This document shows, piece after piece, positions 1 to 64,000 of a stretch of DNA of 64,000 nt. Position numbers and translations under genes: made by a program. The stretch is from Mesorhizobium sp. AR10 (GTDB taxonomy: Bacteria; Pseudomonadota; Alphaproteobacteria; Rhizobiales; Rhizobiaceae), in NCBI RefSeq assembly GCF_024746795.1, contig NZ_CP080524.1, forward strand, positions 682,001-746,000. The letters are read 5' to 3'. Positions within the stretch are counted from its first letter, which is position 1. The number at the start of each line of letters is the position of its first letter. The notes beneath the pieces were generated by a model. That model made no database searches. It was not told the DNA's origin and saw only the letters and a list, made by a program, of their open reading frames with translations.

Positions 1-36
1 TGGCGCGCCCGCTGTCGTGATTAGATGATGTCATCT

Positions 37-206
37 CAGGTGCCACTTCGTGACGACGGGCGGAGAATTGGGAAGCCGGTCAGATTCCGGCGCTGCCCCC
101 GCAACGGTGGTGGAGTTCAAGTCGCAACGGGAGACCACTGGGCCGCAAGCCTGGGAAGGTGTCGCGATCGTCCGCAAGGACACTCCAGAGCCCGGAAACC
201 AGCCCG
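37..206 (+). promoter_or_regulatory. Cobalamin (B12) riboswitch
   Basis: The conserved cobalamin-aptamer elements occur in the right order. They are GGTGCC near 39, GGGAAGCCGG near 70, the core CGCTGCCCCCGCAAC at 91-105, CCACTG at 135, GGGAAGG near 153 and the B12 box AGCCCGGAAACCAGCC at about 189-204. All are on the + strand, pointing into the Rieske oxygenase gene that starts about 130 bases later. A CCGGC/GCCGG hairpin near 272-287 could belong to the expression platform, but no U-rich terminator was seen, so translational control is as likely. Such riboswitches normally shut genes off when adenosylcobalamin is plentiful. The promoter is probably left of the window. Confidence 0.9.
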
Positions 207-338
207 AGGTGATTGAACTCGACTGATCGCGGTGGGCGGTCAAGAGGTGGATGGTGCATGCCCGGCCTTATCGCCGGACTGCGACCGGTCTTTCCTCCAT
301 CACCACCAAGTTCAGTCCTTGAAAGATGAGGACAGGAC

Positions 339-1586
339 ATGGATGTGCGCACTGACATGCTGAGGCTTTTGCACAGCCGCAGGGAAGGCTATTCGCTCGA
401 GCAGCCCTTCTACACCGATCGCGACTACTTCAAGCTCGACATGGAGCTGATCTGGTATCGCGACTGGCTGTTCATCGGCCATGATTGCGAATTGCCGAAG
501 CCTGGCAGCTACATCACCGCCCAGATCGGCGATTATCCAGTGGTGCTGGTGCGCGACCAGCAAGGCAAGATCAACGCCTTCCACAATTCCTGCCGCCACC
601 GCGGCAGCCGCGTTTGCAACAGTGAGAAGGGCACGGCGGCGAAGCTGGTCTGCCCTTACCATCAGTGGACCTACGAACTGGACGGCCGGCTGTTGTTCGC
701 ACGGCAGATGGCGGACGGGTTCGACAGGAGCCAGTTCAGCCTGAAGCCGGTGGCTTGCGAAAGCGTCGGCGGCTACATCTTCATCTGCCTGGCCAAGGAG
801 CCGGCGGACTTCGCGCCGATGCGCACCATGATCGAGCCTTATTTGTTGCCGCACCGGCTGCGCGAGGCAAAGGTCGCCTTCGAATCGACCATCGTCGAGA
901 AGGGCAATTGGAAGCTCGTCTGGGAGAACAACCGCGAGTGCTACCATTGTGCCGGCAACCATCCGGAGCTCTGCAAGACATTCCCGGAAGCGCCGACCGT
1001 GACCGGCGTCAATGGCGCCGACAGCGACCCGGAAATGCTGGCGCATTGGGCGAAATGCGAGGCGGCGGGCTTGCCGAGCAAATTCCGTATCGATCCCGCC
1101 GGACAGTTTCGCGCCACCCGCGCGCCGCTACTGCGCGATGCCGTCAGCTACACGATGACGGGAAAGCGCGCCGTGAAGAGAAACCTTTCCGACAGCGTTG
1201 CCACCGACCGCATCGGCTCGCTGCTGCTCTATCACTATCCGACGACCTGGAACCACATCCTCGGCGATCATGCCGTCACCTTCCGGGTGCTGCCGATCAG
1301 CGCCACTGAAACGGCAGTGACGACGAAATGGCTCATCCACAAGGATGCGGTCGAAGGCGTCGACTACGACCTTGCCGAACTCACCCATGTCTGGACCGAG
1401 ACCAACGATCAGGACCGCCGCATCGTCGAGGAGAACGCCTTCGGTATCCTGTCGCCGGCCTATGAACCCGGCCCCTATTCGGAGCTGCATGAGGGCGGTG
1501 TCATCCAGTTCGTAGACTGGTATGCCCGCTTCATCGAGCCGCGCCTTGCCGAAGGCGGCCGGCCCGCACTGCGTAGCGTCGCCTGA
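339..1586 (+). CDS. gbcA: Rieske oxygenase, glycine betaine monooxygenase (GbcA-like) alpha subunit
   Basis: This 415-residue protein is an aromatic-ring-hydroxylase-type Rieske oxygenase. The Rieske motif is CRHRG followed by CPYHQW at about residues 86-107. The mononuclear iron site is carried by the segment NRECYHCAGNHPE near residue 200. In the GbcA family this enzyme removes one methyl group from glycine betaine as formaldehyde, giving dimethylglycine, with electrons from a GbcB-type reductase. The next gene, 14 bases downstream, encodes that reductase. The opening residues RREGYSLEQPFYTD fit the betaine/stachydrine demethylase branch. The stachydrine substrate cannot be excluded. The start is the ATG after GAGGACAGG. 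The gene lies behind the cobalamin riboswitch, which is unusual for this family. Confidence 0.85.
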   Translation: MDVRTDMLRLLHSRREGYSLEQPFYTDRDYFKLDMELIWYRDWLFIGHDCELPKPGSYITAQIGDYPVVLVRDQQGKINAFHNSCRHRGSRVCNSEKGTAAKLVCPYHQWTYELDGRLLFARQMADGFDRSQFSLKPVACESVGGYIFICLAKEPADFAPMRTMIEPYLLPHRLREAKVAFESTIVEKGNWKLVWENNRECYHCAGNHPELCKTFPEAPTVTGVNGADSDPEMLAHWAKCEAAGLPSKFRIDPAGQFRATRAPLLRDAVSYTMTGKRAVKRNLSDSVATDRIGSLLLYHYPTTWNHILGDHAVTFRVLPISATETAVTTKWLIHKDAVEGVDYDLAELTHVWTETNDQDRRIVEENAFGILSPAYEPGPYSELHEGGVIQFVDWYARFIEPRLAEGGRPALRSVA

Positions 1587-1600
1587 GAAAGGGTAAAGGG

Positions 1601-2710
1601 ATGAATGCGATGACGGATCTCGGGCTCTACCGCCATCTCGACGAGATGGCGCCTTGGAACGACAGGCTCCAGGTGCTGGAAGTGATCGGCGTCAGCGATG
1701 AGGCGCCGGAGGTGAAGACCTTCACCTTCCGTTCCGACAACCAGACTTGGTTTCGCTACAAGCCGGGGCAGTTCGTAACGCTGGAACTGCCGACCGCCGA
1801 TGGACCGCTGATGCGCACCTACACGCTGTCATCCTCGCCGTCGCGGCCGTTCTCGATCGCGGTCACGGTGAAAGCCCAGGCCGGCAGCATCGGTACGCGC
1901 TGGATGTTCGATCATCTGAAGCCCGGCGTTCACGTGAAGGCCTATGGGCCGGCGGGCGACTTTTCGCTGCACAGCCACCCAGCGGCCAAATATCTGTTCA
2001 TCTCGGCCGGCTCCGGCGTGACGCCGATGATGTCGATGCTGCGCTGGCTGAACGACTGCGCGCCATGGACCGATGTCGGCTTCGTCAACTGCGCGCGGCG
2101 GCCCGAGGAGATCATCTTCCGCAAGGAGCTCGAACTGCTGGGAAGCCGTATGCCCGGCCTGTCGCTTGGCTTCATGATCGAGGAGCGCTCCAGCCGCGAG
2201 GGCTGGTTCGGTCATATGGGGCGGATCGACGCGATCAGGCTGCCGCTGCTGGCGCCAGATTTCCGCGAGCGCGAAATCTTCTGCTGCGGCCCAGACCCGT
2301 TCATGCGCGCGGTGCGGCAGATGCTGGAGGCCTCCGGCTTCGACATGGTGCAATACCACCAGGAGAGCTTTGCCGCGCCCGCCGTGGAGGAAATACCGCC
2401 GCCGTTTGCGTTGCCGGCAGACGGTGGCGCCGATGTGCCCGCCGAAGCCGCAACGCCGATCCGCTTCTCGCTCTCGGATGTCGACGCCGAATGCGTTGCC
2501 GGCCAGACCGTGCTGCAGACGGCGCGCGCTTCGGGGGTGAGAATTCCGGCGGCCTGCGAATTCGGCCTGTGCGGAACCTGCAAGGTGAAGAAAGTCTCCG
2601 GCAGCGTCGAGATGAGCCACAATGGCGGCATCCTCGACCACGAGATCGATGACGGCTTCATCCTGGCCTGCTGCTCCAAGCCGCTGTCGGCGCTCGAAAT
2701 CGAGGCCTGA
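1601..2710 (+). CDS. gbcB: Hybrid flavin/2Fe-2S reductase of the betaine monooxygenase (GbcB-like)
   Basis: This 369-residue protein has a ferredoxin-reductase-type FAD domain (RTYTLSSSPSR near residue 70), an NAD(P) domain (SAGSGVTPMMSML near 135; CCGPDPFM near 228) and a C-terminal plant-type 2Fe-2S domain. The iron-sulfur ligands are in CEFGLCGTCK with a later C in LACC. This is the order of GbcB and related reductases that pass electrons from NAD(P)H to a Rieske oxygenase. It follows gbcA closely and has its own Shine-Dalgarno-like AAAGGG, so the two are probably co-transcribed from the riboswitch-controlled promoter. Confidence 0.85.
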   Translation: MNAMTDLGLYRHLDEMAPWNDRLQVLEVIGVSDEAPEVKTFTFRSDNQTWFRYKPGQFVTLELPTADGPLMRTYTLSSSPSRPFSIAVTVKAQAGSIGTRWMFDHLKPGVHVKAYGPAGDFSLHSHPAAKYLFISAGSGVTPMMSMLRWLNDCAPWTDVGFVNCARRPEEIIFRKELELLGSRMPGLSLGFMIEERSSREGWFGHMGRIDAIRLPLLAPDFREREIFCCGPDPFMRAVRQMLEASGFDMVQYHQESFAAPAVEEIPPPFALPADGGADVPAEAATPIRFSLSDVDAECVAGQTVLQTARASGVRIPAACEFGLCGTCKVKKVSGSVEMSHNGGILDHEIDDGFILACCSKPLSALEIEA

Positions 2711-2749
2711 AACGGCCGTGCACGGAGGCTCGTATGTTCGGATCGGAAC

Positions 2750-3496
2750 CTATACCCCGTAGCGCTCGGTGCGGATGAGACCTGCCGGAATGTCGGCATC
2801 GATCAGCGCCTGGGCGGCGGCCGAGACGAAGGCATTCGAGCCGCAGACAAAGGCGAGCTTTGGCGGCTCGGGCAGCCGCGCCATGGATTGCACCATCATC
2901 GCGACATCGATCCGCCGCGAATAGTCTGCCGGGCGCCGGGCGGCCTCGCGTGTCAGCGTCAGCACCAGTTCGAAACCATTCCGGCGGTCATCGAGACCGA
3001 TCAGCTCGTCGCGAAAGATCACCTCGTCCCAGACCCGCACTGAGAACACCAACGCGACCGGCACCGGTGATTTCCGCGCAACACGATGGCGGATCATTGC
3101 CATCAACGGCACCACGCCCGAACCGCCGCCGATCAGCAGCAGCGGTCCGCCGTCACTGTCGGACCAGACGAAATGGCCGCCGAGCGGCCCGCGCAACTCG
3201 ACCTCGTCGCCGACCACCGCCACCTCGTGGAAGAAAGGCGAGACCTCGCCATCGTCGAGTCTTTCGATCGCCAGTTCGATTGTTCCTGCGGCTTCCGGCG
3301 CAGAGGCGATGGAGTAGGAGCGGCGCGCCTGATAGCCGTCCGGCGCCGTCAGCCTGACATCGACATGTTGTCCGGCCCGGCTAGTGAAAGGCCGCGACAA
3401 CAGGAAGAAGAAACTGGTGACGCGCGGTGTGCGCTTCTCGATGCGGGTGATCCTGGCCGTTTGCCAGGGCGATTGCGCCGTCGACGGCTCGCTCAT
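2750..3496 (-). CDS. FAD/NAD(P)-binding oxidoreductase (ferredoxin reductase-like)
   Basis: A 248-residue two-domain flavoprotein: FAD motif RRSYSIASAPE near residue 60, NAD(P) motif GGGSGVVPLMAM near 115 and a family-typical C-terminal CGSNAF segment. There is no iron-sulfur domain. The chosen ATG at 3496 overlaps the stop of the upstream molybdoenzyme gene by ATGA, so translation is probably coupled. The pairing suggests that this flavoprotein exchanges electrons with the sulfite-oxidase-like protein. The open frame extends 22 codons further upstream, but those residues lie inside the neighbour and look non-coding. Confidence 0.8.
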   Translation of the reverse strand: MSEPSTAQSPWQTARITRIEKRTPRVTSFFFLLSRPFTSRAGQHVDVRLTAPDGYQARRSYSIASAPEAAGTIELAIERLDDGEVSPFFHEVAVVGDEVELRGPLGGHFVWSDSDGGPLLLIGGGSGVVPLMAMIRHRVARKSPVPVALVFSVRVWDEVIFRDELIGLDDRRNGFELVLTLTREAARRPADYSRRIDVAMMVQSMARLPEPPKLAFVCGSNAFVSAAAQALIDADIPAGLIRTERYGV

Positions 3497-4104
3497 GGAT
3501 CGCCCGTATAGCGCTGTTCGCGCCACGGATCGCCATAGATGTGATAGCCGCGCAATTCCCAAAAGCCCGGCTCGTCACGCTCGGTGAACTGCAGCCCGTT
3601 CAGCCATTTGGCCGATTTCCAGAAATAGAGATGCGGAACGAGCAGCCGCGCCGGACCGCCATGGTCTGACGTAATCGGCTTACCTTCGTAGAGCAGCGCC
3701 ACCATCGCTTTGCCGTCGGTGAGATCCTTGGTCGGCACATTGGTGGTGTAACCGTCGAACGCGTGCGCCAAGGTGAAGCCGGTCGGCGGCTCCAGGCCGG
3801 CGTCGGCGAAAATGTCGTCGACCAGCACGCCTTGCCACGGCGTATCGAACTTGGTCCATGCGGTGACGCAGTGGATGTCGCGCGTCATCTTGGTCAGCGG
3901 CAGGGCGTTGAACTCGGCCCAGTTCCATTTCTTGATCGGGCGCGGCCCGTGCTTCAGCGTGAACGACCAGTCCTCGGTGCGCACACGCGGCGTCGGTCCA
4001 GCCGACAGTACCGGAAAACCCTGTTCGAGATACTGCCCTGGCGGGATGCGCGCATCCGTATCCGTCGGAGGCTTTCGCCCGGATGAGAAGCCGCGAGTGA
4101 CCAT
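3493..4104 (-). CDS. Sulfite oxidase-like molybdopterin oxidoreductase
   Basis: The 203-residue protein consists of a single oxidoreductase molybdopterin-binding domain. The probable molybdenum-ligating cysteine lies in DIHCVTAWTKFD near residue 100, and HGGPARLLVPHLYFWKSAKW is the family-typical C-terminal stretch. It has no signal peptide and no dimerisation domain, so it belongs to the short cytoplasmic group (YuiH-like) rather than to periplasmic MsrP or true sulfite oxidase. It overlaps the flavin reductase gene by four bases. The substrate is not known; an oxidised sulfur or N-oxide compound is only a guess. Confidence 0.8.
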   Translation of the reverse strand: MVTRGFSSGRKPPTDTDARIPPGQYLEQGFPVLSAGPTPRVRTEDWSFTLKHGPRPIKKWNWAEFNALPLTKMTRDIHCVTAWTKFDTPWQGVLVDDIFADAGLEPPTGFTLAHAFDGYTTNVPTKDLTDGKAMVALLYEGKPITSDHGGPARLLVPHLYFWKSAKWLNGLQFTERDEPGFWELRGYHIYGDPWREQRYTGDP

Positions 4105-4125
4105 CGGGAGTATCCGTTTGAATCA

Positions 4126-4142
4126 GGCCGATTGAATCGGCC
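4126..4142 (-). promoter_or_regulatory. Inverted repeat upstream of the molybdoenzyme gene
   Basis: GGCCGATTGAATCGGCC forms a 7-8 bp perfect inverted repeat 22 bases upstream of the start at 4104. It could be a repressor site or an mRNA hairpin in the leader. It might instead be the end of the degP-side spacer. Only the symmetry was seen, and no matching regulator gene is adjacent. Confidence 0.3.
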
Positions 4143-4272
4143 GATTTGCACCACGCCGTTTGTAACCCTCGGCAGTCTTCTAGAAGATGTTGCGGCGGGC
4201 AACAGAAATTTTGGGGCGGCCGGCGGCGCGCCTGCGATCGATCCCGCAAGCTAGCCACCGACCAGGGCCGCC

Positions 4273-5802
4273 TCAGCCGTTGGCGAAGGGCACGGCGACG
4301 AAGATCTGTGCGTCGCCACGTTCGACAAGCAGGAGCACGGATTTCCGGCCGGACTTTCCTGCCTGCGCAATCGCCTGGGTTGCCTGCCTGGCATTCCTCA
4401 CCGACGCCTGATCGACGGCGACGATGATGTCGCCCGGCTCAATGCCGGAAGCCGCCGCCGCTTTGTCCGGATTGACGCGCTCGACCAACGCGCCGCGCTG
4501 GTTGGCCGCCAGATTCATGGCTTCGCGAACCTCCGGGCTGATGTCGACCAAGCCAAGGCCCATCGCGGATGCGCGAAGGCCTTGCTCTGCCGACGGCTGG
4601 CCGGAATCGCCGCTCGCCGATGCCGTCTTCACATCGTCGCCATTGCGCCCGATGTCGACCGAAATCTCCATGCTTTTGCCCTTGCGCCAGACATCGAGCG
4701 TTTCCTTGATCCCTGGCGAGACGTCGGCAACAGCGCGCGACAGATCCTTAGGATCCTTTATGTCCTGACCGGCGAAACTGGTGATGACATCGCCGGTCTC
4801 GATCCCTGCCGTGGCGGCCGGCGATCCGTCATTGACCTCGGAAACCAGCGCGCCGCTGGCGCGATCGAGGCCGATGGCGCTTGCCACATCGGGCGTCACC
4901 GGCTGGATCTGGACGCCGAGATAGCCGTACTGGATGGAGCCGCCCTTCATCAGCTTGGCGACCACCTTTTGCGCCTGGTCGGACGGGATGGCGAAACCGA
5001 CGCCGACGCTGCCGCCATTCGGCGAATAGATCGCCGTGTTGATGCCGACGACATTGCCGCTGACATCGACCAGCGGTCCGCCGGAATTGCCGTGGTTGAT
5101 CGGCGCGTCGATCTGGATGAAATCGTCAAACGGGCCGCTGTTCAGATCGCGGCCACGCGCCGAAACGATGCCTGATGTGACCGTGGTGCCAATGCCGAAC
5201 GGGTTGCCGAAAGCCAGCACCTGGTCGCCCGGCATGAGCTTGTCGGAATCGCCCCACTTGACGATCGGCAAGGACTTGTCGGATTTGATCTTGAGCACGG
5301 CGAGGTCGTTCTTGGTGTCGCGGGCAATCAGCTTGGCGGGAAGCTCGGTGCCATCATCAAGCGTCACCTTGATCGATGTGGCGCCATCGATGACGTGGTT
5401 GTTGGTGACGATGGTGCCGTCGGCGCCGACAATGAAGCCGGAACCGAGGGCTTCGGCACGCTGCGCCTGTTGCTGCGGCGGGGCCTTTGGTCCGGGCATG
5501 CCCTGGTCGCCGAAGAACTGGCGGAAATAGTCGTCGAAAGGCGAGGACCCATCGAGGGGCGAGGCGTCGTCGCTGTCCGCCGGCTGCGCCTTCATGACCG
5601 TGGTGACCGTCACCACCGCCGGTTTGTCGGCCGCCACGATGGGGGCGAACGAGCCGTTTGGCGCCGCTTTCCCGGCCACGGGCGTCTGGGTCGTCGCAAC
5701 AGTGTTGCTGGCGCTTTGGGCGAAAGACACGACGAGGGGACTGACGATCAGCGCAGCGCCCAGCAAGGCCGCGACGCGATGTCTGCGAAGGATATCTGAC
5801 AT
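4273..5802 (-). CDS. degP: DegP/HtrA-family periplasmic serine protease (Do)
   Basis: This 509-residue protein begins with a signal peptide (RRHRVAALLGAALIVSPLVV, then FAQS). The trypsin-like domain carries the catalytic triad: His in TNNHVI, Asp in NDLAVL and Ser in GNSGGP. Two PDZ domains follow (about residues 275-365 and 425-505). The family degrades or refolds damaged periplasmic proteins. I chose the ATG at 5802 because it starts the signal peptide; the frame is open another 49 codons without coding character. The following gene starts 168 bases away, so this is probably a single-gene unit with its promoter in 5803-6056. Confidence 0.92.
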   Translation of the reverse strand: MSDILRRHRVAALLGAALIVSPLVVSFAQSASNTVATTQTPVAGKAAPNGSFAPIVAADKPAVVTVTTVMKAQPADSDDASPLDGSSPFDDYFRQFFGDQGMPGPKAPPQQQAQRAEALGSGFIVGADGTIVTNNHVIDGATSIKVTLDDGTELPAKLIARDTKNDLAVLKIKSDKSLPIVKWGDSDKLMPGDQVLAFGNPFGIGTTVTSGIVSARGRDLNSGPFDDFIQIDAPINHGNSGGPLVDVSGNVVGINTAIYSPNGGSVGVGFAIPSDQAQKVVAKLMKGGSIQYGYLGVQIQPVTPDVASAIGLDRASGALVSEVNDGSPAATAGIETGDVITSFAGQDIKDPKDLSRAVADVSPGIKETLDVWRKGKSMEISVDIGRNGDDVKTASASGDSGQPSAEQGLRASAMGLGLVDISPEVREAMNLAANQRGALVERVNPDKAAAASGIEPGDIIVAVDQASVRNARQATQAIAQAGKSGRKSVLLLVERGDAQIFVAVPFANG

Positions 5803-6056
5803 GGTCGTTTGTCCGGGCGAGAGTTGGTCCGTCGCCGTGGCGCGTCCCGATTTAGGGAACCGCCTATTCGGCGTGTCGACGATCGGATTGCCTGTCTCGC
5901 CTGGCATGGCAGCCGACCGGATCGACAGCCCTGCATCTAGGGTGCCCATAGGCCCGAATTAGGGTTTTCGGCCGATGTTACGAAGATTTAATTTCCGGAC
6001 GGCAGCGGATCACAATGCCGTCAACACCGGACCGAGGGGCGCGCCGGACGGCAGCA

Positions 6057-6791
6057 TCAAACCCCGCCGGTTCGCCTGAGATAGGCCGATGCCAGTTCGC
6101 GCATCCGCTTGCCATCAAAGCTCGGTCCGTGGCCGCCATGGCCGATGCGGACCGGCAGGTCGAGCAGCCGCTGCATCGTGCGGCGATAGGCGGCCCGGTC
6201 GGAATCCGGCAGGTCGTCGATCAGTATGGAATCGTAGATGGCGTCGCCGGCAAAGAACAGGCCATCGGCCTCGTCGAACAGCGCGATCGAATCGGGCGAA
6301 TGTCCCGGCAGGTGCAGCACTTTGAATTGCCTATCGCCGAGATCGACGACGTCGCCCTCGTCGAGGATCCGAGTCAGCGGCGCCGGTGGAATCCTGTAGT
6401 CGGCCGCCTTCCAGCCCGGCGCCGGCAGCTTCGAGACGGCGTCGTCGAGATTGTGGAACATGTAGGCGTAGGTCACCGCCTCATCCATGGTGTCGAACGT
6501 TGCGGCGCTGTGCCTAGGCCCTGCCCGCAACGGGAATTCGTGCAGCGAGCCGACATGGTCGAGATGGATATGGGTGGCGACGGCGAGCAGCGGCTTGCCG
6601 GCCGGCGTGTCGATCTCGGGCGCCAGCGGGCAGATGCCCATGCCGGTGTCGACAAGCAGGTCGACGTCGCGGCCTTTGAGATGCCAAATGTTGGCGCGCA
6701 CGAAATCATGCACGAACGGTTCGGTCAGCATCGTCGTCTTGGCGTCGACGATGGTCTTGCCGAACCAGTCGCCGACCAGACGATCGCCCAT
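6057..6791 (-). CDS. MBL-fold metallo-hydrolase
   Basis: The protein has 244 residues and carries the metal-binding signature HIHLDHVG near residue 77, an Asp-rich LVDTG strand before it and a second-shell LPGHSPDS segment near 165. These are hallmarks of the glyoxalase II/lactonase branch of the metallo-beta-lactamase fold. The reaction is not evident. Its ATG overlaps the stop of the phosphofructokinase gene (TGATG), so the two are translated together. That suggests a hydrolase serving sugar or lactone metabolism, or detoxification of a glycolytic by-product. Confidence 0.82.
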   Translation of the reverse strand: MGDRLVGDWFGKTIVDAKTTMLTEPFVHDFVRANIWHLKGRDVDLLVDTGMGICPLAPEIDTPAGKPLLAVATHIHLDHVGSLHEFPLRAGPRHSAATFDTMDEAVTYAYMFHNLDDAVSKLPAPGWKAADYRIPPAPLTRILDEGDVVDLGDRQFKVLHLPGHSPDSIALFDEADGLFFAGDAIYDSILIDDLPDSDRAAYRRTMQRLLDLPVRIGHGGHGPSFDGKRMRELASAYLRRTGGV

Positions 6792-7957
6792 CAGACGAAG
6801 GGCTTTCCGACCTTGTATTTCTGGGGGACAAGCCGCTTCAGATAAGCCATTCCCGTTTCGGACAGCTGGTTGACGTCCGGCAGCATGAAATCATCCGGCA
6901 TGTGGCGGGTCTTGCCAGCAACGTTCTTCAGCGGCACTTTCTTCAGCACCGTTCTTGTGCCGTCATATTGCAACGCCACCGAGCCGCCGCCCTCGTCGGC
7001 GACCGCGACCGCAAAGGCGCCGGCATCGAAGGCTTCCTGCGCATCGACGGCGCTGATGGCGCCGACATAGCCGCGCGGCATGTAGCCGAGCGCATCGACC
7101 CTCGCCCGCTTGCCCGGCAGGCCTTCGGCGAGGGCGCGCTCGAGGGCTGCCGGCAGGTCGCTGCCCGACAGCTTGACGTTGCCATGCGCGTCGCGCTCGA
7201 GCTTCTCTGGCGGCACCAGGCTTTCGACCAGCGCCTTGCCGTCGGCGGTGCTGACGCCTTCGGACACGGCGACGATGCAGCGCTTGTGGCGGTCGAGCGT
7301 GGCGCGCACGTCGTCGATGAAGGCGGCGGCGGAGAACGGTCGCTCCGGCACGTAGACGAGGTGCGGACCGCTGTCGGGGTCAAGCTGCCAGGCGGCCGCC
7401 GCGGCGGTGAGGAAGCCGGCATGCCGGCCCATGACGATGCCGACATAGATGCCCGGCAGAGCGCGGAAATCGAGATCGACGGAGAGAAAGGCGCCGGCGA
7501 CGAATTCGGCCGCGGAAATGAATCCGGGCGTGTGGTCGTTCTCCTCGAGATCGTTGTCGATGGTTTTCGGCGCATGGACGAACGCGATGCTGCCGCCGGC
7601 GGCGTCGGTCAGGATCTGCTGCGTGCCCGATGTGTCGTTGCCGCCGATATAGATGAAGGCGTCGGCGCCGGCCTTCTTCAGGCCGTTGAGAATAACTTCG
7701 CAATAGGCGGCATCCGGCTTGTCACGCGTCGAACCCAGCGCAGCACTCGGCGTTGCCGCAATCAGCCGCAGCCGGTCCTCGGGAATAGAAGAAAGATCGG
7801 CATAGTTGCCATCGCGAATGCCGCGCACGCCATGGATGGAGCCCAGAACCTTGGCGCCGGGGTGCCGCTTGCGGATCTCGAGCGCGGCGCCAACCATGGT
7901 CTGGTTGATGACGGCAGTCGGGCCGCCGCCCTGCGCGATAACAAACGTTCCAGCCAT
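6791..7957 (-). CDS. pfp: 6-phosphofructokinase, probably pyrophosphate-dependent
   Basis: At 388 residues this is a PfkA-superfamily protein. The nucleotide/phosphate loop reads YIGGNDTSGTQ, and the catalytic loop reads PKTIDND. Family knowledge: ATP enzymes have GGDGS and PGTIDND, while an Asp at the first site and a Lys before TIDND mark PPi-dependent enzymes. Both PPi-type residues are present here. It would interconvert fructose 6-phosphate and the 1,6-bisphosphate. The start ATG opens directly with the conserved FVIAQGGGPTAVINQT segment. It is the first gene of a two-gene unit with the MBL hydrolase. Confidence 0.88.
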   Translation of the reverse strand: MAGTFVIAQGGGPTAVINQTMVGAALEIRKRHPGAKVLGSIHGVRGIRDGNYADLSSIPEDRLRLIAATPSAALGSTRDKPDAAYCEVILNGLKKAGADAFIYIGGNDTSGTQQILTDAAGGSIAFVHAPKTIDNDLEENDHTPGFISAAEFVAGAFLSVDLDFRALPGIYVGIVMGRHAGFLTAAAAAWQLDPDSGPHLVYVPERPFSAAAFIDDVRATLDRHKRCIVAVSEGVSTADGKALVESLVPPEKLERDAHGNVKLSGSDLPAALERALAEGLPGKRARVDALGYMPRGYVGAISAVDAQEAFDAGAFAVAVADEGGGSVALQYDGTRTVLKKVPLKNVAGKTRHMPDDFMLPDVNQLSETGMAYLKRLVPQKYKVGKPFV

Positions 7958-8030
7958 TCCTGAAGTCTCCCGGGCGATGAATTCGCAGGCACATTCGCCT
8001 GTCTTGGCGCATCACGCAACGGGAGAGTCG

Positions 8031-8080
8031 AGAGCATGATCCCGAAAAGTGGGAACCGGTTTCGATAGAGATCATGCTCA
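8031..8080. repeat. Rhizobial intergenic palindromic repeat, GAGCATGATC type
   Basis: The arms GAGCATGATC and GATCATGCTC flank a GTGGGAACC core, giving a cruciform of about 50 bases. It lies between pfp and the L,D-transpeptidase gene. A diverged second copy is at 23150-23198. It resembles a repeat family seen in many Rhizobiales genomes (recalled, not searched). Confidence 0.75.
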
Positions 8081-8121
8081 AACAAGAAGATTTCACTGCG
8101 GCTGCGCAAGCGGCCGAGAGG

Positions 8122-8886
8122 TCAGACGACGACGACCGGGTTCTTCTTGGAGACGCGGCTGTAGAGGTCGATGATGTCCTGGTTGATGAGGCGCACGCAG
8201 CCCGACGACATGGCCTGGCCGATGCTCGCCCATTCGGGCGAACCGTGGATGCGGTAGCCGGTGTCCTTGCCGTCCTGGTAGATGTAGAGCGCCCTGGCTC
8301 CGAGCGGATTGGTGAGGCCGCCGGGTTGTCCGCCCTGCCACTTCACCAGTTCCGGCTTGCGGGCGATCATCTCGGCCGGCGGGGTCCAGACCGGCCATTC
8401 CTTGCCATACTGGATGTTGGCGCGGCCCGACCAGCGGAAACCATCCTTGCCGATGCCGACGCCGTAGCGGATCGCCTCACCGCCCGGCTGCACCAGATAG
8501 AGCAGCCGGTCCTGCAGGTGGACGACGATGGTACCGGGCTGCTCGCCGGTCGGATCGACGACGATCTGGCGGCGGAATTCCGGCTTGACCTTCTTGTAGG
8601 GCACTTCCGGCAGCGTGAACCCGCCATCAGTGAGAGAGGCGTACATCACGTCAGGGCCAGTGATGTTCTTGTCGACGCTGATGCTTGGGCGGATGGGCCG
8701 CACCGAACCGGTGGTGACGTCGTCGAGTTGCAGCGACGGCAGATCCAACGTCTGGCTGCAGCCGGCGACGCCGAGCAGCACCAAGGCGCCGGCGCCGGAC
8801 AGCAACGCGCGGCGGGAAAGCTGAATTTCGGTTTCGATTGCGTCGCCACTGTGCGGCGGCGTCAGACTTTGCGGCAACTCACGCAT
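8122..8886 (-). CDS. L,D-transpeptidase (YkuD family), lipoprotein-like
   Basis: The 254-residue protein starts with a twin-arginine-like and lipoprotein-like leader (LSRRALLSGAGALVLLGVAGC; lipobox VAGC). It ends in a YkuD catalytic domain whose motif HGSPEW...SSGCVRL, near residue 225, supplies the catalytic His and Cys. This family makes 3-3 cross-links in peptidoglycan or attaches lipoproteins to it, in the periplasm. I used the ATG at 8886 rather than a TTG three codons upstream. Rhizobiales rely heavily on L,D cross-links, so multiple paralogues are expected. Confidence 0.87.
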   Translation of the reverse strand: MRELPQSLTPPHSGDAIETEIQLSRRALLSGAGALVLLGVAGCSQTLDLPSLQLDDVTTGSVRPIRPSISVDKNITGPDVMYASLTDGGFTLPEVPYKKVKPEFRRQIVVDPTGEQPGTIVVHLQDRLLYLVQPGGEAIRYGVGIGKDGFRWSGRANIQYGKEWPVWTPPAEMIARKPELVKWQGGQPGGLTNPLGARALYIYQDGKDTGYRIHGSPEWASIGQAMSSGCVRLINQDIIDLYSRVSKKNPVVVV

Positions 8887-9104
8887 GTAACCCAAACCCT
8901 ACGCTATCGGCGGGAAACACGGTCCGGCCGGATTATGCGTATTTTCGCCAATCATGGTTGAAAAAGCGTGAAGGGCCGCAATCTGATCTTAACGCGCCGG
9001 CCACCGAGACAGCGGAACACCGGATTGAAGATTTTCGATGTCACCTCTTTACATCTTCGCGAGGCCAAGGATTTATCCTCTTCTTTAAGCTCAAGGAGAA
9101 GACC

Positions 9105-9728
9105 ATGTCTTTCGAAAACTGGGCCGCCTTTGCCGCCGCCTCCACCATCCTGCTCGTCATTCCGGGCCCGACCATCCTTCTGGTGGTGTCCTATGCGCTC
9201 GGCCAGGGCTGGCGTACCGCGCTGCCGATGGCGGTCGGGGTGGCGCTTGGCGACTTCACCGCAATGACGCTGTCGATGCTGGGCATCGGCGCGCTGCTGG
9301 CGGCGTCGGCAACCGTGTTCACGGTGCTGAAGGTGATCGGTGCCTTCTATCTGATCTACCTCGGCATAAAGCTGTTCCGCGCCGGCGGCGCGCTGAGAGC
9401 CGAGCCGCGCACCGATGCTGTGTCTTCGGCCAAGATGGCGGCGCATGCCTGGCTGGTCACCGCGCTCAACCCGAAGAGCATCACCTTCTTCGTCGCCTTC
9501 CTGCCGCAGTTCCTTGACCGGCACGCCGATTTCTGGACGCAGATGCTGATCTTCGAAACGACTTTCCTGGCGCTCGCCTTCGCCAATGCCTTCGGCTACG
9601 CGCTGGTTGCGGCCAGGGCGCGCAACGTCGTGCGCAATCCCAAGGCGATCCGCATCTTCAACCGCACCGGCGGCACACTGCTGGTCGGCGCCGGCATCGC
9701 CACGATGGCGATGCGTTCAGGTAACTAG
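9105..9728 (+). CDS. LysE/RhtB-family amino-acid exporter
   Basis: This 207-residue membrane protein shows the family pattern of about six hydrophobic segments, with the early IPGPTILLVVSYALGQG motif and ALNPKSITFF near residue 120. LysE/RhtB proteins export amino acids such as lysine, threonine or homoserine lactones; the substrate cannot be read from the sequence. The start is the ATG at 9105, preceded by AAGGAGAA. The longer upstream open frame (from 8838) lacks coding character. Confidence 0.88.
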   Translation: MSFENWAAFAAASTILLVIPGPTILLVVSYALGQGWRTALPMAVGVALGDFTAMTLSMLGIGALLAASATVFTVLKVIGAFYLIYLGIKLFRAGGALRAEPRTDAVSSAKMAAHAWLVTALNPKSITFFVAFLPQFLDRHADFWTQMLIFETTFLALAFANAFGYALVAARARNVVRNPKAIRIFNRTGGTLLVGAGIATMAMRSGN

Positions 9729-9734
9729 AGGCCG

Positions 9735-9754
9735 GGAGGCGGGTAGTCGCCTCC
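9735..9754. terminator. Hairpin between convergent genes
   Basis: GGAGGCG and CGCCTCC form a perfect 7-bp stem around a 6-base loop, between the ends of the exporter gene and the autotransporter gene. There is no strong U-tract on either side, so it is a possible bidirectional terminator only. Confidence 0.45.
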
Positions 9755-9755
9755 T

Positions 9756-12593
9756 TCACCATTTGACGCTGAAGCCGAGATTGGCTTCGAGGATGCGCCG
9801 CCTGTCACCGCCGAGATTGGTGGTGTAGTCGCCGGTGGCAAAAATGCTGACCTTGTCAGTCACCCTGGCGACCACGCCGCCGCCGAATTCGAGCGAGGTC
9901 GACTTGCCTTCGGTGGAGATATCGGTGGCGCCGAAATTGACGTGGTCGGTGCCACCGAAATCGTGCCATAGATTGGCCTTGAGGTAAGGCTGCAGCGCGA
10001 TGCCGTTCAGCGTCGTCTCGCCCTGCAGCCGGAACCCCAGCCTACCGTTCAGGCCGCCGTCCACATCGAAGGAGACGGCCGAGAAACTGTCCTCGACATC
10101 GTTGAGCGACAGATGCTGCCAGACCAGCTGCGCCTGCGGTTCGAGCGTCCAGCCTTCGGCCAGGACAAGGGGATAGCCACCTTCGAGCGAAGCGGTGATG
10201 CCGGTCCCCTTGACATCGATGCCGATGCCGCGGGACGAGCTCGCCGAGCCGCTGAAGAACGTGCCCATGACGACGCCGTCCAGATACCAGCCGCCCGGGT
10301 CGATCCGGGTCCAGTAGCCGCCAATGCTGGTGCCGCCGAGATCGATGCCGCCCACAGACAGATTGTTCCAGCCCAATGCCTGGCCACGCACATCGCCATT
10401 CATGCTGCCATAGGCGATGAACAGGCCGGCGCGGTCGACCTGACCTGAGGTGGTCTCACGGCCAAAGGCATCGAAGCCGGCCTGGAAGCCGAACAGGGTG
10501 CCGTCGAAGGAAGGCGAAACCGTCCCCGACCAACTCATCTTGGCGTCCTGGCCGAAGACGCGACCCCAGATCGGCTGCAGTTCGGTGTTCGACAACAGGC
10601 TCTGTTCGCCGCGCCGCTCGTGGAAGGTGCCGAGTGTTGCCAGTGCCAGATGCTCGGCCACCGGCGGCACGGCCGAATAGACCGGCACCTCGATGCGGTA
10701 GAGCAGGATCGCGGCTGCCTGCACCGGCGTCGCTCCGGGCGTCGGCGGCGACGGCTGCACCGGCGGCGGGCCAGGCAGCGTCGGCACCGGCAGAACGGGG
10801 ACCCCGGTTGGCGGTGGTGGCGGTGACGGTGGCGGGTCCGCAGGCGCCGCCGGCGGCGGCGGTGGCGGGGGCTCGGGTTCCGGATCGCTGGCCTGAACCG
10901 GCGGCGTCGGGTCCACGGGCGGGTTGTTGATATCGCCTTCGGTCGGCGGCGGCACCGGCGGCAGTTCGGATGGCGGTGGCGGCGGCGCGGTCTCCGGCGC
11001 CTCCGGCTCCGGCGGCGGTGTGGGCTCGAGTGCCGGCGGCGCCGGCGCCGGCGGTGCCGGTGTGTTCAGCGTCGAGCGCAGATACCAGTTCTCTTCGCTG
11101 CCGGCGCTGACGCCGCCCTTGAACAGATAATATTCGAAGGCGCCGGCGGCGACCGGCGCGTCGAGGGCAAAGGTAGTGGCACCGGATGTGGCGCCATTGA
11201 TCGCCTGGACGACCATGATGCCGTCTTGCGTGGTCGAAGCGCCGGCGCCGCCGAAATTGATCACCGAAATACCGGTCGAGCCGGAAGCGGTCCCGCCCGA
11301 CAGAACCAGCCTGTCCGAGGCGGAGGAATCATCGCCAAGCACGGTCTGGACGAGCAGCAGGCCGCCCAGCCCGACATAATTGCCGGATATCGTCAGCCGG
11401 TCGGTCGCATCAGTGCTGCCATTGGTCAGGTCAATGCGGCCGGCATTGGCGACCTGCGCCAGCTGGCCGGCGGCAAAGGCCTGGATCGAGGCGTTGAAGC
11501 CGCCGCCGAACAGCGTACTTGCCGCATCGACATTGAGCGCGCCGGTGCCGCTGTCGCCAAGCACCAGATTGCCGTCCAGCATCAGTTCAGTGTCGTTGGT
11601 GGCGTTGATGGTTTCCCAGTTCTGAACCCGACTGATCCCGTCGAGCGAGACGTTATCGAAGGTCAACGCGTCGGTGCCGAGACCCCCGCTGATCGTATCG
11701 GAGCCTCCGAGATTGGCACTGGTGAGATTGCTCAGCGCCGCGGTGTCGTTGTCGCCGCCGAGGTCGACGGCGCCATAGATGATGCCGCCATTGTTCCAGA
11801 CGAAGGTATCGGCTCCCAAGCTCATCAGCACGTCGCCGCCGATCGTTCCCCCGGTCACGGTCACGCTGTCATTGCCGCCACTGACGCTGATATTGCCGCC
11901 GATAGTGCCGCCCGAGAGGATGACGGTGTCTTCGTCGAAGCCGGTGACGAGGTTGCGGTCGATGATGCCGCCGGACATGTTGAAGTAGTTCTTGTCAAGT
12001 TTCATGTTGACGCGACCGATGCGACCACCGGTCATCACCGCACGGTCGCCATCGTCGAAGAAATCGACGATGCGGCCGCCGGTCATTGTAAAGGTGTCGA
12101 GCCCGTCGCCCTGGTTGAGCGAGCCGATCTGGCCGCCGCTCATGTTGAAATCGTCGATGCCGGCGCCTTGCTGGACATTGCCCCCGATCGTGCCCGCACC
12201 GATGGTGAAGAAATCGGTGCCAGCGCCCTGGTCGACGGTGCCGGTGATGGAACCGGACTGCATGTCTATGCGGTCGGTGCCGATACCAAAGGTGACATTG
12301 CCACTGACCTGCCCTGAGCCGCCAACGGGAAAGGTCAGCGTGTTGTCGCCGCCCGTGTCGGTGAGGCTGCCGCTAGAATCGCCGCTGTCGCAGATGGAAT
12401 CGTTATTTCCCGGGGATGGGACCAACACGCATGCGGCAAAGGCCACGGAATTGGGCAGAAGCGTCAACGTTGTAGTTGCGAGAAAGCTAATAAAGCAATG
12501 GTGCATGTAACGTGACTTTCGCCACACCAAAGCAACCGTTTCCCTCGTGTCTTCCGAACAGTTGCTCGGAAGCTTCTCCTTCAAGTGCCGCAT
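9756..12593 (-). CDS. Autotransporter (type Va) outer-membrane protein
   Basis: About 945 residues. An extended signal sequence (basic WRKSRY, then HHCFISFLATTTLTLL, cleavage near SVAFA) precedes a passenger of short Gly-rich beta repeats such as GGTIGGNI, GGQIG and GGRIG. A long Pro-rich linker and a C-terminal autotransporter beta-barrel of about 280 residues follow, with the terminal residues NLGFSVKW. The passenger probably forms a beta-helix displayed on the cell surface. The ATG at 12593 follows GAGGGCG and gives the signal sequence a positive n-region. An ATG at 12506 would give a shorter leader without positive charges, and a GTG at 12638 is possible. The gene stands alone, with an AT-rich upstream region (12639-12730). 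Confidence 0.85.
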   Translation of the reverse strand: MRHLKEKLPSNCSEDTRETVALVWRKSRYMHHCFISFLATTTLTLLPNSVAFAACVLVPSPGNNDSICDSGDSSGSLTDTGGDNTLTFPVGGSGQVSGNVTFGIGTDRIDMQSGSITGTVDQGAGTDFFTIGAGTIGGNVQQGAGIDDFNMSGGQIGSLNQGDGLDTFTMTGGRIVDFFDDGDRAVMTGGRIGRVNMKLDKNYFNMSGGIIDRNLVTGFDEDTVILSGGTIGGNISVSGGNDSVTVTGGTIGGDVLMSLGADTFVWNNGGIIYGAVDLGGDNDTAALSNLTSANLGGSDTISGGLGTDALTFDNVSLDGISRVQNWETINATNDTELMLDGNLVLGDSGTGALNVDAASTLFGGGFNASIQAFAAGQLAQVANAGRIDLTNGSTDATDRLTISGNYVGLGGLLLVQTVLGDDSSASDRLVLSGGTASGSTGISVINFGGAGASTTQDGIMVVQAINGATSGATTFALDAPVAAGAFEYYLFKGGVSAGSEENWYLRSTLNTPAPPAPAPPALEPTPPPEPEAPETAPPPPPSELPPVPPPTEGDINNPPVDPTPPVQASDPEPEPPPPPPPAAPADPPPSPPPPPTGVPVLPVPTLPGPPPVQPSPPTPGATPVQAAAILLYRIEVPVYSAVPPVAEHLALATLGTFHERRGEQSLLSNTELQPIWGRVFGQDAKMSWSGTVSPSFDGTLFGFQAGFDAFGRETTSGQVDRAGLFIAYGSMNGDVRGQALGWNNLSVGGIDLGGTSIGGYWTRIDPGGWYLDGVVMGTFFSGSASSSRGIGIDVKGTGITASLEGGYPLVLAEGWTLEPQAQLVWQHLSLNDVEDSFSAVSFDVDGGLNGRLGFRLQGETTLNGIALQPYLKANLWHDFGGTDHVNFGATDISTEGKSTSLEFGGGVVARVTDKVSIFATGDYTTNLGGDRRRILEANLGFSVKW

Positions 12594-12811
12594 CGCGCCC
12601 TCGTGGTTTCGCGATTTCAATCCCCGGCCCGGCGCCACGATGAAGACACAATCTGGAAAATTTTAAAAATCTTAATCTTCACCTCATGGTTGATGAACTG
12701 CGAAAGTATTCGGATTTACCTGAGTATTGATTGGTCCAGAACGTGGTTGGCGCACCTGCCGTCAATGCTCTAGGATCGGGCTGGAATTGTGTGGTCATCA
12801 AAGGACATGAC

Positions 12812-14134
12812 ATGGCCATTAGGGACGCATTCGGCCTGACGTTTTCGGGTGCGACGGAAGCCGGGTTTTCGCCTTACAGCCAGGCCGTGCGCGAACTGCA
12901 ATGCTTCATCGGCGACCCCGTCGCCTCAGCCGACCGCGCCATCGCCGAAAACCCCGATTTCGTCATGGCTCATGTGTTCAAGGGCTATCTCTTCGGCCTC
13001 GCCACCGAGCGTGAGGCGACGGCGGTGGCCAGGACATGCCATCAGGCGGCGTTGCCGCTTGCCGCGACGGCGCGCGAACAGGCGCATGTCGCAGCCCTTG
13101 GCCACCTCGCCGGGGGGCGCTGGCATGAAGCCAGCCGCATCCTCGAGGATATCGCCATCGACTTCCCGCTCGACATGTTGGCTCTTCAAACCGGCCACCA
13201 GATCGATTTCTTCACCGGCAACGCCCGCATGCTGCGCGACCGCATCGGCCGCGCCCTGCCATCCTGGCAGAGCGGCATGCCCGGCTACCATGCCATTCTC
13301 GGCATGCAGGCCTTCGGGCTCGAAGAAATGGGCGATTATGCTCGCGCCGAACAGCTTGGCCGCACCGCAGTCGACATCGAGCCGCGCGACGGCTGGGCAC
13401 AGCACGCCGTCGCCCATGTCATGGAAATGCAGAGCCGGCAAAAGGACGGCATTCTGTGGATGCGCGCCAATCCCGAGGCGTGGACGCGGGAAAGCTTCCT
13501 GCAGGTGCACAATTGGTGGCATCTGGCGCTGTTCCACTACGATCTCGGCGAGACCGACGAGGTGCTGGCGCTCTATGACGGGCCGATCTATGGCGAGCCG
13601 TCGACGCTGGCGCTCAACATGGTGGATGCCTCGGCGATCCTGTGGCGGCTGCATCTCGGCGGCGTCAATGTCGGCGACCGCTGGACGGCCCTCGCCGCCA
13701 ATTGGCCCAAGGCCGGGGCCGGCAATTATGCCTTCAACGACGCCCACGCGATGATGGCCTTCGTCGGCGCCGGCCTCGAAGCGCCGGCCCAAACCCTTCT
13801 CGACGTGCAGCGCGAGGCCATGCGCGCCGCAGATGACAATGCCGCCTTCACCAGGGATGTCGGCCATCCCCTGACGCTGGCGATCAAGGCGTTTGGTGAC
13901 GGCAACTATGCCGAGACGGTGCGGCTGATCCGGCCCATTCGGGCGATTGCCCACCGATTCGGCGGCAGCCATGCCCAGCGCGACGTCATCGACCTGACGC
14001 TGATAGAGGCGGCGTTGCGTTCCGGTGATGGAGCCCTGGCGCGGGCGCTTGCAGCGGAACGCTCGCTGGCGCGACCCGACAGTCCGTTGTCGGCACTGTT
14101 TTTGCGGCGCGCGGCCGATCTCGCAACGAATTGA
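12812..14134 (+). CDS. TTC38-like tetratricopeptide-repeat protein
   Basis: This 440-residue soluble protein is related to the tetratricopeptide repeat protein 38 family. Evidence is the helical repeat pattern, the conserved stretches GYHAILGMQAFGLEE and HAVAHVMEMQ, and HNWWHLALFHYDLGE near residue 245. It has no signal peptide. The biochemical function of the family is unknown. I chose the ATG at 12812 (AAAGGA upstream); the frame is open 27 codons further. It is separate from the autotransporter, which is transcribed the other way, and the 12.6-12.8 kb gap would hold both promoters. Confidence 0.8.
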   Translation: MAIRDAFGLTFSGATEAGFSPYSQAVRELQCFIGDPVASADRAIAENPDFVMAHVFKGYLFGLATEREATAVARTCHQAALPLAATAREQAHVAALGHLAGGRWHEASRILEDIAIDFPLDMLALQTGHQIDFFTGNARMLRDRIGRALPSWQSGMPGYHAILGMQAFGLEEMGDYARAEQLGRTAVDIEPRDGWAQHAVAHVMEMQSRQKDGILWMRANPEAWTRESFLQVHNWWHLALFHYDLGETDEVLALYDGPIYGEPSTLALNMVDASAILWRLHLGGVNVGDRWTALAANWPKAGAGNYAFNDAHAMMAFVGAGLEAPAQTLLDVQREAMRAADDNAAFTRDVGHPLTLAIKAFGDGNYAETVRLIRPIRAIAHRFGGSHAQRDVIDLTLIEAALRSGDGALARALAAERSLARPDSPLSALFLRRAADLATN

Positions 14135-14329
14135 CCGGCGGCAATTCTTGCCTTAAAAACTGGTTCGACCAAATTATTTCGAGTGTCGAAAAAATTCGTG
14201 CGTTGACCGGATAGCGTTTCCGGCGGCACGATTTCGCCGGATACCTTCTTCGCCCGCGTTGCAACACAGAGGGCGAAGAAGCAAGGAAAGGACCGTCGCC
14301 GCCAGACGCGACGGGCATGGGAGGAAAAC

Positions 14330-15784
14330 ATGTATCTCGGCCTCGATCTGGGCACGTCGGGCGTCAAGGCGCTGCTGATCGATGCCGGGCAGACTGTCGT
14401 GGGTTCCGGCCATGCGTCGCTTGACGTGTCACGGCCGCATCCCGGCTGGTCGGAGCAGAACCCCGCGGACTGGACCCGGGCCTGCGAGGCGGCGGTCGCC
14501 GAGCTGAAAGCCGCCCATCCGAAAGAACTTGCTGCGGTGAAAGGCATCGGCCTGTCCGGCCACATGCATGGCGCCACGTTGCTTGACGCCGGCGATCAGG
14601 TGTTGCGCCCCTGCATTCTGTGGAACGATACGCGCAGCCATGCCGAGGCCGCCGCGCTCGATGCCGACCCACGCTTTCGCAAGCTGACCGGCAACATCGT
14701 TTTCCCCGGCTTCACCGCGCCAAAGCTTGCCTGGGTGAAGAACCACGAACGCTCCGTTTTCGCCAAGGTGGCAAAGGTTCTGCTGCCGAAGGATTTCCTG
14801 CGGCTCTGGCTATCGGGCGAGAATATTTCGGAGATGTCGGATTCGGCCGGCACCTCCTGGCTCGATGTCGGCAAGCGTGCCTGGTCGGCCGAGCTGCTCG
14901 AAGCCACCTCACTCGATGAAAAGCAGATGCCGTCGCTGGTCGAGGGTACCGAGAAGGCCGGCGGCTTGCGCGGCGAGCTGGCTTCAAAATGGGGTATGCA
15001 GGCTGGCATCCCGATCGCCGGCGGCGCCGGCGACAATGCCGCCTCGGCCTGCGGCATGGGCACGGTCGGCGCGGGCCACGCTTTTGTCTCGCTCGGCACG
15101 TCGGGCGTGCTGTTTGCTGCCAACGCCACCTATCTGCCCAACCCGGCAAGTGCTGTGCATACGTTCTGCCATGCTCTGCCCAACACCTGGCACCAGATGG
15201 GCGTCATCCTGTCGGCGACCGATTCTCTCAACTGGCTGTCGGAGATATCAGGAAAAGGCGCAGGCGAGCTGACCGCCGAACTCGGCGACACGCTGAAGGC
15301 GCCGACCGGCGTGTCCTTCCTGCCCTATCTCTCGGGTGAGCGCACACCCTACAATGATTCCGCCATTCGCGGCGCGTTCACCGGGCTGGCACACGAGTCC
15401 AGCCGCGCCGTACTCACCCAAGCCGTGCTCGAAGGCGTCGCCTTCGCCTTCCGCGACAGTCTCGAAGCCCTGAAAACAGCCGGCACGACATTGACGCGGG
15501 TGACGGCGATCGGCGGCGGCTCGCGCTCGCGCTACTGGCTGAAGGCGATCGCCACTACGCTCGGCCTTCCCGTCGACATCCCCGCCGACGGTGATTTCGG
15601 CGCCGCCTTCGGTGCGGCGCGGCTTGGCCTGATCGCGGCGACGGGCGCCGATCCGCTTGCCGTCTGCACGGCGCCGGCTACTGACGCCACCGTCGAGCCG
15701 GTTGCAGCGCTGATCGGAGCCTATGCGGATGCGTATAGCCGCTATCGGGCGCTTTACCCGGCGATAAAAGGTGCGACGACGTGA
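14330..15784 (+). CDS. xylB: Xylulokinase
   Basis: At 484 residues it matches the usual length of XylB in the FGGY kinase family. The ATPase start is YLGLDLGTSGVKALLID, the substrate region is GLSGHMHGATLLD, and GGSRSRYWLKAIA near residue 395 is the C-terminal adenosine-binding part. It phosphorylates D-xylulose to xylulose 5-phosphate. GGAGG lies just before the ATG. Xylose isomerase lies downstream on the same strand, after a repeat pair and an opposite-strand gene, so the two may be transcribed separately. The 14135-14329 leader is AT-rich with several TCGA half-sites that could be a regulator target. Confidence 0.93.
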   Translation: MYLGLDLGTSGVKALLIDAGQTVVGSGHASLDVSRPHPGWSEQNPADWTRACEAAVAELKAAHPKELAAVKGIGLSGHMHGATLLDAGDQVLRPCILWNDTRSHAEAAALDADPRFRKLTGNIVFPGFTAPKLAWVKNHERSVFAKVAKVLLPKDFLRLWLSGENISEMSDSAGTSWLDVGKRAWSAELLEATSLDEKQMPSLVEGTEKAGGLRGELASKWGMQAGIPIAGGAGDNAASACGMGTVGAGHAFVSLGTSGVLFAANATYLPNPASAVHTFCHALPNTWHQMGVILSATDSLNWLSEISGKGAGELTAELGDTLKAPTGVSFLPYLSGERTPYNDSAIRGAFTGLAHESSRAVLTQAVLEGVAFAFRDSLEALKTAGTTLTRVTAIGGGSRSRYWLKAIATTLGLPVDIPADGDFGAAFGAARLGLIAATGADPLAVCTAPATDATVEPVAALIGAYADAYSRYRALYPAIKGATT

Positions 15785-15795
15785 GCTTGAACGTA

Positions 15796-15949
15796 CCCCC
15801 CTCTGCCCTGCCGGGCATCTCCCCCTCAAGGGGGGAGATCGGCAGCGTCGACGACCATGCCAGTCTTGCAAGGTCGGCGATTGGCGAAGGCAGGAACGCC
15901 AGCCAATCTCCCCCCTTGACGGGGAGATGGCCGGCAGGCCAGAGGGGGG
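15796..15949. repeat. Inverted pair of CCCCCTCT...GGGGGGAGAT repeat elements
   Basis: Two related palindromic units face each other. One begins CCCCCCTCTGCCCTGCCGGG and the other ends GGCCAGAGGGGGG. Each carries a CTCCCCC/GGGGGAG hairpin. Other copies in this window are at 45836-45989 (pair), 48970-49136 (variant pair) and 53409-53456 (single unit). They resemble rhizobial REP/MITE-like elements, and the pair could fold into a long transcript hairpin that attenuates read-through. Confidence 0.8.
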
Positions 15950-15978
15950 TGAGTGCCCCCCGTCTTGCCAAGGTTACC

Positions 15979-16341
15979 TCACTGCGCCGGCACCTTGTCG
16001 AGAAAGCCGGTGACGCTTTTCAGACGGCCGTTCTCGATGATTCCGATGTCGGTGCCTTCGATGACGGACTCGGTGCCTTCCGGCCCGAGGTTCCACGAGA
16101 AGCGAATCTTGTCTTCAAAACCATCCGGCTGGCCCTTCAGCGAAAAGCGGAAGCCGGCAAAGCGCTGCTGCACGCCGTCGATGAGTGCAGCGACGCCGTC
16201 ATGGCCGTCGCCCTGCATGATCGGATCGCGGTAGCTGACGTCCTCGGTGAAGGTCGCCTCGAGCAAGGCTACCCTGCGAGCGGCATCGCTCTCGTTCCAG
16301 GCGGTGATGTAGTTTTCGGCGATCGTGGTGAGGTCGGTCAT
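15979..16341 (-). CDS. NTF2-like/SnoaL-like domain protein
   Basis: This 120-residue single-domain protein has the alpha+beta cone layout of the NTF2 superfamily (AENYITAWNESDAARRVALL helix, then strands FTEDVSYRDP and SVIEGTDIGII). No specific function can be given. The ATG at 16341 has AAGGAG upstream. It sits on the opposite strand between xylB and xylA, which makes a role in xylose use unlikely. Confidence 0.75.
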   Translation of the reverse strand: MTDLTTIAENYITAWNESDAARRVALLEATFTEDVSYRDPIMQGDGHDGVAALIDGVQQRFAGFRFSLKGQPDGFEDKIRFSWNLGPEGTESVIEGTDIGIIENGRLKSVTGFLDKVPAQ

Positions 16342-16453
16342 GGTCTGTCTCCTTCGTTGAGTGGTTTTGACATGACCCTTTTCGACCAGCGCCGGCGTGA
16401 AACCAATTACGCCTGAGGTAATGGCGGCAGAACTTTGTGAGAGGACAGAAATC

Positions 16454-17779
16454 ATGAGCAGCGGGTTTTTCGGCGATATCAAGAAGATCAAGTATGAGGG
16501 TCCGGATTCGACCAATCCGCTGGCCTACCGGTTCTACAATCCCGACGAAGTCGTCGCCGGCAAGCGGCTGGAAAACCACCTGCGCTTTGCCGTTGCCTAC
16601 TGGCATTCCTTCGCCTGGCAGGGCGGCGATCCCTTCGGCGGCCAGACCTTCGACCGTCCGTGGTTCCCAAAGGCCGGCGGCACCGACACGATGGAGCTGG
16701 CCAAGCTCAAGGCCGATGTCGCTTTCGAGATGTTTTCTCTGCTCGGTGCGCCCTATTTCTGCTTTCACGATGCCGATGTACGACCGGAGGGCAGAGACTT
16801 TTCCGAAAGTGCGGCGCGGCTCGACGAGATATCAGACTATTTCGCGGGGAAAATGAAGCAGACCGGCGTCAAGCTGCTTTGGGGCACGGCGAACATGTTC
16901 TCCAATCGCCGCTTCATGTCTGGTGCGGCCACCAATCCCGATCCGGATGTGTTTGCCTATGCGGCAGCGACGGTGAAGCACTGCATCGATGTGACCAAGC
17001 GGCTGAAGGGCGAGAACTATGTGTTGTGGGGCGGGCGCGAGGGCTATGAAACACTGCTCAACACCGACCTGGCCCGCGAACAGGAGCAGGCCGGGCGCTT
17101 CCTCAACCTGGTCGTCGACTACAAGCACAGGATTGGCTTCAAGGGCACCATCCTGATCGAGCCGAAGCCGCAGGAGCCGACCAAGCATCAGTACGACTAC
17201 GATGTCGCGACGGTCTACAGCTTCCTCAAGCGTTTCGGCCTGGAGAAAGAGGTCAAGCTCAATATCGAGCAGGGTCATGCCATCCTGGCCGGCCATTCCT
17301 TCGAGCACGAGCTGGCGCTGGCCAATGCGCTCGGCGTCTTCGGCTCGATCGATATGAACCGCAACGACTACCAGTCGGGCTGGGATACGGACCAGTTCCC
17401 CAACAATGTGCCGGAGATGGCGCTGGCCTACTACTACGTGCTGCAGGCGGGCGGCTTCAAGACCGGCGGCACCAATTTCGACGCCAAGCTGCGTCGCCAG
17501 TCGCTCGACCCGCAGGATCTGCTGATTGGCCATATCGGCGGCATGGATTGCTGCGCGCGTGGCCTGAAAGCGGCTGCCCGCATGGTCGAGGACAAGGCCC
17601 TGTCCGGACCGCTCGCCGAGCGCTATGCCGGCTGGAACTCGGCCGAGGCCAAGGCGATGCTTGCCGGCAAGCGGACGCTGGAGGAGATCGCCGAGCGCGT
17701 CGTCAAGAAGAAGATCGAGCCGCAGCCGCGCTCGGGCCGCCAGGAGTATCTGGAAAACATCGTCAACCGCTACGTCTGA
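16454..17779 (+). CDS. xylA: Xylose isomerase
   Basis: The 441-residue protein matches the full length of class II XylA. The catalytic His is in YFCFHDADV near residue 100, metal ligands are in [15 protein letters not shown] near 230, and NIEQGHA...GSIDMNRND near 270-300 completes the metal site. It converts D-xylose to D-xylulose, the substrate of the kinase encoded upstream. I chose the ATG at 16454 (GAGAGGAC upstream) rather than the longer frame from 16397. Confidence 0.95.
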
Positions 17780-17837
17780 GGCGGGAAGCCGATTCGTACT
17801 GTTCGAGGGGCGGCTGGACAACACCCCTGCCGCCCTA

Positions 17838-17875
17838 AAGCGCGTCGCGTTGAAACGGATTCAGTCGACGCGCTT
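17838..17875. repeat. Short intergenic palindrome, AAGCGCGTCG type
   Basis: AAGCGCGTCG and CGACGCGCTT form a perfect 10-bp stem around the loop core GTTGAAACGGATTC. It lies downstream of xylA. The rest of 17780-18053 shows no gene. The same element type is common in Mesorhizobium intergenic DNA (recalled, not searched). Confidence 0.65.
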
Positions 17876-18053
17876 CAGTCTACGCACCTTTGGGGCGACA
17901 TGCATTAGAACGAGTTTGCGCGAGGCCTTGTCCGACGACAAGGTTTTGCCTCGTGCCGCCCCTCAATCACCTCGCTCTTGCCTTCAAACAGCCGTCACGA
18001 AGCTCGTATAAGGATGGCTCTGTGGCGGGTGAAGAAGAAGGAGGCGAACCGAT

Positions 18054-18257
18054 ATGCAGCACGAACGCGAAATCGACGCCCTGCTCTCGTCCGGCGAGAC
18101 AGGATCGATCATCGATCGGCTGATGGCGTTGCCGAGACCAACCGACGATGTAAAGAACGAATGGGACCGTGCAGTCAGCAACCGTTTCGAAGTCCGTCTG
18201 GCGAGACAGATGCGCTCCCAGATCGACAGCGGCACAGATCGCCGGAACGCTGCCTGA
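18054..18257 (+). CDS. Small hypothetical protein
   Basis: A 67-residue charged ORF with a strong Shine-Dalgarno (AAGAAGGAGG, nine bases before the ATG). It contains no Cys, no membrane segment and an amphipathic helical look (EIDALLSSGETGSIIDRLM). It ends five bases before the convergent regulator gene. I do not recognise a family. The ribosome site is the main support. Confidence 0.5.
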   Translation: MQHEREIDALLSSGETGSIIDRLMALPRPTDDVKNEWDRAVSNRFEVRLARQMRSQIDSGTDRRNAA

Positions 18258-18262
18258 TCCGA

Positions 18263-19243
18263 CTAACCCCGGCGCAGCCTGACCGGCGCTTCGCCGAAAG
18301 CTCTTGAAAACGCTCTGGAAAATGCCGCGGCGGACGAAAACCCCGTCCGCCCGGCAATATCGGCCATGGCCACGCGCGTATCGACCACCAGCCGGCGCGC
18401 TGCGCCCAGCCGCAGCCTGAGATAGTAGGCGCCTGGCGTCTCGCCGATCGACTTGCGAAAAATGCTTTCCAGCGTTCGCGCCGTCACCCCGGCGCGCTTT
18501 GCCACCGCGGCGATGGTCAGCGGCCGGTCGACATGGGCTTCCATCAGCCGAATGGCTTGCGCCAGCCGCGGGTCGTAGCCGTCGAGGCGGCCAAGCGAGA
18601 CCAGCGGCTGCGCGTCGGTGGCGGCGCGGGCCTGGTCGTAGATGAACACACTGGCCACATCGAGCGCCACCGCCATGCCAAGCCGGGTGCGGATCAAATG
18701 CAGCATCAGGTCGAAGGTCGGCGAGGCGCCGCCCGAGGTGAACACCGGTCCGTCTATGACATAGCGGTCGGGACGAACATCGACGCCGGGAAACGCCGTC
18801 GAAAAGTCCTCCATATCCTCCCAGTGGGTGGTAGCACTGCGCCCTTCCAGCAGGCCGGCGCGGGCCACCAGCCAGGTGCCGGCCTCAACGCCGCCGCAGG
18901 CACGCGCCGCACGCGCCGCACGGCGCAGGCCGGCAAGCAAGGCTGATGTGGCATAGTTCTGCGTGCCGAAACCGGCGACGACGACAAGCACATCGGCTGG
19001 TTCAGCCGCATCGAAGCGGCCGCTGACCGCCACCGGCAGGCCGCAAGTGGTGACTGGCGCCTCGCCGGTGACCGAGACCAATTTGAAATCGAACAAGGTC
19101 TCACCGGCGATGCGGTTGGCGGCGCGCAGCGGATCGACAGCTGAGGCCACGCACATGATCGACGAGCCCGAAAACACCAGCAACGTCACCTTGAGCGGCG
19201 AGCGCTCGGCACGAAAGATATCAGGTTTTTCGCTTTTGATCAT
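18263..19243 (-). CDS. GlxA-family (DJ-1/PfpI plus AraC HTH) transcriptional regulator, CdhR-like
   Basis: The 326-residue protein has an N-terminal glutamine-amidotransferase-like sensor domain (VTLLVFSGSSIMCVASAVDP to about residue 190) and a C-terminal AraC double helix-turn-helix (TIAAVAKRAGVTARTLESIF and ADIAGRTGFSSAAAFSRAF). CdhR of Pseudomonas, the activator of carnitine catabolism, has this architecture. The gene is divergent from the carnitine operon with only about 77 bases between, so control of that operon is the natural inference. The shared spacer should hold the operator. Confidence 0.85.
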   Translation of the reverse strand: MIKSEKPDIFRAERSPLKVTLLVFSGSSIMCVASAVDPLRAANRIAGETLFDFKLVSVTGEAPVTTCGLPVAVSGRFDAAEPADVLVVVAGFGTQNYATSALLAGLRRAARAARACGGVEAGTWLVARAGLLEGRSATTHWEDMEDFSTAFPGVDVRPDRYVIDGPVFTSGGASPTFDLMLHLIRTRLGMAVALDVASVFIYDQARAATDAQPLVSLGRLDGYDPRLAQAIRLMEAHVDRPLTIAAVAKRAGVTARTLESIFRKSIGETPGAYYLRLRLGAARRLVVDTRVAMADIAGRTGFSSAAAFSRAFSRAFGEAPVRLRRG

Positions 19244-19320
19244 GCCGCCTTCGTAAAACGCAAAACAGTTTCCGACAAGTCAGGCATTGTTGGGGTCGGT
19301 CTGGATTGGGAGGAAATTTC

Positions 19321-20238
19321 ATGCCGCTCTCGATGAACCGTGAGGTTTTCATTACCTGTGCCGTTACCGGGTCCGGTGGTTCGCAGGACCGCAGCCCGCA
19401 TGTACCACGCTCGCCCAAGCAGATCGCCGATTCGGCCATCGATGCGGCCAAGGCCGGTGCGGCGATCGTCCATTGCCATGTCCGCGATCCAGAGACCGGC
19501 AAGCCGCGTCGCGATGTGCATCTCTACCGCGAGGTGACCGAGCGTATCCGTGACGCCAATGTCGACGTCGTGCTCAACCTGACCGCCGGCATGGGCGGGG
19601 ACATGGTGTTCGGCTCGCCCGAGGCGCCGCTGCCGCTGAATGAAAAAGGCACCGACATGGGCGGCGCCACCAACCGCGTGGAACATGTGCGCCAGTGCCT
19701 GCCGGAAATCTGCACGCTCGATTGCGGCACCATGAACTTCGCCGAGGCCGACTATGTCATGACCAATACGCCCGGCATGCTGCGCGCCATGGGCGGCATG
19801 ATGACGGCGATGGGCGTCAAGCCGGAGATCGAGGCCTTCGACACCGGTCATCTGTGGTTCGCCAAGCAATTGGTCGAGGAGAAGGTGCTCAACCCTGACG
19901 CGCTGGTGCAACTGTGCATGGGCGTGCCGTGGGGGGCGCCGGACGACCTCAACACCTTCATGGCCATGGTCAACAATGTGCCGTCGACCTGGAACTGGTC
20001 GGCCTTCGCCATCGGCCGCAACCAGATGGCCTATGCCGCAGCCGCGGTGCTGGCCGGCGGCAATGTCCGCGTCGGGCTCGAGGACAATCTGTGGCTCGAC
20101 AAGGGCGTGCTGGCCACCAACGCGCAGCTGGTCGAACGGGCCGCCAGCATCGTCACCAATCTCGGCGCCAGGATCCTTGGACCCGAGGAAGTGCGCAGGA
20201 AGCTGAACCTGACCAAGCGTGCACCAATAGCCGCATGA
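19321..20238 (+). CDS. cdhC: BKACE-family (DUF849) beta-keto acid cleavage enzyme, probably dehydrocarnitine cleaving
   Basis: This 305-residue protein belongs to the 3-keto-5-aminohexanoate cleavage (BKACE) family. Metal-site motifs are AGAAIVHCHVRDPETG near residue 45 and GHLWFAKQLV near 180. BKACEs condense a beta-keto acid with acetyl-CoA and split it. In carnitine operons the substrate is 3-dehydrocarnitine, giving betainyl-CoA and acetoacetate. The adjacent carnitine dehydrogenase supports that substrate. The ATG at 19321 follows GGGAGGAAA. It is the first gene of an operon running to about 27.0 kb. Confidence 0.88.
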   Translation: MPLSMNREVFITCAVTGSGGSQDRSPHVPRSPKQIADSAIDAAKAGAAIVHCHVRDPETGKPRRDVHLYREVTERIRDANVDVVLNLTAGMGGDMVFGSPEAPLPLNEKGTDMGGATNRVEHVRQCLPEICTLDCGTMNFAEADYVMTNTPGMLRAMGGMMTAMGVKPEIEAFDTGHLWFAKQLVEEKVLNPDALVQLCMGVPWGAPDDLNTFMAMVNNVPSTWNWSAFAIGRNQMAYAAAAVLAGGNVRVGLEDNLWLDKGVLATNAQLVERAASIVTNLGARILGPEEVRRKLNLTKRAPIAA

Positions 20239-20261
20239 GCTGAAACAGCCGGGAGGTCGGC

Positions 20262-20891
20262 ATGGCTACCGTCAAGTTCACCGCGATGAAGGATGGCGAC
20301 AAGGACGACTACGAGTTCCTGACCGCGCATGAAATCGACTATGCGGCCAAGACCGGCGAGCGGCTGCTCGACGCGCTGGTGCAACTGGATGAGGGCCTTT
20401 CCGGCTACAAGATCACCCGGCTCGGCCATTCGCTGCAGGCGGCGACTCGCGCCTGGCGCGACGGCGCCGACACCGACTGGATCGCCTGCGCGCTGCTGCA
20501 CGACATCGGCGACATCTATGCACCCTACAATCACGATGAGTACGCAGCTTCGATACTGAAGCCCTTCGTGCGTGAGCAATGCACCTGGGTGGTGGAGAAG
20601 CATGGCGACTTCCAGCGCCTCTACTATGCCCATCATCTCGGCGGCAACCCTCATGCCCGCGACCGCTTCGCCGGACATGTCTATTTCGACGATTGCGATG
20701 AGTTTTGCGAGCGCTGGGACCAGTCGAGCTTCGACCCGGACTACGAGACGCTGCCGATCGACTTCTTCCGGCCCTTCGTGCTCGAAGTGTTTGCCCGCAA
20801 AGCCTACGACCCCGCCGTGATCCGCGCCGGCGAGCGCGTGCCCCTCATCGATCCCCAAACAGCCACGACAAGAACCGGAGCCTCCGCATGA
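20262..20891 (+). CDS. HD-domain protein, PhnZ/TmpB-like (possible mixed-valent diiron oxygenase)
   Basis: The protein has 209 residues. The HD pattern LGHSLQAATRAWRDGA...ALLHDIGD near residues 50-85, a further NHDEYAAS, YYAHHLG near 125 and CERWDQSSFDP near 150 align by eye with PhnZ/TmpB oxygenases. Those use an HD-domain diiron site to cleave or hydroxylate phosphonates, including a trimethylammonium phosphonate. Here there is no phosphonate gene; the setting is carnitine catabolism. The stop overlaps the carnitine dehydrogenase start (ATGA). Its reaction is unknown; a phosphohydrolase role is the alternative. Confidence 0.7.
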   Translation: MATVKFTAMKDGDKDDYEFLTAHEIDYAAKTGERLLDALVQLDEGLSGYKITRLGHSLQAATRAWRDGADTDWIACALLHDIGDIYAPYNHDEYAASILKPFVREQCTWVVEKHGDFQRLYYAHHLGGNPHARDRFAGHVYFDDCDEFCERWDQSSFDPDYETLPIDFFRPFVLEVFARKAYDPAVIRAGERVPLIDPQTATTRTGASA

Positions 20892-21982
20892 GCATCATCA
20901 ACAAGGCAGCCGCCATTGGCGGCGGCGTCATCGGCGCCGGCTGGGTGGCCCGACTGCTGCTCAACGGCATCGACGTATCTATCTTCGATCCCGATCCCGA
21001 GGCGTCGCGGAAAGTCAGCGAAGTGATGAAGGGCGCGCGCCGCGCCTATAAGCAGATGGTTCCGGGCGGCTTGCCCAAAGAGGGCAGACTGACCTTCGCC
21101 AAGACCATCGCCGAGGCGGTGGCCGACGCCGACTTCATCCAGGAGAGCGTGCCGGAACGGCTCGACCTGAAGCACCGCGTGCTGGCAGAGATCGATCTTT
21201 ATGCGCCGGCCAACGCCATTGTTGGTTCTTCGACCTCCGGCATCAAGCCGACCGACATGCAGGTGGCGATGAAGAAGCATCCGGAGCGGCTGGTTGTCGG
21301 ACATCCCTTCAACCCGGTCTATCTCCTGCCGCTGGTCGAGATCGTCGGCGGCGAGCAGACGTTCCCCGAGGCGATCGAGGTCGCCAAGGAGATCTATGCC
21401 TCGATCGGCATGAAGCCGGTGGTGATCCGCAAGGAGATCGAAGCGTTTGTCGGCGACCGCCTGCTGGAGGCGGCATGGCGCGAGGCGCTGTGGCTGATCA
21501 AGGACGGCATCTGCACGGTCGAGGAACTCGACGACATCATGCGCTATGGCTTCGGCCTGCGCTGGGCGCAGATGGGCATGTTCCAGGTCTATCGCGTCGC
21601 CGGCGGCGAGGCCGGCATGCGCCACTTCATGGCGCAGTTCGGCCCGTGCCTGAAATGGCCATGGACCAAGCTGATGGATGTACCGGAGTTCAACGACGAG
21701 CTGGTGGACCTGATCGCCACCCAGTCTGACGACCAGGCACATGGGCTGTCGATCCGCGAGTTGGAAAAGATCCGCGACGACAATCTGGTCGCCATCATGG
21801 AAGCGCTGTCGAAGCAGAACAAAGGCAAGGGCTGGGGTGCCGGCGCCTTGCACAAGGACTATACCAAGCAGTTGGCCAAGCTGGCGGCGAAGAAACCGAC
21901 CGCCTCCAAGGCGGCCGAGAAGGCCAAGGCAAGCAAACCAGTCAAGAAGGCCGAAAAGCCGAAGAAAAAGAAGAAGGGCTGA
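20888..21982 (+). CDS. cdhA: L-carnitine dehydrogenase (3-hydroxyacyl-CoA dehydrogenase family)
   Basis: The 364-residue protein opens with a Rossmann motif, AAIGGGVIGAGWVARLLLNG, and carries HPFNPVYLLPLVEIVGG near residue 140, as in L-carnitine dehydrogenases. These oxidise carnitine with NAD+ to 3-dehydrocarnitine. The catalytic domain is of normal size (about 320 residues). It is followed by an odd basic tail, roughly the last 35 residues, made of Lys, Ala, Pro and Ser. There is no fused hot-dog thioesterase, unlike some homologues. It overlaps the HD gene by four bases, and the acyl-CoA dehydrogenase gene begins four bases after its stop. Confidence 0.88.
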   Translation: MSIINKAAAIGGGVIGAGWVARLLLNGIDVSIFDPDPEASRKVSEVMKGARRAYKQMVPGGLPKEGRLTFAKTIAEAVADADFIQESVPERLDLKHRVLAEIDLYAPANAIVGSSTSGIKPTDMQVAMKKHPERLVVGHPFNPVYLLPLVEIVGGEQTFPEAIEVAKEIYASIGMKPVVIRKEIEAFVGDRLLEAAWREALWLIKDGICTVEELDDIMRYGFGLRWAQMGMFQVYRVAGGEAGMRHFMAQFGPCLKWPWTKLMDVPEFNDELVDLIATQSDDQAHGLSIRELEKIRDDNLVAIMEALSKQNKGKGWGAGALHKDYTKQLAKLAAKKPTASKAAEKAKASKPVKKAEKPKKKKKG

Positions 21983-21986
21983 GACC

Positions 21987-23150
21987 ATGGATTTCGGTCT
22001 GTCGGAGGAGCAGAAGCTCATCGTCGAGGCGACGCGGGCGTTCGTCGAGAACGAGCTTTACCCGCATGAGCGCGAGGTCGAGCGCACCGGCGTGCTGCGT
22101 CGCGAGCTGATCGAAGAGATCAAGGTCAAGGCGATTGAAGCCGGGCTCTACGCCGCCAACATGCCGGCCGATGTCGGTGGCGCCGGGCTCGATACTGTGA
22201 CCTGGCTGCTCTACGAGAAGGAACTGGGCCGCGCCAATTACGCGCTGCACTGGACCTGCGTGGCCCGGCCTTCCAACATCCTTCTGGCCGGCACGCCGGA
22301 GCAGCGTGAAAAATACCTGTTCCCCTGCATCCGCGGCGAGAAATGGGACTGCCTGGCGATGACCGAGCCGGGCGCCGGCTCCGACCTGCGCGGCATGAAG
22401 GCGACCGCCGTCCAGGATGGCGACGACTGGGTGCTGAACGGCACCAAGCACTTCATCAGCCATGCCGATCTCGCCGATTTCGCCATCTGTTTCATGGCCT
22501 CGGGCGAAGAGGAGTCGCCGCGCGGCAAGCGCAAGAAGATCACCGCCTTCTTCGTCGACAAGGGCACCAAGGGTTTTACGGTGCGCGACGGCTATCGCAA
22601 CGTCTCGCATCGCGGCTACACCAACGCCATCCTCGAATTCGACGATTGCCGCCTGCCGGCTGCCCAAGTTCTCGGCGAGGTTCACAAGGGCTTCGAGGTC
22701 GCCAACTCATGGCTGGGCGCGACCCGGCTGCAGGTCGGGGCCACCTGTCTCGGCCGCGCCGAGCGGGCGCTTGGCCATGCCGTCGAATACGCCGCACAGC
22801 GCCAGCAGTTCGGCCAGCAGATCGGCAAGTTCCAGGGCGTGTCGTTCAAGCTCGCCGACATGGCGACCGAATTGAAGGCCGCCGACCTGATGGTGTTCGA
22901 AGCCGGCTGGAAGTACGATCAGGGCACCGTCACCGAACAGGACATGGCCATGGCCAAACTGAAGGCCACCGAAATGCTTGCTTTCGTCGCCGATGAGGCG
23001 ATCCAGATCCATGGCGGCATGGGGCTCATGGACGATCTGCCGCTGGAGCGCATCTGGCGCGACGCCCGCGTCGAGCGCATCTGGGAAGGCACTTCGGAGA
23101 TTCAGCGACATATTATTTCGCGGGCGCTGCTGCGTCCGTTCGGGGCTTAG
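21987..23150 (+). CDS. Acyl-CoA dehydrogenase
   Basis: At 387 residues this is a full-length FAD acyl-CoA dehydrogenase. It shows the substrate/FAD signature CLAMTEPGAGSDLRGMKA near residue 130, QFGQQIGKFQGVSFKLADM near 270, and the C-terminal IQIHGGMGLMDDLPLERIWRD segment. In this operon a quaternary-ammonium acyl-CoA such as gamma-butyrobetainyl-CoA, giving crotonobetainyl-CoA, is a reasonable substrate (inference). The ATG at 21987 comes right after the carnitine dehydrogenase stop. Its TAG stop is overlapped by the start of a palindromic repeat. Confidence 0.88.
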   Translation: MDFGLSEEQKLIVEATRAFVENELYPHEREVERTGVLRRELIEEIKVKAIEAGLYAANMPADVGGAGLDTVTWLLYEKELGRANYALHWTCVARPSNILLAGTPEQREKYLFPCIRGEKWDCLAMTEPGAGSDLRGMKATAVQDGDDWVLNGTKHFISHADLADFAICFMASGEEESPRGKRKKITAFFVDKGTKGFTVRDGYRNVSHRGYTNAILEFDDCRLPAAQVLGEVHKGFEVANSWLGATRLQVGATCLGRAERALGHAVEYAAQRQQFGQQIGKFQGVSFKLADMATELKAADLMVFEAGWKYDQGTVTEQDMAMAKLKATEMLAFVADEAIQIHGGMGLMDDLPLERIWRDARVERIWEGTSEIQRHIISRALLRPFGA

Positions 23151-23198
23151 AGCATGATCCCCAAAGCCGGGATCCGGGTTTTAGAAAAGATCGTGCTC
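23150..23198. repeat. Intergenic palindromic repeat, GAGCATGATC type (second copy)
   Basis: The arms GAGCATGATC and GATCGTGCTC bracket a CCGGGATCCGGG core. It is related to the copy at 8031-8080. It fills almost the whole gap between the acyl-CoA dehydrogenase and CoA-ligase genes. It also touches the stop codon of the former, so it is transcribed inside the operon. Confidence 0.7.
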
Positions 23199-23208
23199 AA
23201 ACGAAAAG

Positions 23209-25293
23209 ATGACCATGCATAAACTCGAACGTCTCCTGCGCCCAAAATCGATTGCCGTGTTCGGCGGGGCGCAGGCCGCCGCCGTCGTCGCCCAGTCGAT
23301 CAAGATGGGCTTTGCCGGCGAGATCTGGCCGGTGCATCCGACCAAGGACGAGGTCGCCGGCCGCAAGGCCTATCGTTCGGTGGCCGAGCTGCCGGGTGCC
23401 CCCGACGCCGCCTTTGTCGGCGTCAACCGGCATTTGACCATCGAGGTGATCAAGGCTTTGGCCGAACGCGGCGCCGGCGGCGCCGTCTGCTTTGCCGCCG
23501 GCTTTCTCGAGACCGAGGCCTATGACGACGACGGCGAGCGGCTGCAGGCCGAATTGGTCACTGCTGCGGGCCAGATGCCGATCATCGGGCCGAACTGCTA
23601 TGGCCTGATCAACTACGCCGATGGCGCGTTGCTGTGGCCCGACCAGCATGGCGGCATCAGGCTGCCCGAAGGCGCCAAGGGTGTCGCCATCATCACCCAG
23701 TCGTCCAACATCGCCATCAACATGACGATGCAGAAGCGCGGCCTGCCGATCGCCTTCCTGATGACCGCCGGCAACCAGGCTCAGACCGGCCTTTCCGAAA
23801 TGGCGCTCGGCCTGATCGAGGACGATCGCGTCACTTCGCTCGGCCTGCATATCGAGGCCTTCGATTCGGTAGCCGGCTTCGAAAGGCTGGCAGCACGTGC
23901 CCGCGAGTTGAAGAAACCGATCATCGCCATGAAGGTCGGCCGCTCCGAACAGGCACGGCAAGCAACGGTGTCGCACACCGCCTCGCTGGCCGGCTCCGAT
24001 GCGGCATCGGGCGCGTTCCTGAGGCGGCTGGGTATTGCCCGCGTCGATTCCATCCCCGCCTTCATCGAGGCGCTGAAGCTTCTGCACATCACCGGCCCGC
24101 TGCCCGGCTACCGGCTGTCGTCGATGAGCTGCTCGGGTGGTGAGGCTTCCGTCATGGCCGACAGCGCAGAGGGCCGCTGGGTCAATTTCCCGGAGCTCAC
24201 CAGCAAGCACCGCGCCCATGTCAAATCGACACTCGGGCCGCTGGTCGCGGTCGCCAATCCGTTGGACTACCACACCTTCATCTGGAACAACGAGCCGGCG
24301 ATGACCGCTACCTTCACCGCCATGGTGTCGGGTGGCTTCGACCTCAACATGCTGGTGCTCGACTTTCCGCGCCCGGACCGCTGCTCGGTGACCGATTGGT
24401 GGGCGACGCTGCGCGCCTTCGAATCGGCGCTGAAGACCAACAAGGCGCATGGCGCGATCGTCTCGTCGTTGCCGGAGAACCTGCCGGAGGAATATACCGC
24501 CGAGCTGATGGCGCGCGGCATGGTGCCGTTGTTCGGCATTTCCGAGGCCATGGACGCCGCAGGGGCGGCAGCCTTCATCGGCTGGGCCTGGGCCGAGCCG
24601 CAGGCGCAGCCGATCGACACGACAGCTGCCGGCGCCGCCGGAGGCGACCATGTGACGCCAGACGAGGCCGAAGCCAAGGAGCGGCTGATCAGGGCCGGCT
24701 TGCCGGTGCCGAAGGGCGAACGCGCCGCCAATGCGGTCGAGGCCGTCATCTCGTCCATGGCGCTCGGCTTCCCGGTGGCGCTGAAGGCGCTCGGCGTCAC
24801 CCACAAGTCGGAGGTCGGCGCTGTCAGGCTGAACCTCAAGGACGCCGAATCCGTCAGCACAGCGGCGCATGATCTCCTGCCACTCGGCACCGGGCTCTAT
24901 GTCGAGCGCATGGTGCGCGACGGCGTCGCCGAACTGATCGTCGGCTTCACCCGCGACCCGATGTTCGGCGCCGTGATGACGCTGGGCACCGGCGGCGTGC
25001 TGGTCGAGCTGTTGCGCGACAGCGTCACCTTGATGCTGCCGGCGACGCGCGACGATATCGAGGCGGCGTTGCGCCGCCTGAAACTGTTCCCGCTGCTCGA
25101 AGGCTATCGCGGCCGGCCCAAGTCCGATGTCGCGGCCGCCATCGAGGCCATCGCGGGCATTGCCGCCTTCGTGCAGAAGAATGCCGGCGAGATCGAAGAA
25201 CTCGACATCAACCCGCTCATCGTCTGCGCCGAGGGCAAGGGCGCCTGGATCGCCGACGCGCTGCTGGTGCTGGGAGACAAGAAGAATGTCTGA
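23209..25293 (+). CDS. Acyl-CoA ligase, NDP-forming type (fused alpha and beta domains)
   Basis: This 694-residue protein has an N-terminal CoA-binding domain (RPKSIAVFGGAQAAAVVAQS), a succinyl-CoA-ligase-like middle with the phosphohistidine region SHTASLAGSD near residue 260, and a C-terminal ATP-grasp domain from about residue 480 (EAEAKERLIRAGLPVPKGE; LDINPLIVC near the end). This is the domain order of ADP-forming acyl-CoA synthetases. In this operon it would activate a carboxylate such as gamma-butyrobetaine, crotonobetaine or carnitine (inference). The ATG at 23209 is just after the repeat; a second ATG lies two codons later. Confidence 0.85.
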   Translation: MTMHKLERLLRPKSIAVFGGAQAAAVVAQSIKMGFAGEIWPVHPTKDEVAGRKAYRSVAELPGAPDAAFVGVNRHLTIEVIKALAERGAGGAVCFAAGFLETEAYDDDGERLQAELVTAAGQMPIIGPNCYGLINYADGALLWPDQHGGIRLPEGAKGVAIITQSSNIAINMTMQKRGLPIAFLMTAGNQAQTGLSEMALGLIEDDRVTSLGLHIEAFDSVAGFERLAARARELKKPIIAMKVGRSEQARQATVSHTASLAGSDAASGAFLRRLGIARVDSIPAFIEALKLLHITGPLPGYRLSSMSCSGGEASVMADSAEGRWVNFPELTSKHRAHVKSTLGPLVAVANPLDYHTFIWNNEPAMTATFTAMVSGGFDLNMLVLDFPRPDRCSVTDWWATLRAFESALKTNKAHGAIVSSLPENLPEEYTAELMARGMVPLFGISEAMDAAGAAAFIGWAWAEPQAQPIDTTAAGAAGGDHVTPDEAEAKERLIRAGLPVPKGERAANAVEAVISSMALGFPVALKALGVTHKSEVGAVRLNLKDAESVSTAAHDLLPLGTGLYVERMVRDGVAELIVGFTRDPMFGAVMTLGTGGVLVELLRDSVTLMLPATRDDIEAALRRLKLFPLLEGYRGRPKSDVAAAIEAIAGIAAFVQKNAGEIEELDINPLIVCAEGKGAWIADALLVLGDKKNV

Positions 25294-26068
25294 CGTCATT
25301 TCGACCCGTCGCGAGGGCACGATCCTCGAAGTCACGCTCGACCGGCCCAAGGCCAACGCCATCGATCTCAAGACCTCGCGGCTAATGGGCGAGACGTTCA
25401 AGGCGTTCCGCGACGATCCAGGCTTGCGTGTCGCCATCGTCAAGACGGCCGGCGACAAGTTCTTCTGCGCCGGCTGGGATCTGAAGGCAGCAGCCGGCGG
25501 CGATGCCGTCGATGGCGACTATGGCGTCGGCGGTTTCGCCGGGCTCCAGGAATTGCGCGACCTCAACAAGCCGGTCATCGCCTGCGTCAACGGCATGGCG
25601 GTCGGCGGCGGCTTCGAACTGGCGCTGTCCTGCGACCTCATCTATGCCTCGGACCATTCCTCCTTCGCACTGCCCGAAATCCGCGCCGGCACGCTGGCCG
25701 ATGCGGCGACGATAAAATTGCCGAAGCGCATCCCCTATCATGTCGCCATGGACCTTTTGCTCACCGGCCGCTGGATGGATGTCGCCGAGGCGCATCGCTG
25801 GGGCCTGGTCAACGAGGTGCTGCCCAAGGAGAAGCTCGAAGACCGCGTCTGGGAGATCGCCCGCCTGCTCGCCAGCGGTCCGCCGCTGGTCTTTGCCGCG
25901 ATCAAGGAGACGGCACGGGTGGCCGAAGCGCTGACCTTCCAGGATGCAATGAACAAGGTGACGCGTCGCCAGCTGCCGACCGTCGATGCCCTTTATGGCT
26001 CCGAGGACGGTATGGAAGGCTTTCGTGCTTTTGCCGAAAAGCGCGACCCGGTGTGGAAGGGGAAGTGA
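25286..26068 (+). CDS. Enoyl-CoA hydratase/carnitinyl-CoA dehydratase-like protein
   Basis: The 260-residue crotonase-fold protein has the oxyanion-hole segments KFFCAGWDLKAA near residue 60 and CVNGMAVGGGFELALSCD near 105. A Glu in LPEIRAGT is placed like the CaiD catalytic Glu. It overlaps the CoA-ligase gene by eight bases. CaiD-like enzymes interconvert crotonobetainyl-CoA and carnitinyl-CoA, which fits between the acyl-CoA dehydrogenase and carnitine dehydrogenase steps. A general enoyl-CoA hydratase role is the alternative. Confidence 0.82.
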   Translation: MSDVISTRREGTILEVTLDRPKANAIDLKTSRLMGETFKAFRDDPGLRVAIVKTAGDKFFCAGWDLKAAAGGDAVDGDYGVGGFAGLQELRDLNKPVIACVNGMAVGGGFELALSCDLIYASDHSSFALPEIRAGTLADAATIKLPKRIPYHVAMDLLLTGRWMDVAEAHRWGLVNEVLPKEKLEDRVWEIARLLASGPPLVFAAIKETARVAEALTFQDAMNKVTRRQLPTVDALYGSEDGMEGFRAFAEKRDPVWKGK

Positions 26069-26081
26069 GCGGCAGGCTCCG

Positions 26082-27023
26082 ATGACCGACTACAAAAAAC
26101 TCATCGACGCCGAGACCTGGGCCTTCATCGAGCGCACCAATTCCTATTATCCGCCGGACACGATCGACTACACGATCGCCGAGCAGCGCAGCATCTACGA
26201 TCGACTGTGCCGCGAGTTCTTTGCCGGCTATCCCGAGGGCGTGACGGCGGAAACCACTTTCATTGCCGTGCCGAAGCATGACATCCCGATCCGCATCTAT
26301 CGCACCCCGGCGCCGGAAGCAGGGGCGATGGTGCTTTATTTCCATGGCGGAGGCTTCATCCTTGGTGGGCTCGACAGCCATGACGACGTCTGCGCCGAGC
26401 TTTGCGTGCGCACCGGCTACGAAGTGGTTTCGGTCGACTGCCGGCTGGCGCCTGAACACCTTCACCCGGCCGCTTTCGATGATGCCGTCAGCGCCTTCGA
26501 ATGGGCCGCCACCACCTACAAACGGCCAATCCTGCTGTGCGGCGATAGTGCCGGCGGCAATCTCGCCGCCGCCGTCAGCCATGCGACACGCGGCCACGCG
26601 CGCAAGCCGATCGGCCAGGTGCTAATCTATCCCAGTCTTGGCGGCGACCGCTCGCAAGGATCCTACGTGACCCACGCCGAGGCGCCGATGCTGACCATGC
26701 GCGACCTCGATTTCTACAAGGATATCCGCACCGGTGGCGCCGATCGCAGCGGCGACCCCACGCTGGCGCCACTGGCCGACACCGATTTCGCCAGCTTGCC
26801 GCCGACGGTGCTGATCACCGCGCAATACGACCCTCTGTCGTCCGACGGCGAGATCTATCGCGATCGCATCATTGCTGCTGGCGGGCGCGCCACCTGGCTC
26901 GAGGAGCCGGGGCTGGTGCATGGCTATCTCAGGGCCAGGCACACGGTCGGCCGGGCACGCGCGAGCTTTACCCGGATCGTCGATGCGGTGTCGGCGCTGG
27001 GAAAAGGCGAATGGATCTGGTGA
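26082..27023 (+). CDS. Alpha/beta hydrolase, hormone-sensitive-lipase-like esterase
   Basis: The protein has 313 residues. The oxyanion motif HGGGFILGG near residue 88 and nucleophile motif GDSAGGN near 155 define the HSL/BD-FAE group. An Asp in TAQYDPLSSDG near 250 and a His in GLVHGYL near 285 would complete the triad. It starts 13 bases after the hydratase gene and is the last gene of the carnitine operon. An ester-linked carnitine or choline derivative is a plausible substrate. A betainyl-CoA thioesterase role is possible but not typical for this fold branch. Confidence 0.82.
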   Translation: MTDYKKLIDAETWAFIERTNSYYPPDTIDYTIAEQRSIYDRLCREFFAGYPEGVTAETTFIAVPKHDIPIRIYRTPAPEAGAMVLYFHGGGFILGGLDSHDDVCAELCVRTGYEVVSVDCRLAPEHLHPAAFDDAVSAFEWAATTYKRPILLCGDSAGGNLAAAVSHATRGHARKPIGQVLIYPSLGGDRSQGSYVTHAEAPMLTMRDLDFYKDIRTGGADRSGDPTLAPLADTDFASLPPTVLITAQYDPLSSDGEIYRDRIIAAGGRATWLEEPGLVHGYLRARHTVGRARASFTRIVDAVSALGKGEWIW

Positions 27024-27373
27024 GCACCCTCTTTCCCTGAAGCTCGGCTCCAATGAACCTTTCCGCGTCAGCCGGCGACTGACGCTCAGGTGCCGCATGG
27101 TGCGGCCCGGAAAGGAAAGCCGCCATGACCAGAAACCCAGAGACTCCACGGTCTCCGGGAACAACAGGAGCTCAGCGCGATCACCGCCTTCGGGACCGGG
27201 TCGACGCGCTGGGCTTTTCGCTGATTCCGTTGACCCTGCGTAAGAGCAGGCGTATCGTGACCAGGAGGACTGCAGACAATTCGATCAGGGAAGAACGTGC
27301 CGGAACGCCGCGCCTTGCCCTGATCTGGGCGGCAAGACTGGACGTTACTCCCGTAGCTAGTGGGGGTAGCTCA
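27024..27373 (+). other. Leader/intergenic region before the secreted-protein locus
   Basis: These 350 bases follow the carnitine operon. They contain the branched fold at 27058-27115 and a further hairpin (CCC-GAGAC/GTCTC-GGG) at about 27132-27157. The reading frame of the next gene stays open back to an ATG at 27125 preceded by GGAAAGGAAAG. The 83 extra residues are Arg-rich, have no signal character and would bury the signal peptide, so I treat this as a long leader. A short leader peptide from 27125 cannot be excluded. Confidence 0.45.
27058..27115 (+). ncRNA. Candidate structured leader RNA (three-way junction)
   Basis: The outer stem CCTTTCCG (27058-27065) pairs perfectly with CGGAAAGG (27108-27115). 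It encloses a hairpin CGTCAG/CTGACG with a 7-base loop and a hairpin GCCGCA/TGCGGC with a 3-base loop. The first hairpin abuts the outer stem directly. That makes 20 Watson-Crick pairs without mismatch in 58 bases. No known riboswitch consensus was matched. It lies about 260 bases upstream of the start at 27374. Confidence 0.4.
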
Positions 27374-29353
27374 ATGTCTTGCGATCACGGCACGTTTGTG
27401 CCCTTTCATGCTGGCCGTTTGCGCCGCGCCATCCACCTACCGAGTAGATTCTTGGCAACCAGCGGATTGCTGGCACTGGCGCTGACCGCCAGCCTCTGGC
27501 TTGGCGGACCTGCCCAGGCGCAGGAAACCCAGATCATCTATCCGGGCTCGATGGCGGTGACCGGATTTTCCGGCACCATCATTCCCAATTTCGAAGAAGG
27601 CCTGCCGCCGGGTGTTGATCCGGTCGACGAAACCTTCATCGACACGACGCGCGCAACCTTGCGCGTTTTCGACGTTTCAGGGCTTGGCGGGCCGGCCTCC
27701 GGCCACCTCGTCAACACGCCGCCACCCTTCGAGGTGACGGCCGAGCAGATCGGCCAGGTGTTCGGTATCACCTATGATGATGGCGTGCGCGACGGCATTC
27801 CCTCACGCATTCCGAACCTCTATGCCGGCGCCACATCGCTGCACGGCATCCGCATCGTCACTCCTGACGAAGACGCGGACGGCCGCCCGGAGCGGCAGCG
27901 CCGCGGCACAGCGGGTGCTGTCTTCATGGACGGCCAGTTCGGCACCGAAAACGGTGGCGGCCCCGGCACGATCTGGAAGATCGACGGCATCACCGGCGCC
28001 GTATCGAAATTCGCCGACATCGACACCGACAGCGGTCCCGGCATCGGCGACGTCACCTTCGACGCCATCCACCGCCAGTTTTTTGCCAGCGATCTCGACA
28101 TTGGCCTGATCCACCGCATCGACGCCAACGGCACGCTGATCGATACGTTCGACCACGGCGTTGCCGGGCGCCCGGCGCACGGGCTTGCCCCGCTCGCCGA
28201 CGACGGCTCGGTGATGGACATACAGGGCGCCGCCTTCGACAGCGAAGCCCCCGATACGTGGGGCTACACGCAGGACGAACGCCGTGTCTGGTCCGTCGCC
28301 TATCATGGCGGCCGGCTCTATTATTCGGTCGGCGAGAAGGCAGAGATCTGGTCGGTGGGCATCGCCCGCGACGGCAGCTTTGCCGGCGACCCGCGCTGGG
28401 AACTGACGGTCAATGCCGACGAGGACCATGCTGTCACCGATATCGCCTTTGACAACAAAGGCTTCATGTACCTGGCCCAGCGTGGTCCGGTGGAAAACCA
28501 CTATGACTACCGCCAGTTCGCCGATTCCGGCAAAGGCGAGATCATCCGCTATTGGCGCGAGAACCCTGACGATCCGGCGACGGAATCGGTCTGGGTGGAA
28601 GTGCCACAGGAATATGCGGTCGGCTTCCCGGAAGGCAACCGCCAGTCGGCCGGCGGCCTCGACCTGCAATATGGCTATGATTCCGACGGCAATCTCGACA
28701 CGCGCGTCTGCACCGAAACGCTGGTCAACACCGGCGACAAATTGCGCGACAATCCAGCCCTTGCCGAACAGCTCGCCGCTGGCGGGCCGCTCGCCGTGCA
28801 CGGCGTGCAGATCACACCGACGCCGCTGGTCAAGCCGGCCAACGTGCCACCTTTCGGCTCGTGGTTCGTCGACTTCGACAGCTATTTCGAAGACCCCGAG
28901 GTTGAAGGCCATGTCGGCGACGTCGAGGTCTGGCACCCCTGCGAAGGCCGTGCCGGCTACTACGAAGAAATACCGGGCGGTTATCTGCCACCCTTCTATC
29001 CGCCGGACTTCCCGCCCCCTGGCAACCTGCCTCCATGTCTCGATGTGGAAGACGTCCAGTATTTCTGCACGCCATCCGGCCTCGAGGCCGATCTCTATCT
29101 CCATGACCATGCCGGCTTTGGCGGCGATTCGATCAAGGCTTCGTCCAGGACACCAGGCGTCGGGGTGACCTCACCCATGTCGCATGTTCCCGGCGCGCCC
29201 TACACGGTCAACATCACCGGCCACTATCCGGGCGACACCGTCGATGTCGGGCTCTGCTTCTACAGGCAGTCCGACAAGGACAAGGGTGGCTACTTCCCTT
29301 GCTGCAAGATGACCGTGCCGCTCAGAACCCCGGCCGTCAGCTGCGAACCGTGA
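27374..29353 (+). CDS. Secreted beta-propeller-like protein with C-terminal Cys-Cys domain
   Basis: Length is 659 residues. A signal peptide (RFLATSGLLALALTASLWLG, cleavage near AQAQ) is followed by a propeller-like region with recurring strands such as GTIWKIDGITGAV, GLIHRIDANGTLID, AEIWSVGIARDG and DIAFDNKGFMYLAQ. A Pro-rich segment leads into a C-terminal domain of about 95 residues (from CLDVEDVQYFC to FPCCKMTVP). A related domain occurs in the next gene's product. The ATG at 27374 is chosen for the signal peptide. No catalytic motif was recognised. It is probably co-transcribed with the next gene, which starts about 100 bases downstream. Confidence 0.75.
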   Translation: MSCDHGTFVPFHAGRLRRAIHLPSRFLATSGLLALALTASLWLGGPAQAQETQIIYPGSMAVTGFSGTIIPNFEEGLPPGVDPVDETFIDTTRATLRVFDVSGLGGPASGHLVNTPPPFEVTAEQIGQVFGITYDDGVRDGIPSRIPNLYAGATSLHGIRIVTPDEDADGRPERQRRGTAGAVFMDGQFGTENGGGPGTIWKIDGITGAVSKFADIDTDSGPGIGDVTFDAIHRQFFASDLDIGLIHRIDANGTLIDTFDHGVAGRPAHGLAPLADDGSVMDIQGAAFDSEAPDTWGYTQDERRVWSVAYHGGRLYYSVGEKAEIWSVGIARDGSFAGDPRWELTVNADEDHAVTDIAFDNKGFMYLAQRGPVENHYDYRQFADSGKGEIIRYWRENPDDPATESVWVEVPQEYAVGFPEGNRQSAGGLDLQYGYDSDGNLDTRVCTETLVNTGDKLRDNPALAEQLAAGGPLAVHGVQITPTPLVKPANVPPFGSWFVDFDSYFEDPEVEGHVGDVEVWHPCEGRAGYYEEIPGGYLPPFYPPDFPPPGNLPPCLDVEDVQYFCTPSGLEADLYLHDHAGFGGDSIKASSRTPGVGVTSPMSHVPGAPYTVNITGHYPGDTVDVGLCFYRQSDKDKGGYFPCCKMTVPLRTPAVSCEP

Positions 29354-29456
29354 GGAGGGGAAGATGATGAATCTCGCACTTTCCCCGCTCGCCCAGAGCA
29401 GCCAATCAACCGGCAGCCAATCGACCGGCAATCAACCAACCGTCATGGAGACGATC

Positions 29457-32400
29457 ATGAAACCCCTGTCACTCGCCAGGCGCGGCGCGCGCTGGCTGAT
29501 GGCGGCCGGTATCGCGGTCGCCATGCTAACCCCGGTGCAAGTCTTCGCTGAAGACGCTGTCCCGATCGGCCCGGAACTTAGGCTCGACCTCGACAATCCG
29601 CGCGTCGTCAATCCGAGGCCGGACCGGGTGGTGCCCTTCTTCACCAAGAAAGGCACTCAAAGAGGCTGCGATTACGTCGTCTATTCCCTGAGCTTCGGCT
29701 TGCGCGGCGATCCGCAGAGCTTTGCCGATCCGAACCTCGTGGCCAGACTGAAAAAGCTCAAGATGGACTTCAAGGACCAGCTCCCGGCTGGCCTTGAGAT
29801 CGTCAACGTCAACGTGTCCGGTGACGGCACGGATTCGGCCGGCGGACCGCTGCCGGGTGCAACGATCAGCACCTCGGCAAATCCGAACGATACGGCAACG
29901 GTTTCCGATTTCCGGATTTCCGACAGCGATCTCGACGGCGCCGGCGCTGCGAACGAGCGCGTCATCACCTTCAAGATCACGGCCAAGATCGACCATGCGG
30001 CGTTTCCATCGCCGACGATCGTCGACAACCAGGGCCTGATCAAGGTGACCAATGGGCCCACCGAGATCATCATCCCGTCGCAGGATCCGAGCAAGCCCGA
30101 CGACGGCGATTTTCTCACCGGCGTAAAGACTTCGATCAAGATCGACGTCACCAAGTGCAACCCACCGCCTCCACCTCCCGGCAAGGAATGCTTCAAGGTG
30201 GAAAGAGGCACGGTCGATTGCGTGCCCGGCGGCGGCGCCTTCATCTACCACATGCCGCTCGGCCCGGAGATGGGTGGCAAATGGGTGCAGGTCTCGACGA
30301 CGACGCCCGGCATCACCATCATCCCCGACACGCAGTTGGTGCCGGCGGGCGGCGGTGTGCTCAACTGGAAGATCGTCGGTGCATCACCCGGCGACGTCAT
30401 CCACCTCATCGTCAGCGGCATCGAGACCTATGCCGGCCCGGAGGAAGGCTGGGGCCTGTGCTGCACGCAGACGATCGACATCGTCATTCCGCGCGACCAG
30501 AGGTGCCCGCCGCCCAAGGAACCGGATCTGAAGGTCGAAAAACGCGCCAATGTCCAGCGTTGCACGATGGCCGGCGGTTGCGACTTCACCATCAGGGTCA
30601 CCAATGTCGGCACGGCACCGTACAACGGCAAGATCGTGCTCGACGAAGTGACGCTGCCGCCCGGCTCCACCCTCGATTCAGGGCCGAACCCGCCCTGGGT
30701 CTGTGCGCCGGCAACCACCCCGATGACGTGCACCCATCCGGTGACCACGCTCAACCCGGGTGCCTTTGTCGACCTCAAGCTCGGCTTCAAACCGGCCGGA
30801 GGCTGGCAAGACGGTGCTTTACGCAACTGCGCCACCTATAATTATGGGGCCAGCGGCAAACCGCTGTTCGGCAGCCAGCAAAACGATCGGGGCTGTGCCT
30901 CGATCCCGATCTGCCAGCGCGGCGATCGTGACCGCGACTGCCGGCCACCGGTCGAGAAGAAGGTCGACCTGATCCTGAAGAAGCGTGCCCGCACCCCGGT
31001 CTGCTCGGCCGACGGCATCTGCTATTTCGTGATCGACATCATCAACAACGGCAGCGTCCCATATAATGGGCCGCTGACGGTCATAGATACCTATCCAGGC
31101 GGCGCACCGACATCCTCGTCTTTCGGCCCGACCCCGCCCTGGACATGCGGACCGAACGGCCCCGGCCAGTTCCGCTGCGACAATGCCGGCATCGTGCTGT
31201 TGCCGGGCGCCTCGACGCCGATCTTCGTCAAGGCGGTAATGCCGGCCGGCTATCGGCCGGATACGGTCGAGAACTGCGCTGCGGTGAAGGCCATTCCCGG
31301 TGAGAACGACCTCACCAACAACAAGGCCTGTGCCAAGGCACGCTTCCCTCATCCCAATGGCGGCAAGCCGGCCATGCGCATCACCAAGGTGTGCAGCGGC
31401 TCGCTGGCTGGTGCTGCGCTCATCTCTTGCCGCATCACCGTCATCAGCGTTGGCACCGCTGCCCCCGCCGGTCCGGTGCGGGTCAACGATGCCGCCAAGC
31501 TCGTGACCGGCGGAGCGCCTGTCCAGATCCAGACCGTCACCCCTGACGGTGCGGAATGGGCTTGCGGACCGGTTCCGGCCAATGCGCTGTCGTGCCAGAT
31601 TCCCGGCGCCGTGATGACGCCCGGAACCAGCCGCCACTTCGACGTGACGGTTTCGGCCAATGGCGAGTTCGAGAACTGCGCACGCGGCTCCTATGGTCCG
31701 GCCCCGGGAGACGACATCGTCTATCCGATCGGCCAGGCCTGCGCCAAGGGCGGCGGCACCTCGACCATCCGTGTCGAGAAGACCGGCGATACCGAGTGCA
31801 AGCTCGGCCAACCCTGCACGTTCGAGATCACCATCACGAACGATGGCGAGAGCGCCTTCTCCGGTCCGGTTCGCATCGGTGATGCGATCGGCGTCGAAGG
31901 CCTGGGCCGACTGGAAGGCGTTGCGATCACCTCGATCGAACCGCCCTTCGGCTGCTCGCCTGAGCCGGCAACGCTGCCTGCATCCTGCATTGCCAACCTG
32001 ACGCTCGGCGCCGGGGAAAGCCGCGTCCACCATGTGACCGTGGTCATTCCCGACGACGGCCGCCTGGCCAATCTGCAGGGCAACGTCAACGGTCAGAACT
32101 GCGTCGGCGTGCTGTCACCCAACACGAAGGTGCAAGGCGGCGGCGACGTGCTCCCCGGTGATGCGACCAACGTCCAGGGCGATCGCGGCAAGGCCTATGC
32201 CTGCCATCCCTTCACCATCAGGAATGAGGTGAAGAAGGAGTGTTCGGCAGGCTTTGTCCTGAACAATGCCGGCCGGTGCGTCTGCCCGCCCGGCACCACC
32301 TTCCGCAACGGTCAGTGCTCGCCTGACGGCGGGGTCATCATCCCGCCGAAGGAACCGAAGCCCTGCGTGTTGCTCAAGGGACAGATCCGTACCGAAGACG

Positions 32401-33122
32401 GACGCTGCATCTGTCCGCGCGGAACATCGCTCAAGAATGGCGCCTGCGTGCGGGACAAGCCGAAACCCGAGCAGTGCACCATTCGTGGCCAGGTTCACAA
32501 CTCCGCCGGAGATTGCGTCTGCCCGAAAGGCACGGAAGTCCGGGGCAATGCCTGCCGGCCGATCAAACCAAAGCCGGAGCAGTGCACCATTCGTGGCCAG
32601 ATCCTGAACTCCAACGGAGATTGCGTCTGCCCGAAGGGTATGGAAGTCCGGGGCAATGCCTGCCGACCGATCCGGCCAAAGCCAGAGCAGTGCACCATCC
32701 GCGGCCAGGTCCACAACGCCAACGGAGATTGCGTCTGCCCGAAAGGTACGGAAGTCAGGGGTAATGCCTGCCGACCGATCCGGCCAAAGCCGCAGCAGTG
32801 CACCATTCGCGGCCAGGTCCTCAACAAGCGCGGCGAGTGTGTCTGTCCGCGTGGCACGCAGGTGATCAATGGCGCATGCCGCAAGCGGCAGGTGGAATGC
32901 GCGCCCGGCTCGCAGATGATCAACGGCCAGTGCCAGCCGATCATCACGCGGCGCTGTCCGGCCGGGACAGTCGGAAGGTACCCGAACTGCACCCCGATCC
33001 GCAGGCAGCCGACGCTGAACCAGAACCTGCTGAACCCGGACGTGCTGCAGCAGCTTCTGCCAAGGCGCAAGCCGCAGGCGGAGCAGCAGGATCCGGCGAC
33101 CATCCTGAACTCCAAGCCGTAG
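29457..33122 (+). CDS. Large secreted DUF11-like/Cys-rich repeat protein
   Basis: Length is 1221 residues with a signal peptide (RRGARWLMAAGIAVAML, cleavage near VFAED). Order: an N-terminal domain; a Cys-Cys domain (about 244-345) like that ending the previous gene's product; four DUF11-like beta-sandwich repeats (about 356-490, 503-630, 640-760, 770-900), each beginning with a VEK or LKK type strand and a Cys-bounded loop; then a Cys-rich region with EGF-like modules, including four 36-residue units (CTIRGQ...CVCPKG...NACRP). The C-terminus is Arg/Gln-rich. I chose the ATG at 29457 (GGAG upstream). An ATG at 29364 with a better ribosome site would add a Gln/Ser-rich 31 residues. Adhesin or matrix role inferred. 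Confidence 0.75.
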   Translation: MKPLSLARRGARWLMAAGIAVAMLTPVQVFAEDAVPIGPELRLDLDNPRVVNPRPDRVVPFFTKKGTQRGCDYVVYSLSFGLRGDPQSFADPNLVARLKKLKMDFKDQLPAGLEIVNVNVSGDGTDSAGGPLPGATISTSANPNDTATVSDFRISDSDLDGAGAANERVITFKITAKIDHAAFPSPTIVDNQGLIKVTNGPTEIIIPSQDPSKPDDGDFLTGVKTSIKIDVTKCNPPPPPPGKECFKVERGTVDCVPGGGAFIYHMPLGPEMGGKWVQVSTTTPGITIIPDTQLVPAGGGVLNWKIVGASPGDVIHLIVSGIETYAGPEEGWGLCCTQTIDIVIPRDQRCPPPKEPDLKVEKRANVQRCTMAGGCDFTIRVTNVGTAPYNGKIVLDEVTLPPGSTLDSGPNPPWVCAPATTPMTCTHPVTTLNPGAFVDLKLGFKPAGGWQDGALRNCATYNYGASGKPLFGSQQNDRGCASIPICQRGDRDRDCRPPVEKKVDLILKKRARTPVCSADGICYFVIDIINNGSVPYNGPLTVIDTYPGGAPTSSSFGPTPPWTCGPNGPGQFRCDNAGIVLLPGASTPIFVKAVMPAGYRPDTVENCAAVKAIPGENDLTNNKACAKARFPHPNGGKPAMRITKVCSGSLAGAALISCRITVISVGTAAPAGPVRVNDAAKLVTGGAPVQIQTVTPDGAEWACGPVPANALSCQIPGAVMTPGTSRHFDVTVSANGEFENCARGSYGPAPGDDIVYPIGQACAKGGGTSTIRVEKTGDTECKLGQPCTFEITITNDGESAFSGPVRIGDAIGVEGLGRLEGVAITSIEPPFGCSPEPATLPASCIANLTLGAGESRVHHVTVVIPDDGRLANLQGNVNGQNCVGVLSPNTKVQGGGDVLPGDATNVQGDRGKAYACHPFTIRNEVKKECSAGFVLNNAGRCVCPPGTTFRNGQCSPDGGVIIPPKEPKPCVLLKGQIRTEDGRCICPRGTSLKNGACVRDKPKPEQCTIRGQVHNSAGDCVCPKGTEVRGNACRPIKPKPEQCTIRGQILNSNGDCVCPKGMEVRGNACRPIRPKPEQCTIRGQVHNANGDCVCPKGTEVRGNACRPIRPKPQQCTIRGQVLNKRGECVCPRGTQVINGACRKRQVECAPGSQMINGQCQPIITRRCPAGTVGRYPNCTPIRRQPTLNQNLLNPDVLQQLLPRRKPQAEQQDPATILNSKP
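32471..32890 (+). repeat. 108-bp in-frame tandem repeat
   Basis: The sequence GCAGTGCACC recurs at 32471, 32579, 32687 and 32795, an exact 108-base period. The first three units are nearly identical at DNA level and the fourth is diverged and partial. Each unit encodes 36 residues with four Cys. Low divergence points to recent expansion. Confidence 0.9.
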
Positions 33123-33143
33123 TTCGGCGCCACGCAAGACCAC

Positions 33144-33178
33144 AACCCCGCCGGAGCAATCCGGCGGGGTTTTTCTTT
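33144..33178 (+). terminator. Rho-independent terminator
   Basis: AACCCCGCCGG pairs with CCGGCGGGGTT around a 6-base loop and is followed by TTTTTCTTT. It lies 22 bases after the stop of the large repeat protein, so it closes that transcription unit. Confidence 0.92.
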
Positions 33179-33251
33179 GGCTTGGATCGTTGCGTGAACC
33201 TTACCGGGCCAAGCGACGACCAACTCCTGAAGGACACATCAGGAGAGAGAA

Positions 33252-35216
33252 ATGTCTTCAGCCAGGTACGTCTTCCGCAATACGGCGACGACTGTTGCTC
33301 TGATCGCAGGAGCGCTCGCCACCACACCGGCCTTCGCCAAGCAGGCGAACATCAAGTCAATGTCATTCCACACAGAAAGCGCCAATACGACGATCCACGT
33401 CGGCTCGAGCGACAAGCAAAAGTGGGACACACTGAAAAGCGGCAATGTCCAGTTCTGGGGCCACATGAAGATCAACACGCGGTGGCCAGGTTATGTGCAG
33501 GATGTCGCTGTTTCTCTGGGCACATGCGGACCCAGCCAGTGCGGCGTATTCCCGCCGATCTGGAGTGCATCGCCTGTAAGCCGCGATTACAATCACCAGG
33601 AGAATTTCTCCTTCAACCCCTCCACCATACCGCTGTCGTCGAATACGGGCATCGCCGTGGTGCCTTACGGTGATCAGATCGTCGCCAAGTGCAACCAGCA
33701 CCTCCAGCCCGATGGGCCGACGAAGTCCTATTCGTTCACTCACACCTTCCACGCGAGCTTCTCGGCACTTACCGATACGGCGCTCGACATGGACAACGCA
33801 GTCAGCGAGGCCAAGGCCGGTAACTGGCCCCATCCGATTTACGATTCGCACTATGCCGAACACGGTTCGTTCGACGTTCAAGTCGTCTGCGACCCCGTCA
33901 TCAAACCGAACACTCAAGACATCGCTACCGATTTCGGCGCGTTCGAGGTGAAGAACGTCAAGCTGTTTCTGACCACCTACCAGTCAAACCAGCAGGGATC
34001 GACACCCGGCACCGTGTGCCCGGCGCTCAAGGTGACCAGCCGCGCGCAGGCCAACCAGGCCGGGCCGGTGTCGATGCGCATCTGGCGGCAGAAGGACAAC
34101 GGGCCGATCACCTCGGAGTTCAAGCAGGTTTGGGCGTCCTACGACGCGGGCAAGAACGGCTACTTCGCCACCGACGAGAAATGGGAGAATGTCGGCGCGA
34201 CCGCTTACTTCCAGTACAAGACCGAGATCGTCGGCAACGGCCCGTTCGAGCCCTTCGACGGCTGGAAGGACATAACCGTCCACTGCACCGGCGCGGGCGG
34301 CGGCGGCTTCGCCGACACACCGCAGGACGACCCCGACAATCCGCCGGCGCATTCGGACTGGCACGGCGAGGTCACCGTGTCCGACAGCGCCGGTTTCAAG
34401 AAGCTCTGCCCACGCAAGGGCCAGGTGGCGTTCGAGGTCGAGCGCGATGCACCGGGCGCGTTCCACTATCGGATCAGCTGCTCGAACGGCGCCTTCTTCA
34501 CGGGCACGACGGTCGCCTTCAATCAGGGCGGCTCCTTCAAGGCGAGCGCTGCGCATGATCTCAGCATCGTCAGAACGCGCTCGATCCAGTGCACACTGCA
34601 GGAGATCAAGCAGGGCGGCGCTATCGCCACCGTCGACAAGGACAGCGAGGATTTCACCTGCATCAAGCGCAATTTCGACCCGAACGCTGACGACCTGACC
34701 GTCGATACGCGGCCCGATCCCGGCAAGCCGGAGCCACAACTTCCTCCGGTCGTCGTCGATCCCGGCCGCTCATGCTTGCCGAGCCAGAGGTTGATCCGGG
34801 GCAAATGTGTCGACAAGCCGCTTGTGGCTGCATGCCGCAGCACCGAAAAGCTCGTCAACGGCAAGTGCATTGGCATCAGCATACACTGCCTGCCCGGCTA
34901 TCGGCAGGTCGGCCTGAAATGCGTGAGGAATCCGGTAATCGCAGACAGGTGCAAGCGCAACGAACAGCGTGTCAATGGAGTGTGCGTGCGCAAGCCTCCC
35001 ATCATTATCGACTGCAAGCGCGGCTACCATCTGGTTGGCAAGGCATGTGTAAAGAACCAGGTCATCGTCACCGCCTGCCGTGCAACCGAAAAACTGGTGC
35101 GTGGGCATTGCGTGCCCAAGCCACCTGTCAAAAAGTTCAGTCTGCAAAAGGTGAAGCAAGGCAGCGGCAAGCCGTTTCTGCCAGGACGGGCCAGGCCGCC
35201 GCGGCATGTAAACTGA
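33252..35216 (+). CDS. Secreted protein with C-terminal CX10C repeats
   Basis: Length is 654 residues. A signal peptide (residues 1-29, ATTVALIAGALATTPAFA) leads a long beta-rich region with scattered Cys and no recognised domain. From about residue 507 there are six units of the pattern C-X10-C, such as CLPSQRLIRGKC, CRSTEKLVNGKC and CKRNEQRVNGVC, about 23 residues apart. The tail is basic. The same style of unit (CAPGSQMINGQC) occurs near the end of the previous gene's product. GGAGAGAGAA precedes the ATG. Terminators lie on both sides, so it has its own transcript. I do not recognise a family; a cell-surface or matrix role is inferred. Confidence 0.7.
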   Translation: MSSARYVFRNTATTVALIAGALATTPAFAKQANIKSMSFHTESANTTIHVGSSDKQKWDTLKSGNVQFWGHMKINTRWPGYVQDVAVSLGTCGPSQCGVFPPIWSASPVSRDYNHQENFSFNPSTIPLSSNTGIAVVPYGDQIVAKCNQHLQPDGPTKSYSFTHTFHASFSALTDTALDMDNAVSEAKAGNWPHPIYDSHYAEHGSFDVQVVCDPVIKPNTQDIATDFGAFEVKNVKLFLTTYQSNQQGSTPGTVCPALKVTSRAQANQAGPVSMRIWRQKDNGPITSEFKQVWASYDAGKNGYFATDEKWENVGATAYFQYKTEIVGNGPFEPFDGWKDITVHCTGAGGGGFADTPQDDPDNPPAHSDWHGEVTVSDSAGFKKLCPRKGQVAFEVERDAPGAFHYRISCSNGAFFTGTTVAFNQGGSFKASAAHDLSIVRTRSIQCTLQEIKQGGAIATVDKDSEDFTCIKRNFDPNADDLTVDTRPDPGKPEPQLPPVVVDPGRSCLPSQRLIRGKCVDKPLVAACRSTEKLVNGKCIGISIHCLPGYRQVGLKCVRNPVIADRCKRNEQRVNGVCVRKPPIIIDCKRGYHLVGKACVKNQVIVTACRATEKLVRGHCVPKPPVKKFSLQKVKQGSGKPFLPGRARPPRHVN

Positions 35217-35231
35217 AATCCGACGCCCGCA

Positions 35232-35266
35232 AAGGAGAGAGGCGGCCTACCACCGCCTCTCTCCTT
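35232..35266 (+). terminator. Strong hairpin terminator
   Basis: AAGGAGAGAGGCGG and CCGCCTCTCTCCTT form a perfect 14-bp stem around a 7-base loop, 15 bases after the stop of the preceding gene. The following U-tract is weak (CCGTTG beyond the stem), but the stem is very stable. Confidence 0.75.
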
Positions 35267-35323
35267 CCGTTGCACAGACGAGGCGCCGATGCCGGATTCC
35301 TGTCGACAAGCAGCGCTGAGACG

Positions 35324-35418
35324 ATTAGAGCGACCTGCGTCCATTTGGGCGCACAAAGTACGCTCTAACACTTTGAACCCACGCATCGTGCTTTCCGAAA
35401 ATCAATTCCGATTTTCGG
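35324..35418. repeat. Intergenic composite palindromic repeat
   Basis: TAGAGCG pairs with CGCTCTA around GGGCGCACAAA. This is followed by a second hairpin GAAAATC/GATTTTC. It resembles the repeat type at 59620-59725. It lies between the secreted-protein locus and rpe. Confidence 0.6.
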
Positions 35419-35463
35419 GTCGATGCGCCAGGGCGAGAGCGGGCTCAAGAACGGGAAGCGGAC

Positions 35464-36141
35464 ATGGCTCACAGAACCCTGATCGCGCCATCGGTGCTGG
35501 CGTCGGATTTTTCGAAGCTCGGCGACGAGGTCGAGGCTGTAGCGGCGGCTGGGGCCGACTGGATCCACCTCGACGTCATGGATGGGCACTTCGTGCCCAA
35601 CATCACCTTCGGCCCGCCGGTGATCAAGGCTATCCGCAACCGCACCAAGGCCTTTTTCGACTGCCATCTGATGATCGCACCGGCAGACCCCTATCTGGCG
35701 GCCTTTGCCGAAGCCGGCTGCGACGGCATCACCGTGCATGCCGAAGCCGGGCCGCATCTCGACCGCTCGTTGCAGACGATCAGGAACCTCGGGAAGAAGG
35801 CCGGCGTTTCGCTCAACCCGGCGACGCCGGAAACCATGATCGAGTATGTGCTCAACCGGCTCGATCTGATCCTGATCATGACCGTCAACCCGGGATTCGG
35901 CGGCCAAGCCTTCATTCCTGAGATCGTCGACAAGGTGAAGCGGGTGAAGGCGATGATCGGCAACCGGCCGATCCGCATCGAGATCGACGGCGGCATCTCG
36001 CCGCAAACGGCGCCCCTGGTTACCGCCGCCGGCGCCGACGTGCTGGTGGCCGGCGCCGCCATCTTCAAGGGCGGCAGCGTCGAAGCCTACCGGGCAAACA
36101 TCGAGGCGATCAGGGCGGCTGCGGACCGGACGCCCGGCTGA
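35464..36141 (+). CDS. rpe: Ribulose-phosphate 3-epimerase
   Basis: At 225 residues it matches the family length. The signature [17 protein letters not shown] near residue 35 holds the metal-binding His and catalytic Asp, with [11 protein letters not shown] (here [14 protein letters not shown]) near 138 and IEIDGGIS near 175. It interconverts ribulose 5-phosphate and xylulose 5-phosphate in the pentose phosphate and Calvin routes, and so takes the product of xylulokinase. There is no linked Calvin gene in the window. The ATG follows GGGAAGCGG. Confidence 0.94.
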
Positions 36142-36344
36142 CGCTCTCGTCGAGAACAAATCGCGGACATTATGATGTCCCTGCTGGGCGCCGAGACACC
36201 GTCGGCAAAGCTGTACAAAATTTCCCAAGAAGAGCAAGATTTTCACGACAAGCGTTACTTAGCCAGAGCATGATGGGGTGACCCTTCCTCTTTAAGTACA
36301 ATATCATGACCTTTCTCTTTGGCGTGGAAGCCTGACACGGTAGA

Positions 36345-36354
36345 GTACATGTAC
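36345..36354. promoter_or_regulatory. Candidate operator upstream of the GntR/FCD gene
   Basis: GTACATGTAC is a perfect 10-base palindrome, 26 bases upstream of the regulator's ATG. A related TGTACA lies near 36212. FCD-type GntR proteins commonly bind short palindromes of the T-GT-AC-A kind near their own promoters. The rest of 36142-36380 is AT-richer spacer with no gene seen. Confidence 0.4.
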
Positions 36355-36380
36355 GAGATTCGGACTGCCTCGCGGACAGG

Positions 36381-37154
36381 ATGGCGGAGCTAACGCAGAC
36401 AACAGGAGCAACGTTGACATACGGAACCGCCGATCTGAGCGAAGAAGGCCCAGGGTCCAAGAGCACGCTTGCCAGCGCGGTCTATACTCAACTTCGTGAC
36501 GATCTCCTGCGTGGCGTGCTCGAAACCGAAAGCAAGCTGCGGGTCGAATGGGTGGTCTCCCGGTATGGCGCCGGTGCCTCACCCGTCCGCGAGGCCCTCA
36601 ACCGGCTTGCGTCGGAAGGTCTTCTCGGTCGGCACGACCAGCGTGGCTTCTTCATCATGCCGGTCAGCGCGGAGGAATTGGAGGAACTGACGCGGACCCG
36701 CTGCTGGATGGAAGAGCGGGCGCTTCGCGAATCCATCGCCCACCGCACCGGTGAATGGGAAGAACAACTGGTGCTGGCCTTGCACCGCCTGGCACGCTCG
36801 CAACGCCGCTTGCCCGAGGATCCCGCGTCCAACAATCCGGAATGGGAGAAGTTGCATCGTGCCTTCCACCGCGCGCTGATTGCGGCCTGCCGGTCGCATT
36901 GGCTGGTTGGGTTCTGCGACCAGCTTTCCGATCAGGCCTCCCGCTACAGGCTGATGTCGCAGGCCAGCCCGGCAATCGAACGAGACGATCTCGGCGAGCA
37001 TCGCTTGATCGCGGAACGCACGCTGGATGGCGACGCCGACGGCGCGGTTGAAGCACTGCTCAACCACTACCGCCTGACGGCGGCAATGTGCATAGAGCGC
37101 TTCAGCCAGAGCGAATATCCAAAGGCAAGCAAGACCCTGCGCGGCCGCAAATAG
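36381..37154 (+). CDS. GntR-family regulator with FCD ligand domain
   Basis: The 257-residue protein has an N-terminal winged helix (DDLLRGVLETESKLRVEWVVSRYGAGASPVREALNRL) and a C-terminal all-helical FCD domain (from about residue 105; WEKLHRAFHRALIAACRSHWL near 150 and HRLIAERTLDGDADGAVEALLNHY near 220). The FCD metal/ligand His residues are present. It resembles CsiR/GlaR-like repressors. Its original target was perhaps the acyl-CoA ligase gene whose last codons remain right after its stop. The opposite-strand oxidoreductase frame runs through it. Confidence 0.88.
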   Translation: MAELTQTTGATLTYGTADLSEEGPGSKSTLASAVYTQLRDDLLRGVLETESKLRVEWVVSRYGAGASPVREALNRLASEGLLGRHDQRGFFIMPVSAEELEELTRTRCWMEERALRESIAHRTGEWEEQLVLALHRLARSQRRLPEDPASNNPEWEKLHRAFHRALIAACRSHWLVGFCDQLSDQASRYRLMSQASPAIERDDLGEHRLIAERTLDGDADGAVEALLNHYRLTAAMCIERFSQSEYPKASKTLRGRK

Positions 37155-38363
37155 CTGCTCGTGAACTGCCGTGCAACACGGTGGGCAAGGTGCAGAAGTA
37201 CCTGCTGCGCGAGACCTACAAGGGCCTGTACGACAAAGCCGGCTAACGACCAGGATTTGGGTACAAAAGCGTAAGGACATGGTAGCGATAGCGAAGCTCG
37301 CGGTGAGGCCGGGGCTCTCGATGCCAAACAGGTTGACGATCTGTCCGGCGCCATGGTCGGCCGGCCCTTGCACCATGAAGTCAGCCGCCGGCTGGCCCGG
37401 GCCGGACAGTTTTGGCCTGACGCCGGCATAGGCCGGGTGCAGGCCGCCATCCGGAAGGCCAGGCCAATAACGCCTGATCTCTCCGTAGAATGAATCGGCT
37501 CGGCCGGGATCGACCGTATAGTCGACACGGTCGATCCATTCGACATCAGGGCCGAAGCGCGCGCTGCCGCCAAGGTCCAGGGCCAAATGGACGCCAAGGC
37601 CGCCATCGACTGGAACCGGGTAGATCAGCCGCGAGAATGGCGACCGACCGGAAAGGGCAAAGTAGTTGCCGCGCGCCAGCCATAACGGCGGAATGCTGTC
37701 TTGCGGAAAGCCTCCGATGCGAGCAGCCAAAGCCTGGGCGTCCAAGCCTGTGGCGTTGACGAAGGCGCCGGCCTTCAGTTCGAACGCCTCGCCGCTGGCA
37801 TCCTGGGTGCGGATTTCGACCCCGTCGGGCTCAGCGACCGCAGCGGCAACAGCGGTCAGAAAGGCGAAGGATGCGCCGGCAGCTTCCGCATCGCCATGCA
37901 GCGACAGCATCAGCGCCTGGCTGTCGATGATCCCGGTCGACGGAGACAACAGCGCACCGGCGCAATTCAACTCGGGTTCGAGGCTTTCAGGTTGCGCGCG
38001 CGTCAGCAGTTCGAGGTCTGCAACCCCGCATCGTTCGGCGTTGTTGCGGATCGCCCGCAGCTTGTCCAGCTGTGCAGGTTCGACTGCGACGATCAGCTTG
38101 CCGGTGCGCGCATGGCCAATGTTGCGGTCAAGGCAATAGGCATAAAGACGCGCGCGCCCTTCGACGCAGAGCCGGGCTTTCATGCTTCCCGGCGCGTAGT
38201 AAATCCCGGCATGGATGACTTCCGAATTGCGCGCGCTTGTGACCGTGCCGATGGCGGCTGCCTTTTCGACCACCAGCACCTCGCGGCCCGACAAGGCAAG
38301 CGCCCGGGCAACGGCGAGGCCGACGACCCCTGCTCCGGCGACGACGCAATCGACTGTGTGCAT
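36579..38363 (-). CDS. FAD-dependent oxidoreductase (LhgO-like) with abnormal run-on C-terminus
   Basis: The frame is 594 residues, but only about the first 360 look like a protein. There is an FAD motif VAGAGVVGLAVARALALSG, a TSARNSEVIHAGIYY segment and a late NLFGIESPGLTAS motif, as in L-2-hydroxyglutarate dehydrogenase LhgO. That family normally ends within about 20 residues of the last motif. Here the frame continues past 37281 through the ligase remnant and then antisense through the GntR gene. The natural 3' end appears lost in a rearrangement. The protein may still be made with a 230-residue foreign tail, or the gene may be decaying. It lies 11 bases after nagA on the same strand. Confidence 0.6.
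   Translation of the reverse strand: MHTVDCVVAGAGVVGLAVARALALSGREVLVVEKAAAIGTVTSARNSEVIHAGIYYAPGSMKARLCVEGRARLYAYCLDRNIGHARTGKLIVAVEPAQLDKLRAIRNNAERCGVADLELLTRAQPESLEPELNCAGALLSPSTGIIDSQALMLSLHGDAEAAGASFAFLTAVAAAVAEPDGVEIRTQDASGEAFELKAGAFVNATGLDAQALAARIGGFPQDSIPPLWLARGNYFALSGRSPFSRLIYPVPVDGGLGVHLALDLGGSARFGPDVEWIDRVDYTVDPGRADSFYGEIRRYWPGLPDGGLHPAYAGVRPKLSGPGQPAADFMVQGPADHGAGQIVNLFGIESPGLTASFAIATMSLRFCTQILVVSRLCRTGPCRSRAAGTSAPCPPCCTAVHEQLFAAAQGLACLWIFALAEALYAHCRRQAVVVEQCFNRAVGVAIQRAFRDQAMLAEIVSFDCRAGLRHQPVAGGLIGKLVAEPNQPMRPAGRNQRAVEGTMQLLPFRIVGRGILGQAALRACQAVQGQHQLFFPFTGAVGDGFAKRPLFHPAAGPRQFLQFLRADRHDEEATLVVPTEKTFRRKPVEGLADG
37157..37246 (+). pseudogene. 3' remnant of an AMP-dependent acyl-CoA ligase gene
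   Basis: Directly after the GntR stop, one frame reads ELPCNTVGKVQKYLLRETY followed by KGLYDKAG and TAA. GKVQK with LLRET is the C-terminal catalytic-lysine motif of AMP-forming acyl-CoA ligases. No other part of such a gene is present upstream, so about 95% is missing. It marks a deletion or recombination junction. Confidence 0.65.
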
Positions 38364-38374
38364 AGCTTCGATCT

Positions 38375-39550
38375 TCAGCGCAAAGTGGCGCCAAGTGCAA
38401 ATACTTTGGTGCCGCCGATCCAGACGCCCTCGACGTTCAGATCATCAGACAATGCGACGATATCGGCCGCGGTGCCGTTGGCAAACCGCCCCAGCCGGTG
38501 CGATTGGCCAAGAGCTTGCGCCGGATAGAGCGAAGCCATGCGCAAGGCTTCCGACAGATCCAGTCCGACAATGCGGTGGACGAAGCGCACGGCGGAGATC
38601 ATGTCGAGATCGGCGCCCGCCAGCGTGCCGTCGGCAAGCCGCAGGCTGCCGTCCTTGCGGTAGATGGTGCGGCCGTTGAGCGTGAAGGACGTCATGTCGG
38701 TGCCGATCGTGGCCATGGCGTCGGTGACCAGCACGATCTTGCCCGGTCCCTGCTTGGCCCGCAGCGCAATCGCCATGGTGGCGGGATCGACATGGATGCC
38801 GTCGGCGATGATGCCGGCGAACAGCGCGCCGGTATCGATGGCAGCACCCGCAAGGCCTGGCTCACGGTTACCGATCTGGCTCATCGCGTTGAACAGATGG
38901 GTGACCAGCGTCGCGCCGGCACCGGCGAAGGCGCGTGCCTTGACGTAGCCAGTGTCGGAATGGCCGACGCTGACGACGATGCCGGCCTCGGCAAGTGCTG
39001 ACACCCGGGCCGGCTCGACGGATTCAGGTGCTATCGTCGTCAGCAGCACCGGCAGATTTTTGCGCGCCGCGACCAGCATCGCCTGGTCGGCGTCGGTCAT
39101 CGGCCGGATCAGCGCCGGATCATGCGCGCCCTTGCGGGCAACCGACAAATGCGGACCTTCGAGATGCAGGCCGAGGAAGCCTGGCACTTTTTGTTGGGCG
39201 GCTTCGGCCCCGGCGGCGACCGCCGCAGCGGTGATATCAGGCGTGTCGGTGATCAATGTCGGCAGCAGCGCCGTCGTGCCGAAGGGCGCGTGCGCTCGGC
39301 AGATGGTTTCGATCGACGCGACATCGGGATGATCGTTGAGCATGACGCCGCCGCCGCCATTGACCTGCAGGTCGACGAAGCCGGGCGCAAGCATGCCGCC
39401 GCCGGTCTCGACTTTACGAACGTCGGACGGAATGGCGCCGGCGAGAACGATGGACTCGACGAGTCCGTCGCGCACGACAAGGGCCGCTTTGTCGTGCCAG
39501 TCATCGCCATCGAAAATCCGGGCGCCAGTCAGGGCAAAACGGTCGCTCAT
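38375..39550 (-). CDS. nagA: N-acetylglucosamine-6-phosphate deacetylase
   Basis: The 391-residue amidohydrolase-fold protein has metal and substrate motifs in order: FVDLQVNGGGGV near residue 60, LGLHLEGPHLS near 127, VSVGHSDTGY near 193, THLFNAMSQI near 218 and LVTDAMATIG near 275. It removes acetate from GlcNAc-6-phosphate, giving glucosamine-6-phosphate for the SIS deaminase encoded just upstream. The two overlap by ATGA (39547-39550). Confidence 0.93.
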   Translation of the reverse strand: MSDRFALTGARIFDGDDWHDKAALVVRDGLVESIVLAGAIPSDVRKVETGGGMLAPGFVDLQVNGGGGVMLNDHPDVASIETICRAHAPFGTTALLPTLITDTPDITAAAVAAGAEAAQQKVPGFLGLHLEGPHLSVARKGAHDPALIRPMTDADQAMLVAARKNLPVLLTTIAPESVEPARVSALAEAGIVVSVGHSDTGYVKARAFAGAGATLVTHLFNAMSQIGNREPGLAGAAIDTGALFAGIIADGIHVDPATMAIALRAKQGPGKIVLVTDAMATIGTDMTSFTLNGRTIYRKDGSLRLADGTLAGADLDMISAVRFVHRIVGLDLSEALRMASLYPAQALGQSHRLGRFANGTAADIVALSDDLNVEGVWIGGTKVFALGATLR

Positions 39551-40578
39551 ACGGTTTCGGTCACCTTGCGCAGATTGGGTGGCGTGTCCGGATCGAGGCC
39601 GCGATGGCGGGCAAAGGCCTCCACGAAGCCATAGAAGGACACGATCAGCGCCAGCGGGTCGGTCAGCGGATGGCCGGTGGCGACATGCGGCAGGTGCTGC
39701 GCGCTCCTGGCCTTGTCCGAGGTGACGAAGACGGCCGCGCCCTTGCCCGCCAGGCTGTCGGCGGCCTCGGCAACCGACGGCTCGGAAGCATCGCGGGCGG
39801 CCAGCGCCAGCACCGGAAAGCCTGGGCCGACCAGCGCCAGCGGGCCATGCATGACTTCGGCCGCACTATAGGCCTCGGCGTGCATGGCGCAGGTTTCCTT
39901 GAATTTCAGCGCCGCCTCGTTGGCAATGGCCGAGGACGGCCCCCGGCCGAGGATGAACAGTGATTTCGGCGTCTCAAGTGCTGGGGCCAGCGCCATCCAG
40001 TCGCATCCGATCGCCTTGCGGAAATGCTCCGGCAAGCGGGCAAGAGCTGCCAGAAGCTTGTCGTCGCCGGTGCAATGCGCCATCAAAGCGAGGCCGGCAA
40101 CAGCCGAGTTGACGAAGGTCTTGGTCGCCGCAACGCTCCGTTCCGGACCGGCCAGAATGTCGATCGCATAATCCGAGGCCCGCGCCAGCGGCGAATCTGC
40201 GGTGTTGGTGATGGCGACGGTCAGCGACCCGCCGGCCCTGGCGGCTTGCGCCATGGCCACGATATCCGGGCTTTTGCCCGACTGCGAGATCGCCAGGCAA
40301 GCGGAGCCGGCGAGCCTGAGTTTGGCGCCATAGATCGAGGCGATCGACGGGCCGACCGAGGCAACAGCCAGGCCGGCGGTCAGCTCCACGGCATATTTCA
40401 TGAAGGTGGCGGCATGGTCGGACGAGCCGCGCGCCACGGTGACGATGAAATGTGGATTGCGTTCGCGAATGCCGCGCCCGGCCTCGGCCAGCACTGCAGC
40501 CGAACCGTCGAGCAGGCGGGCGGTGGCCTCGGGGATCTCCTCGATCTCGCGCCGCATATGGGTGGTGGTTGCGTTCAT
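39547..40578 (-). CDS. SIS-domain glucosamine-6-phosphate deaminase (NagB-II/GlmS isomerase-like)
   Basis: The protein has 343 residues. Two SIS domains (IVTVARGSSDHAATFMKYAVE near residue 47 and LFILGRGPSSAIANEAALKFKE near 200) and the GlmS-like C-terminal PPNLRKVTETV are present. The amidotransferase domain is absent. Such truncated GlmS-like proteins act as glucosamine-6-phosphate deaminases, yielding fructose-6-phosphate and ammonia. It overlaps nagA and the regulator gene by four bases each, so translation is coupled along the operon. Confidence 0.88.
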   Translation of the reverse strand: MNATTTHMRREIEEIPEATARLLDGSAAVLAEAGRGIRERNPHFIVTVARGSSDHAATFMKYAVELTAGLAVASVGPSIASIYGAKLRLAGSACLAISQSGKSPDIVAMAQAARAGGSLTVAITNTADSPLARASDYAIDILAGPERSVAATKTFVNSAVAGLALMAHCTGDDKLLAALARLPEHFRKAIGCDWMALAPALETPKSLFILGRGPSSAIANEAALKFKETCAMHAEAYSAAEVMHGPLALVGPGFPVLALAARDASEPSVAEAADSLAGKGAAVFVTSDKARSAQHLPHVATGHPLTDPLALIVSFYGFVEAFARHRGLDPDTPPNLRKVTETV

Positions 40579-41357
40579 GGCCGGCCCTCTTCGCCCGGCC
40601 CGCTTAGCCGGAGTTCGGCGACGAAATCATAAGCGTCGCCCCTGTAGATGGAGCGGGTGAATTCGATCACCTTGCCGCTCGCCAGATAGGAAATGCGTTC
40701 GATGTGGAGGCCGGCAATGCCGGGCGGCACTTCGAGCAGGCGCGCGTCGCTGTCGCCGAGATTGGCGGCGGAGATGCGCTGCACCGCCCGCACCGGGCGG
40801 TTGCCGGTCAATTCCAGCGCCGCGTAGAGCGAGGAGCCTATTGCCGCCGGATCCGGCAGCACGCTCGCCGAGATTGCCGCGCGTTCGATCGCTAGCGGCG
40901 TGTCGTTGGCTATACGCAGGCGCGCCACGCGCGCCACCAGTTCATTCGACGATAGGCCAAGCACCATCATCTCGTCCGGCGACGGCGCATAGAGGCCACG
41001 GTCGAGCCATGCCGAACGCACGACCATGCCGCGCCTGGCCATGTCCTCGGTGAAAGAAGTGAGCCGCGACAGCGATTGCTCGACGCGCTCCATGCGCGGC
41101 GCCACAAAGGTACCGGAACCGTGGCGCTGGACGAGGATGCCGCCCTTGACCAGATCCTGCACCGCCTTGCGCACGGTGACGCGCGAAATATCGGCCTTGC
41201 TGGCGATGTCACGCTCGGACGGCAGTGCGTCGCCCGGCCCGATCAGGCCGCGATTGACCGCGTCCTCGATGCTCTTGCGAAGTTGTAGATAGAGCGGTGC
41301 ACCGCTTTGCGACGACTGTTTCAGCGTGGCGAAAATCTGGTCGGCAGCCACGCTCAT
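40575..41357 (-). CDS. nagQ: GntR/UTRA-family regulator of amino-sugar genes
   Basis: At 260 residues it has an N-terminal GntR winged helix (SKADISRVTVRKAVQDLVKGGI near residue 53) and a C-terminal UTRA ligand domain (from about residue 95 to the end). Proteins of this type (NagQ, DasR, NagR/YvoA) sense GlcN6P or GlcNAc6P. The two paired TGGTAT-type direct repeats in the divergent promoter region match what I recall of the alphaproteobacterial NagQ site, so this gene product probably binds there. It overlaps both neighbours by ATGA. Confidence 0.88.
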   Translation of the reverse strand: MSVAADQIFATLKQSSQSGAPLYLQLRKSIEDAVNRGLIGPGDALPSERDIASKADISRVTVRKAVQDLVKGGILVQRHGSGTFVAPRMERVEQSLSRLTSFTEDMARRGMVVRSAWLDRGLYAPSPDEMMVLGLSSNELVARVARLRIANDTPLAIERAAISASVLPDPAAIGSSLYAALELTGNRPVRAVQRISAANLGDSDARLLEVPPGIAGLHIERISYLASGKVIEFTRSIYRGDAYDFVAELRLSGPGEEGRP

Positions 41358-42235
41358 CGCGTCGCCTCCGCCACTTTGGCGAAAAGGCGAACCGCCATCT
41401 GCACCGCGCCGCCCAGCGCGTCGTCGAGCGGCGGCTTCAGCAGCGCCCGGTAGCGCGCCGACAGGCGCGGCGCATAGAGTGGCGCCAGCCCGCCGAGCAG
41501 GCAGAGCGGAGCGTCGCCCGAGAGATCGAGCGCACCAAGAGCGGCCGCGACATCGGTGACTGCCTTGTCGAGGATCCAGTTTGCGACGATATCACCCTTT
41601 TCGGCATGCTCGAAGACCTTGGGCGCGAAGCCGCCGAAATCGCCGGGCTTGGCTTTGGTGGTGAATTCGACCACGTCCTCGGGGTTGTTGCGGAAAGTGG
41701 CGAGCATGGCCTGCGTCAGCGGCGAGCCCTCGCGTATGCCGTCATGGGCAAGCAATGTCTGCTCGAGCAGGTCGCGGCCGATGCGGGCGCCACTGCCCTG
41801 GTCGCCGACCTGGAAGCCCCAGCCGCCGATGGCTCGCGACTTGCCGTTCCTGCGCGCCATATAGGCGGTGCCGGTGCCGAGGATGGCCATGGCGCCGTCA
41901 CCGGAACCGACCGCGCCTTCCAGCGCAATCTCGGCGTCGGTCTCGACGCGGCTGATGCTGAAGGGAAGGATCGCCTCGAGCTGCTGCCTGTAGGTGCCGA
42001 CATTGGCACCGGCGAGGCCAAGAATGGCCGGGGTTTGCGGGATCATTTCAGGATCCTGCCCGGCGGCGACAAAGGCCTGCCGTGCCGCATCGACGATGTT
42101 GGTCCTGGCGCCGGTCAGGTCGGTGCGGATGTTGGCGGCTCCGCTCTTGGCGCGGCCGACGACGGTGCCGTCTGCTGTCGCAAGGGCTGCTCTGCAGCTG
42201 GTGCCGCCGCCATCGATACCGAGCACGAAATTCAC
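41354..42235 (-). CDS. nagK: N-acetylglucosamine kinase, BadF/BadG ATPase family
   Basis: The 293-residue protein has the ATPase phosphate loop LGIDGGGTSCRAAL at the very start and GDGAMAILGTGTAYMAR with GGWGFQVGDQGSGARIGR near residues 115-150. It would phosphorylate GlcNAc (or another amino sugar) with ATP. The start is a GTG at 42235 preceded by an excellent GGAGGAGAAATC; the open frame before it overlaps the operator. It is the first gene of the nagK-nagQ-SIS-nagA unit. Confidence 0.87.
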   Translation of the reverse strand: MNFVLGIDGGGTSCRAALATADGTVVGRAKSGAANIRTDLTGARTNIVDAARQAFVAAGQDPEMIPQTPAILGLAGANVGTYRQQLEAILPFSISRVETDAEIALEGAVGSGDGAMAILGTGTAYMARRNGKSRAIGGWGFQVGDQGSGARIGRDLLEQTLLAHDGIREGSPLTQAMLATFRNNPEDVVEFTTKAKPGDFGGFAPKVFEHAEKGDIVANWILDKAVTDVAAALGALDLSGDAPLCLLGGLAPLYAPRLSARYRALLKPPLDDALGGAVQMAVRLFAKVAEATR

Positions 42236-42258
42236 GCGATTTCTCCTCCAGGCGAATA

Positions 42259-42277
42259 ATACCAATAAAATACCAAT
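42259..42277 (-). promoter_or_regulatory. NagQ-type operator for the nagK operon
   Basis: ATACCAAT occurs twice, 11 bases apart (42259 and 42270). Read toward nagK this is ATTGGTAT-TTT-ATTGGTAT. It ends 23 bases before the nagK start. The same element in the opposite orientation stands before murQ. TGGTATT direct repeats with a 4-base spacer are what I recall for the NagQ motif. Confidence 0.75.
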
Positions 42278-42390
42278 AGCCAAGGATTAATTTCTGTTTC
42301 AAAAAGATTAAGGCGTATTTTATTGAAAAATCACCATATTTTGTCGACCGACCGGTTCCGGAGCAAGGAATTCGTTAATGCGTGTAGACA

Positions 42391-42411
42391 AGTGGTATTT
42401 TTTTGGTATTG
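42391..42411 (+). promoter_or_regulatory. NagQ-type operator for the murQ operon
   Basis: GTGGTAT at 42392 and TTGGTAT at 42403 again have an 11-base period. The site ends 22 bases before the murQ ATG. This mirrors the spacing of the site facing nagK, so one regulator can shut both divergent operons. Confidence 0.75.
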
Positions 42412-42433
42412 TTCCCCGATCGGAGGGAACGGG

Positions 42434-43390
42434 ATGGCCGACACGCGCACCGAAGCGCTTCACCAGAATGCCGAGGGACTGGACATCCAGGCCCCGGACG
42501 CCATCCTTTCCTCGCTGGCCAATGCGCAGATCGAGGCCGCCAAGGCCGTGCGCGGCGCCATTCCTGCAATCGCTGCCGCCGCCGAAATCATCGCAAGCCG
42601 GTTGAACAGCGGCGGCAAGCTTGCCTATGCGGCCGCCGGTAGCTCGGGCCTGATGGCATTGGCCGACGCGCTGGAGTTGCCCGGCACCTTCGGCATTCGG
42701 CGCGACCGTATCGCCATCCTGATTGCCGGTGGCGATGAAGCCTTCAAGACGCTTGCCGGCGGGCCGGAGGACGACACCAATGAGGCCTCGGCAGCAGTTG
42801 CCAATGCCGGTATCGGCAAGGGCGACTGCCTGATCGCCATCTCGGCCAGCGGCTCGACACCCTATGCGGTGCAGGCGCTGGAAGACGCCAGGCGCCGGGG
42901 TGCCGCGACCATCGCGATCGCCAACAACAAGGACACGCCGCTGCTGCGGCTGGCCGACACCGCCATATTGCTCGAAACGCCGCCGGAAGTGATTGCCGGC
43001 TCGACGCGCATGGGAGCCGGCACTGCGCAGAAGATCGCGCTCAACATGCTATCGACGCTGACCGCCATCCATCTCGGCCATGTGCATGACGGCTACATGG
43101 TCAACCTCACCGCCGACAACATCAAGCTGCGCGACCGCGCGGCGCGCATCGTCGCCGCCATCAGCGGGCGAGGCAAGGACGATGCGGCGCGCCTGCTCGA
43201 AAAGAGCGGTGGCGTTGTCAAGACTGCCATTCTGCTCGCCGCCGGCGCTGCCAACGCCGATGCGGCCGAGAAGATACTGGAAGGGACCGGCCAGAAGCTG
43301 CGGCCGGCGCTTTCCTTGATCGAGGGGAACAAGGGCACGAAGGCCCCTGTTCTCAACACCGAACCTGAAAAAGGTCAACAGGGAGACTAG
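42434..43390 (+). CDS. murQ: N-acetylmuramic acid 6-phosphate etherase
   Basis: The 318-residue SIS-domain protein matches MurQ: TEALHQNAEGLDIQ at the start, the active-site region AAAGSSGLMALADALELPGTFG near residue 70 and the signature STRMGAGTAQKIALNMLST near 195. It cleaves the lactyl ether of MurNAc-6-phosphate to GlcNAc-6-phosphate, feeding NagA. The ATG at 42434 follows GGAGGGAACGG; the longer frame crosses the operator. The transporter gene starts one base after its stop. Confidence 0.9.
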   Translation: MADTRTEALHQNAEGLDIQAPDAILSSLANAQIEAAKAVRGAIPAIAAAAEIIASRLNSGGKLAYAAAGSSGLMALADALELPGTFGIRRDRIAILIAGGDEAFKTLAGGPEDDTNEASAAVANAGIGKGDCLIAISASGSTPYAVQALEDARRRGAATIAIANNKDTPLLRLADTAILLETPPEVIAGSTRMGAGTAQKIALNMLSTLTAIHLGHVHDGYMVNLTADNIKLRDRAARIVAAISGRGKDDAARLLEKSGGVVKTAILLAAGAANADAAEKILEGTGQKLRPALSLIEGNKGTKAPVLNTEPEKGQQGD

Positions 43391-43391
43391 C

Positions 43392-44651
43392 ATGAAAACG
43401 AAACTACTGACGGCACTTCTTCTCGGCACAAGCATTCTCGGCACCGCCGGGGTGGCTTATGCCGCTGACGTAACGCTCAACATCGAAAGCTGGCGCGGCG
43501 ACGACCTTGCCATCTGGAAGGACAAGCTGATCCCGGCCTTCGAGGCCAAGAACCCGGGCATCAAGGTGGTGTTCGCACCCTCGGCGCCGACCGAATATGA
43601 CGCCGCACTCGGTGCAAAGCTCGCTGCCGGCTCGGCGGGCGACCTGATCACCTGCCGTCCGTTCGACAAGTCGCTCGAGCTGTTCAAGAAGGGCAACCTC
43701 GCCGATATCTCGACGCTGCCCGGCATGGAGAATTTCTCGCCAGTGGCCAAGGCCGCATGGCAGACCGACGACGGCAAGGCGAGCTTCTGCGTGCCGATGG
43801 CCTCGGTCATCCACGGCTTCATCTACAACAAGGACGCCTTCGACAAGCTCGGCATCAAGATCCCGACGACGAACGAGGAGTTCTACGCCGCGCTCGACAA
43901 GATCAAGGCCGACGGCACCTACATCCCGATGGCGATGGGCACCAAGGATCTCTGGGAAGCCGCGACCATGGGCTACCAGAACATCGGCCCGAACTACTGG
44001 AAGGGCGAGGAAGGCCGCGCTGCGCTGATCAAGGGCGAGCAGAAGCTGACCGACGCCGACTGGGTCGCGCCCTATGCCGAACTTGCCAAGTGGAAGCCTT
44101 ATCTCGGCGATGGCTTCGAAGCCCAGACCTACCCCGACAGCCAGAACCTGTTCACGCTCGGCCGCGCCGCCATCTACCCGGCCGGCTCGTGGGAAATCGG
44201 TCTGTTCAACACGCAGGCGCAGTTCAAGATGGGCGCCTTCCCGCCGCCGGTGCAGAAGGCCGGCGACACCTGCTACATCTCCGACCACACCGATATCGGC
44301 ATGGGCCTGAATGCGGCGTCCAAGAACGCGGATGCAGCCAAGACCTTCCTGTCCTGGGTCGCCTCGCCTGATTTCGCCACCATCTACGCCAACTCGTTGC
44401 CAGGCTTCTTCAGCCTGAACTCGACGCCGGTGAAGATGGAAGACCCGCTGGCGCAGGAATTCGTTTCCTGGCGCGACAAGTGCAAGTCGACGATCCGCTC
44501 GACCTACCAGATCCTGTCGCGCGGCACGCCGAACCTCGAGAACGAGACGTGGGTTGAATCGGCCAACGTCATCAACGGCACCGACACGCCGGAGGCTGCC
44601 GCCAAGAAGCTGCAGGACGGCCTCGACAGCTGGTACAAGCCGGCGAAATAA
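43392..44651 (+). CDS. Sugar ABC transporter substrate-binding protein
   Basis: This 419-residue periplasmic protein has a signal peptide (TKLLTALLLGTSILGTAGVAYA) and a family-1-type extracellular solute-binding fold (ADVTLNIESWRGDDLAIWKDKLIPAFEAKNPG; later ISDHTDIGMGLNAASKN). The gene context (murQ before, nagA/nagK opposite) suggests amino-sugar uptake: GlcNAc, MurNAc or short chitin or peptidoglycan fragments. A strong hairpin follows the gene, which may keep its transcript more abundant than those of the permeases. Confidence 0.87.
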   Translation: MKTKLLTALLLGTSILGTAGVAYAADVTLNIESWRGDDLAIWKDKLIPAFEAKNPGIKVVFAPSAPTEYDAALGAKLAAGSAGDLITCRPFDKSLELFKKGNLADISTLPGMENFSPVAKAAWQTDDGKASFCVPMASVIHGFIYNKDAFDKLGIKIPTTNEEFYAALDKIKADGTYIPMAMGTKDLWEAATMGYQNIGPNYWKGEEGRAALIKGEQKLTDADWVAPYAELAKWKPYLGDGFEAQTYPDSQNLFTLGRAAIYPAGSWEIGLFNTQAQFKMGAFPPPVQKAGDTCYISDHTDIGMGLNAASKNADAAKTFLSWVASPDFATIYANSLPGFFSLNSTPVKMEDPLAQEFVSWRDKCKSTIRSTYQILSRGTPNLENETWVESANVINGTDTPEAAAKKLQDGLDSWYKPAK

Positions 44652-44667
44652 GAGCTCAGGCAACGGA

Positions 44668-44691
44668 CCGGCCGGGCATATGCCCGGCCGG
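44668..44691 (+). promoter_or_regulatory. Intercistronic GC-rich hairpin (attenuator or mRNA stabiliser)
   Basis: CCGGCCGGGCATATGCCCGGCCGG is a perfect 24-base palindrome, 17 bases after the binding-protein gene and followed by ATTTC. Such hairpins between binding-protein and permease genes often terminate partly or protect the upstream mRNA. Confidence 0.6.
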
Positions 44692-44879
44692 ATTTCAGAC
44701 TTCAGATTGCGATTGTCGGCACCGCCTCGCGGCCTTACCCTGCTCTGTGTGGGAAAGGCTAGCTGACCTGTCGCAAGCCTTTTGTCCTTGCCCGACGGGG
44801 GAAGGACATTCGGGCCGTGCATCGAGGCATCATCTAGCATCACACCCTATGGAACCGAGAGACGGCGGGGACCGAACTC

Positions 44880-45809
44880 ATGGCCGCAGAAACACGACCA
44901 AAACGACCGTTCCGCTGGCATATCGGCGTCTTCCTGGCGCCGGCTTTGCTTGTCTATACCGCGATCATGATCCTGCCGCTGGCCGGCACGCTGCAGCTGT
45001 CGCTGTTCCGCAACATCGACCAGCACCAGGTCTTTGTCGGGCTGCGAAACTTCCACACGCTGTTTGGCGATCCCAACTGGTCGGTCAATTTCTGGAATGC
45101 GCTGCGCAACAACACCTGGTTCTTCATCATCCACATGCTGGTGCAGAACCCGATCGGCGTGCTTCTGGCGGCTTTGCTGTCGAGCCCCAGGCTCAGGTTC
45201 TCCGCCTTCTACCGCACGGCGATCTTCGTGCCGACGATCCTGTCCTTCGTCATCGTCGGCTTCGCCTGGAAGCTGATCCTGTCGCCGCTGTGGGGCGTGG
45301 CGCCGAACCTCCTCGACCTGGTCGGCCTGAAAAGCCTGTTCACGCCATGGCTCGGCAAGGAAGAATATGCGCTGACCACGCTCAGCCTGATCTCGGTGTG
45401 GCAGTTCGTCGGCATCCCGATGATGCTGATCTACGCCGCACTGCTGTCGATCCCCGAAGAGGTGATCGAAGCCGCCGAATGCGACGGCATCACCGGCATG
45501 TCGCAGTTCTGGAAGATCAAGCTGCCGCTGATCCTGCCATCGATCGGCATCATCTCGATCCTGACCTTCGTCGGCAATTTCAACGCCTTCGACCTGATCT
45601 ATACCGCGCAAGGCGCGCTGGCCGGACCGAACTATTCGACCGATATTCTCGGCACATTCCTCTATCGCGCCTTCTTCGGCTTCCAGTTGCAGGTCGGCGA
45701 TCCCAATATGGGCGCGGCGATCGCCACGATGATGTTCCTGATCATCCTTGGCGGCGTCTGCGTCTACCTCTTCCTCGTCCAGACGCGCTTGCGTCGCTAC
45801 CAGTTCTGA
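44880..45809 (+). CDS. Sugar ABC transporter permease (MalF type)
   Basis: At 309 residues with about six hydrophobic segments, it carries the EAA loop EVIEAAECDGITGMSQFWKIKLPLILPS near residue 200, which docks the ATPase. This is the first of two inner-membrane permeases in the amino-sugar operon. The ATG at 44880 follows a 228-base gap after the binding-protein gene that contains the hairpin at 44668. Confidence 0.9.
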   Translation: MAAETRPKRPFRWHIGVFLAPALLVYTAIMILPLAGTLQLSLFRNIDQHQVFVGLRNFHTLFGDPNWSVNFWNALRNNTWFFIIHMLVQNPIGVLLAALLSSPRLRFSAFYRTAIFVPTILSFVIVGFAWKLILSPLWGVAPNLLDLVGLKSLFTPWLGKEEYALTTLSLISVWQFVGIPMMLIYAALLSIPEEVIEAAECDGITGMSQFWKIKLPLILPSIGIISILTFVGNFNAFDLIYTAQGALAGPNYSTDILGTFLYRAFFGFQLQVGDPNMGAAIATMMFLIILGGVCVYLFLVQTRLRRYQF

Positions 45810-45835
45810 GGGGGCTGAGATGTTGAGCTTGAACA

Positions 45836-45989
45836 CCCCCCTCTGGCCTGCCGGCCATCTCCCCCTCAAGGGGGGAGATTGGATGTCATTGCCGGTTTCG
45901 CCAATTTTCAACGTCGCAGGACGTATGCTGTCGCCGACCCTGCCGATCTCCCCCCTTGAGTGGGAGATGTCCGGCAGGACAGAGGGGGG
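45836..45989. repeat. Inverted pair of CCCCCTCT...GGGGGGAGAT repeat elements (second pair)
   Basis: The pair has the same organisation as at 15796-15949, inserted between the two permease genes of one operon. It accounts for nearly the whole 228-base gap 45810-46037. The next gene supplies its own AGGAGA ribosome site beyond it. Confidence 0.82.
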
Positions 45990-46037
45990 TGCCCGGGCGC
46001 TGTTCTTTGGAAATGCAGCTCGTCAGGAGACGTTCCA

Positions 46038-46877
46038 ATGAGCATCGCAACCCGTTCGCTGCCCCGTACCATCGGCGCCCATGCGATCTTGCTGACCTAC
46101 ACGGCGATCGCGCTGTTTCCGGTGATCATCGTGATCATGAATTCATTTAAATCCCGCGCGGGCATCTTCGGCGCGCCGCTGGCGCCGCCGACGCCAAAAA
46201 CCTTCGACCTGATCGGCTACACCACGGTTATCGGCCAGGGCGACTTCATCCACTATTTCCAGAACAGCCTTGTCGTCACCGTCGCCTCGCTGTTCTTCGT
46301 GCTTTTGTTCGGCGCCATGGCCGCCTTTTCACTGTCGGAATACCGCTTTCGCGGCAACTCGCTGATGGGGCTCTACCTGGCGCTCGGCATCATGATCCCG
46401 ATCCGCCTCGGCACTGTCGCCATCCTGCAATTGATGGTGGCGAGCGGGCTGGTCAACACGCTGACGGCGCTGGTCCTGGTCTACACGGCGCAAGGCCTGC
46501 CGTTGGCCGTGTTCATCCTGTCGGAGTTCATGAAGCAGGTGTCCGACGATCTGAAGAACGCCGGACGCATCGACGGCCTGTCCGAATACACGATCTTCTT
46601 CCGCCTCGTGCTGCCGCTGGTCAGGCCATCGATGGCGACGGTCGCAGTCTTCACGATGATCCCGATCTGGAACGATCTGTGGTTCCCGCTGATCCTGGCG
46701 CCGTCGGAAGAGACCAAGACGGTGACGCTGGGCGCGCAGCTGTTTCTCGGCCAGTTCGTCACCAACTGGAACGCCATCCTGGCAGCGCTCTCGCTGGCGA
46801 TTATGCCGGTGCTCATCCTCTACGTCATCTTCTCGCGGCAGCTGATCCGCGGCATCACCTCCGGAGCCGTCAAGTGA
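46038..46877 (+). CDS. Sugar ABC transporter permease (MalG type)
   Basis: The 279-residue membrane protein begins with a hydrophobic segment (AILLTYTAIALFPVIIVIMNSF) and has the EAA loop KNAGRIDGLSEYTIFFRLVLPLVRPS near residue 180. It pairs with the permease encoded before the repeat. The ATG at 46038 is preceded by AGGAGA. Its stop overlaps the GTG start of the oxidoreductase gene. Confidence 0.9.
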   Translation: MSIATRSLPRTIGAHAILLTYTAIALFPVIIVIMNSFKSRAGIFGAPLAPPTPKTFDLIGYTTVIGQGDFIHYFQNSLVVTVASLFFVLLFGAMAAFSLSEYRFRGNSLMGLYLALGIMIPIRLGTVAILQLMVASGLVNTLTALVLVYTAQGLPLAVFILSEFMKQVSDDLKNAGRIDGLSEYTIFFRLVLPLVRPSMATVAVFTMIPIWNDLWFPLILAPSEETKTVTLGAQLFLGQFVTNWNAILAALSLAIMPVLILYVIFSRQLIRGITSGAVK

Positions 46878-47935
46878 GTTTGGAAAAGCCTCTTCGTGTC
46901 GTCGTTGCCGGCCTCGGCAATATGGGCCGCAGCCATGCGCTGGCCTATCACACCAATCCGGGTTTCGAGATCGCGGCATTGATCAACCGCTCCGATGTGC
47001 CGCTGCCCGATGGACTCTCCGGCTATGGCATCAGGCGCTCTTTCGACGAGGCGTTGCGCAACGAAAAGCCCGACGTCGCCTGCATCGCCACCTATTCCGA
47101 CAGCCATGCCGACTACGCGGTGAAGGCATTCGAAGCCGGTTGCCATGTCTTCGTCGAAAAGCCGCTGGCAACGAATGTCGCGGATGCGGAACGTGTCGTT
47201 GCTGCGGCCAAGGCCAACGGCAAGAAGCTGGTGATCGGCTATATCCTTCGCCATCACCCGTCATGGATCAGGCTGATCGCCGAGGCGCGCAAGCTTGGCG
47301 GCCCTTACGTGTTCCGCATGAACCTCAACCAGCAATCTTCGGGCCACACCTGGGGGACGCACAAGCAGTTGATGCAGACGACATCGCCGATCGTCGATTG
47401 CGGCGTGCATTATCTCGACGTGATGCTGCAGATCACCGACGCCAGACCGGTCGAAGTGCGCGGCATGGGGGTCAGGCTGACCGAAGAGGTCTCGCCCTCG
47501 ATGTACAATTACGGCCATTTGCAAGTGCTGTTCGACGATGGTTCGGTCGGCTGGTACGAAGCCGGCTGGGGGCCGATGATTTCGGAAACGGCCTTCTTCG
47601 TCAAGGACGTGATCTCGCCCAATGGCTGCGTGTCGATCGTCATGAAGGAGGGCGTCAAATCCGACGACATCGACACCCACACCAAGACCTCGACCATCCG
47701 CCTGCACAGTGCTGCGACCGGGGCGGACGGCAAGTTCGCCAAGCCGGACGAGATGCTGTCGATGGAAGGCGAGCCCGGCCATCAGGACCTGTGCGACCTC
47801 GAACAGGCCTTTGTGCTGAAGGCGATCCGCGAGGATCTCGATCTCAACAGGCATATGGATGACGCGGTGAAGTCGCTCGCCGTCTGCCTTGCAGCCGACG
47901 AGAGCGTGCGCAGCGGCGCAGCCGTCAAACTCTAA
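46874..47935 (+). CDS. Gfo/Idh/MocA-family oxidoreductase
   Basis: The 353-residue protein has an N-terminal Rossmann motif, VVVAGLGNMGRSHALAYH, the family EKP motif VFVEKPLATN near residue 90 and the catalytic-region DCGVHYLDVM near 173. The family oxidises or epimerises sugars, inositols or sugar acids with NAD(P). Its place between the permease and ATPase genes suggests that it modifies the imported sugar, for instance an oxidised or anhydro amino sugar. The GTG start (GTGAGTTTG) overlaps the permease stop. Confidence 0.87.
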   Translation: MSLEKPLRVVVAGLGNMGRSHALAYHTNPGFEIAALINRSDVPLPDGLSGYGIRRSFDEALRNEKPDVACIATYSDSHADYAVKAFEAGCHVFVEKPLATNVADAERVVAAAKANGKKLVIGYILRHHPSWIRLIAEARKLGGPYVFRMNLNQQSSGHTWGTHKQLMQTTSPIVDCGVHYLDVMLQITDARPVEVRGMGVRLTEEVSPSMYNYGHLQVLFDDGSVGWYEAGWGPMISETAFFVKDVISPNGCVSIVMKEGVKSDDIDTHTKTSTIRLHSAATGADGKFAKPDEMLSMEGEPGHQDLCDLEQAFVLKAIREDLDLNRHMDDAVKSLAVCLAADESVRSGAAVKL

Positions 47936-47950
47936 GCTAGGAACAATATT

Positions 47951-48949
47951 GTGGGCTCGCTGAATATCGAGAATGTGAAGAAGGCCTTCGGGCCGGTCGA
48001 GGTGCTGAAGGGCATCAACCTCGAAGTGACGGACGGTGAGTTTGTCGTCTTCGTCGGCCCTTCCGGCTGCGGAAAGTCGACCCTGCTGAGGGTCATTGCC
48101 GGGCTGGAGGATTCGACCTCGGGCCGTGTGGTGATCGACGGCGAGGATGTCTCCGCGACGCCGCCGGCCAAGCGCGGCATCGCCATGGTGTTCCAGACCT
48201 ATGCGCTCTACCCGCATCTGACGGTGAAGAACAATATGGGCCTCGGCCTCAAGCAGGCGGGCACCCCGGCGGCCGAGATCGATCGCCGAATCGGGATCGC
48301 CTCGTCGATGCTGTCGCTGGAACCCTATCTCGAAAGGCGGCCGGCCGAGCTGTCCGGCGGCCAGCGCCAGCGCGTCGCCATCGGCCGCGCGGTGGTGCGG
48401 GAGCCGAAACTGTTTCTCTTTGACGAGCCGCTGTCCAACCTCGATGCCGCACTGCGCGTCAACACGAGGCTGGAGATCGCACAACTGCATCGCCGGCTGA
48501 AGGCAACGATGATCTATGTCACCCACGACCAGGTCGAGGCGATGACGTTGGCCGACAAGATCGTCGTTCTCAATGCGGGGAGAATCGAACAGATCGGCGG
48601 ACCGATGGAGCTCTACAATTCGCCGGCGAACGAGTTCGTCGCCGGCTTCATCGGTTCACCGAAAATGAATTTCGTCGATGGCGCCCGTCTCGGCGAGACG
48701 GCAAAGACGATTGGCGTGCGACCCGAGCATCTGACCGTCGATCCGAAATCCGGCGCCTGGAAGGGGACGGTCGTCCATGCCGAGCATCTCGGCGCCGACA
48801 CCAACCTCTATCTCGACTGCGAGAAGGCCGGGCTGATCACCGTGCGCATCTTCGGCGTCTACAATGCCGAACCCGGCTCGACGCTTTTTGCGACGCCGGA
48901 TCCGGCCAGGACCTATCGCTTTGGGGCTGATGGCAAGGTGCTGAAGTAG
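47951..48949 (+). CDS. Sugar ABC transporter ATP-binding protein (MsmK/UgpC type)
   Basis: At 332 residues the ATPase has Walker [11 protein letters not shown]-loop [10 protein letters not shown], signature [14 protein letters not shown], Walker [13 protein letters not shown] and switch THDQ. A C-terminal TOBE-like regulatory domain follows from about residue 235. It energises the two permeases encoded upstream. The start is a GTG at 47951. It is the last gene of the murQ operon; a repeat pair follows. Confidence 0.92.
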
Positions 48950-48969
48950 CTTCGAAGCATAGGTTGGCG

Positions 48970-49136
48970 CTGCCCCTCATTGCCCTGCCGGGCATTTCTC
49001 CCGTGAACGGGGAGGAAGAGCAGGCCGCATACTCGGCGCCTTTCCTGCGACGGTGGTGGTTGGCGAACAGTCGCCGAGAGCGTCCTTCTCCCCGTTCACG
49101 GGGAGAAGATGGCGACAGCCAGATGAGGGGCGGCGC
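48970..49136. repeat. Variant inverted pair of intergenic repeat elements
   Basis: TGCCCCTCATTGCCCTGCCG with a CTCCCGTGAACGGGGAG hairpin is mirrored by CTCCCCGTTCACGGGGAG and CAGATGAGGGGCGGCGC. It is a second sequence type of the same kind of paired palindrome as at 15796 and 45836. It separates the convergent ends of the ABC ATPase and the FAH-family gene. Confidence 0.75.
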
Positions 49137-49156
49137 AAACCTGTGAGGTGATGCGC

Positions 49157-50002
49157 CTACACGTCCGCCTTGAACGTCTGTTTCTGCTGGCCGAGGCCCT
49201 CGATGCCGAGTTCGACAACATCGCCAGCCCTGAGGAACACCGGCGGCTTCATGCCGAGGCCGACGCCGGGCGGCGTGCCGGTGGAGATGATGTCGCCGGG
49301 GTGCAGCGACATGAACTGGCTGAGATAGGAAACCAGATAGGCGACGCCATAGACCATGGTCTTGGTCGAGCCGTTCTGCATCGTCTTGCCGTTGACCGTC
49401 AGCCACATCTTGATGTTCTGCGGGTCCTTGACCTCGTCCTTGGTCACCAGCCACGGGCCGATCGGCCCGAACGTGTCGCAGGACTTGCCCTTGGTCCACT
49501 GACCCTGGCGCTCGGCCTGGAAGGCGCGCTCGGAAACGTCATGCGCCACACAGTAGCCGGCGACGTAGTCCAGCGCCTCGGCCTCGGTGACGTATTTCGC
49601 GGTCTTGCCGATGACCACGGCAAGCTCGACTTCCCAGTCGGTCTTCACCGAGCCGCGCGGGATCAGCACGTCGTCGTCCGGGCCGACGATGGCCGAGCTC
49701 GCCTTCATGAAGATGATGGGCTCCGGCGGCACAGTGGCGCCGGTTTCGGCGGCGTGGTCGGAATAGTTCAGGCCGATGCAGATGAATTTGCCGGTGCCGA
49801 CAACGCAGGCGCCGAGGCGCGGCTTGCCGGGAACCGCCGGCAGCGATTTCGCATCGAGCTTCGCCAGTGCGGCGAGCGATGCCGGATCGAGCGCCTTGCC
49901 GGCAATGTCGGCGACATGAGCCGAGAGGTCGCGGATCGTTCCATCCGCATCGAGCAGGCCGGGACGTTCGCTCCCAATCTCGCCATAGCGCAGCAGTTTC
50001 AT
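49157..50002 (-). CDS. Fumarylacetoacetate hydrolase-family protein
   Basis: The 281-residue protein has the FAH fold: IGLNYSDHAAETG near residue 85, the metal-ligand pair in DWEVELAVVIG near 120, and STGTPPGVGLGMKPP near 230. The family hydrolyses C-C bonds of diketo acids. Beside an SDR of this kind, hydrolysis of 2,4-diketo-3-deoxy-L-fuconate (L-fucose/L-rhamnose oxidation) is a reasonable guess. Ureidoglycolate lyase is the frequent alternative label. The ATG at 50002 follows AGGAGA. Confidence 0.85.
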   Translation of the reverse strand: MKLLRYGEIGSERPGLLDADGTIRDLSAHVADIAGKALDPASLAALAKLDAKSLPAVPGKPRLGACVVGTGKFICIGLNYSDHAAETGATVPPEPIIFMKASSAIVGPDDDVLIPRGSVKTDWEVELAVVIGKTAKYVTEAEALDYVAGYCVAHDVSERAFQAERQGQWTKGKSCDTFGPIGPWLVTKDEVKDPQNIKMWLTVNGKTMQNGSTKTMVYGVAYLVSYLSQFMSLHPGDIISTGTPPGVGLGMKPPVFLRAGDVVELGIEGLGQQKQTFKADV

Positions 50003-50067
50003 CTTGTTCTCCTGATTGCGGCCAGTGGCCGTTTGCAAAAACGCTCCGCCGAGGCGAATGAGGCCGC

Positions 50068-50799
50068 TTAGATCGACCAGCCGCCGTCGATATTATAGGC
50101 CTGTCCGGACGTGTAGGTGGCGCCGGCCAGATAGACGGCGAGATCGGCGATTTCCTCGGGCGTGCCGAGACGGCCCATCGGTTGGCGGGCGATGAAGGCG
50201 GCGCGGGCGGCTTCGTAATCACCCTGCGCATGCATGCGGTCTTGGAGCGACGGGCTTTCGACCGTGCCCGGGCAGATGGCGTTGCAGCGAATGCCCTTGC
50301 CGACATAGTCGGCGGCGATCGCTTTGGTCAGGCCAATGACTGCCGCCTTGGTGACACCATAGGCGAAACGGTTGGGCACGCCCTTGCCCGCGCCGGCAAC
50401 GGAAGACATGTTGATGATCGACCCGTCGCCACGCTCCAGCATGCCGGGCAGCACGGCGCGAATGGTGCGGATCATGGCGCGCACATTGAGGTTGAAGGCG
50501 AAGTCGAGATCGGCGTCCTTCATCTCGAGGATCGAGCCAGAATGGACGAAGCCGGCGCAGTTGAACAGCACGTCGACGGCGCCGATCTCGGCAAAGCCGG
50601 CCGCCACCGCCTCATCGTTCAGCACATCGAGCTTGCGGGTCTTGATGCCGGATGTCTTGGCGAGCTCGGCGAGAAGCGCTTCGTTGATGTCGGTGGCATG
50701 GACGACGGCACCCGCCTTGGCGAAAGCCAGCGCGCTCGCCCGGCCGATGCCTTGCGCCGCCGCCGTGACGACAACGATCTTGCCTGCCAGATCCGCCAT
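50068..50799 (-). CDS. SDR-family oxidoreductase, possibly 2-keto-3-deoxy-L-fuconate dehydrogenase
   Basis: At 243 residues it is a classical SDR. The cofactor motif is the uncommon TAAAQGIG, NCAG lies near residue 80, the catalytic Ser is in NMSSVAG and the Tyr/Lys pair is in YGVTK. The AAAQGIG form and overall pattern fit the DHRS6-like group that includes 2-keto-3-deoxy-L-fuconate dehydrogenase. The FAH-family gene lies 65 bases downstream and would take the product. No fuconate dehydratase or transporter is in the window. Confidence 0.83.
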   Translation of the reverse strand: MADLAGKIVVVTAAAQGIGRASALAFAKAGAVVHATDINEALLAELAKTSGIKTRKLDVLNDEAVAAGFAEIGAVDVLFNCAGFVHSGSILEMKDADLDFAFNLNVRAMIRTIRAVLPGMLERGDGSIINMSSVAGAGKGVPNRFAYGVTKAAVIGLTKAIAADYVGKGIRCNAICPGTVESPSLQDRMHAQGDYEAARAAFIARQPMGRLGTPEEIADLAVYLAGATYTSGQAYNIDGGWSI

Positions 50800-50995
50800 G
50801 CTTTTCTCCTCGCCCGCTTTGTGGTCATCGGGGTTTATCGGCAGTCGGCCAAGACGTCATGGTCCAGTCAGACGCCATTGTGCGGCCTGCTGCGCTGCCA
50901 GCCCACAGTTAGAGATGTTTTTTCTCGTTAAAGAACACATATCCAAGCGTCAAGCCCGAACACGATCATCGGCGCTGCGGCCGCGTGCAAAACGC

Positions 50996-53368
50996 TCAAT
51001 CGCCGTAGGGCACCCAGACGTTCTTGACCTCGACGGCACGGCGCAGGAACGCATCACCTGAGGCGTCACCCGACGCCCAGTCGAGGCTGCGGCCCTGGCC
51101 GGTCCAGACACGCTTGAGGTTGCCGATCGAGTCGGCTTCGGCCTTGGCGCAGGTTTCGGCATCGGCGAACACCCAGAGCCCGTCGACATCGTCGTGCTTG
51201 GCCAGCACGCCGGTGAGCTCGGCGGTGCGGCCGGTGACGATGTTGATGGCGCCGTCCGGAACGTCGGAATATTCGATGACCTGGTAGAGATCGGTGGCAA
51301 GCAGCGGATATTTTTCCGAAGGCACCGCAATGACGGTGTTGCCCATGGCAAGCGCCGGCGCGACCAGTGAGATCAGGCCAAGCAAGGGCGCGTTGTCCGG
51401 CGCGACGATGCCGACGACGCCGACCGGCTCATGCAGAGCCAGCGTGACGGCGCGGGCCGGCGGCTGGTGAACCCTGCCCTCGAACTTGTCGGCCAGGCCG
51501 GCATAGAGGAACAGCCGCTCGATCGACAATTCGACTTCTTCGCGCGCGGCCTTGATGGCGGCGCCGGTGAGCTCTGTGAGACGCGCGGCAAATTCGTCAG
51601 CACGGCCGGACAGGTTTTCGGCCAGATAGTAAAGCACCTGGCTGCGGTTGTAGGCGGTCGCCTCCGGCCAGGCCTTGCAGGCGCGCGCGGCGGCGACGGC
51701 GTCACGAATATCCTTGCGGCTGCCGAGACCGACCTCGCCGGCAAGCTTGCCCTTGGCGGTGGCAATCGCCAGCGAGTAATTGCCGTCGGGCCTGACCTGC
51801 TTGCCGCCGATGAACAGCTTTGCCGTGCGGTCGATGGCATCGCCTTCCGTCTGCTCGATCGCCTGGGCCGAAGCCGTTGCCGGCTTGATGACCGGGCCGA
51901 GCGGCAGTTTCGCTAAGAGATATTCGAACATGCCTTCGCGCCCACCTTCACGGCCGAAACCGCTTTCGCGGTAGCCGCCAAAGCCGCAGGCGGCGTCGAA
52001 CATGTTGGTGCCGTTGACCCAAACGACGCCGGCCTTCAATTGCGGCGCGACGTGGAGGGCGAGATTGACGTTTTCGCTCCACACCGAAGCGGCCAGGCCG
52101 TAGCGCGTGTTGTTGGCGAGCTCGATCGCTTCCTCGGTGTTGCGGAAGGTCATGGTGGCCAGCACCGGGCCGAACACCTCTTCCTGCGCCAGGATGTTAG
52201 CCGGCGCAACACCCGTGGCCAGAGTCGGCAAATGGTAATAGCCGGACGACGGCAGCGCCACATCCGGCTGCCAGCAGACGGCGCCCTGCTTGGCGCCTTC
52301 GGCCACCAAACCCTTGACGCGATCGAGCTGGGTCAAGTCGACCAGCGGGCCGATATCGGTGTTCTTGTCGAGCGGGCTGCCGACGCGTAGCCGGCTCATC
52401 CGCGTCTTGACCTTGGCGATGAAGGCATCGGCGATGCCTTCCTGCACCAGCAGGCGCGAGCCGGCGCAGCAGACCTGGCCCTGATTGAACCAGATGCCGT
52501 CGACCAACCCCTCGACGGCACTGTCGAGATCGGCATCCTCGAAGACGACGAAGGCCGACTTGCCGCCAAGCTCCAACGACAGTTTCTTGCCCGAGCCGGC
52601 GGTGGCTTTCCTGATGATCTTGCCGACCTCGGACGAGCCGGTGAAGGCGATCTTCTGGATGCCGGGATGGTTGACGATGGCGACGCCCGCCTCAGGCCCG
52701 CCCTGGACGATGTTGACGACGCCCTTCGGCACACCTGATCGTTCGCAGATCTCGGCGAACAGGATGGCGGTGAGCGGCGTAAACTCGGCCGGCTTCAGCA
52801 CCACGGTGCAGCCTGCGGCGAGTGCGGGCGCAATCTTCCAGGCCAGCATCAGCAGCGGGAAGTTCCACGGAATGATCTGACCGACGACACCGACGCCCTT
52901 ATGGTCAGGAAAGTCCTTGTCCAACGCCTGCGCCCAGCCGGCGTGGTGGATGAAATGGCGGATGGCCAGCGGCACGTCGATGTCGCGGCTTTCGCGGATC
53001 GGCTTGCCGTTGTCGATCGACTCCAGCACCGCAAACAGGCGCTGGTGGCGCTGCATGGCGCGGCCGATGGCGTAGAGCACTTTGGCTCGGCTGTAGCCTG
53101 ATCTGGCGCTCCATTTCGCCAGCGCCTTGGTGGCGGCGGAAACCGCGGCGTCAACATCCGCGACACCGGCGTCCGACACTTTTGCCAGCAATTTTCCCGA
53201 AGAGGGCTCGCTGGTGTCGAAGGTCTTGCCGCCTGCGGCCGCCTTCCACTCGCCGCCGATGAACAGCGCCTTGCCGAAATCGCGTGCGGCGAGCCATGCA
53301 TCGGCCTCGTTGCGGGCTTCCGGGGCCGGGCCGTACTCCATGGCGTGATAGCGTTCGAGAATGTTCAT
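50996..53368 (-). CDS. Tandem-domain aldehyde dehydrogenase (ALDH16 type)
   Basis: The length is 790 residues. A complete ALDH domain fills about 1-480 (SLELGGKSAFVVFE with the catalytic Glu near 270; QGQVCCAGSR with the catalytic Cys near 305). A second, shorter ALDH-like domain from about 510 has cofactor-domain features (EPVGVVGIVAPDNAPLLGLI) but no Cys motif. This is the ALDH16 architecture, in which the second domain is structural. It lies downstream of deoC, whose product releases acetaldehyde, so it may oxidise acetaldehyde or another aldehyde. Repeat DNA separates the two genes. Confidence 0.88.
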   Translation of the reverse strand: MNILERYHAMEYGPAPEARNEADAWLAARDFGKALFIGGEWKAAAGGKTFDTSEPSSGKLLAKVSDAGVADVDAAVSAATKALAKWSARSGYSRAKVLYAIGRAMQRHQRLFAVLESIDNGKPIRESRDIDVPLAIRHFIHHAGWAQALDKDFPDHKGVGVVGQIIPWNFPLLMLAWKIAPALAAGCTVVLKPAEFTPLTAILFAEICERSGVPKGVVNIVQGGPEAGVAIVNHPGIQKIAFTGSSEVGKIIRKATAGSGKKLSLELGGKSAFVVFEDADLDSAVEGLVDGIWFNQGQVCCAGSRLLVQEGIADAFIAKVKTRMSRLRVGSPLDKNTDIGPLVDLTQLDRVKGLVAEGAKQGAVCWQPDVALPSSGYYHLPTLATGVAPANILAQEEVFGPVLATMTFRNTEEAIELANNTRYGLAASVWSENVNLALHVAPQLKAGVVWVNGTNMFDAACGFGGYRESGFGREGGREGMFEYLLAKLPLGPVIKPATASAQAIEQTEGDAIDRTAKLFIGGKQVRPDGNYSLAIATAKGKLAGEVGLGSRKDIRDAVAAARACKAWPEATAYNRSQVLYYLAENLSGRADEFAARLTELTGAAIKAAREEVELSIERLFLYAGLADKFEGRVHQPPARAVTLALHEPVGVVGIVAPDNAPLLGLISLVAPALAMGNTVIAVPSEKYPLLATDLYQVIEYSDVPDGAINIVTGRTAELTGVLAKHDDVDGLWVFADAETCAKAEADSIGNLKRVWTGQGRSLDWASGDASGDAFLRRAVEVKNVWVPYGD

Positions 53369-53408
53369 GGGGCGCTCCAGATACTTGTCTCGGAAGGCAC
53401 TCCGTCGC

Positions 53409-53456
53409 GCCCCCCTCTATCCAACCGGACATCTCCCCCACAAGGGGGGCGATCGG
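53409..53456. repeat. Single CCCCCTCT...GGGGG repeat unit
   Basis: CGCCCCCCTCTATCCAACCG and the CTCCCCCACAAGGGGGGCG hairpin match one half of the pairs at 15796 and 45836. It fills most of the 91-base gap between deoC and the aldehyde dehydrogenase gene, inside a probable operon. Confidence 0.7.
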
Positions 53457-53459
53457 CCG

Positions 53460-54515
53460 TCATGCCATCGCGTGACGATGATTGGCCGAGTAGTGGCCGG
53501 TCAAATGATGCTCGAGCTGCCGCTCAATGTCGGTCAGAAGGCTGGACGCACCGAAGCGGAACAGATCGGGCTCCAGCCACGGCCTGCCAAGCTCTTCCTT
53601 CATCAGCACCAGCCAGTCGAGCGAAGCCTTGGCGGTGGAAATGCCGCCGGCCGGCTTGAAGCCGATGAGATAGCCGGTCTCCTCGAAATAGGCGCGGATG
53701 GCGCGCACCATGGCAAGGCCGACCGGCAGCGTCGCGTTGACGCTTTCCTTGCCGGTCGAGGTCTTGATGAAATCCGCACCCGCCATCATCGCCACCATGG
53801 AGGCGAGCATGACGTTGCGCAGCGTGGCGAGGTCGCCGGTACCGAGGATGACCTTGAGATGCGCGTCACCGCAGGCGGCGCGCATCGAGACGATCTCATT
53901 GTAGAGCTCTCGCCACTTTGCGCCGAACACCAGGCCGCGCGGAATGACGACGTCGATCTCGTCGGCGCCGTCCTTGACCGAGGCTTCGATCTCCTGCAGG
54001 CGGGTCGACAGCGGGGCAAGGCCGTGCGGGAAGGCGGTGGAAACGGCCGCGACATGAATGCCGGTGCCGCGCAGCGCATCGACGGCGGTGGCGACGAAGG
54101 GATGGTAGACGCAGACCGCCGCCGGTCGAATCTTTTCATCTGATATGCCGAGGCCTTCGACGATGTCGCGGCGGAACGGATTGACCGCCTTGGCGCAGAG
54201 CCGGCGCACGCGCTCGTCGGTGTCGTTCGAATTCAGCGTGGTCAGGTCCATGCAGGCGACGGCGCGCAGCAGCCAGGCTGCCTGGTTGTCGGCCTTGATC
54301 GAGCGCCGCTTGGTCAGGCTGGCGACACGGCGCTCCAGCGCCGAGCGATTGACGCTGCGCACCGATTCCACAAAGCCCAGGTCGAGCTTCATGCCGGGGT
54401 TGCGGGCGATGCGATGGTCCAGCGGGACGGGAGTATTGGCGGCGGCCCGCGCCGGCAGCGGCGTGACCTTGGACGCGCCAGCACCGAGACCGGCTTCGCG
54501 GATTGTGCTGCTCAT
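53460..54515 (-). CDS. deoC: Deoxyribose-phosphate aldolase
   Basis: The 351-residue protein is a DeoC-type TIM barrel. KTSTGKESVNATLP near residue 250 contains the Schiff-base Lys, GADEIDVVIPRG near 185 is the conserved barrel strand, and FKPAGGIS lies near 290. It splits 2-deoxyribose 5-phosphate into acetaldehyde and glyceraldehyde 3-phosphate. It has a longer N-terminus than E. coli DeoC (family variant). The ATG at 54515 has AAAGGG six bases before; an ATG five codons upstream is possible. Confidence 0.92.
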   Translation of the reverse strand: MSSTIREAGLGAGASKVTPLPARAAANTPVPLDHRIARNPGMKLDLGFVESVRSVNRSALERRVASLTKRRSIKADNQAAWLLRAVACMDLTTLNSNDTDERVRRLCAKAVNPFRRDIVEGLGISDEKIRPAAVCVYHPFVATAVDALRGTGIHVAAVSTAFPHGLAPLSTRLQEIEASVKDGADEIDVVIPRGLVFGAKWRELYNEIVSMRAACGDAHLKVILGTGDLATLRNVMLASMVAMMAGADFIKTSTGKESVNATLPVGLAMVRAIRAYFEETGYLIGFKPAGGISTAKASLDWLVLMKEELGRPWLEPDLFRFGASSLLTDIERQLEHHLTGHYSANHRHAMA

Positions 54516-54548
54516 CTCCTGCCCTTTCATTCAACGACTTCACGTCGT

Positions 54549-54599
54549 GATGCGTGTCGTTGTCCCAAAACCGCTCGACACTTTTGGGCGACACGCATC
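54549..54599. repeat. Intergenic palindromic repeat, GATGCGTGTCG type
   Basis: GATGCGTGTCG and CGACACGCATC form an 11-bp perfect outer stem. Inside it, CCCAAAA pairs with TTTTGGG. It lies in the leader of deoC. A decayed relative may be at 17896-17915 (TTTGGGGCGACATGCAT). Confidence 0.7.
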
Positions 54600-54676
54600 C
54601 GAAGATAGCCCGTGAATCGATGCTTCACGAGTCCTTCAAGCGGTCATAGTTGAAAAAGGCGGCGAAAGCAGCAGAT

Positions 54677-54696
54677 TTTTGACCGCACGGTCAAAA
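54677..54696. promoter_or_regulatory. Candidate TetR-type operator upstream of deoC
   Basis: TTTTGACCGCACGGTCAAAA has perfect 9-bp arms around a 2-base centre. GACCG-N2-CGGTC palindromes are typical of TetR-family sites. It lies about 160 bases before the deoC start, on the far side of the repeat. No TetR gene is in the window. Confidence 0.5.
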
Positions 54697-54736
54697 TCAG
54701 AATTCCGAATAAGACGGACGCCGAGGCTTCCCTGCT

Positions 54737-55564
54737 TCAGCCGACGAAGGCGCGCTCGACGACGAAGCTCGCCGGATGATGCAGCGAACCTTCCTGGAAG
54801 CCGAGGCTTTCAGCCAGTTCCTTGACGTCCTTGAGCATGTGCATCGAGCCGCAGATCATGATGCGGTCGGTCTCCGGGTTGAGCTTGTCGATGCCAAGAT
54901 CTTCATAGAACTTGCCGGAGCCGATCAGCGCGGTGATGCGGCCCATGCGCCCGGACTCTTCGCGCGTCGTCGAATTGTAGAGGGTGACGCGGCCGCCGGT
55001 CAGTTCGCCAATCAGCGGATCGTTTTCGAGCGCCGCCACCAGGTCCTGGCCGTAGGTAAGCTCGGCGGTATCGCGGCAAGTGTGGGTCAGGATCACCTGG
55101 TCGAACTTCTCATAGGTATCGGGATCACGCAGCAAGCTGGCAAAGGGTGCGATGCCGGTGCCGGTCGAGATCATGAACAGGCGTTTTGCGGGGGTCAGCG
55201 CGTCGACCACCAAAGTGCCGGTCGACTTCTGGCGCATGATGACGGTGTCGCCGACCTCGATCTTCTGCAGTTCCGAGGTCAGCGGACCGTCCGGCACCTT
55301 GATCGAGAAGAATTCCAGTTCATCGTCCCAGGACGGGCTGGCGATCGAATAGGCGCGGAACACCGGCTTCTCGGCATTGGGCAGACCGATCATGACGAAT
55401 TCGCCGGAGCGGAAACGCAGCGACTGCGGCCGGGTGATGCGGAATGAAAACAGCCGGTCGGTGTAGTGCTTCACCGAAACGACGGTCTCGGCATAGACAT
55501 TGGCCGGAATCGGGAATTGCAGCGGCCGGGCGGCGGCGGTGTTGAACGCGGATGTGGTGTTCAT
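54737..55564 (-). CDS. fpr: Ferredoxin-NADP+ reductase
   Basis: At 275 residues it fits the bacterial Fpr family: FAD motif FRAYSIASPSWDDELEF near residue 80, NADP motif STGTGIAPFASLLRDP near 140 and CGSMHMLKD near 230, with the C-terminus ending FVVERAFVG. It moves electrons between NADPH and ferredoxin or flavodoxin, often in oxidative-stress defence. I chose the ATG at 55564 where family similarity begins. It is divergent from hyuA; the 221-base spacer is AT-rich near 55690-55715. Confidence 0.9.
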   Translation of the reverse strand: MNTTSAFNTAAARPLQFPIPANVYAETVVSVKHYTDRLFSFRITRPQSLRFRSGEFVMIGLPNAEKPVFRAYSIASPSWDDELEFFSIKVPDGPLTSELQKIEVGDTVIMRQKSTGTLVVDALTPAKRLFMISTGTGIAPFASLLRDPDTYEKFDQVILTHTCRDTAELTYGQDLVAALENDPLIGELTGGRVTLYNSTTREESGRMGRITALIGSGKFYEDLGIDKLNPETDRIMICGSMHMLKDVKELAESLGFQEGSLHHPASFVVERAFVG

Positions 55565-55785
55565 CAAACCTAACCTTCTGGTCCAAGCCCTGGGCGTTGA
55601 CGCCAAACCTTCACCTGCGCGCCCGAACCTGTCAGGTCCCGGCGTGCCGTCTGCACACTCCGAAGCGGTAAGCTCTTGTGTCCGGAATTTATTAGTATAC
55701 AAATGATATTTGCGTCAAGACGCCAGTGTGAAACACCTTTCCAAACTGAGACATATCCGTAGTCCGGGCATTTCGGGTTTCGACA

Positions 55786-57870
55786 ATGAAAGAGAATTTT
55801 TCGGCGCAGACGCACGATTCCCTGGGCAACGTCGTCGCCGGCATCGATGTCGGCGGGACCTTTACCGACCTGCTTCTGATTGACGGCCGCGACGGTGGCC
55901 GGGTGCATATCGCCAAGACCCCGACCACGGTCGACAACCAGGCATTCGGGGTCGTTTCGGCGCTTGGCGCCACCGGATTCCCGATCGACGGCATCGACCT
56001 CATCGTGCACGGCACGACCACCACCACCAACGCAGTGCTCGAGCGCAGATTGGCGAAGACCGGCATGATCACCACGCGCGGCTTTCGCGACGTGATCGAG
56101 CTTGGCCGGCGAACACGCCCGCAGGCCTATGGCATGACGGGCACATTCGTTCCGATCATTCCGCGCAATCTGCGGCTCGAAGTGTCGGAGCGCGTCGAAG
56201 CCTCTGGCGCGGTTCGCGTTCCGCTCGACGAACCCGAGATGCGCGCCGCCGTGAGGACGCTGATCGGGGCCGGATGCGAATCCCTGGTCATCCATTTTCT
56301 GCACTCCTATGCCAATCCGGCGCATGAGCGTCGCGCCGCTGAAATCGCCGCCGAGCTCTGGCCGAACGGCTACATCACGTCAGGACATGCGCTGTTGTCG
56401 GAAGCGCGCGAGTTCGAGCGCGGCGTCACCGCTTCGGTCAACGCTTCGGTGCAGCCGATCCTCGAACGTTATGTCGAGCGGTTGCGAAGGGAATTGGCAT
56501 CAAAAGGCTATGCCCGTGACTTCCTGATCATGAACGGCAATGGCGGCATGATCTCGGCCCGCTTTGTCACCCGCGAATCGGCCAAGACCGTGATGTCGGG
56601 GCCAGCCTCCGGCGTCATTGCCGCCGCCTATACGGGGAAACGCGCCGGTTTTGAAAACCTGGTCACCTACGACATGGGCGGCACTTCGACCGACGTGGCG
56701 CTGATCCGCAATGCGGAGCCGGCGGTGTCGAACGAGATCGAGATCGAATATGCGATGCCGATCCATGTGCCGATGGTGGCGGTGCACACGGTCGGCGCCG
56801 GCGGCGGCTCGATCGCCCGCGTCGATGCGGCCGGGTTGATCCAGATTGGTCCGGAAAGTGCCGGCGCCAATCCAGGCCCGATCTGCTACGGACGCGGCGG
56901 CGACGAGCCGACCATCACCGACGCCAATCTGGTGCTGGGACGGCTGGCGCCGAAAAAGCTGCTTGCGGTCGAAAATCCTGTCACCGTCGAACGCGTCACC
57001 GGCATCTTCGAGGACAGAATAGGCAAGGCGACCGGTCTGTCCGGCGTCGAGGCCGCAGGTGCGGTGCTGCGTCTCGGCAACATGAAGATGGCCGGCGCTA
57101 TCCGCATGGTGTCGGTGTCGCGCGGCCACGACCCGCGCGATTTCGCATTGTTTGCCTTTGGCGGCGCCGGGCCGCTGCATGCGACCGCATTGGCGCGCGA
57201 ACTCGGCCTGCCGAAAGTGCTGGTGCCGGCACGGCCGGGCATCACCAATGCGCTTGGCTGCGTCGTCGCCGACCTGCGCCACGATTTCGTCAACACGGTC
57301 AACCAACCGGTGGGGACGATCGACGAATCCAAGCTTCACGAGGTATTGGAACGGCACCGAAACGAAGGTGAAGAGCTGATCGGCAAGGAAGCGGTGAAGC
57401 CGGAGACGATCCGCGTCACCCACTCCGCCGACATGCAGTTTGTCGGCCAGACCCACATCATCAACGTGCCGCTGCCATCGTCGTCGGTGACGCGTGAAAT
57501 GCTGCAGCAACTGTTCGAAAAAGCCTATTTCGCCCGCTTCAAGGTTGAGCTGCCGGAAATCCGTGCCAATCTTGTCAATCTCAACACCTCGGTGACCGGT
57601 GTCAGGCCGGCAATCGATCTTTCGCGGCTGATCGACCCGGCGGGCCGCGCAAAAACGCTCGACGAGGCACGACGCGAGATCCGGCCGGTCTGGTATGGCG
57701 GACGCTGGCACGCTACGCCGGTCTACGCACGCGAAAAGCTGCCGCTCGACGCCATCATCGTCGGGCCGGCGATCCTCGAACAGATGGACGCGACCACTGT
57801 GCTCGAACCCGGGGACCGGGCGCGGTCGGATGCCGACGGGAACATCATCATCGACATCGGCGAGGACTGA
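55786..57870 (+). CDS. hyuA: Hydantoinase/oxoprolinase A subunit (HyuA)
   Basis: The 694-residue protein has the actin-like ATPase start AGIDVGGTFTDLLLID, GTTTTTNAVLERR near residue 80 and YDMGGTSTDVALI near 290, typical of HyuA/oxoprolinase alpha subunits. With HyuB it performs ATP-driven opening of cyclic amides such as 5-oxoproline, hydantoin or N-methylhydantoin. The gene for HyuB follows immediately. The substrate is undetermined; acetone-carboxylase-like members are another possibility but would need a third subunit. Confidence 0.88.
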   Translation: MKENFSAQTHDSLGNVVAGIDVGGTFTDLLLIDGRDGGRVHIAKTPTTVDNQAFGVVSALGATGFPIDGIDLIVHGTTTTTNAVLERRLAKTGMITTRGFRDVIELGRRTRPQAYGMTGTFVPIIPRNLRLEVSERVEASGAVRVPLDEPEMRAAVRTLIGAGCESLVIHFLHSYANPAHERRAAEIAAELWPNGYITSGHALLSEAREFERGVTASVNASVQPILERYVERLRRELASKGYARDFLIMNGNGGMISARFVTRESAKTVMSGPASGVIAAAYTGKRAGFENLVTYDMGGTSTDVALIRNAEPAVSNEIEIEYAMPIHVPMVAVHTVGAGGGSIARVDAAGLIQIGPESAGANPGPICYGRGGDEPTITDANLVLGRLAPKKLLAVENPVTVERVTGIFEDRIGKATGLSGVEAAGAVLRLGNMKMAGAIRMVSVSRGHDPRDFALFAFGGAGPLHATALARELGLPKVLVPARPGITNALGCVVADLRHDFVNTVNQPVGTIDESKLHEVLERHRNEGEELIGKEAVKPETIRVTHSADMQFVGQTHIINVPLPSSSVTREMLQQLFEKAYFARFKVELPEIRANLVNLNTSVTGVRPAIDLSRLIDPAGRAKTLDEARREIRPVWYGGRWHATPVYAREKLPLDAIIVGPAILEQMDATTVLEPGDRARSDADGNIIIDIGED

Positions 57871-57871
57871 G

Positions 57872-59614
57872 ATGGACAAGCTCGACGCCATCACGCTTTC
57901 GGTCATCCAGGCGGCCCTGCAGCAGGTCTGCGATGAGATGGACCTGACTTTTTCGCGCGCCGCCTTCTCGCCGGTGATCGCCGAGGCCAACGACCGTTCC
58001 GACGGCATTTATTCGGCGGTCGACGGCGCGCTGATCGCGCAAGGCAGCCAGGGCCTGCCGGTGTTCGTCGGCGTGATGCAGTATTCGACCAGAACGGTGA
58101 TCGAAATGATCGCCGACGGGCGCTGCCTGCCGCCCGAGCCGGGCGACATCTACATCGTCAACGATCCCTATCTCGGCGGCACGCATCTGATGGACGTGCG
58201 CTTCGCCATGCCGGTCTACCGGGGAGGAAAAATCTTCTGCTGGCTGTCGAACACCGGCCACTGGCCGGATATCGGCGGCTCGGTGCCGGGCGGTTTTTCC
58301 GCCTCGGCGACAGCGGTCGAGCAGGAAGGCCTGCGGCTGCCGCCGGTCAAACTGTTCAAGAAGGGCGTGCTCGATCCGGAGATCTACGCCATCATCTGCT
58401 CGAACATCCGCGTCGCCGACCAGCGCATCGGCGATATCCGGGCGCAAGCGGCGGCATTGCTGATCGGCCAGGATCGCCTCAATGGAATCCTGGATCGTTA
58501 CGGTGACGAAACGGTAGTCGAGGCGATCGCCGAATTGCGCCGCCGCGCCGCCGAACAGATGCGCGCCAACATATCAGCCATTCCCGACGGCACCTACCGT
58601 TCGCAAGCCTTTGTCGATTCCGACGGGGTGGTGAACGAGCCGCTGACCATCGCGCTGGCGGTCGAAAAGCAAGGCGACACGCTGAGCTTCGATTTTACCG
58701 GCTCGTCGAAGCCCTGCGCGGGGCCGATGAACAGCGTGCTGGCGACGACCTTGTCCTCGGTCTATCTCGCCATGCGCCATATTTTTCCGGACGTGCCGAT
58801 CAGCGCCGGCGCTTTCGAGCCGCTGATCGTCAAGCGGCCGGACGGCACCTTCCTCGACGCAAAGTATCCGCGCCCGGTGTCTGGCTGCGCGGCCGAAGTT
58901 TCGCAGCGCATCGCCGAAGCGGTGTTCGCGGCAATGGTGCAGGCGCTGCCCGACAAGGTGACGGCCGCGCCGGCCGGCTCCAGCGGCAATTTCGCGCTCG
59001 GCGGCAACGACCCGGCGCGCGGCCGCGACTACGTCATGTACCAGATCTCCGGCGGCGGCTATGGCGGCAATGCCGGCCATGACGGGCTGACCAATGGCTG
59101 CTCGACCATCGGCATTTCCAAGTCGCCACCGGTCGAGATCATGGAGCAGGCGTTTCCGGTGCTCTATCGCCACTACGCCTTGCGCGAAGGGTCGGGCGGC
59201 GCCGGCAAGCATCGCGGCGGGTTCGGCCTTGCCTATGAGGTGGAGATCCTGCGCGGCGACGCCCGCGCCTCCTTCGTCATGGACCATGGCCGTTTCGGAC
59301 CGCAGGGCGCGCTCGGCGGCAAGGATGGCGCGGTCAACACAGTGACGGTGTTTCGTGGTGGCGAGGAGCATGTGCCGCCGCATCTGTCCAAGGAGCAGGA
59401 CATCGCACTGAAAGCCGGCGACCGCGTTCGTGTCGGCACGCCGGGCGGCGGCGGCTATGGCGATCCGTTCCAGCGCGACGCCGATCTGGTGCTGCGGGAT
59501 GTGGGGTTGGGCTACTACACGTCCGCAGAAGCCGCGGAGAAATTCGGCGTTGCGCTGTCGGCGGATGGGCGGGCAATCGACCGGGCAGCAACAACAAGCA
59601 CGCGCACCGGCTAA
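57872..59614 (+). CDS. hyuB: Hydantoinase/oxoprolinase B subunit (HyuB)
   Basis: The 580-residue protein matches the HyuB family: FSPVIAEANDRSDGIYS near residue 30, YIVNDPYLGGTHLMDV near 95, NTGHWPDIGG near 128, and the C-terminal GGGGYGDPFQRD. It starts one base after the hyuA stop, so the two subunits are co-translated. A composite repeat follows the stop. Confidence 0.9.
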   Translation: MDKLDAITLSVIQAALQQVCDEMDLTFSRAAFSPVIAEANDRSDGIYSAVDGALIAQGSQGLPVFVGVMQYSTRTVIEMIADGRCLPPEPGDIYIVNDPYLGGTHLMDVRFAMPVYRGGKIFCWLSNTGHWPDIGGSVPGGFSASATAVEQEGLRLPPVKLFKKGVLDPEIYAIICSNIRVADQRIGDIRAQAAALLIGQDRLNGILDRYGDETVVEAIAELRRRAAEQMRANISAIPDGTYRSQAFVDSDGVVNEPLTIALAVEKQGDTLSFDFTGSSKPCAGPMNSVLATTLSSVYLAMRHIFPDVPISAGAFEPLIVKRPDGTFLDAKYPRPVSGCAAEVSQRIAEAVFAAMVQALPDKVTAAPAGSSGNFALGGNDPARGRDYVMYQISGGGYGGNAGHDGLTNGCSTIGISKSPPVEIMEQAFPVLYRHYALREGSGGAGKHRGGFGLAYEVEILRGDARASFVMDHGRFGPQGALGGKDGAVNTVTVFRGGEEHVPPHLSKEQDIALKAGDRVRVGTPGGGGYGDPFQRDADLVLRDVGLGYYTSAEAAEKFGVALSADGRAIDRAATTSTRTG

Positions 59615-59619
59615 TCTCG

Positions 59620-59725
59620 CTAGAGCGGTTCATCGTTTCACGAAAAGGCAGAACCGCTCTATCTCTTTGTTTTGACGCAATTCCGGACGGAAAACCGTTT
59701 CACACTTTTCCTGGAATTGCTCTAG
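59620..59725. repeat. Intergenic composite palindromic repeat, CTAGAGCGGTTC type
   Basis: AGAGCGGTTC pairs with GAACCGCTCT, and CAATTCC pairs with GGAATTG. The element is bounded by CTAGAGC and GCTCTAG. It follows hyuB and lies before the binding-protein gene. This is a common Rhizobiales repeat style (recalled). Confidence 0.75.
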
Positions 59726-59829
59726 CGCCGATCGATCGCTGCGCCGCGATCGGCGCATGACATGTCGTTTCCGTCTCCGCCGGGGACACAAAAGATCGTA
59801 GACTTCTCCGGTCAACGGAGATCAGGACC

Positions 59830-60606
59830 ATGCGCCCCTACGCTCGTTTCGTGCTTGCCGCTTCGCTCGCCCTGGCTCTCGCCACGGGTGCTGCTTCCGC
59901 CCAGGACAAGAAACTCAAGCTCGGCACCGAGGGTGCCTATCCGCCCTTCAACTACGCCAATGCCGATGGCACGCTGGGCGGCTTCGACATAGATCTCGGC
60001 AAGGCGCTGTGCGCCGAGATGAAGACCGAATGCGAATTCGTCGTGCAGGATTTCGACGGCTCCATCCCCGCGCTGCAGGCCGGCAAGTTCGATGCGATCA
60101 TCAACCTCACCATCACGCCGGAGCGCGCCGAGAAGGTGGATTTCACCCACAAATACTACCAAACGCCGCCGGCTATAGCCGTGCCGAAGGATTCGGCGAT
60201 CACCGGGACTGCACCTGAGGACCTGAAGGGCAAGGCGCTGGGCGTGCAGAGCGCGACCATCCATCAGAATTTCGCCGAGCAGAAATACAGCGGTTCGACC
60301 GTCAAGGCCTATCCAACCGGTGACGAGGCCCGCGCCGACATGGTCAATGGCCGCCTCGACGCGGTGATGGACGGCTCTATCATCCTGACCGAATGGCTGA
60401 AGAAGCCCGAGGGCGCCTGCTGCAAGCTGCTTGGGACCCTGACCGCGGATCCGGCCATTCATGGTCCCGGCGTCGGCATCGCGCTGCAGAAAGGCAACAA
60501 GGAGCTGACCGACAAGCTCAATGCCGCGATCGACGCGCTGCGCGCCAACGGCAAGTACAAGGAAATCAACGACAAGTATTTTGCTTTCGACGTCTACGGC
60601 ACCTGA
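59830..60606 (+). CDS. Amino-acid ABC transporter substrate-binding protein
   Basis: The 258-residue periplasmic protein has a signal peptide (RFVLAASLALALATGAASA) and the polar amino-acid binding fold: GTEGAYPPFNYANADGTLGGFDIDLGKALC, then DAIINLTITPERAEKVDFTHKYY. It resembles ArgT/HisJ/LAO proteins. No permease or ATPase is adjacent, so it either borrows a transporter or works as an orphan receptor. A terminator follows at once. Confidence 0.88.
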   Translation: MRPYARFVLAASLALALATGAASAQDKKLKLGTEGAYPPFNYANADGTLGGFDIDLGKALCAEMKTECEFVVQDFDGSIPALQAGKFDAIINLTITPERAEKVDFTHKYYQTPPAIAVPKDSAITGTAPEDLKGKALGVQSATIHQNFAEQKYSGSTVKAYPTGDEARADMVNGRLDAVMDGSIILTEWLKKPEGACCKLLGTLTADPAIHGPGVGIALQKGNKELTDKLNAAIDALRANGKYKEINDKYFAFDVYGT

Positions 60607-60624
60607 TCCCGGCAACAATCAACT

Positions 60625-60657
60625 TCGGCAGCGCCGCCTGGGCGCTGCCGATTTTTT
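60625..60657 (+). terminator. Rho-independent terminator
   Basis: TCGGCAGCGCC and GGCGCTGCCGA form an 11-bp perfect stem around GCCTG, followed by TTTTTT. It ends the binding-protein transcript 19 bases after its stop. Confidence 0.93.
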
Positions 60658-60661
60658 CTGA

Positions 60662-61792
60662 ATGATGGAGACTTTCTTGGCCGAACGGCGATCCCCATTC
60701 TACAGCAGCATCGTCGGACTGGGCGCGACGATGGGACGGGTCGGCGGCGATTTCATCTCGGCCAAGATCTATTCCGGCATTGCCGACGAGCATCTGAACA
60801 CCCGCAAGAATGTCGGCGTCCAGGACCTCAGCACCATGGGCAAGATGGACATCAAGGGCCCCGACGCCGAGGCGCTGGTCAATCATGTCATCGTCAACGA
60901 TGCCGCCGCCATGAAACCCGGCCAGGTGCGCTATTCCACCGTGTGTCGCGACGACGGCGGCATCATGGACGACCTGACCGTGTTCAGGCTGGCGCCTGAG
61001 CATTTCATGCTGGTGACAGGATCGGTCAACCGCCTGAAAATGCTGCCATGGCTGCTGCATCATGCAGAGGGGCGAAAGGCCTATGTGACCGACATCACCG
61101 CTTCCATCGCCTTCCCGACGATACAGGGTCCGCGCTCGCGTGAACTGCTGAAGGCACTGGTGCAGGATGCCGATCTGGGTGGATTGAAACGCTGGGCGTT
61201 CACGTCAGGTCGAATCGGCGAGACGAAGGTGCTGATCTCGCGCACCGGGGTGACCGGCGAACTCGGCTTCGAGCTATTCGTGCCGGCCGACGAGGCCCCT
61301 GTGATCTGGGACGCGCTGATGCGGGCCGGCCGGGATTTTGGTTTGAAACCGTATGGCGTGCTGGCGATGTTCACGCTCGGGCTGGAGAAGGCCTATCCAG
61401 CGCATGGCATCGACATGGACGAGAGCCGCACGCCGTTTCATGTCGGCCTCGATCGCTGGATCAAGTTCGACAAGGGCGATTTCGTCGGCCGCGAGGCGTT
61501 GCTCAGGGTTCGCGACAGAGGCGTCGACGAGCGGTGGACCGGACTGATCCTCGATGGTGATACGCCGGCTGCGACGAATGCGCGGGTTCTGGCCGACGGC
61601 GAGGATGCCGGCGTCGTCACCTACAGCGACCACGGCTATTCGCTGGGCACAGTGCTGGCGACCGCGCATCTGCGGCTGCCGTTCACCGGGATCGGTACGG
61701 AGCTCAGCATCGACATCGACGGTACGCCGACACGCGTGGTGGTGGCGCCGATACCGTTCTTCGATCCCGAGGGCGTACGGCTGCGCGCTTGA
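60662..61792 (+). CDS. GcvT-like aminomethyltransferase family protein
   Basis: At 376 residues it has the GcvT/YgfZ folate-binding fold: VGVQDLSTMGKMDIKGPDAEALVNHV near residue 50, ISRTGVTGELGFELFVPADEA near 200 and DESRTPFHVGLDRWIKFDKGDFVGREAL near 255. Relatives take one-carbon units from glycine, dimethylglycine or sarcosine to tetrahydrofolate. The start is uncertain: the ATG at 60662 lacks a ribosome site, whereas a TTG at 60677 has GGAG before it. It begins right after the terminator, so it may have its own promoter or depend on read-through. Confidence 0.82.
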   Translation: MMETFLAERRSPFYSSIVGLGATMGRVGGDFISAKIYSGIADEHLNTRKNVGVQDLSTMGKMDIKGPDAEALVNHVIVNDAAAMKPGQVRYSTVCRDDGGIMDDLTVFRLAPEHFMLVTGSVNRLKMLPWLLHHAEGRKAYVTDITASIAFPTIQGPRSRELLKALVQDADLGGLKRWAFTSGRIGETKVLISRTGVTGELGFELFVPADEAPVIWDALMRAGRDFGLKPYGVLAMFTLGLEKAYPAHGIDMDESRTPFHVGLDRWIKFDKGDFVGREALLRVRDRGVDERWTGLILDGDTPAATNARVLADGEDAGVVTYSDHGYSLGTVLATAHLRLPFTGIGTELSIDIDGTPTRVVVAPIPFFDPEGVRLRA

Positions 61793-61827
61793 AGGTAGCG
61801 CGACCCAGGGTGTGTCGAGATTCAGGT

Positions 61828-62289
61828 CTAGGCCAGCTTGGCCAACAACTTCATGAAAGTCGCTGCCTCCTTGGCCGAGAGCGGGGCCAGCGTTTCCTCA
61901 GTGATGTCGCGAGCGAGCGGTATCAGCCGCTCGATCGCGTCGCGGCCCTCGGCGGTCAGATTGACCAGCAGGCGCCGCTTGTCGACCTCGTGCTTGGTAA
62001 GGTCAACAAGGCCACGCGCCTTCAGCCGGTCGATGACACCCTTCACCGTTGCCGCATCCATGGCGATCAGCGTGCCGAGCTGGTTCTGCGAGGTCTCGCC
62101 AACGTCGTGCAGTTTGGCCAGAGCGGCGAATTGCGGCGGCGTCAGATCGGCGATACGCGCGGCGAAGATCGAGACATGGCGCTGGTGCGCCTTGCGCAGG
62201 ATGAAACCGACCTGCTCCTGCAAGCGATAGTCGTTTTCGTCGGGCTCCTCGGCCTCGACGAGCTTGAGCAATTTGTCCTCGCCGCTCAC
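61828..62289 (-). CDS. MarR-family transcriptional regulator
   Basis: The 153-residue protein has a MarR winged helix (LTPPQFAALAKLHDVGETSQNQLGTLIAMDAATVKGVIDRLKARGLV) and the wing KRRLLVNLT. The GTG start at 62289 overlaps the upstream DUF1185 gene stop (GTGA), so it is the last gene of that operon and probably its autoregulator. The operator should be beyond the window edge. Confidence 0.87.
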   Translation of the reverse strand: MSGEDKLLKLVEAEEPDENDYRLQEQVGFILRKAHQRHVSIFAARIADLTPPQFAALAKLHDVGETSQNQLGTLIAMDAATVKGVIDRLKARGLVDLTKHEVDKRRLLVNLTAEGRDAIERLIPLARDITEETLAPLSAKEAATFMKLLAKLA

Positions 62290-62870
62290 CGCAATCCGTC
62301 CCAGGCCTTGATGTCCTTGGCCGCGAGACCGCCCATGCGGTCGTGCACGCGCGGGCCGCAGGTCATGGCGAGACAGAACAGGATTTCGTCGGGGCGGGGG
62401 CCGTCGCTGATGCCAACTTCCATGGCGTCGAAATGGCTGCGCACATAGGCGGCGTTGATGTGGCCAAGCGGCACGTCGAGCTTTGAACCAAAGGCGCCGA
62501 CCTTCTTTGCCGACGGCACGATCGCCTTGGCGTCGCCGAGCCGTTCGCGCATGGCATAGCCGCCGGGCACATGCCACAACGCGCCATGCTCCAGCTCGCC
62601 TGCCGTGCCGACGATGGCGCCCTTGCCGTAGCCGTCGATCTGTTTCACGTCGCCGCCCAAAGCGGCGATCAGCCGGTCAGCGAGCAGCAGCCCAAGCGGC
62701 TTCAGATCGTCCATGGCGCTCTGCAAGTCGTCGACGTAACGGCCGGCGAACGGGTTCTTCACCAGCGCCATGGCGGCGGCGCGGCGGCGCGGCACCTTGG
62801 CCACCGGCCCACCTTCGTGAAAGATCTCCTCGGTCAGCACCGCGATCTTGCGGATCGAAAACTCAGGCAT
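62286..62870 (-). CDS. DUF1185 / amino acid synthesis family protein
   Basis: The 194-residue protein belongs to the family labelled 'amino acid synthesis' (DUF1185), with IRKIAVLTEEIFHEGG at the start, GYGKGAIVGTAGELEHGALWH near residue 95 and VPLGHINAAYVRSHFD near 145. Its enzymatic function is not established. It overlaps the UPF0280 gene by eight bases and the MarR gene by four. The cluster context suggests nicotinate-type ring catabolism. Confidence 0.82.
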   Translation of the reverse strand: MPEFSIRKIAVLTEEIFHEGGPVAKVPRRRAAAMALVKNPFAGRYVDDLQSAMDDLKPLGLLLADRLIAALGGDVKQIDGYGKGAIVGTAGELEHGALWHVPGGYAMRERLGDAKAIVPSAKKVGAFGSKLDVPLGHINAAYVRSHFDAMEVGISDGPRPDEILFCLAMTCGPRVHDRMGGLAAKDIKAWDGLR

Positions 62871-63747
62871 GGGCAACTTCCTTCCCAGGGATTTTGGTGG
62901 GCGCGGCAAGCGCCATGGAACCAGTGATGCTGATATGACCGGCAAGGAAAAGCGCGGCGGCTGATATCAGGCCGTTTCGGCGAAAATCATCGGCGACAGC
63001 AAGCCCGCTGTCCAGTGCAGTGGCGATTTCAGCCGCGGAAAGTGGCCCGACACCCTGCGTGACCAAGCGGTCGCCAAGGTCGCTGTCGGGCGCGAGATCG
63101 TGCGCCGGCTCGCGCTTGACGGCGGGGTGACCGGGCAGGTCGATTGCGTTGGCGATGAGCGTCGCGGCGGCATCAGCTTCGGCGCCAGTCCGCGCCAGCA
63201 CGGTGACGGCGTCGGCAATGCCGAGCGAGAAGGAGCGGCCGCGCCAGCCGCTTGTCGCGATGCCGCGAATTCCGTCTTCGGCACGTACGGTGATGCGGTC
63301 GGAAAGTCCGTGTCCAGTGCCGGCGATGGCGAGGGTCATCGACTGGCCCGGGCCGAGATGGATGGCGCTGTCGCCGCCATTGTTGACATAGGCGCGGTCT
63401 AGTTTTCGCCCGGCAAGCAGCGCGCCAAGAATTTCGTCGGCTACCGAGCCGGCAACCGCAGCCATCGGCGTGATGAATCTTTTCGCCAGCGGCACGATTG
63501 CCGCTTCCATGCGCCGGGCGGTCGGGCTGGCGAAATGGCGTAACCGCGATGAGGCCGGGCGGCGCAATTCAGAGAGCTCCTCTACAAGCTCCGTCAGAAT
63601 GGTCTGGAAGCGCGCCACCGCCTGTTCGTAGGCCGCGCGGCGTTCGCCCGCCTCGCCAAAAGCCTCTACGATCAGGTCGATCGGGCCGTGATTGAGATGC
63701 ATCCGCCTGCCGCTCTCAAGCCAATGCGCCTGCGGGCCGTTCATCAT
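62863..63747 (-). CDS. UPF0280 (ApbE-like) family protein
   Basis: The 294-residue protein fits UPF0280, distantly related to ApbE flavin transferases: MAAVAGSVADEILGALL near residue 115, RAYVNNGGDSAIHLGPG near 140 and IRGIATSGWRGRSFSLGIADAVTVLA near 180. The chosen ATG at 63747 overlaps the stop of the upstream gene by ATGA. Function is unproven; in this cluster it may flavinylate or assist the reductase encoded upstream. Confidence 0.8.
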   Translation of the reverse strand: MMNGPQAHWLESGRRMHLNHGPIDLIVEAFGEAGERRAAYEQAVARFQTILTELVEELSELRRPASSRLRHFASPTARRMEAAIVPLAKRFITPMAAVAGSVADEILGALLAGRKLDRAYVNNGGDSAIHLGPGQSMTLAIAGTGHGLSDRITVRAEDGIRGIATSGWRGRSFSLGIADAVTVLARTGAEADAAATLIANAIDLPGHPAVKREPAHDLAPDSDLGDRLVTQGVGPLSAAEIATALDSGLAVADDFRRNGLISAAALFLAGHISITGSMALAAPTKIPGKEVAHA

Positions 63748-64000
63748 CCGGCACCATACGAGGGCGCACGCCGCAACTGTGCCAGCGGCGGCCATGGGTT
63801 CTGTGCTGCTGCACCGGCGTTGCGGCGCGGATTGAGGTACTCGCCGCCCTTGGCAAAGATATCATCGACGCTGCGGATCTCGGCTTCGTGGCCGCCCAGC
63901 CTGATATAGTCGTCGCGACGCAAGGTGAACTCGATCGGCGCCACCAATGCCGGGGTCGGCACATAGCCGAAGGCACCTTCCGGCACGCGGGTAACATCGA
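63744..64000 (-). CDS. C-terminal part of a probable 6-hydroxynicotinate reductase-like protein (runs off the window)
   Basis: The last 85 or so codons of a gene on the minus strand are present; the frame is open to the window edge. The sequence includes VPEGAFGYVPTPALVAPIEF and VDDIFAKGGEYLNPRRN. From memory this tail and the UPF0280-DUF1185-MarR neighbours match genes labelled 6-hydroxynicotinate reductase in rhizobia. The catalytic part is outside the window, so the call is tentative. Confidence 0.5.
   Translation of the reverse strand, partial: DVTRVPEGAFGYVPTPALVAPIEFTLRRDDYIRLGGHEAEIRSVDDIFAKGGEYLNPRRNAGAAAQNPWPPLAQLRRAPSYGAG

Follow-up and report, generated by a model that had tools for sequence, protein, structure and literature searches.

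Why should a cobalamin riboswitch stand in front of genes for the probable oxidative demethylation of betaine? The question arises from a 64,000-nucleotide stretch of the Mesorhizobium sp. AR10 genome (NZ_CP080524.1, positions 682,001 to 746,000; hereafter the window), which opens with such a riboswitch followed by genes for a Rieske oxygenase and its reductase. Isozymes repressed by B12 are reported as a class within cobalamin regulons (PMC2211319, PMC3766115), with neither 'betaine' nor 'oxygenase' present in the main text of the latter, and in the open-licence literature we found no report of a cobalamin riboswitch paired with gbcA or a Rieske oxygenase. Gene content, promoter anatomy and neighbouring genes lend good support to the reading that these genes encode a B12-independent replacement. 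We give a probability of about three in four to the fuller proposal, in which an O2-dependent, B12-independent betaine demethylase of the GbcAB type would serve when the corrinoid route cannot run.

Across the entire 64-kb window, cmscan returned one match over a gathering cut-off, that of RF00174 (Table 1), which spans the full model (1–189) at 103.3 bits (gathering cut-off 31.5, E = 9.4e-25). The cobalamin riboswitch recognised in the first-pass annotation is thereby upheld, although the start assigned to it, position 37, falls within the aptamer, whose Rfam match begins at 21. The oxygenase and reductase ORFs lie side by side on the strand of the riboswitch, as in the GbcAB gene arrangement, with a gap of 14 bases. 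Because the last sizeable plus-strand gene upstream ends about 1.4 kb ahead of the riboswitch and the next genes past the operon (2750-3562 and 3493-4104) are on the opposite strand, the leader can serve only the gbcAB-like operon, and the ORF layout agrees with the earlier claim that these are the only genes under the riboswitch on that strand. An intervening gene or terminator ahead of gbcA had been named as evidence against the pairing; neither was seen within the window, where no terminator-like site was found at positions 1–1600, in keeping with translational control of this leader. The two opposite-strand genes past the operon are flavin reductase-like and molybdopterin oxidoreductase-like (MsrP/SoxC-type, below cut-off).

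Table 1. Leader elements and genes of the riboswitch-led operon, in window coordinates.
Feature	Position	Strand	Basis or remark
Probable -10 box, TTAGAT	21..26	+	Putative promoter role
Cobalamin riboswitch aptamer, altered core (G106, C193, A197)	21..221	+	RF00174
P13-like hairpin, 7 pairs, loop GGUGG (231-235)	224..242	+	Likely partner of aptamer loop L5
Hairpin in which GUCCUU (315-320) pairs with the Shine-Dalgarno region GAGGAC (328-333)	315..333	+	Predicted fold, window leader
gbcA-like Rieske oxygenase, 415 aa	339..1586	+	NCBIfam GbcA 522.4 bits, cut-off 670
gbcB-like reductase (flavin and ferredoxin domains), 369 aa	1601..2710	+	NCBIfam GbcB 358.6 bits, cut-off 500

The naming of the product as glycine betaine monooxygenase stands in part. 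GbcA (NF058607) and GbcB (NF058606), of the system known from Pseudomonas and Chromohalobacter, are the best NCBIfam matches for the two window subunits, but both proteins score under the curated cut-offs, so 'GbcAB-like' is the safe name; eight relatives of the oxygenase score 480–517 against GbcA. The window pair also differs from that system in being riboswitch-led. The nearest solved structures of the oxygenase are 3n0q, 3vca and 4qup. A protein of the S. meliloti plasmid pSymA (locus L173), which matches 3vca in sequence and is presumably the stachydrine demethylase Stc2, is a Rieske oxygenase 56.6% identical to that of the window; in the GbcA tree, however, the window clade stands apart from it, and no cobalamin riboswitch was found in its locus. 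Among relatives in the window clade, the surrounding genes point to glycine betaine as the substrate. Paracoccus versutus pTAV3 carries folD, ETF genes, a GbdR-like regulator (188 bits, under the cut-off of 480), gbcAB, fdhA and a BCCT transporter together; in Sphingomonas paucimobilis, folD and a gene for a FAD/GcvT-type protein lie ahead of gbcAB; and in Labrys, gbcAB is followed by fdhA, cobF and a regulator that is GbdR-like at 373 bits, short of the cut-off. The enzyme probably demethylates betaine, in a reaction that would turn betaine, O2 and NADH into dimethylglycine and formaldehyde.

A survey of gbcA homologues, suggested when the window was first annotated, finds the riboswitch recurring in relatives down to 49% identity. 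Among 61 genomes of the genus, 36 have a near full-length gbcA orthologue of at least 80% identity. The riboswitch was present in all 20 of these loci submitted to Rfam and, by pattern scan, in the other 16; the pattern scan did not find it at two 57%-identical paralogues. At L127 (G037:C1:3394000-3399500) and L128 (G038:C1:398000-403000), the orthologue is broken into two frames with the riboswitch still recognisable. Among 80 named orthologue loci drawn from a species-level collection, a pattern search and a nucleotide HMM located it in 57 and not in the remaining 23, and Rfam agreed at the nine loci checked (five positive, four negative). The named loci nearest to the window are those of Mesorhizobium; besides Mesorhizobium, the riboswitch-positive loci include Aminobacter, Aquibium, Inquilinus, Labrys, Pannonibacter, Phyllobacterium, Shinella, Ciceribacter, Sinorhizobium fredii and several Rhizobium. 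Rhizobium and Agrobacterium make up most of the negative ones, which also include Sphingomonas paucimobilis and Ciceribacter lividus. Some gbcA relatives of 49–60% identity are also preceded by the riboswitch; one of these, on a Phaeobacter gallaeciensis plasmid (119.3 bits), has a glycine betaine ABC transporter gene near by. From a class sample, 26 loci were fetched, 14 of which were also searched with Rfam and the rest by pattern and HMM only; one match known from the pattern only (L202), which starts inside a coding region and has a poor core, was excluded from the counts.

Loci with and without the riboswitch have upstream DNA in common. A direct repeat, TGTCGC-N15-TGTCGC, lies at G000:C2:681963-681989, 12–38 bases ahead of window base 1. 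In 22 of the 23 riboswitch-negative named loci the HMM still recognised the block that elsewhere precedes the riboswitch, two of these being weak matches (E = 0.003 and 0.008). In those 22 loci the block ends 49–96 bases before the ATG, so there is no room for a 200-base aptamer. The repeat, as TGTCGY-N15-TGTCGY, precedes gbcA in 37 of 57 riboswitch-positive and 22 of 23 riboswitch-negative named loci, and these 59 occurrences are nearly all of the 61 plus-strand matches in the full 1.02 Mb of the 80 loci. TTAnAT follows 31 or 32 bases past the repeat in 55 of the 59 (33/37 with the riboswitch, 22/22 without). A sigma-70 consensus scan of the leader found nothing. We read the repeat and TTAnAT as an activator-binding site and a -10 box belonging to a single inherited promoter, whose activator is presumably GbdR-like, and the riboswitch as a cassette kept or lost within it.

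A hairpin of the expression platform is conserved along with the aptamer. In the stretch used, 54 of the 57 named leaders have a P13-like hairpin with a GGNGG loop; 92.9% of the cells of its stem are paired, across 18 distinct sequences (slid controls, 18.5–50%), three pairs are changed on both sides and the covariation score exceeded all 500 shuffles. Two of five covariation measures were not above the shuffles (both-side pair changes, 90/500; further pair types, 435/500). We infer that the P13 loop pairs with aptamer loop L5. An aptamer followed by a P13 hairpin and a Shine-Dalgarno hairpin is the reported layout of repressing translational corrinoid riboswitches (PMC10653944), and it is from this layout, and from the genes that the riboswitch keeps company with, that the OFF direction is deduced. 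Folding did not provide a proof of the OFF switch: when P13 was forced in platform-only folds of 28 leaders, Shine-Dalgarno pairing changed little in 20, the window included, rose in seven and fell in one.

Elsewhere in the source genome (6.88 Mb, two contigs), riboswitches also lead apparent genes of B12 metabolism and a MetE-type ORF. Five cobalamin riboswitches exceed the cut-off genome-wide; one, on contig C1, precedes a MetE-type ORF, and three others precede genes that by eye are of the cobW/cobN, B12-uptake and cobU/cobO types. The idea that the oxygenase replaces CobG in B12 synthesis was dropped, the riboswitch-led cob cluster of this genome having a CobG-like ORF (by eye). A distant Rieske oxygenase of 30% identity (L010 7310-8542, near C2:3470387-3471427) is encoded on the strand opposite to another cobalamin riboswitch, about 0.8 kb away from it.

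What the oxygenase might replace is suggested by MtgBCDE, which is reported to combine betaine demethylation with methionine synthesis in Ruegeria pomeroyi (PMC12478193). Modules resembling this proposed counterpart occur in the source genome. A search for MttB/MtgB-family genes, suggested in the first-pass annotation, finds seven MTTB-family genes there. One of them is divergent from the gene of a B12-binding protein that matches MtgC best, at 211.9 bits, which is below the cut-off of 370. The 20-kb stretch around this pair carries DUF1638, formyltransferase-like, MTHFR, RACo-type and homocysteine methyltransferase genes. An MttB/MtgB-type protein, an MtgC-like corrinoid protein, a RACo-type reactivase and a homocysteine methyltransferase could make up the counterpart within the same genome. 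As in known isozyme pairs, the leader contains a cobalamin riboswitch and the genome, judged by family, a B12-dependent counterpart (the MttB genes and the MtgC-like cluster). A search of the source genome for B12-binding domains yielded only three, in the MtgC-like protein, a radical SAM protein and methylmalonyl-CoA mutase, so full-length MetH seems to be absent from it.

The riboswitch and MttB occur together far beyond this genome. For the named set, the MttB search was given 50 loci, comprising all 23 riboswitch-negative ones and 27 of the 57 positive ones, and covered 49 genomes (all but that of L074); the 30 other riboswitch-positive loci, mostly Mesorhizobium and MAGs, were left out of it. 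MttB-family genes were present in 26 of 26 riboswitch-positive and 1 of 23 riboswitch-negative genomes (P = 4.6e-13, Fisher exact test), a distribution that favours gbcAB as the B12-independent replacement first suggested for it. The same 27 MttB-positive genomes have split modules that fall at the MtgC, MtgD and MtgE positions of the MetH model; in the other 22, among the matches listed, there were only weak or short ones besides MetH. MetH itself was rejected as the explanation, being over its cut-off in 47 of the 49 genomes. The one named exception, L106 (Ciceribacter lividus), has MttB, separate Mtg modules and the gbcA promoter and is missing the riboswitch.

Broader samples gave a similar picture. 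In an order sample of 249 genomes (91 with MttB), loci outside the genus with at least 54% identity had MttB in 11 of 11 riboswitch-positive versus 3 of 10 riboswitch-negative cases (P = 0.001). At 47–51% identity, five loci (L164-L168) lacked the riboswitch and three of their genomes had MttB, all three among the four loci at 47–50% (L165-L168). This sample omits a second gbcA copy of G256 and matches ranked after L168. In the class sample of 385 genomes (83 with MttB), MttB was found beyond the source genome in 7 of 7 riboswitch-positive versus 6 of 16 riboswitch-negative genomes (P = 0.007). The samples are not fully separate, because two order-sample loci repeat named ones (L145, from G256, repeats L068; L148, from G132, repeats L083), and some genus-sample genomes seem to recur among the named loci. 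Within the genus, MttB was rejected as a discriminator, since it is present in all 61 genomes, with or without gbcA. The MttB-positive genomes that have a gbcA-like gene and no riboswitch are Ciceribacter lividus, G294, G341, G322 and six of the class sample, and there is no exception of any other kind. The association, though strong, runs one way: the riboswitch was seen only alongside MttB, and not the reverse.

In some other genomes, gbcAB keeps company with B12-independent isozymes that are likewise riboswitch-led. In Mesorhizobium sp. J18 (L059) and a MAG (L062), riboswitch-led gbcAB lies between riboswitch-led nrdAB and a converging, riboswitch-led metE, with three Rfam cobalamin riboswitches in each locus; the gene families were assigned by NCBIfam over cut-off in L059 and by similarity to L059 in L062. 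Six further loci (L053, L058, L064, L066, L143 and L153) have nrdA or nrdB in the neighbourhood of gbcA. A homocysteine S-methyltransferase-like gene follows gbcAB in L064 and in L066 (8643-9704), and in L064 it is followed by what looks by eye like another Rieske ORF (8492-9694 and 9710-10960 in that locus).

The replacement reading can be put as a working mechanism. An AraC/GbdR-type activator would turn the promoter on with betaine; with enough cobalamin, aptamer and P13 kissing hairpin would be stabilised, the hairpin at the Shine-Dalgarno would form and translation would stop, and under B12 shortage gbcAB would be translated and betaine breakdown could continue. The opposite sign, with gbcAB made when B12 is plentiful, we consider very unlikely. 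One activating corrinoid example is known (PMC10653944) and the platform folds do not show the sign, but the P13 and Shine-Dalgarno hairpins form the repressing translational layout described in the same paper, and the neighbours in L059 and L062 are riboswitch-led B12-independent isozymes, a class reported to be B12-repressed (PMC2211319). Nor need repression by B12 mean replacement: in B12 shortage, betaine breakdown might feed B12 synthesis with glycine, as a source of 5-aminolevulinate, and with C1 or methyl units, gbcAB then being no stand-in for another enzyme. Betaine and choline are reported to raise B12 yield in aerobic producers (PMC8123684), and cobF is near gbcA in four named loci (L053, L058, L066 and L068). 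Such a supply role would not predict the tie to MttB and MtgC, however, and the 23 riboswitch-negative named genomes each keep four to seven other cobalamin-riboswitch matches (E ≤ 0.001, not all of them reaching the cut-off) and so presumably still manage B12; we regard it as improbable.

The MttB association could also reflect descent, the riboswitch and the mtg genes having been kept or lost together without any functional tie. Most riboswitch-negative named loci do form one Rhizobium/Agrobacterium clade. On a GbcA tree of 120 rows, built by a quick method and with good support for 33 of its 117 inner branches, the riboswitch requires 13 changes and MttB, known for 83 rows, requires eight; well-supported branches yield seven independent pairs, of which 4.4 on average go in the same direction and none in the opposite, and the sign test on these seven pairs is not significant (median P = 0.125). 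Against shared ancestry alone, other riboswitch-negative branches are also without MttB (L071 and L179, L149, L184, L162, L159, L157 and L163), all seven further riboswitch-positive genomes of the class sample have MttB at a base rate of 83/385, and gbcAB lies about 2.8 Mb from the mtg cluster in the source genome. We think that this account has a small chance of being right. The swap logic could instead hold for a different substrate, with the oxygenase acting on another quaternary amine, such as proline betaine or a choline-derived compound, in place of another MttB-type methyltransferase. The score below the GbcA cut-off, the 56.6% identity to the S. meliloti protein matching 3vca and the presence of seven MttB genes leave room for this, but the separate clade of the window oxygenase, the BCCT transporter, folD, fdhA and GbdR-like regulator of Paracoccus versutus, and the FAD/GcvT-type protein and folD of Sphingomonas fit glycine betaine, and we judge a different substrate possible, though unlikely.

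If B12-independent replacement is correct, betaine breakdown would follow the logic of metE/metH and nrdAB/nrdJ, now in methylated-amine catabolism. The metE and nrdAB riboswitches are of the same family, and there too a B12-independent enzyme has a B12-dependent counterpart in the genome; those pathways are biosynthetic, whereas gbcAB is catabolic and has a different aptamer core in the same loci. A catabolic pathway would then join the B12-riboswitch isozyme pairs, and B12 supply would be linked to the fate of betaine. Mesorhizobium loti is reported as a B12 producer for an alga, a partnership in which betaine and B12 could both matter (PMC9545926). The choice that aerobic Alphaproteobacteria make between corrinoid and oxygenase demethylation becomes a testable question, and the gbcA riboswitch could mark the genomes of bacteria that own both routes. 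Betaine is a major osmolyte of plants and algae.

The aptamers ahead of gbcA share an altered core. Compared with the Rfam consensus, the window has, among other changes, G for U at 106, C for A at 193 and A for G at 197, a position that we take to be in J6/3 (AGA to AAA). In the named set, the CGG and CCGGA(A/C)ACC versions occur in every one of the 57 gbcA-linked aptamers; 11 other cobalamin aptamers, seven in the same loci (all Rfam matches) and four of the source genome, have CTG and CAGGAGACC. The altered core is absent even from the nrdA and metE aptamers a few kilobases from gbcA, and four further pattern matches with poor cores in the same loci were taken as chance. Because the core is shared by the 57 gbcA-linked aptamers, and a few binding-site residues are reported to switch specificity between methyl- and adenosylcobalamin (PMC9600662), we tentatively suggest a separate ligand-selectivity subtype, perhaps sensing the methyl-/hydroxocobalamin pool of corrinoid methyltransferases and not adenosylcobalamin. 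We would not bet on this, common descent of one leader being the plain alternative for the shared core. Were it true, the switch would respond to the state of the cofactor on which the replaced enzyme itself depends. One locus, L055, has a second cobalamin riboswitch (8769-8975) about 2.9 kb downstream of the gbcA riboswitch.
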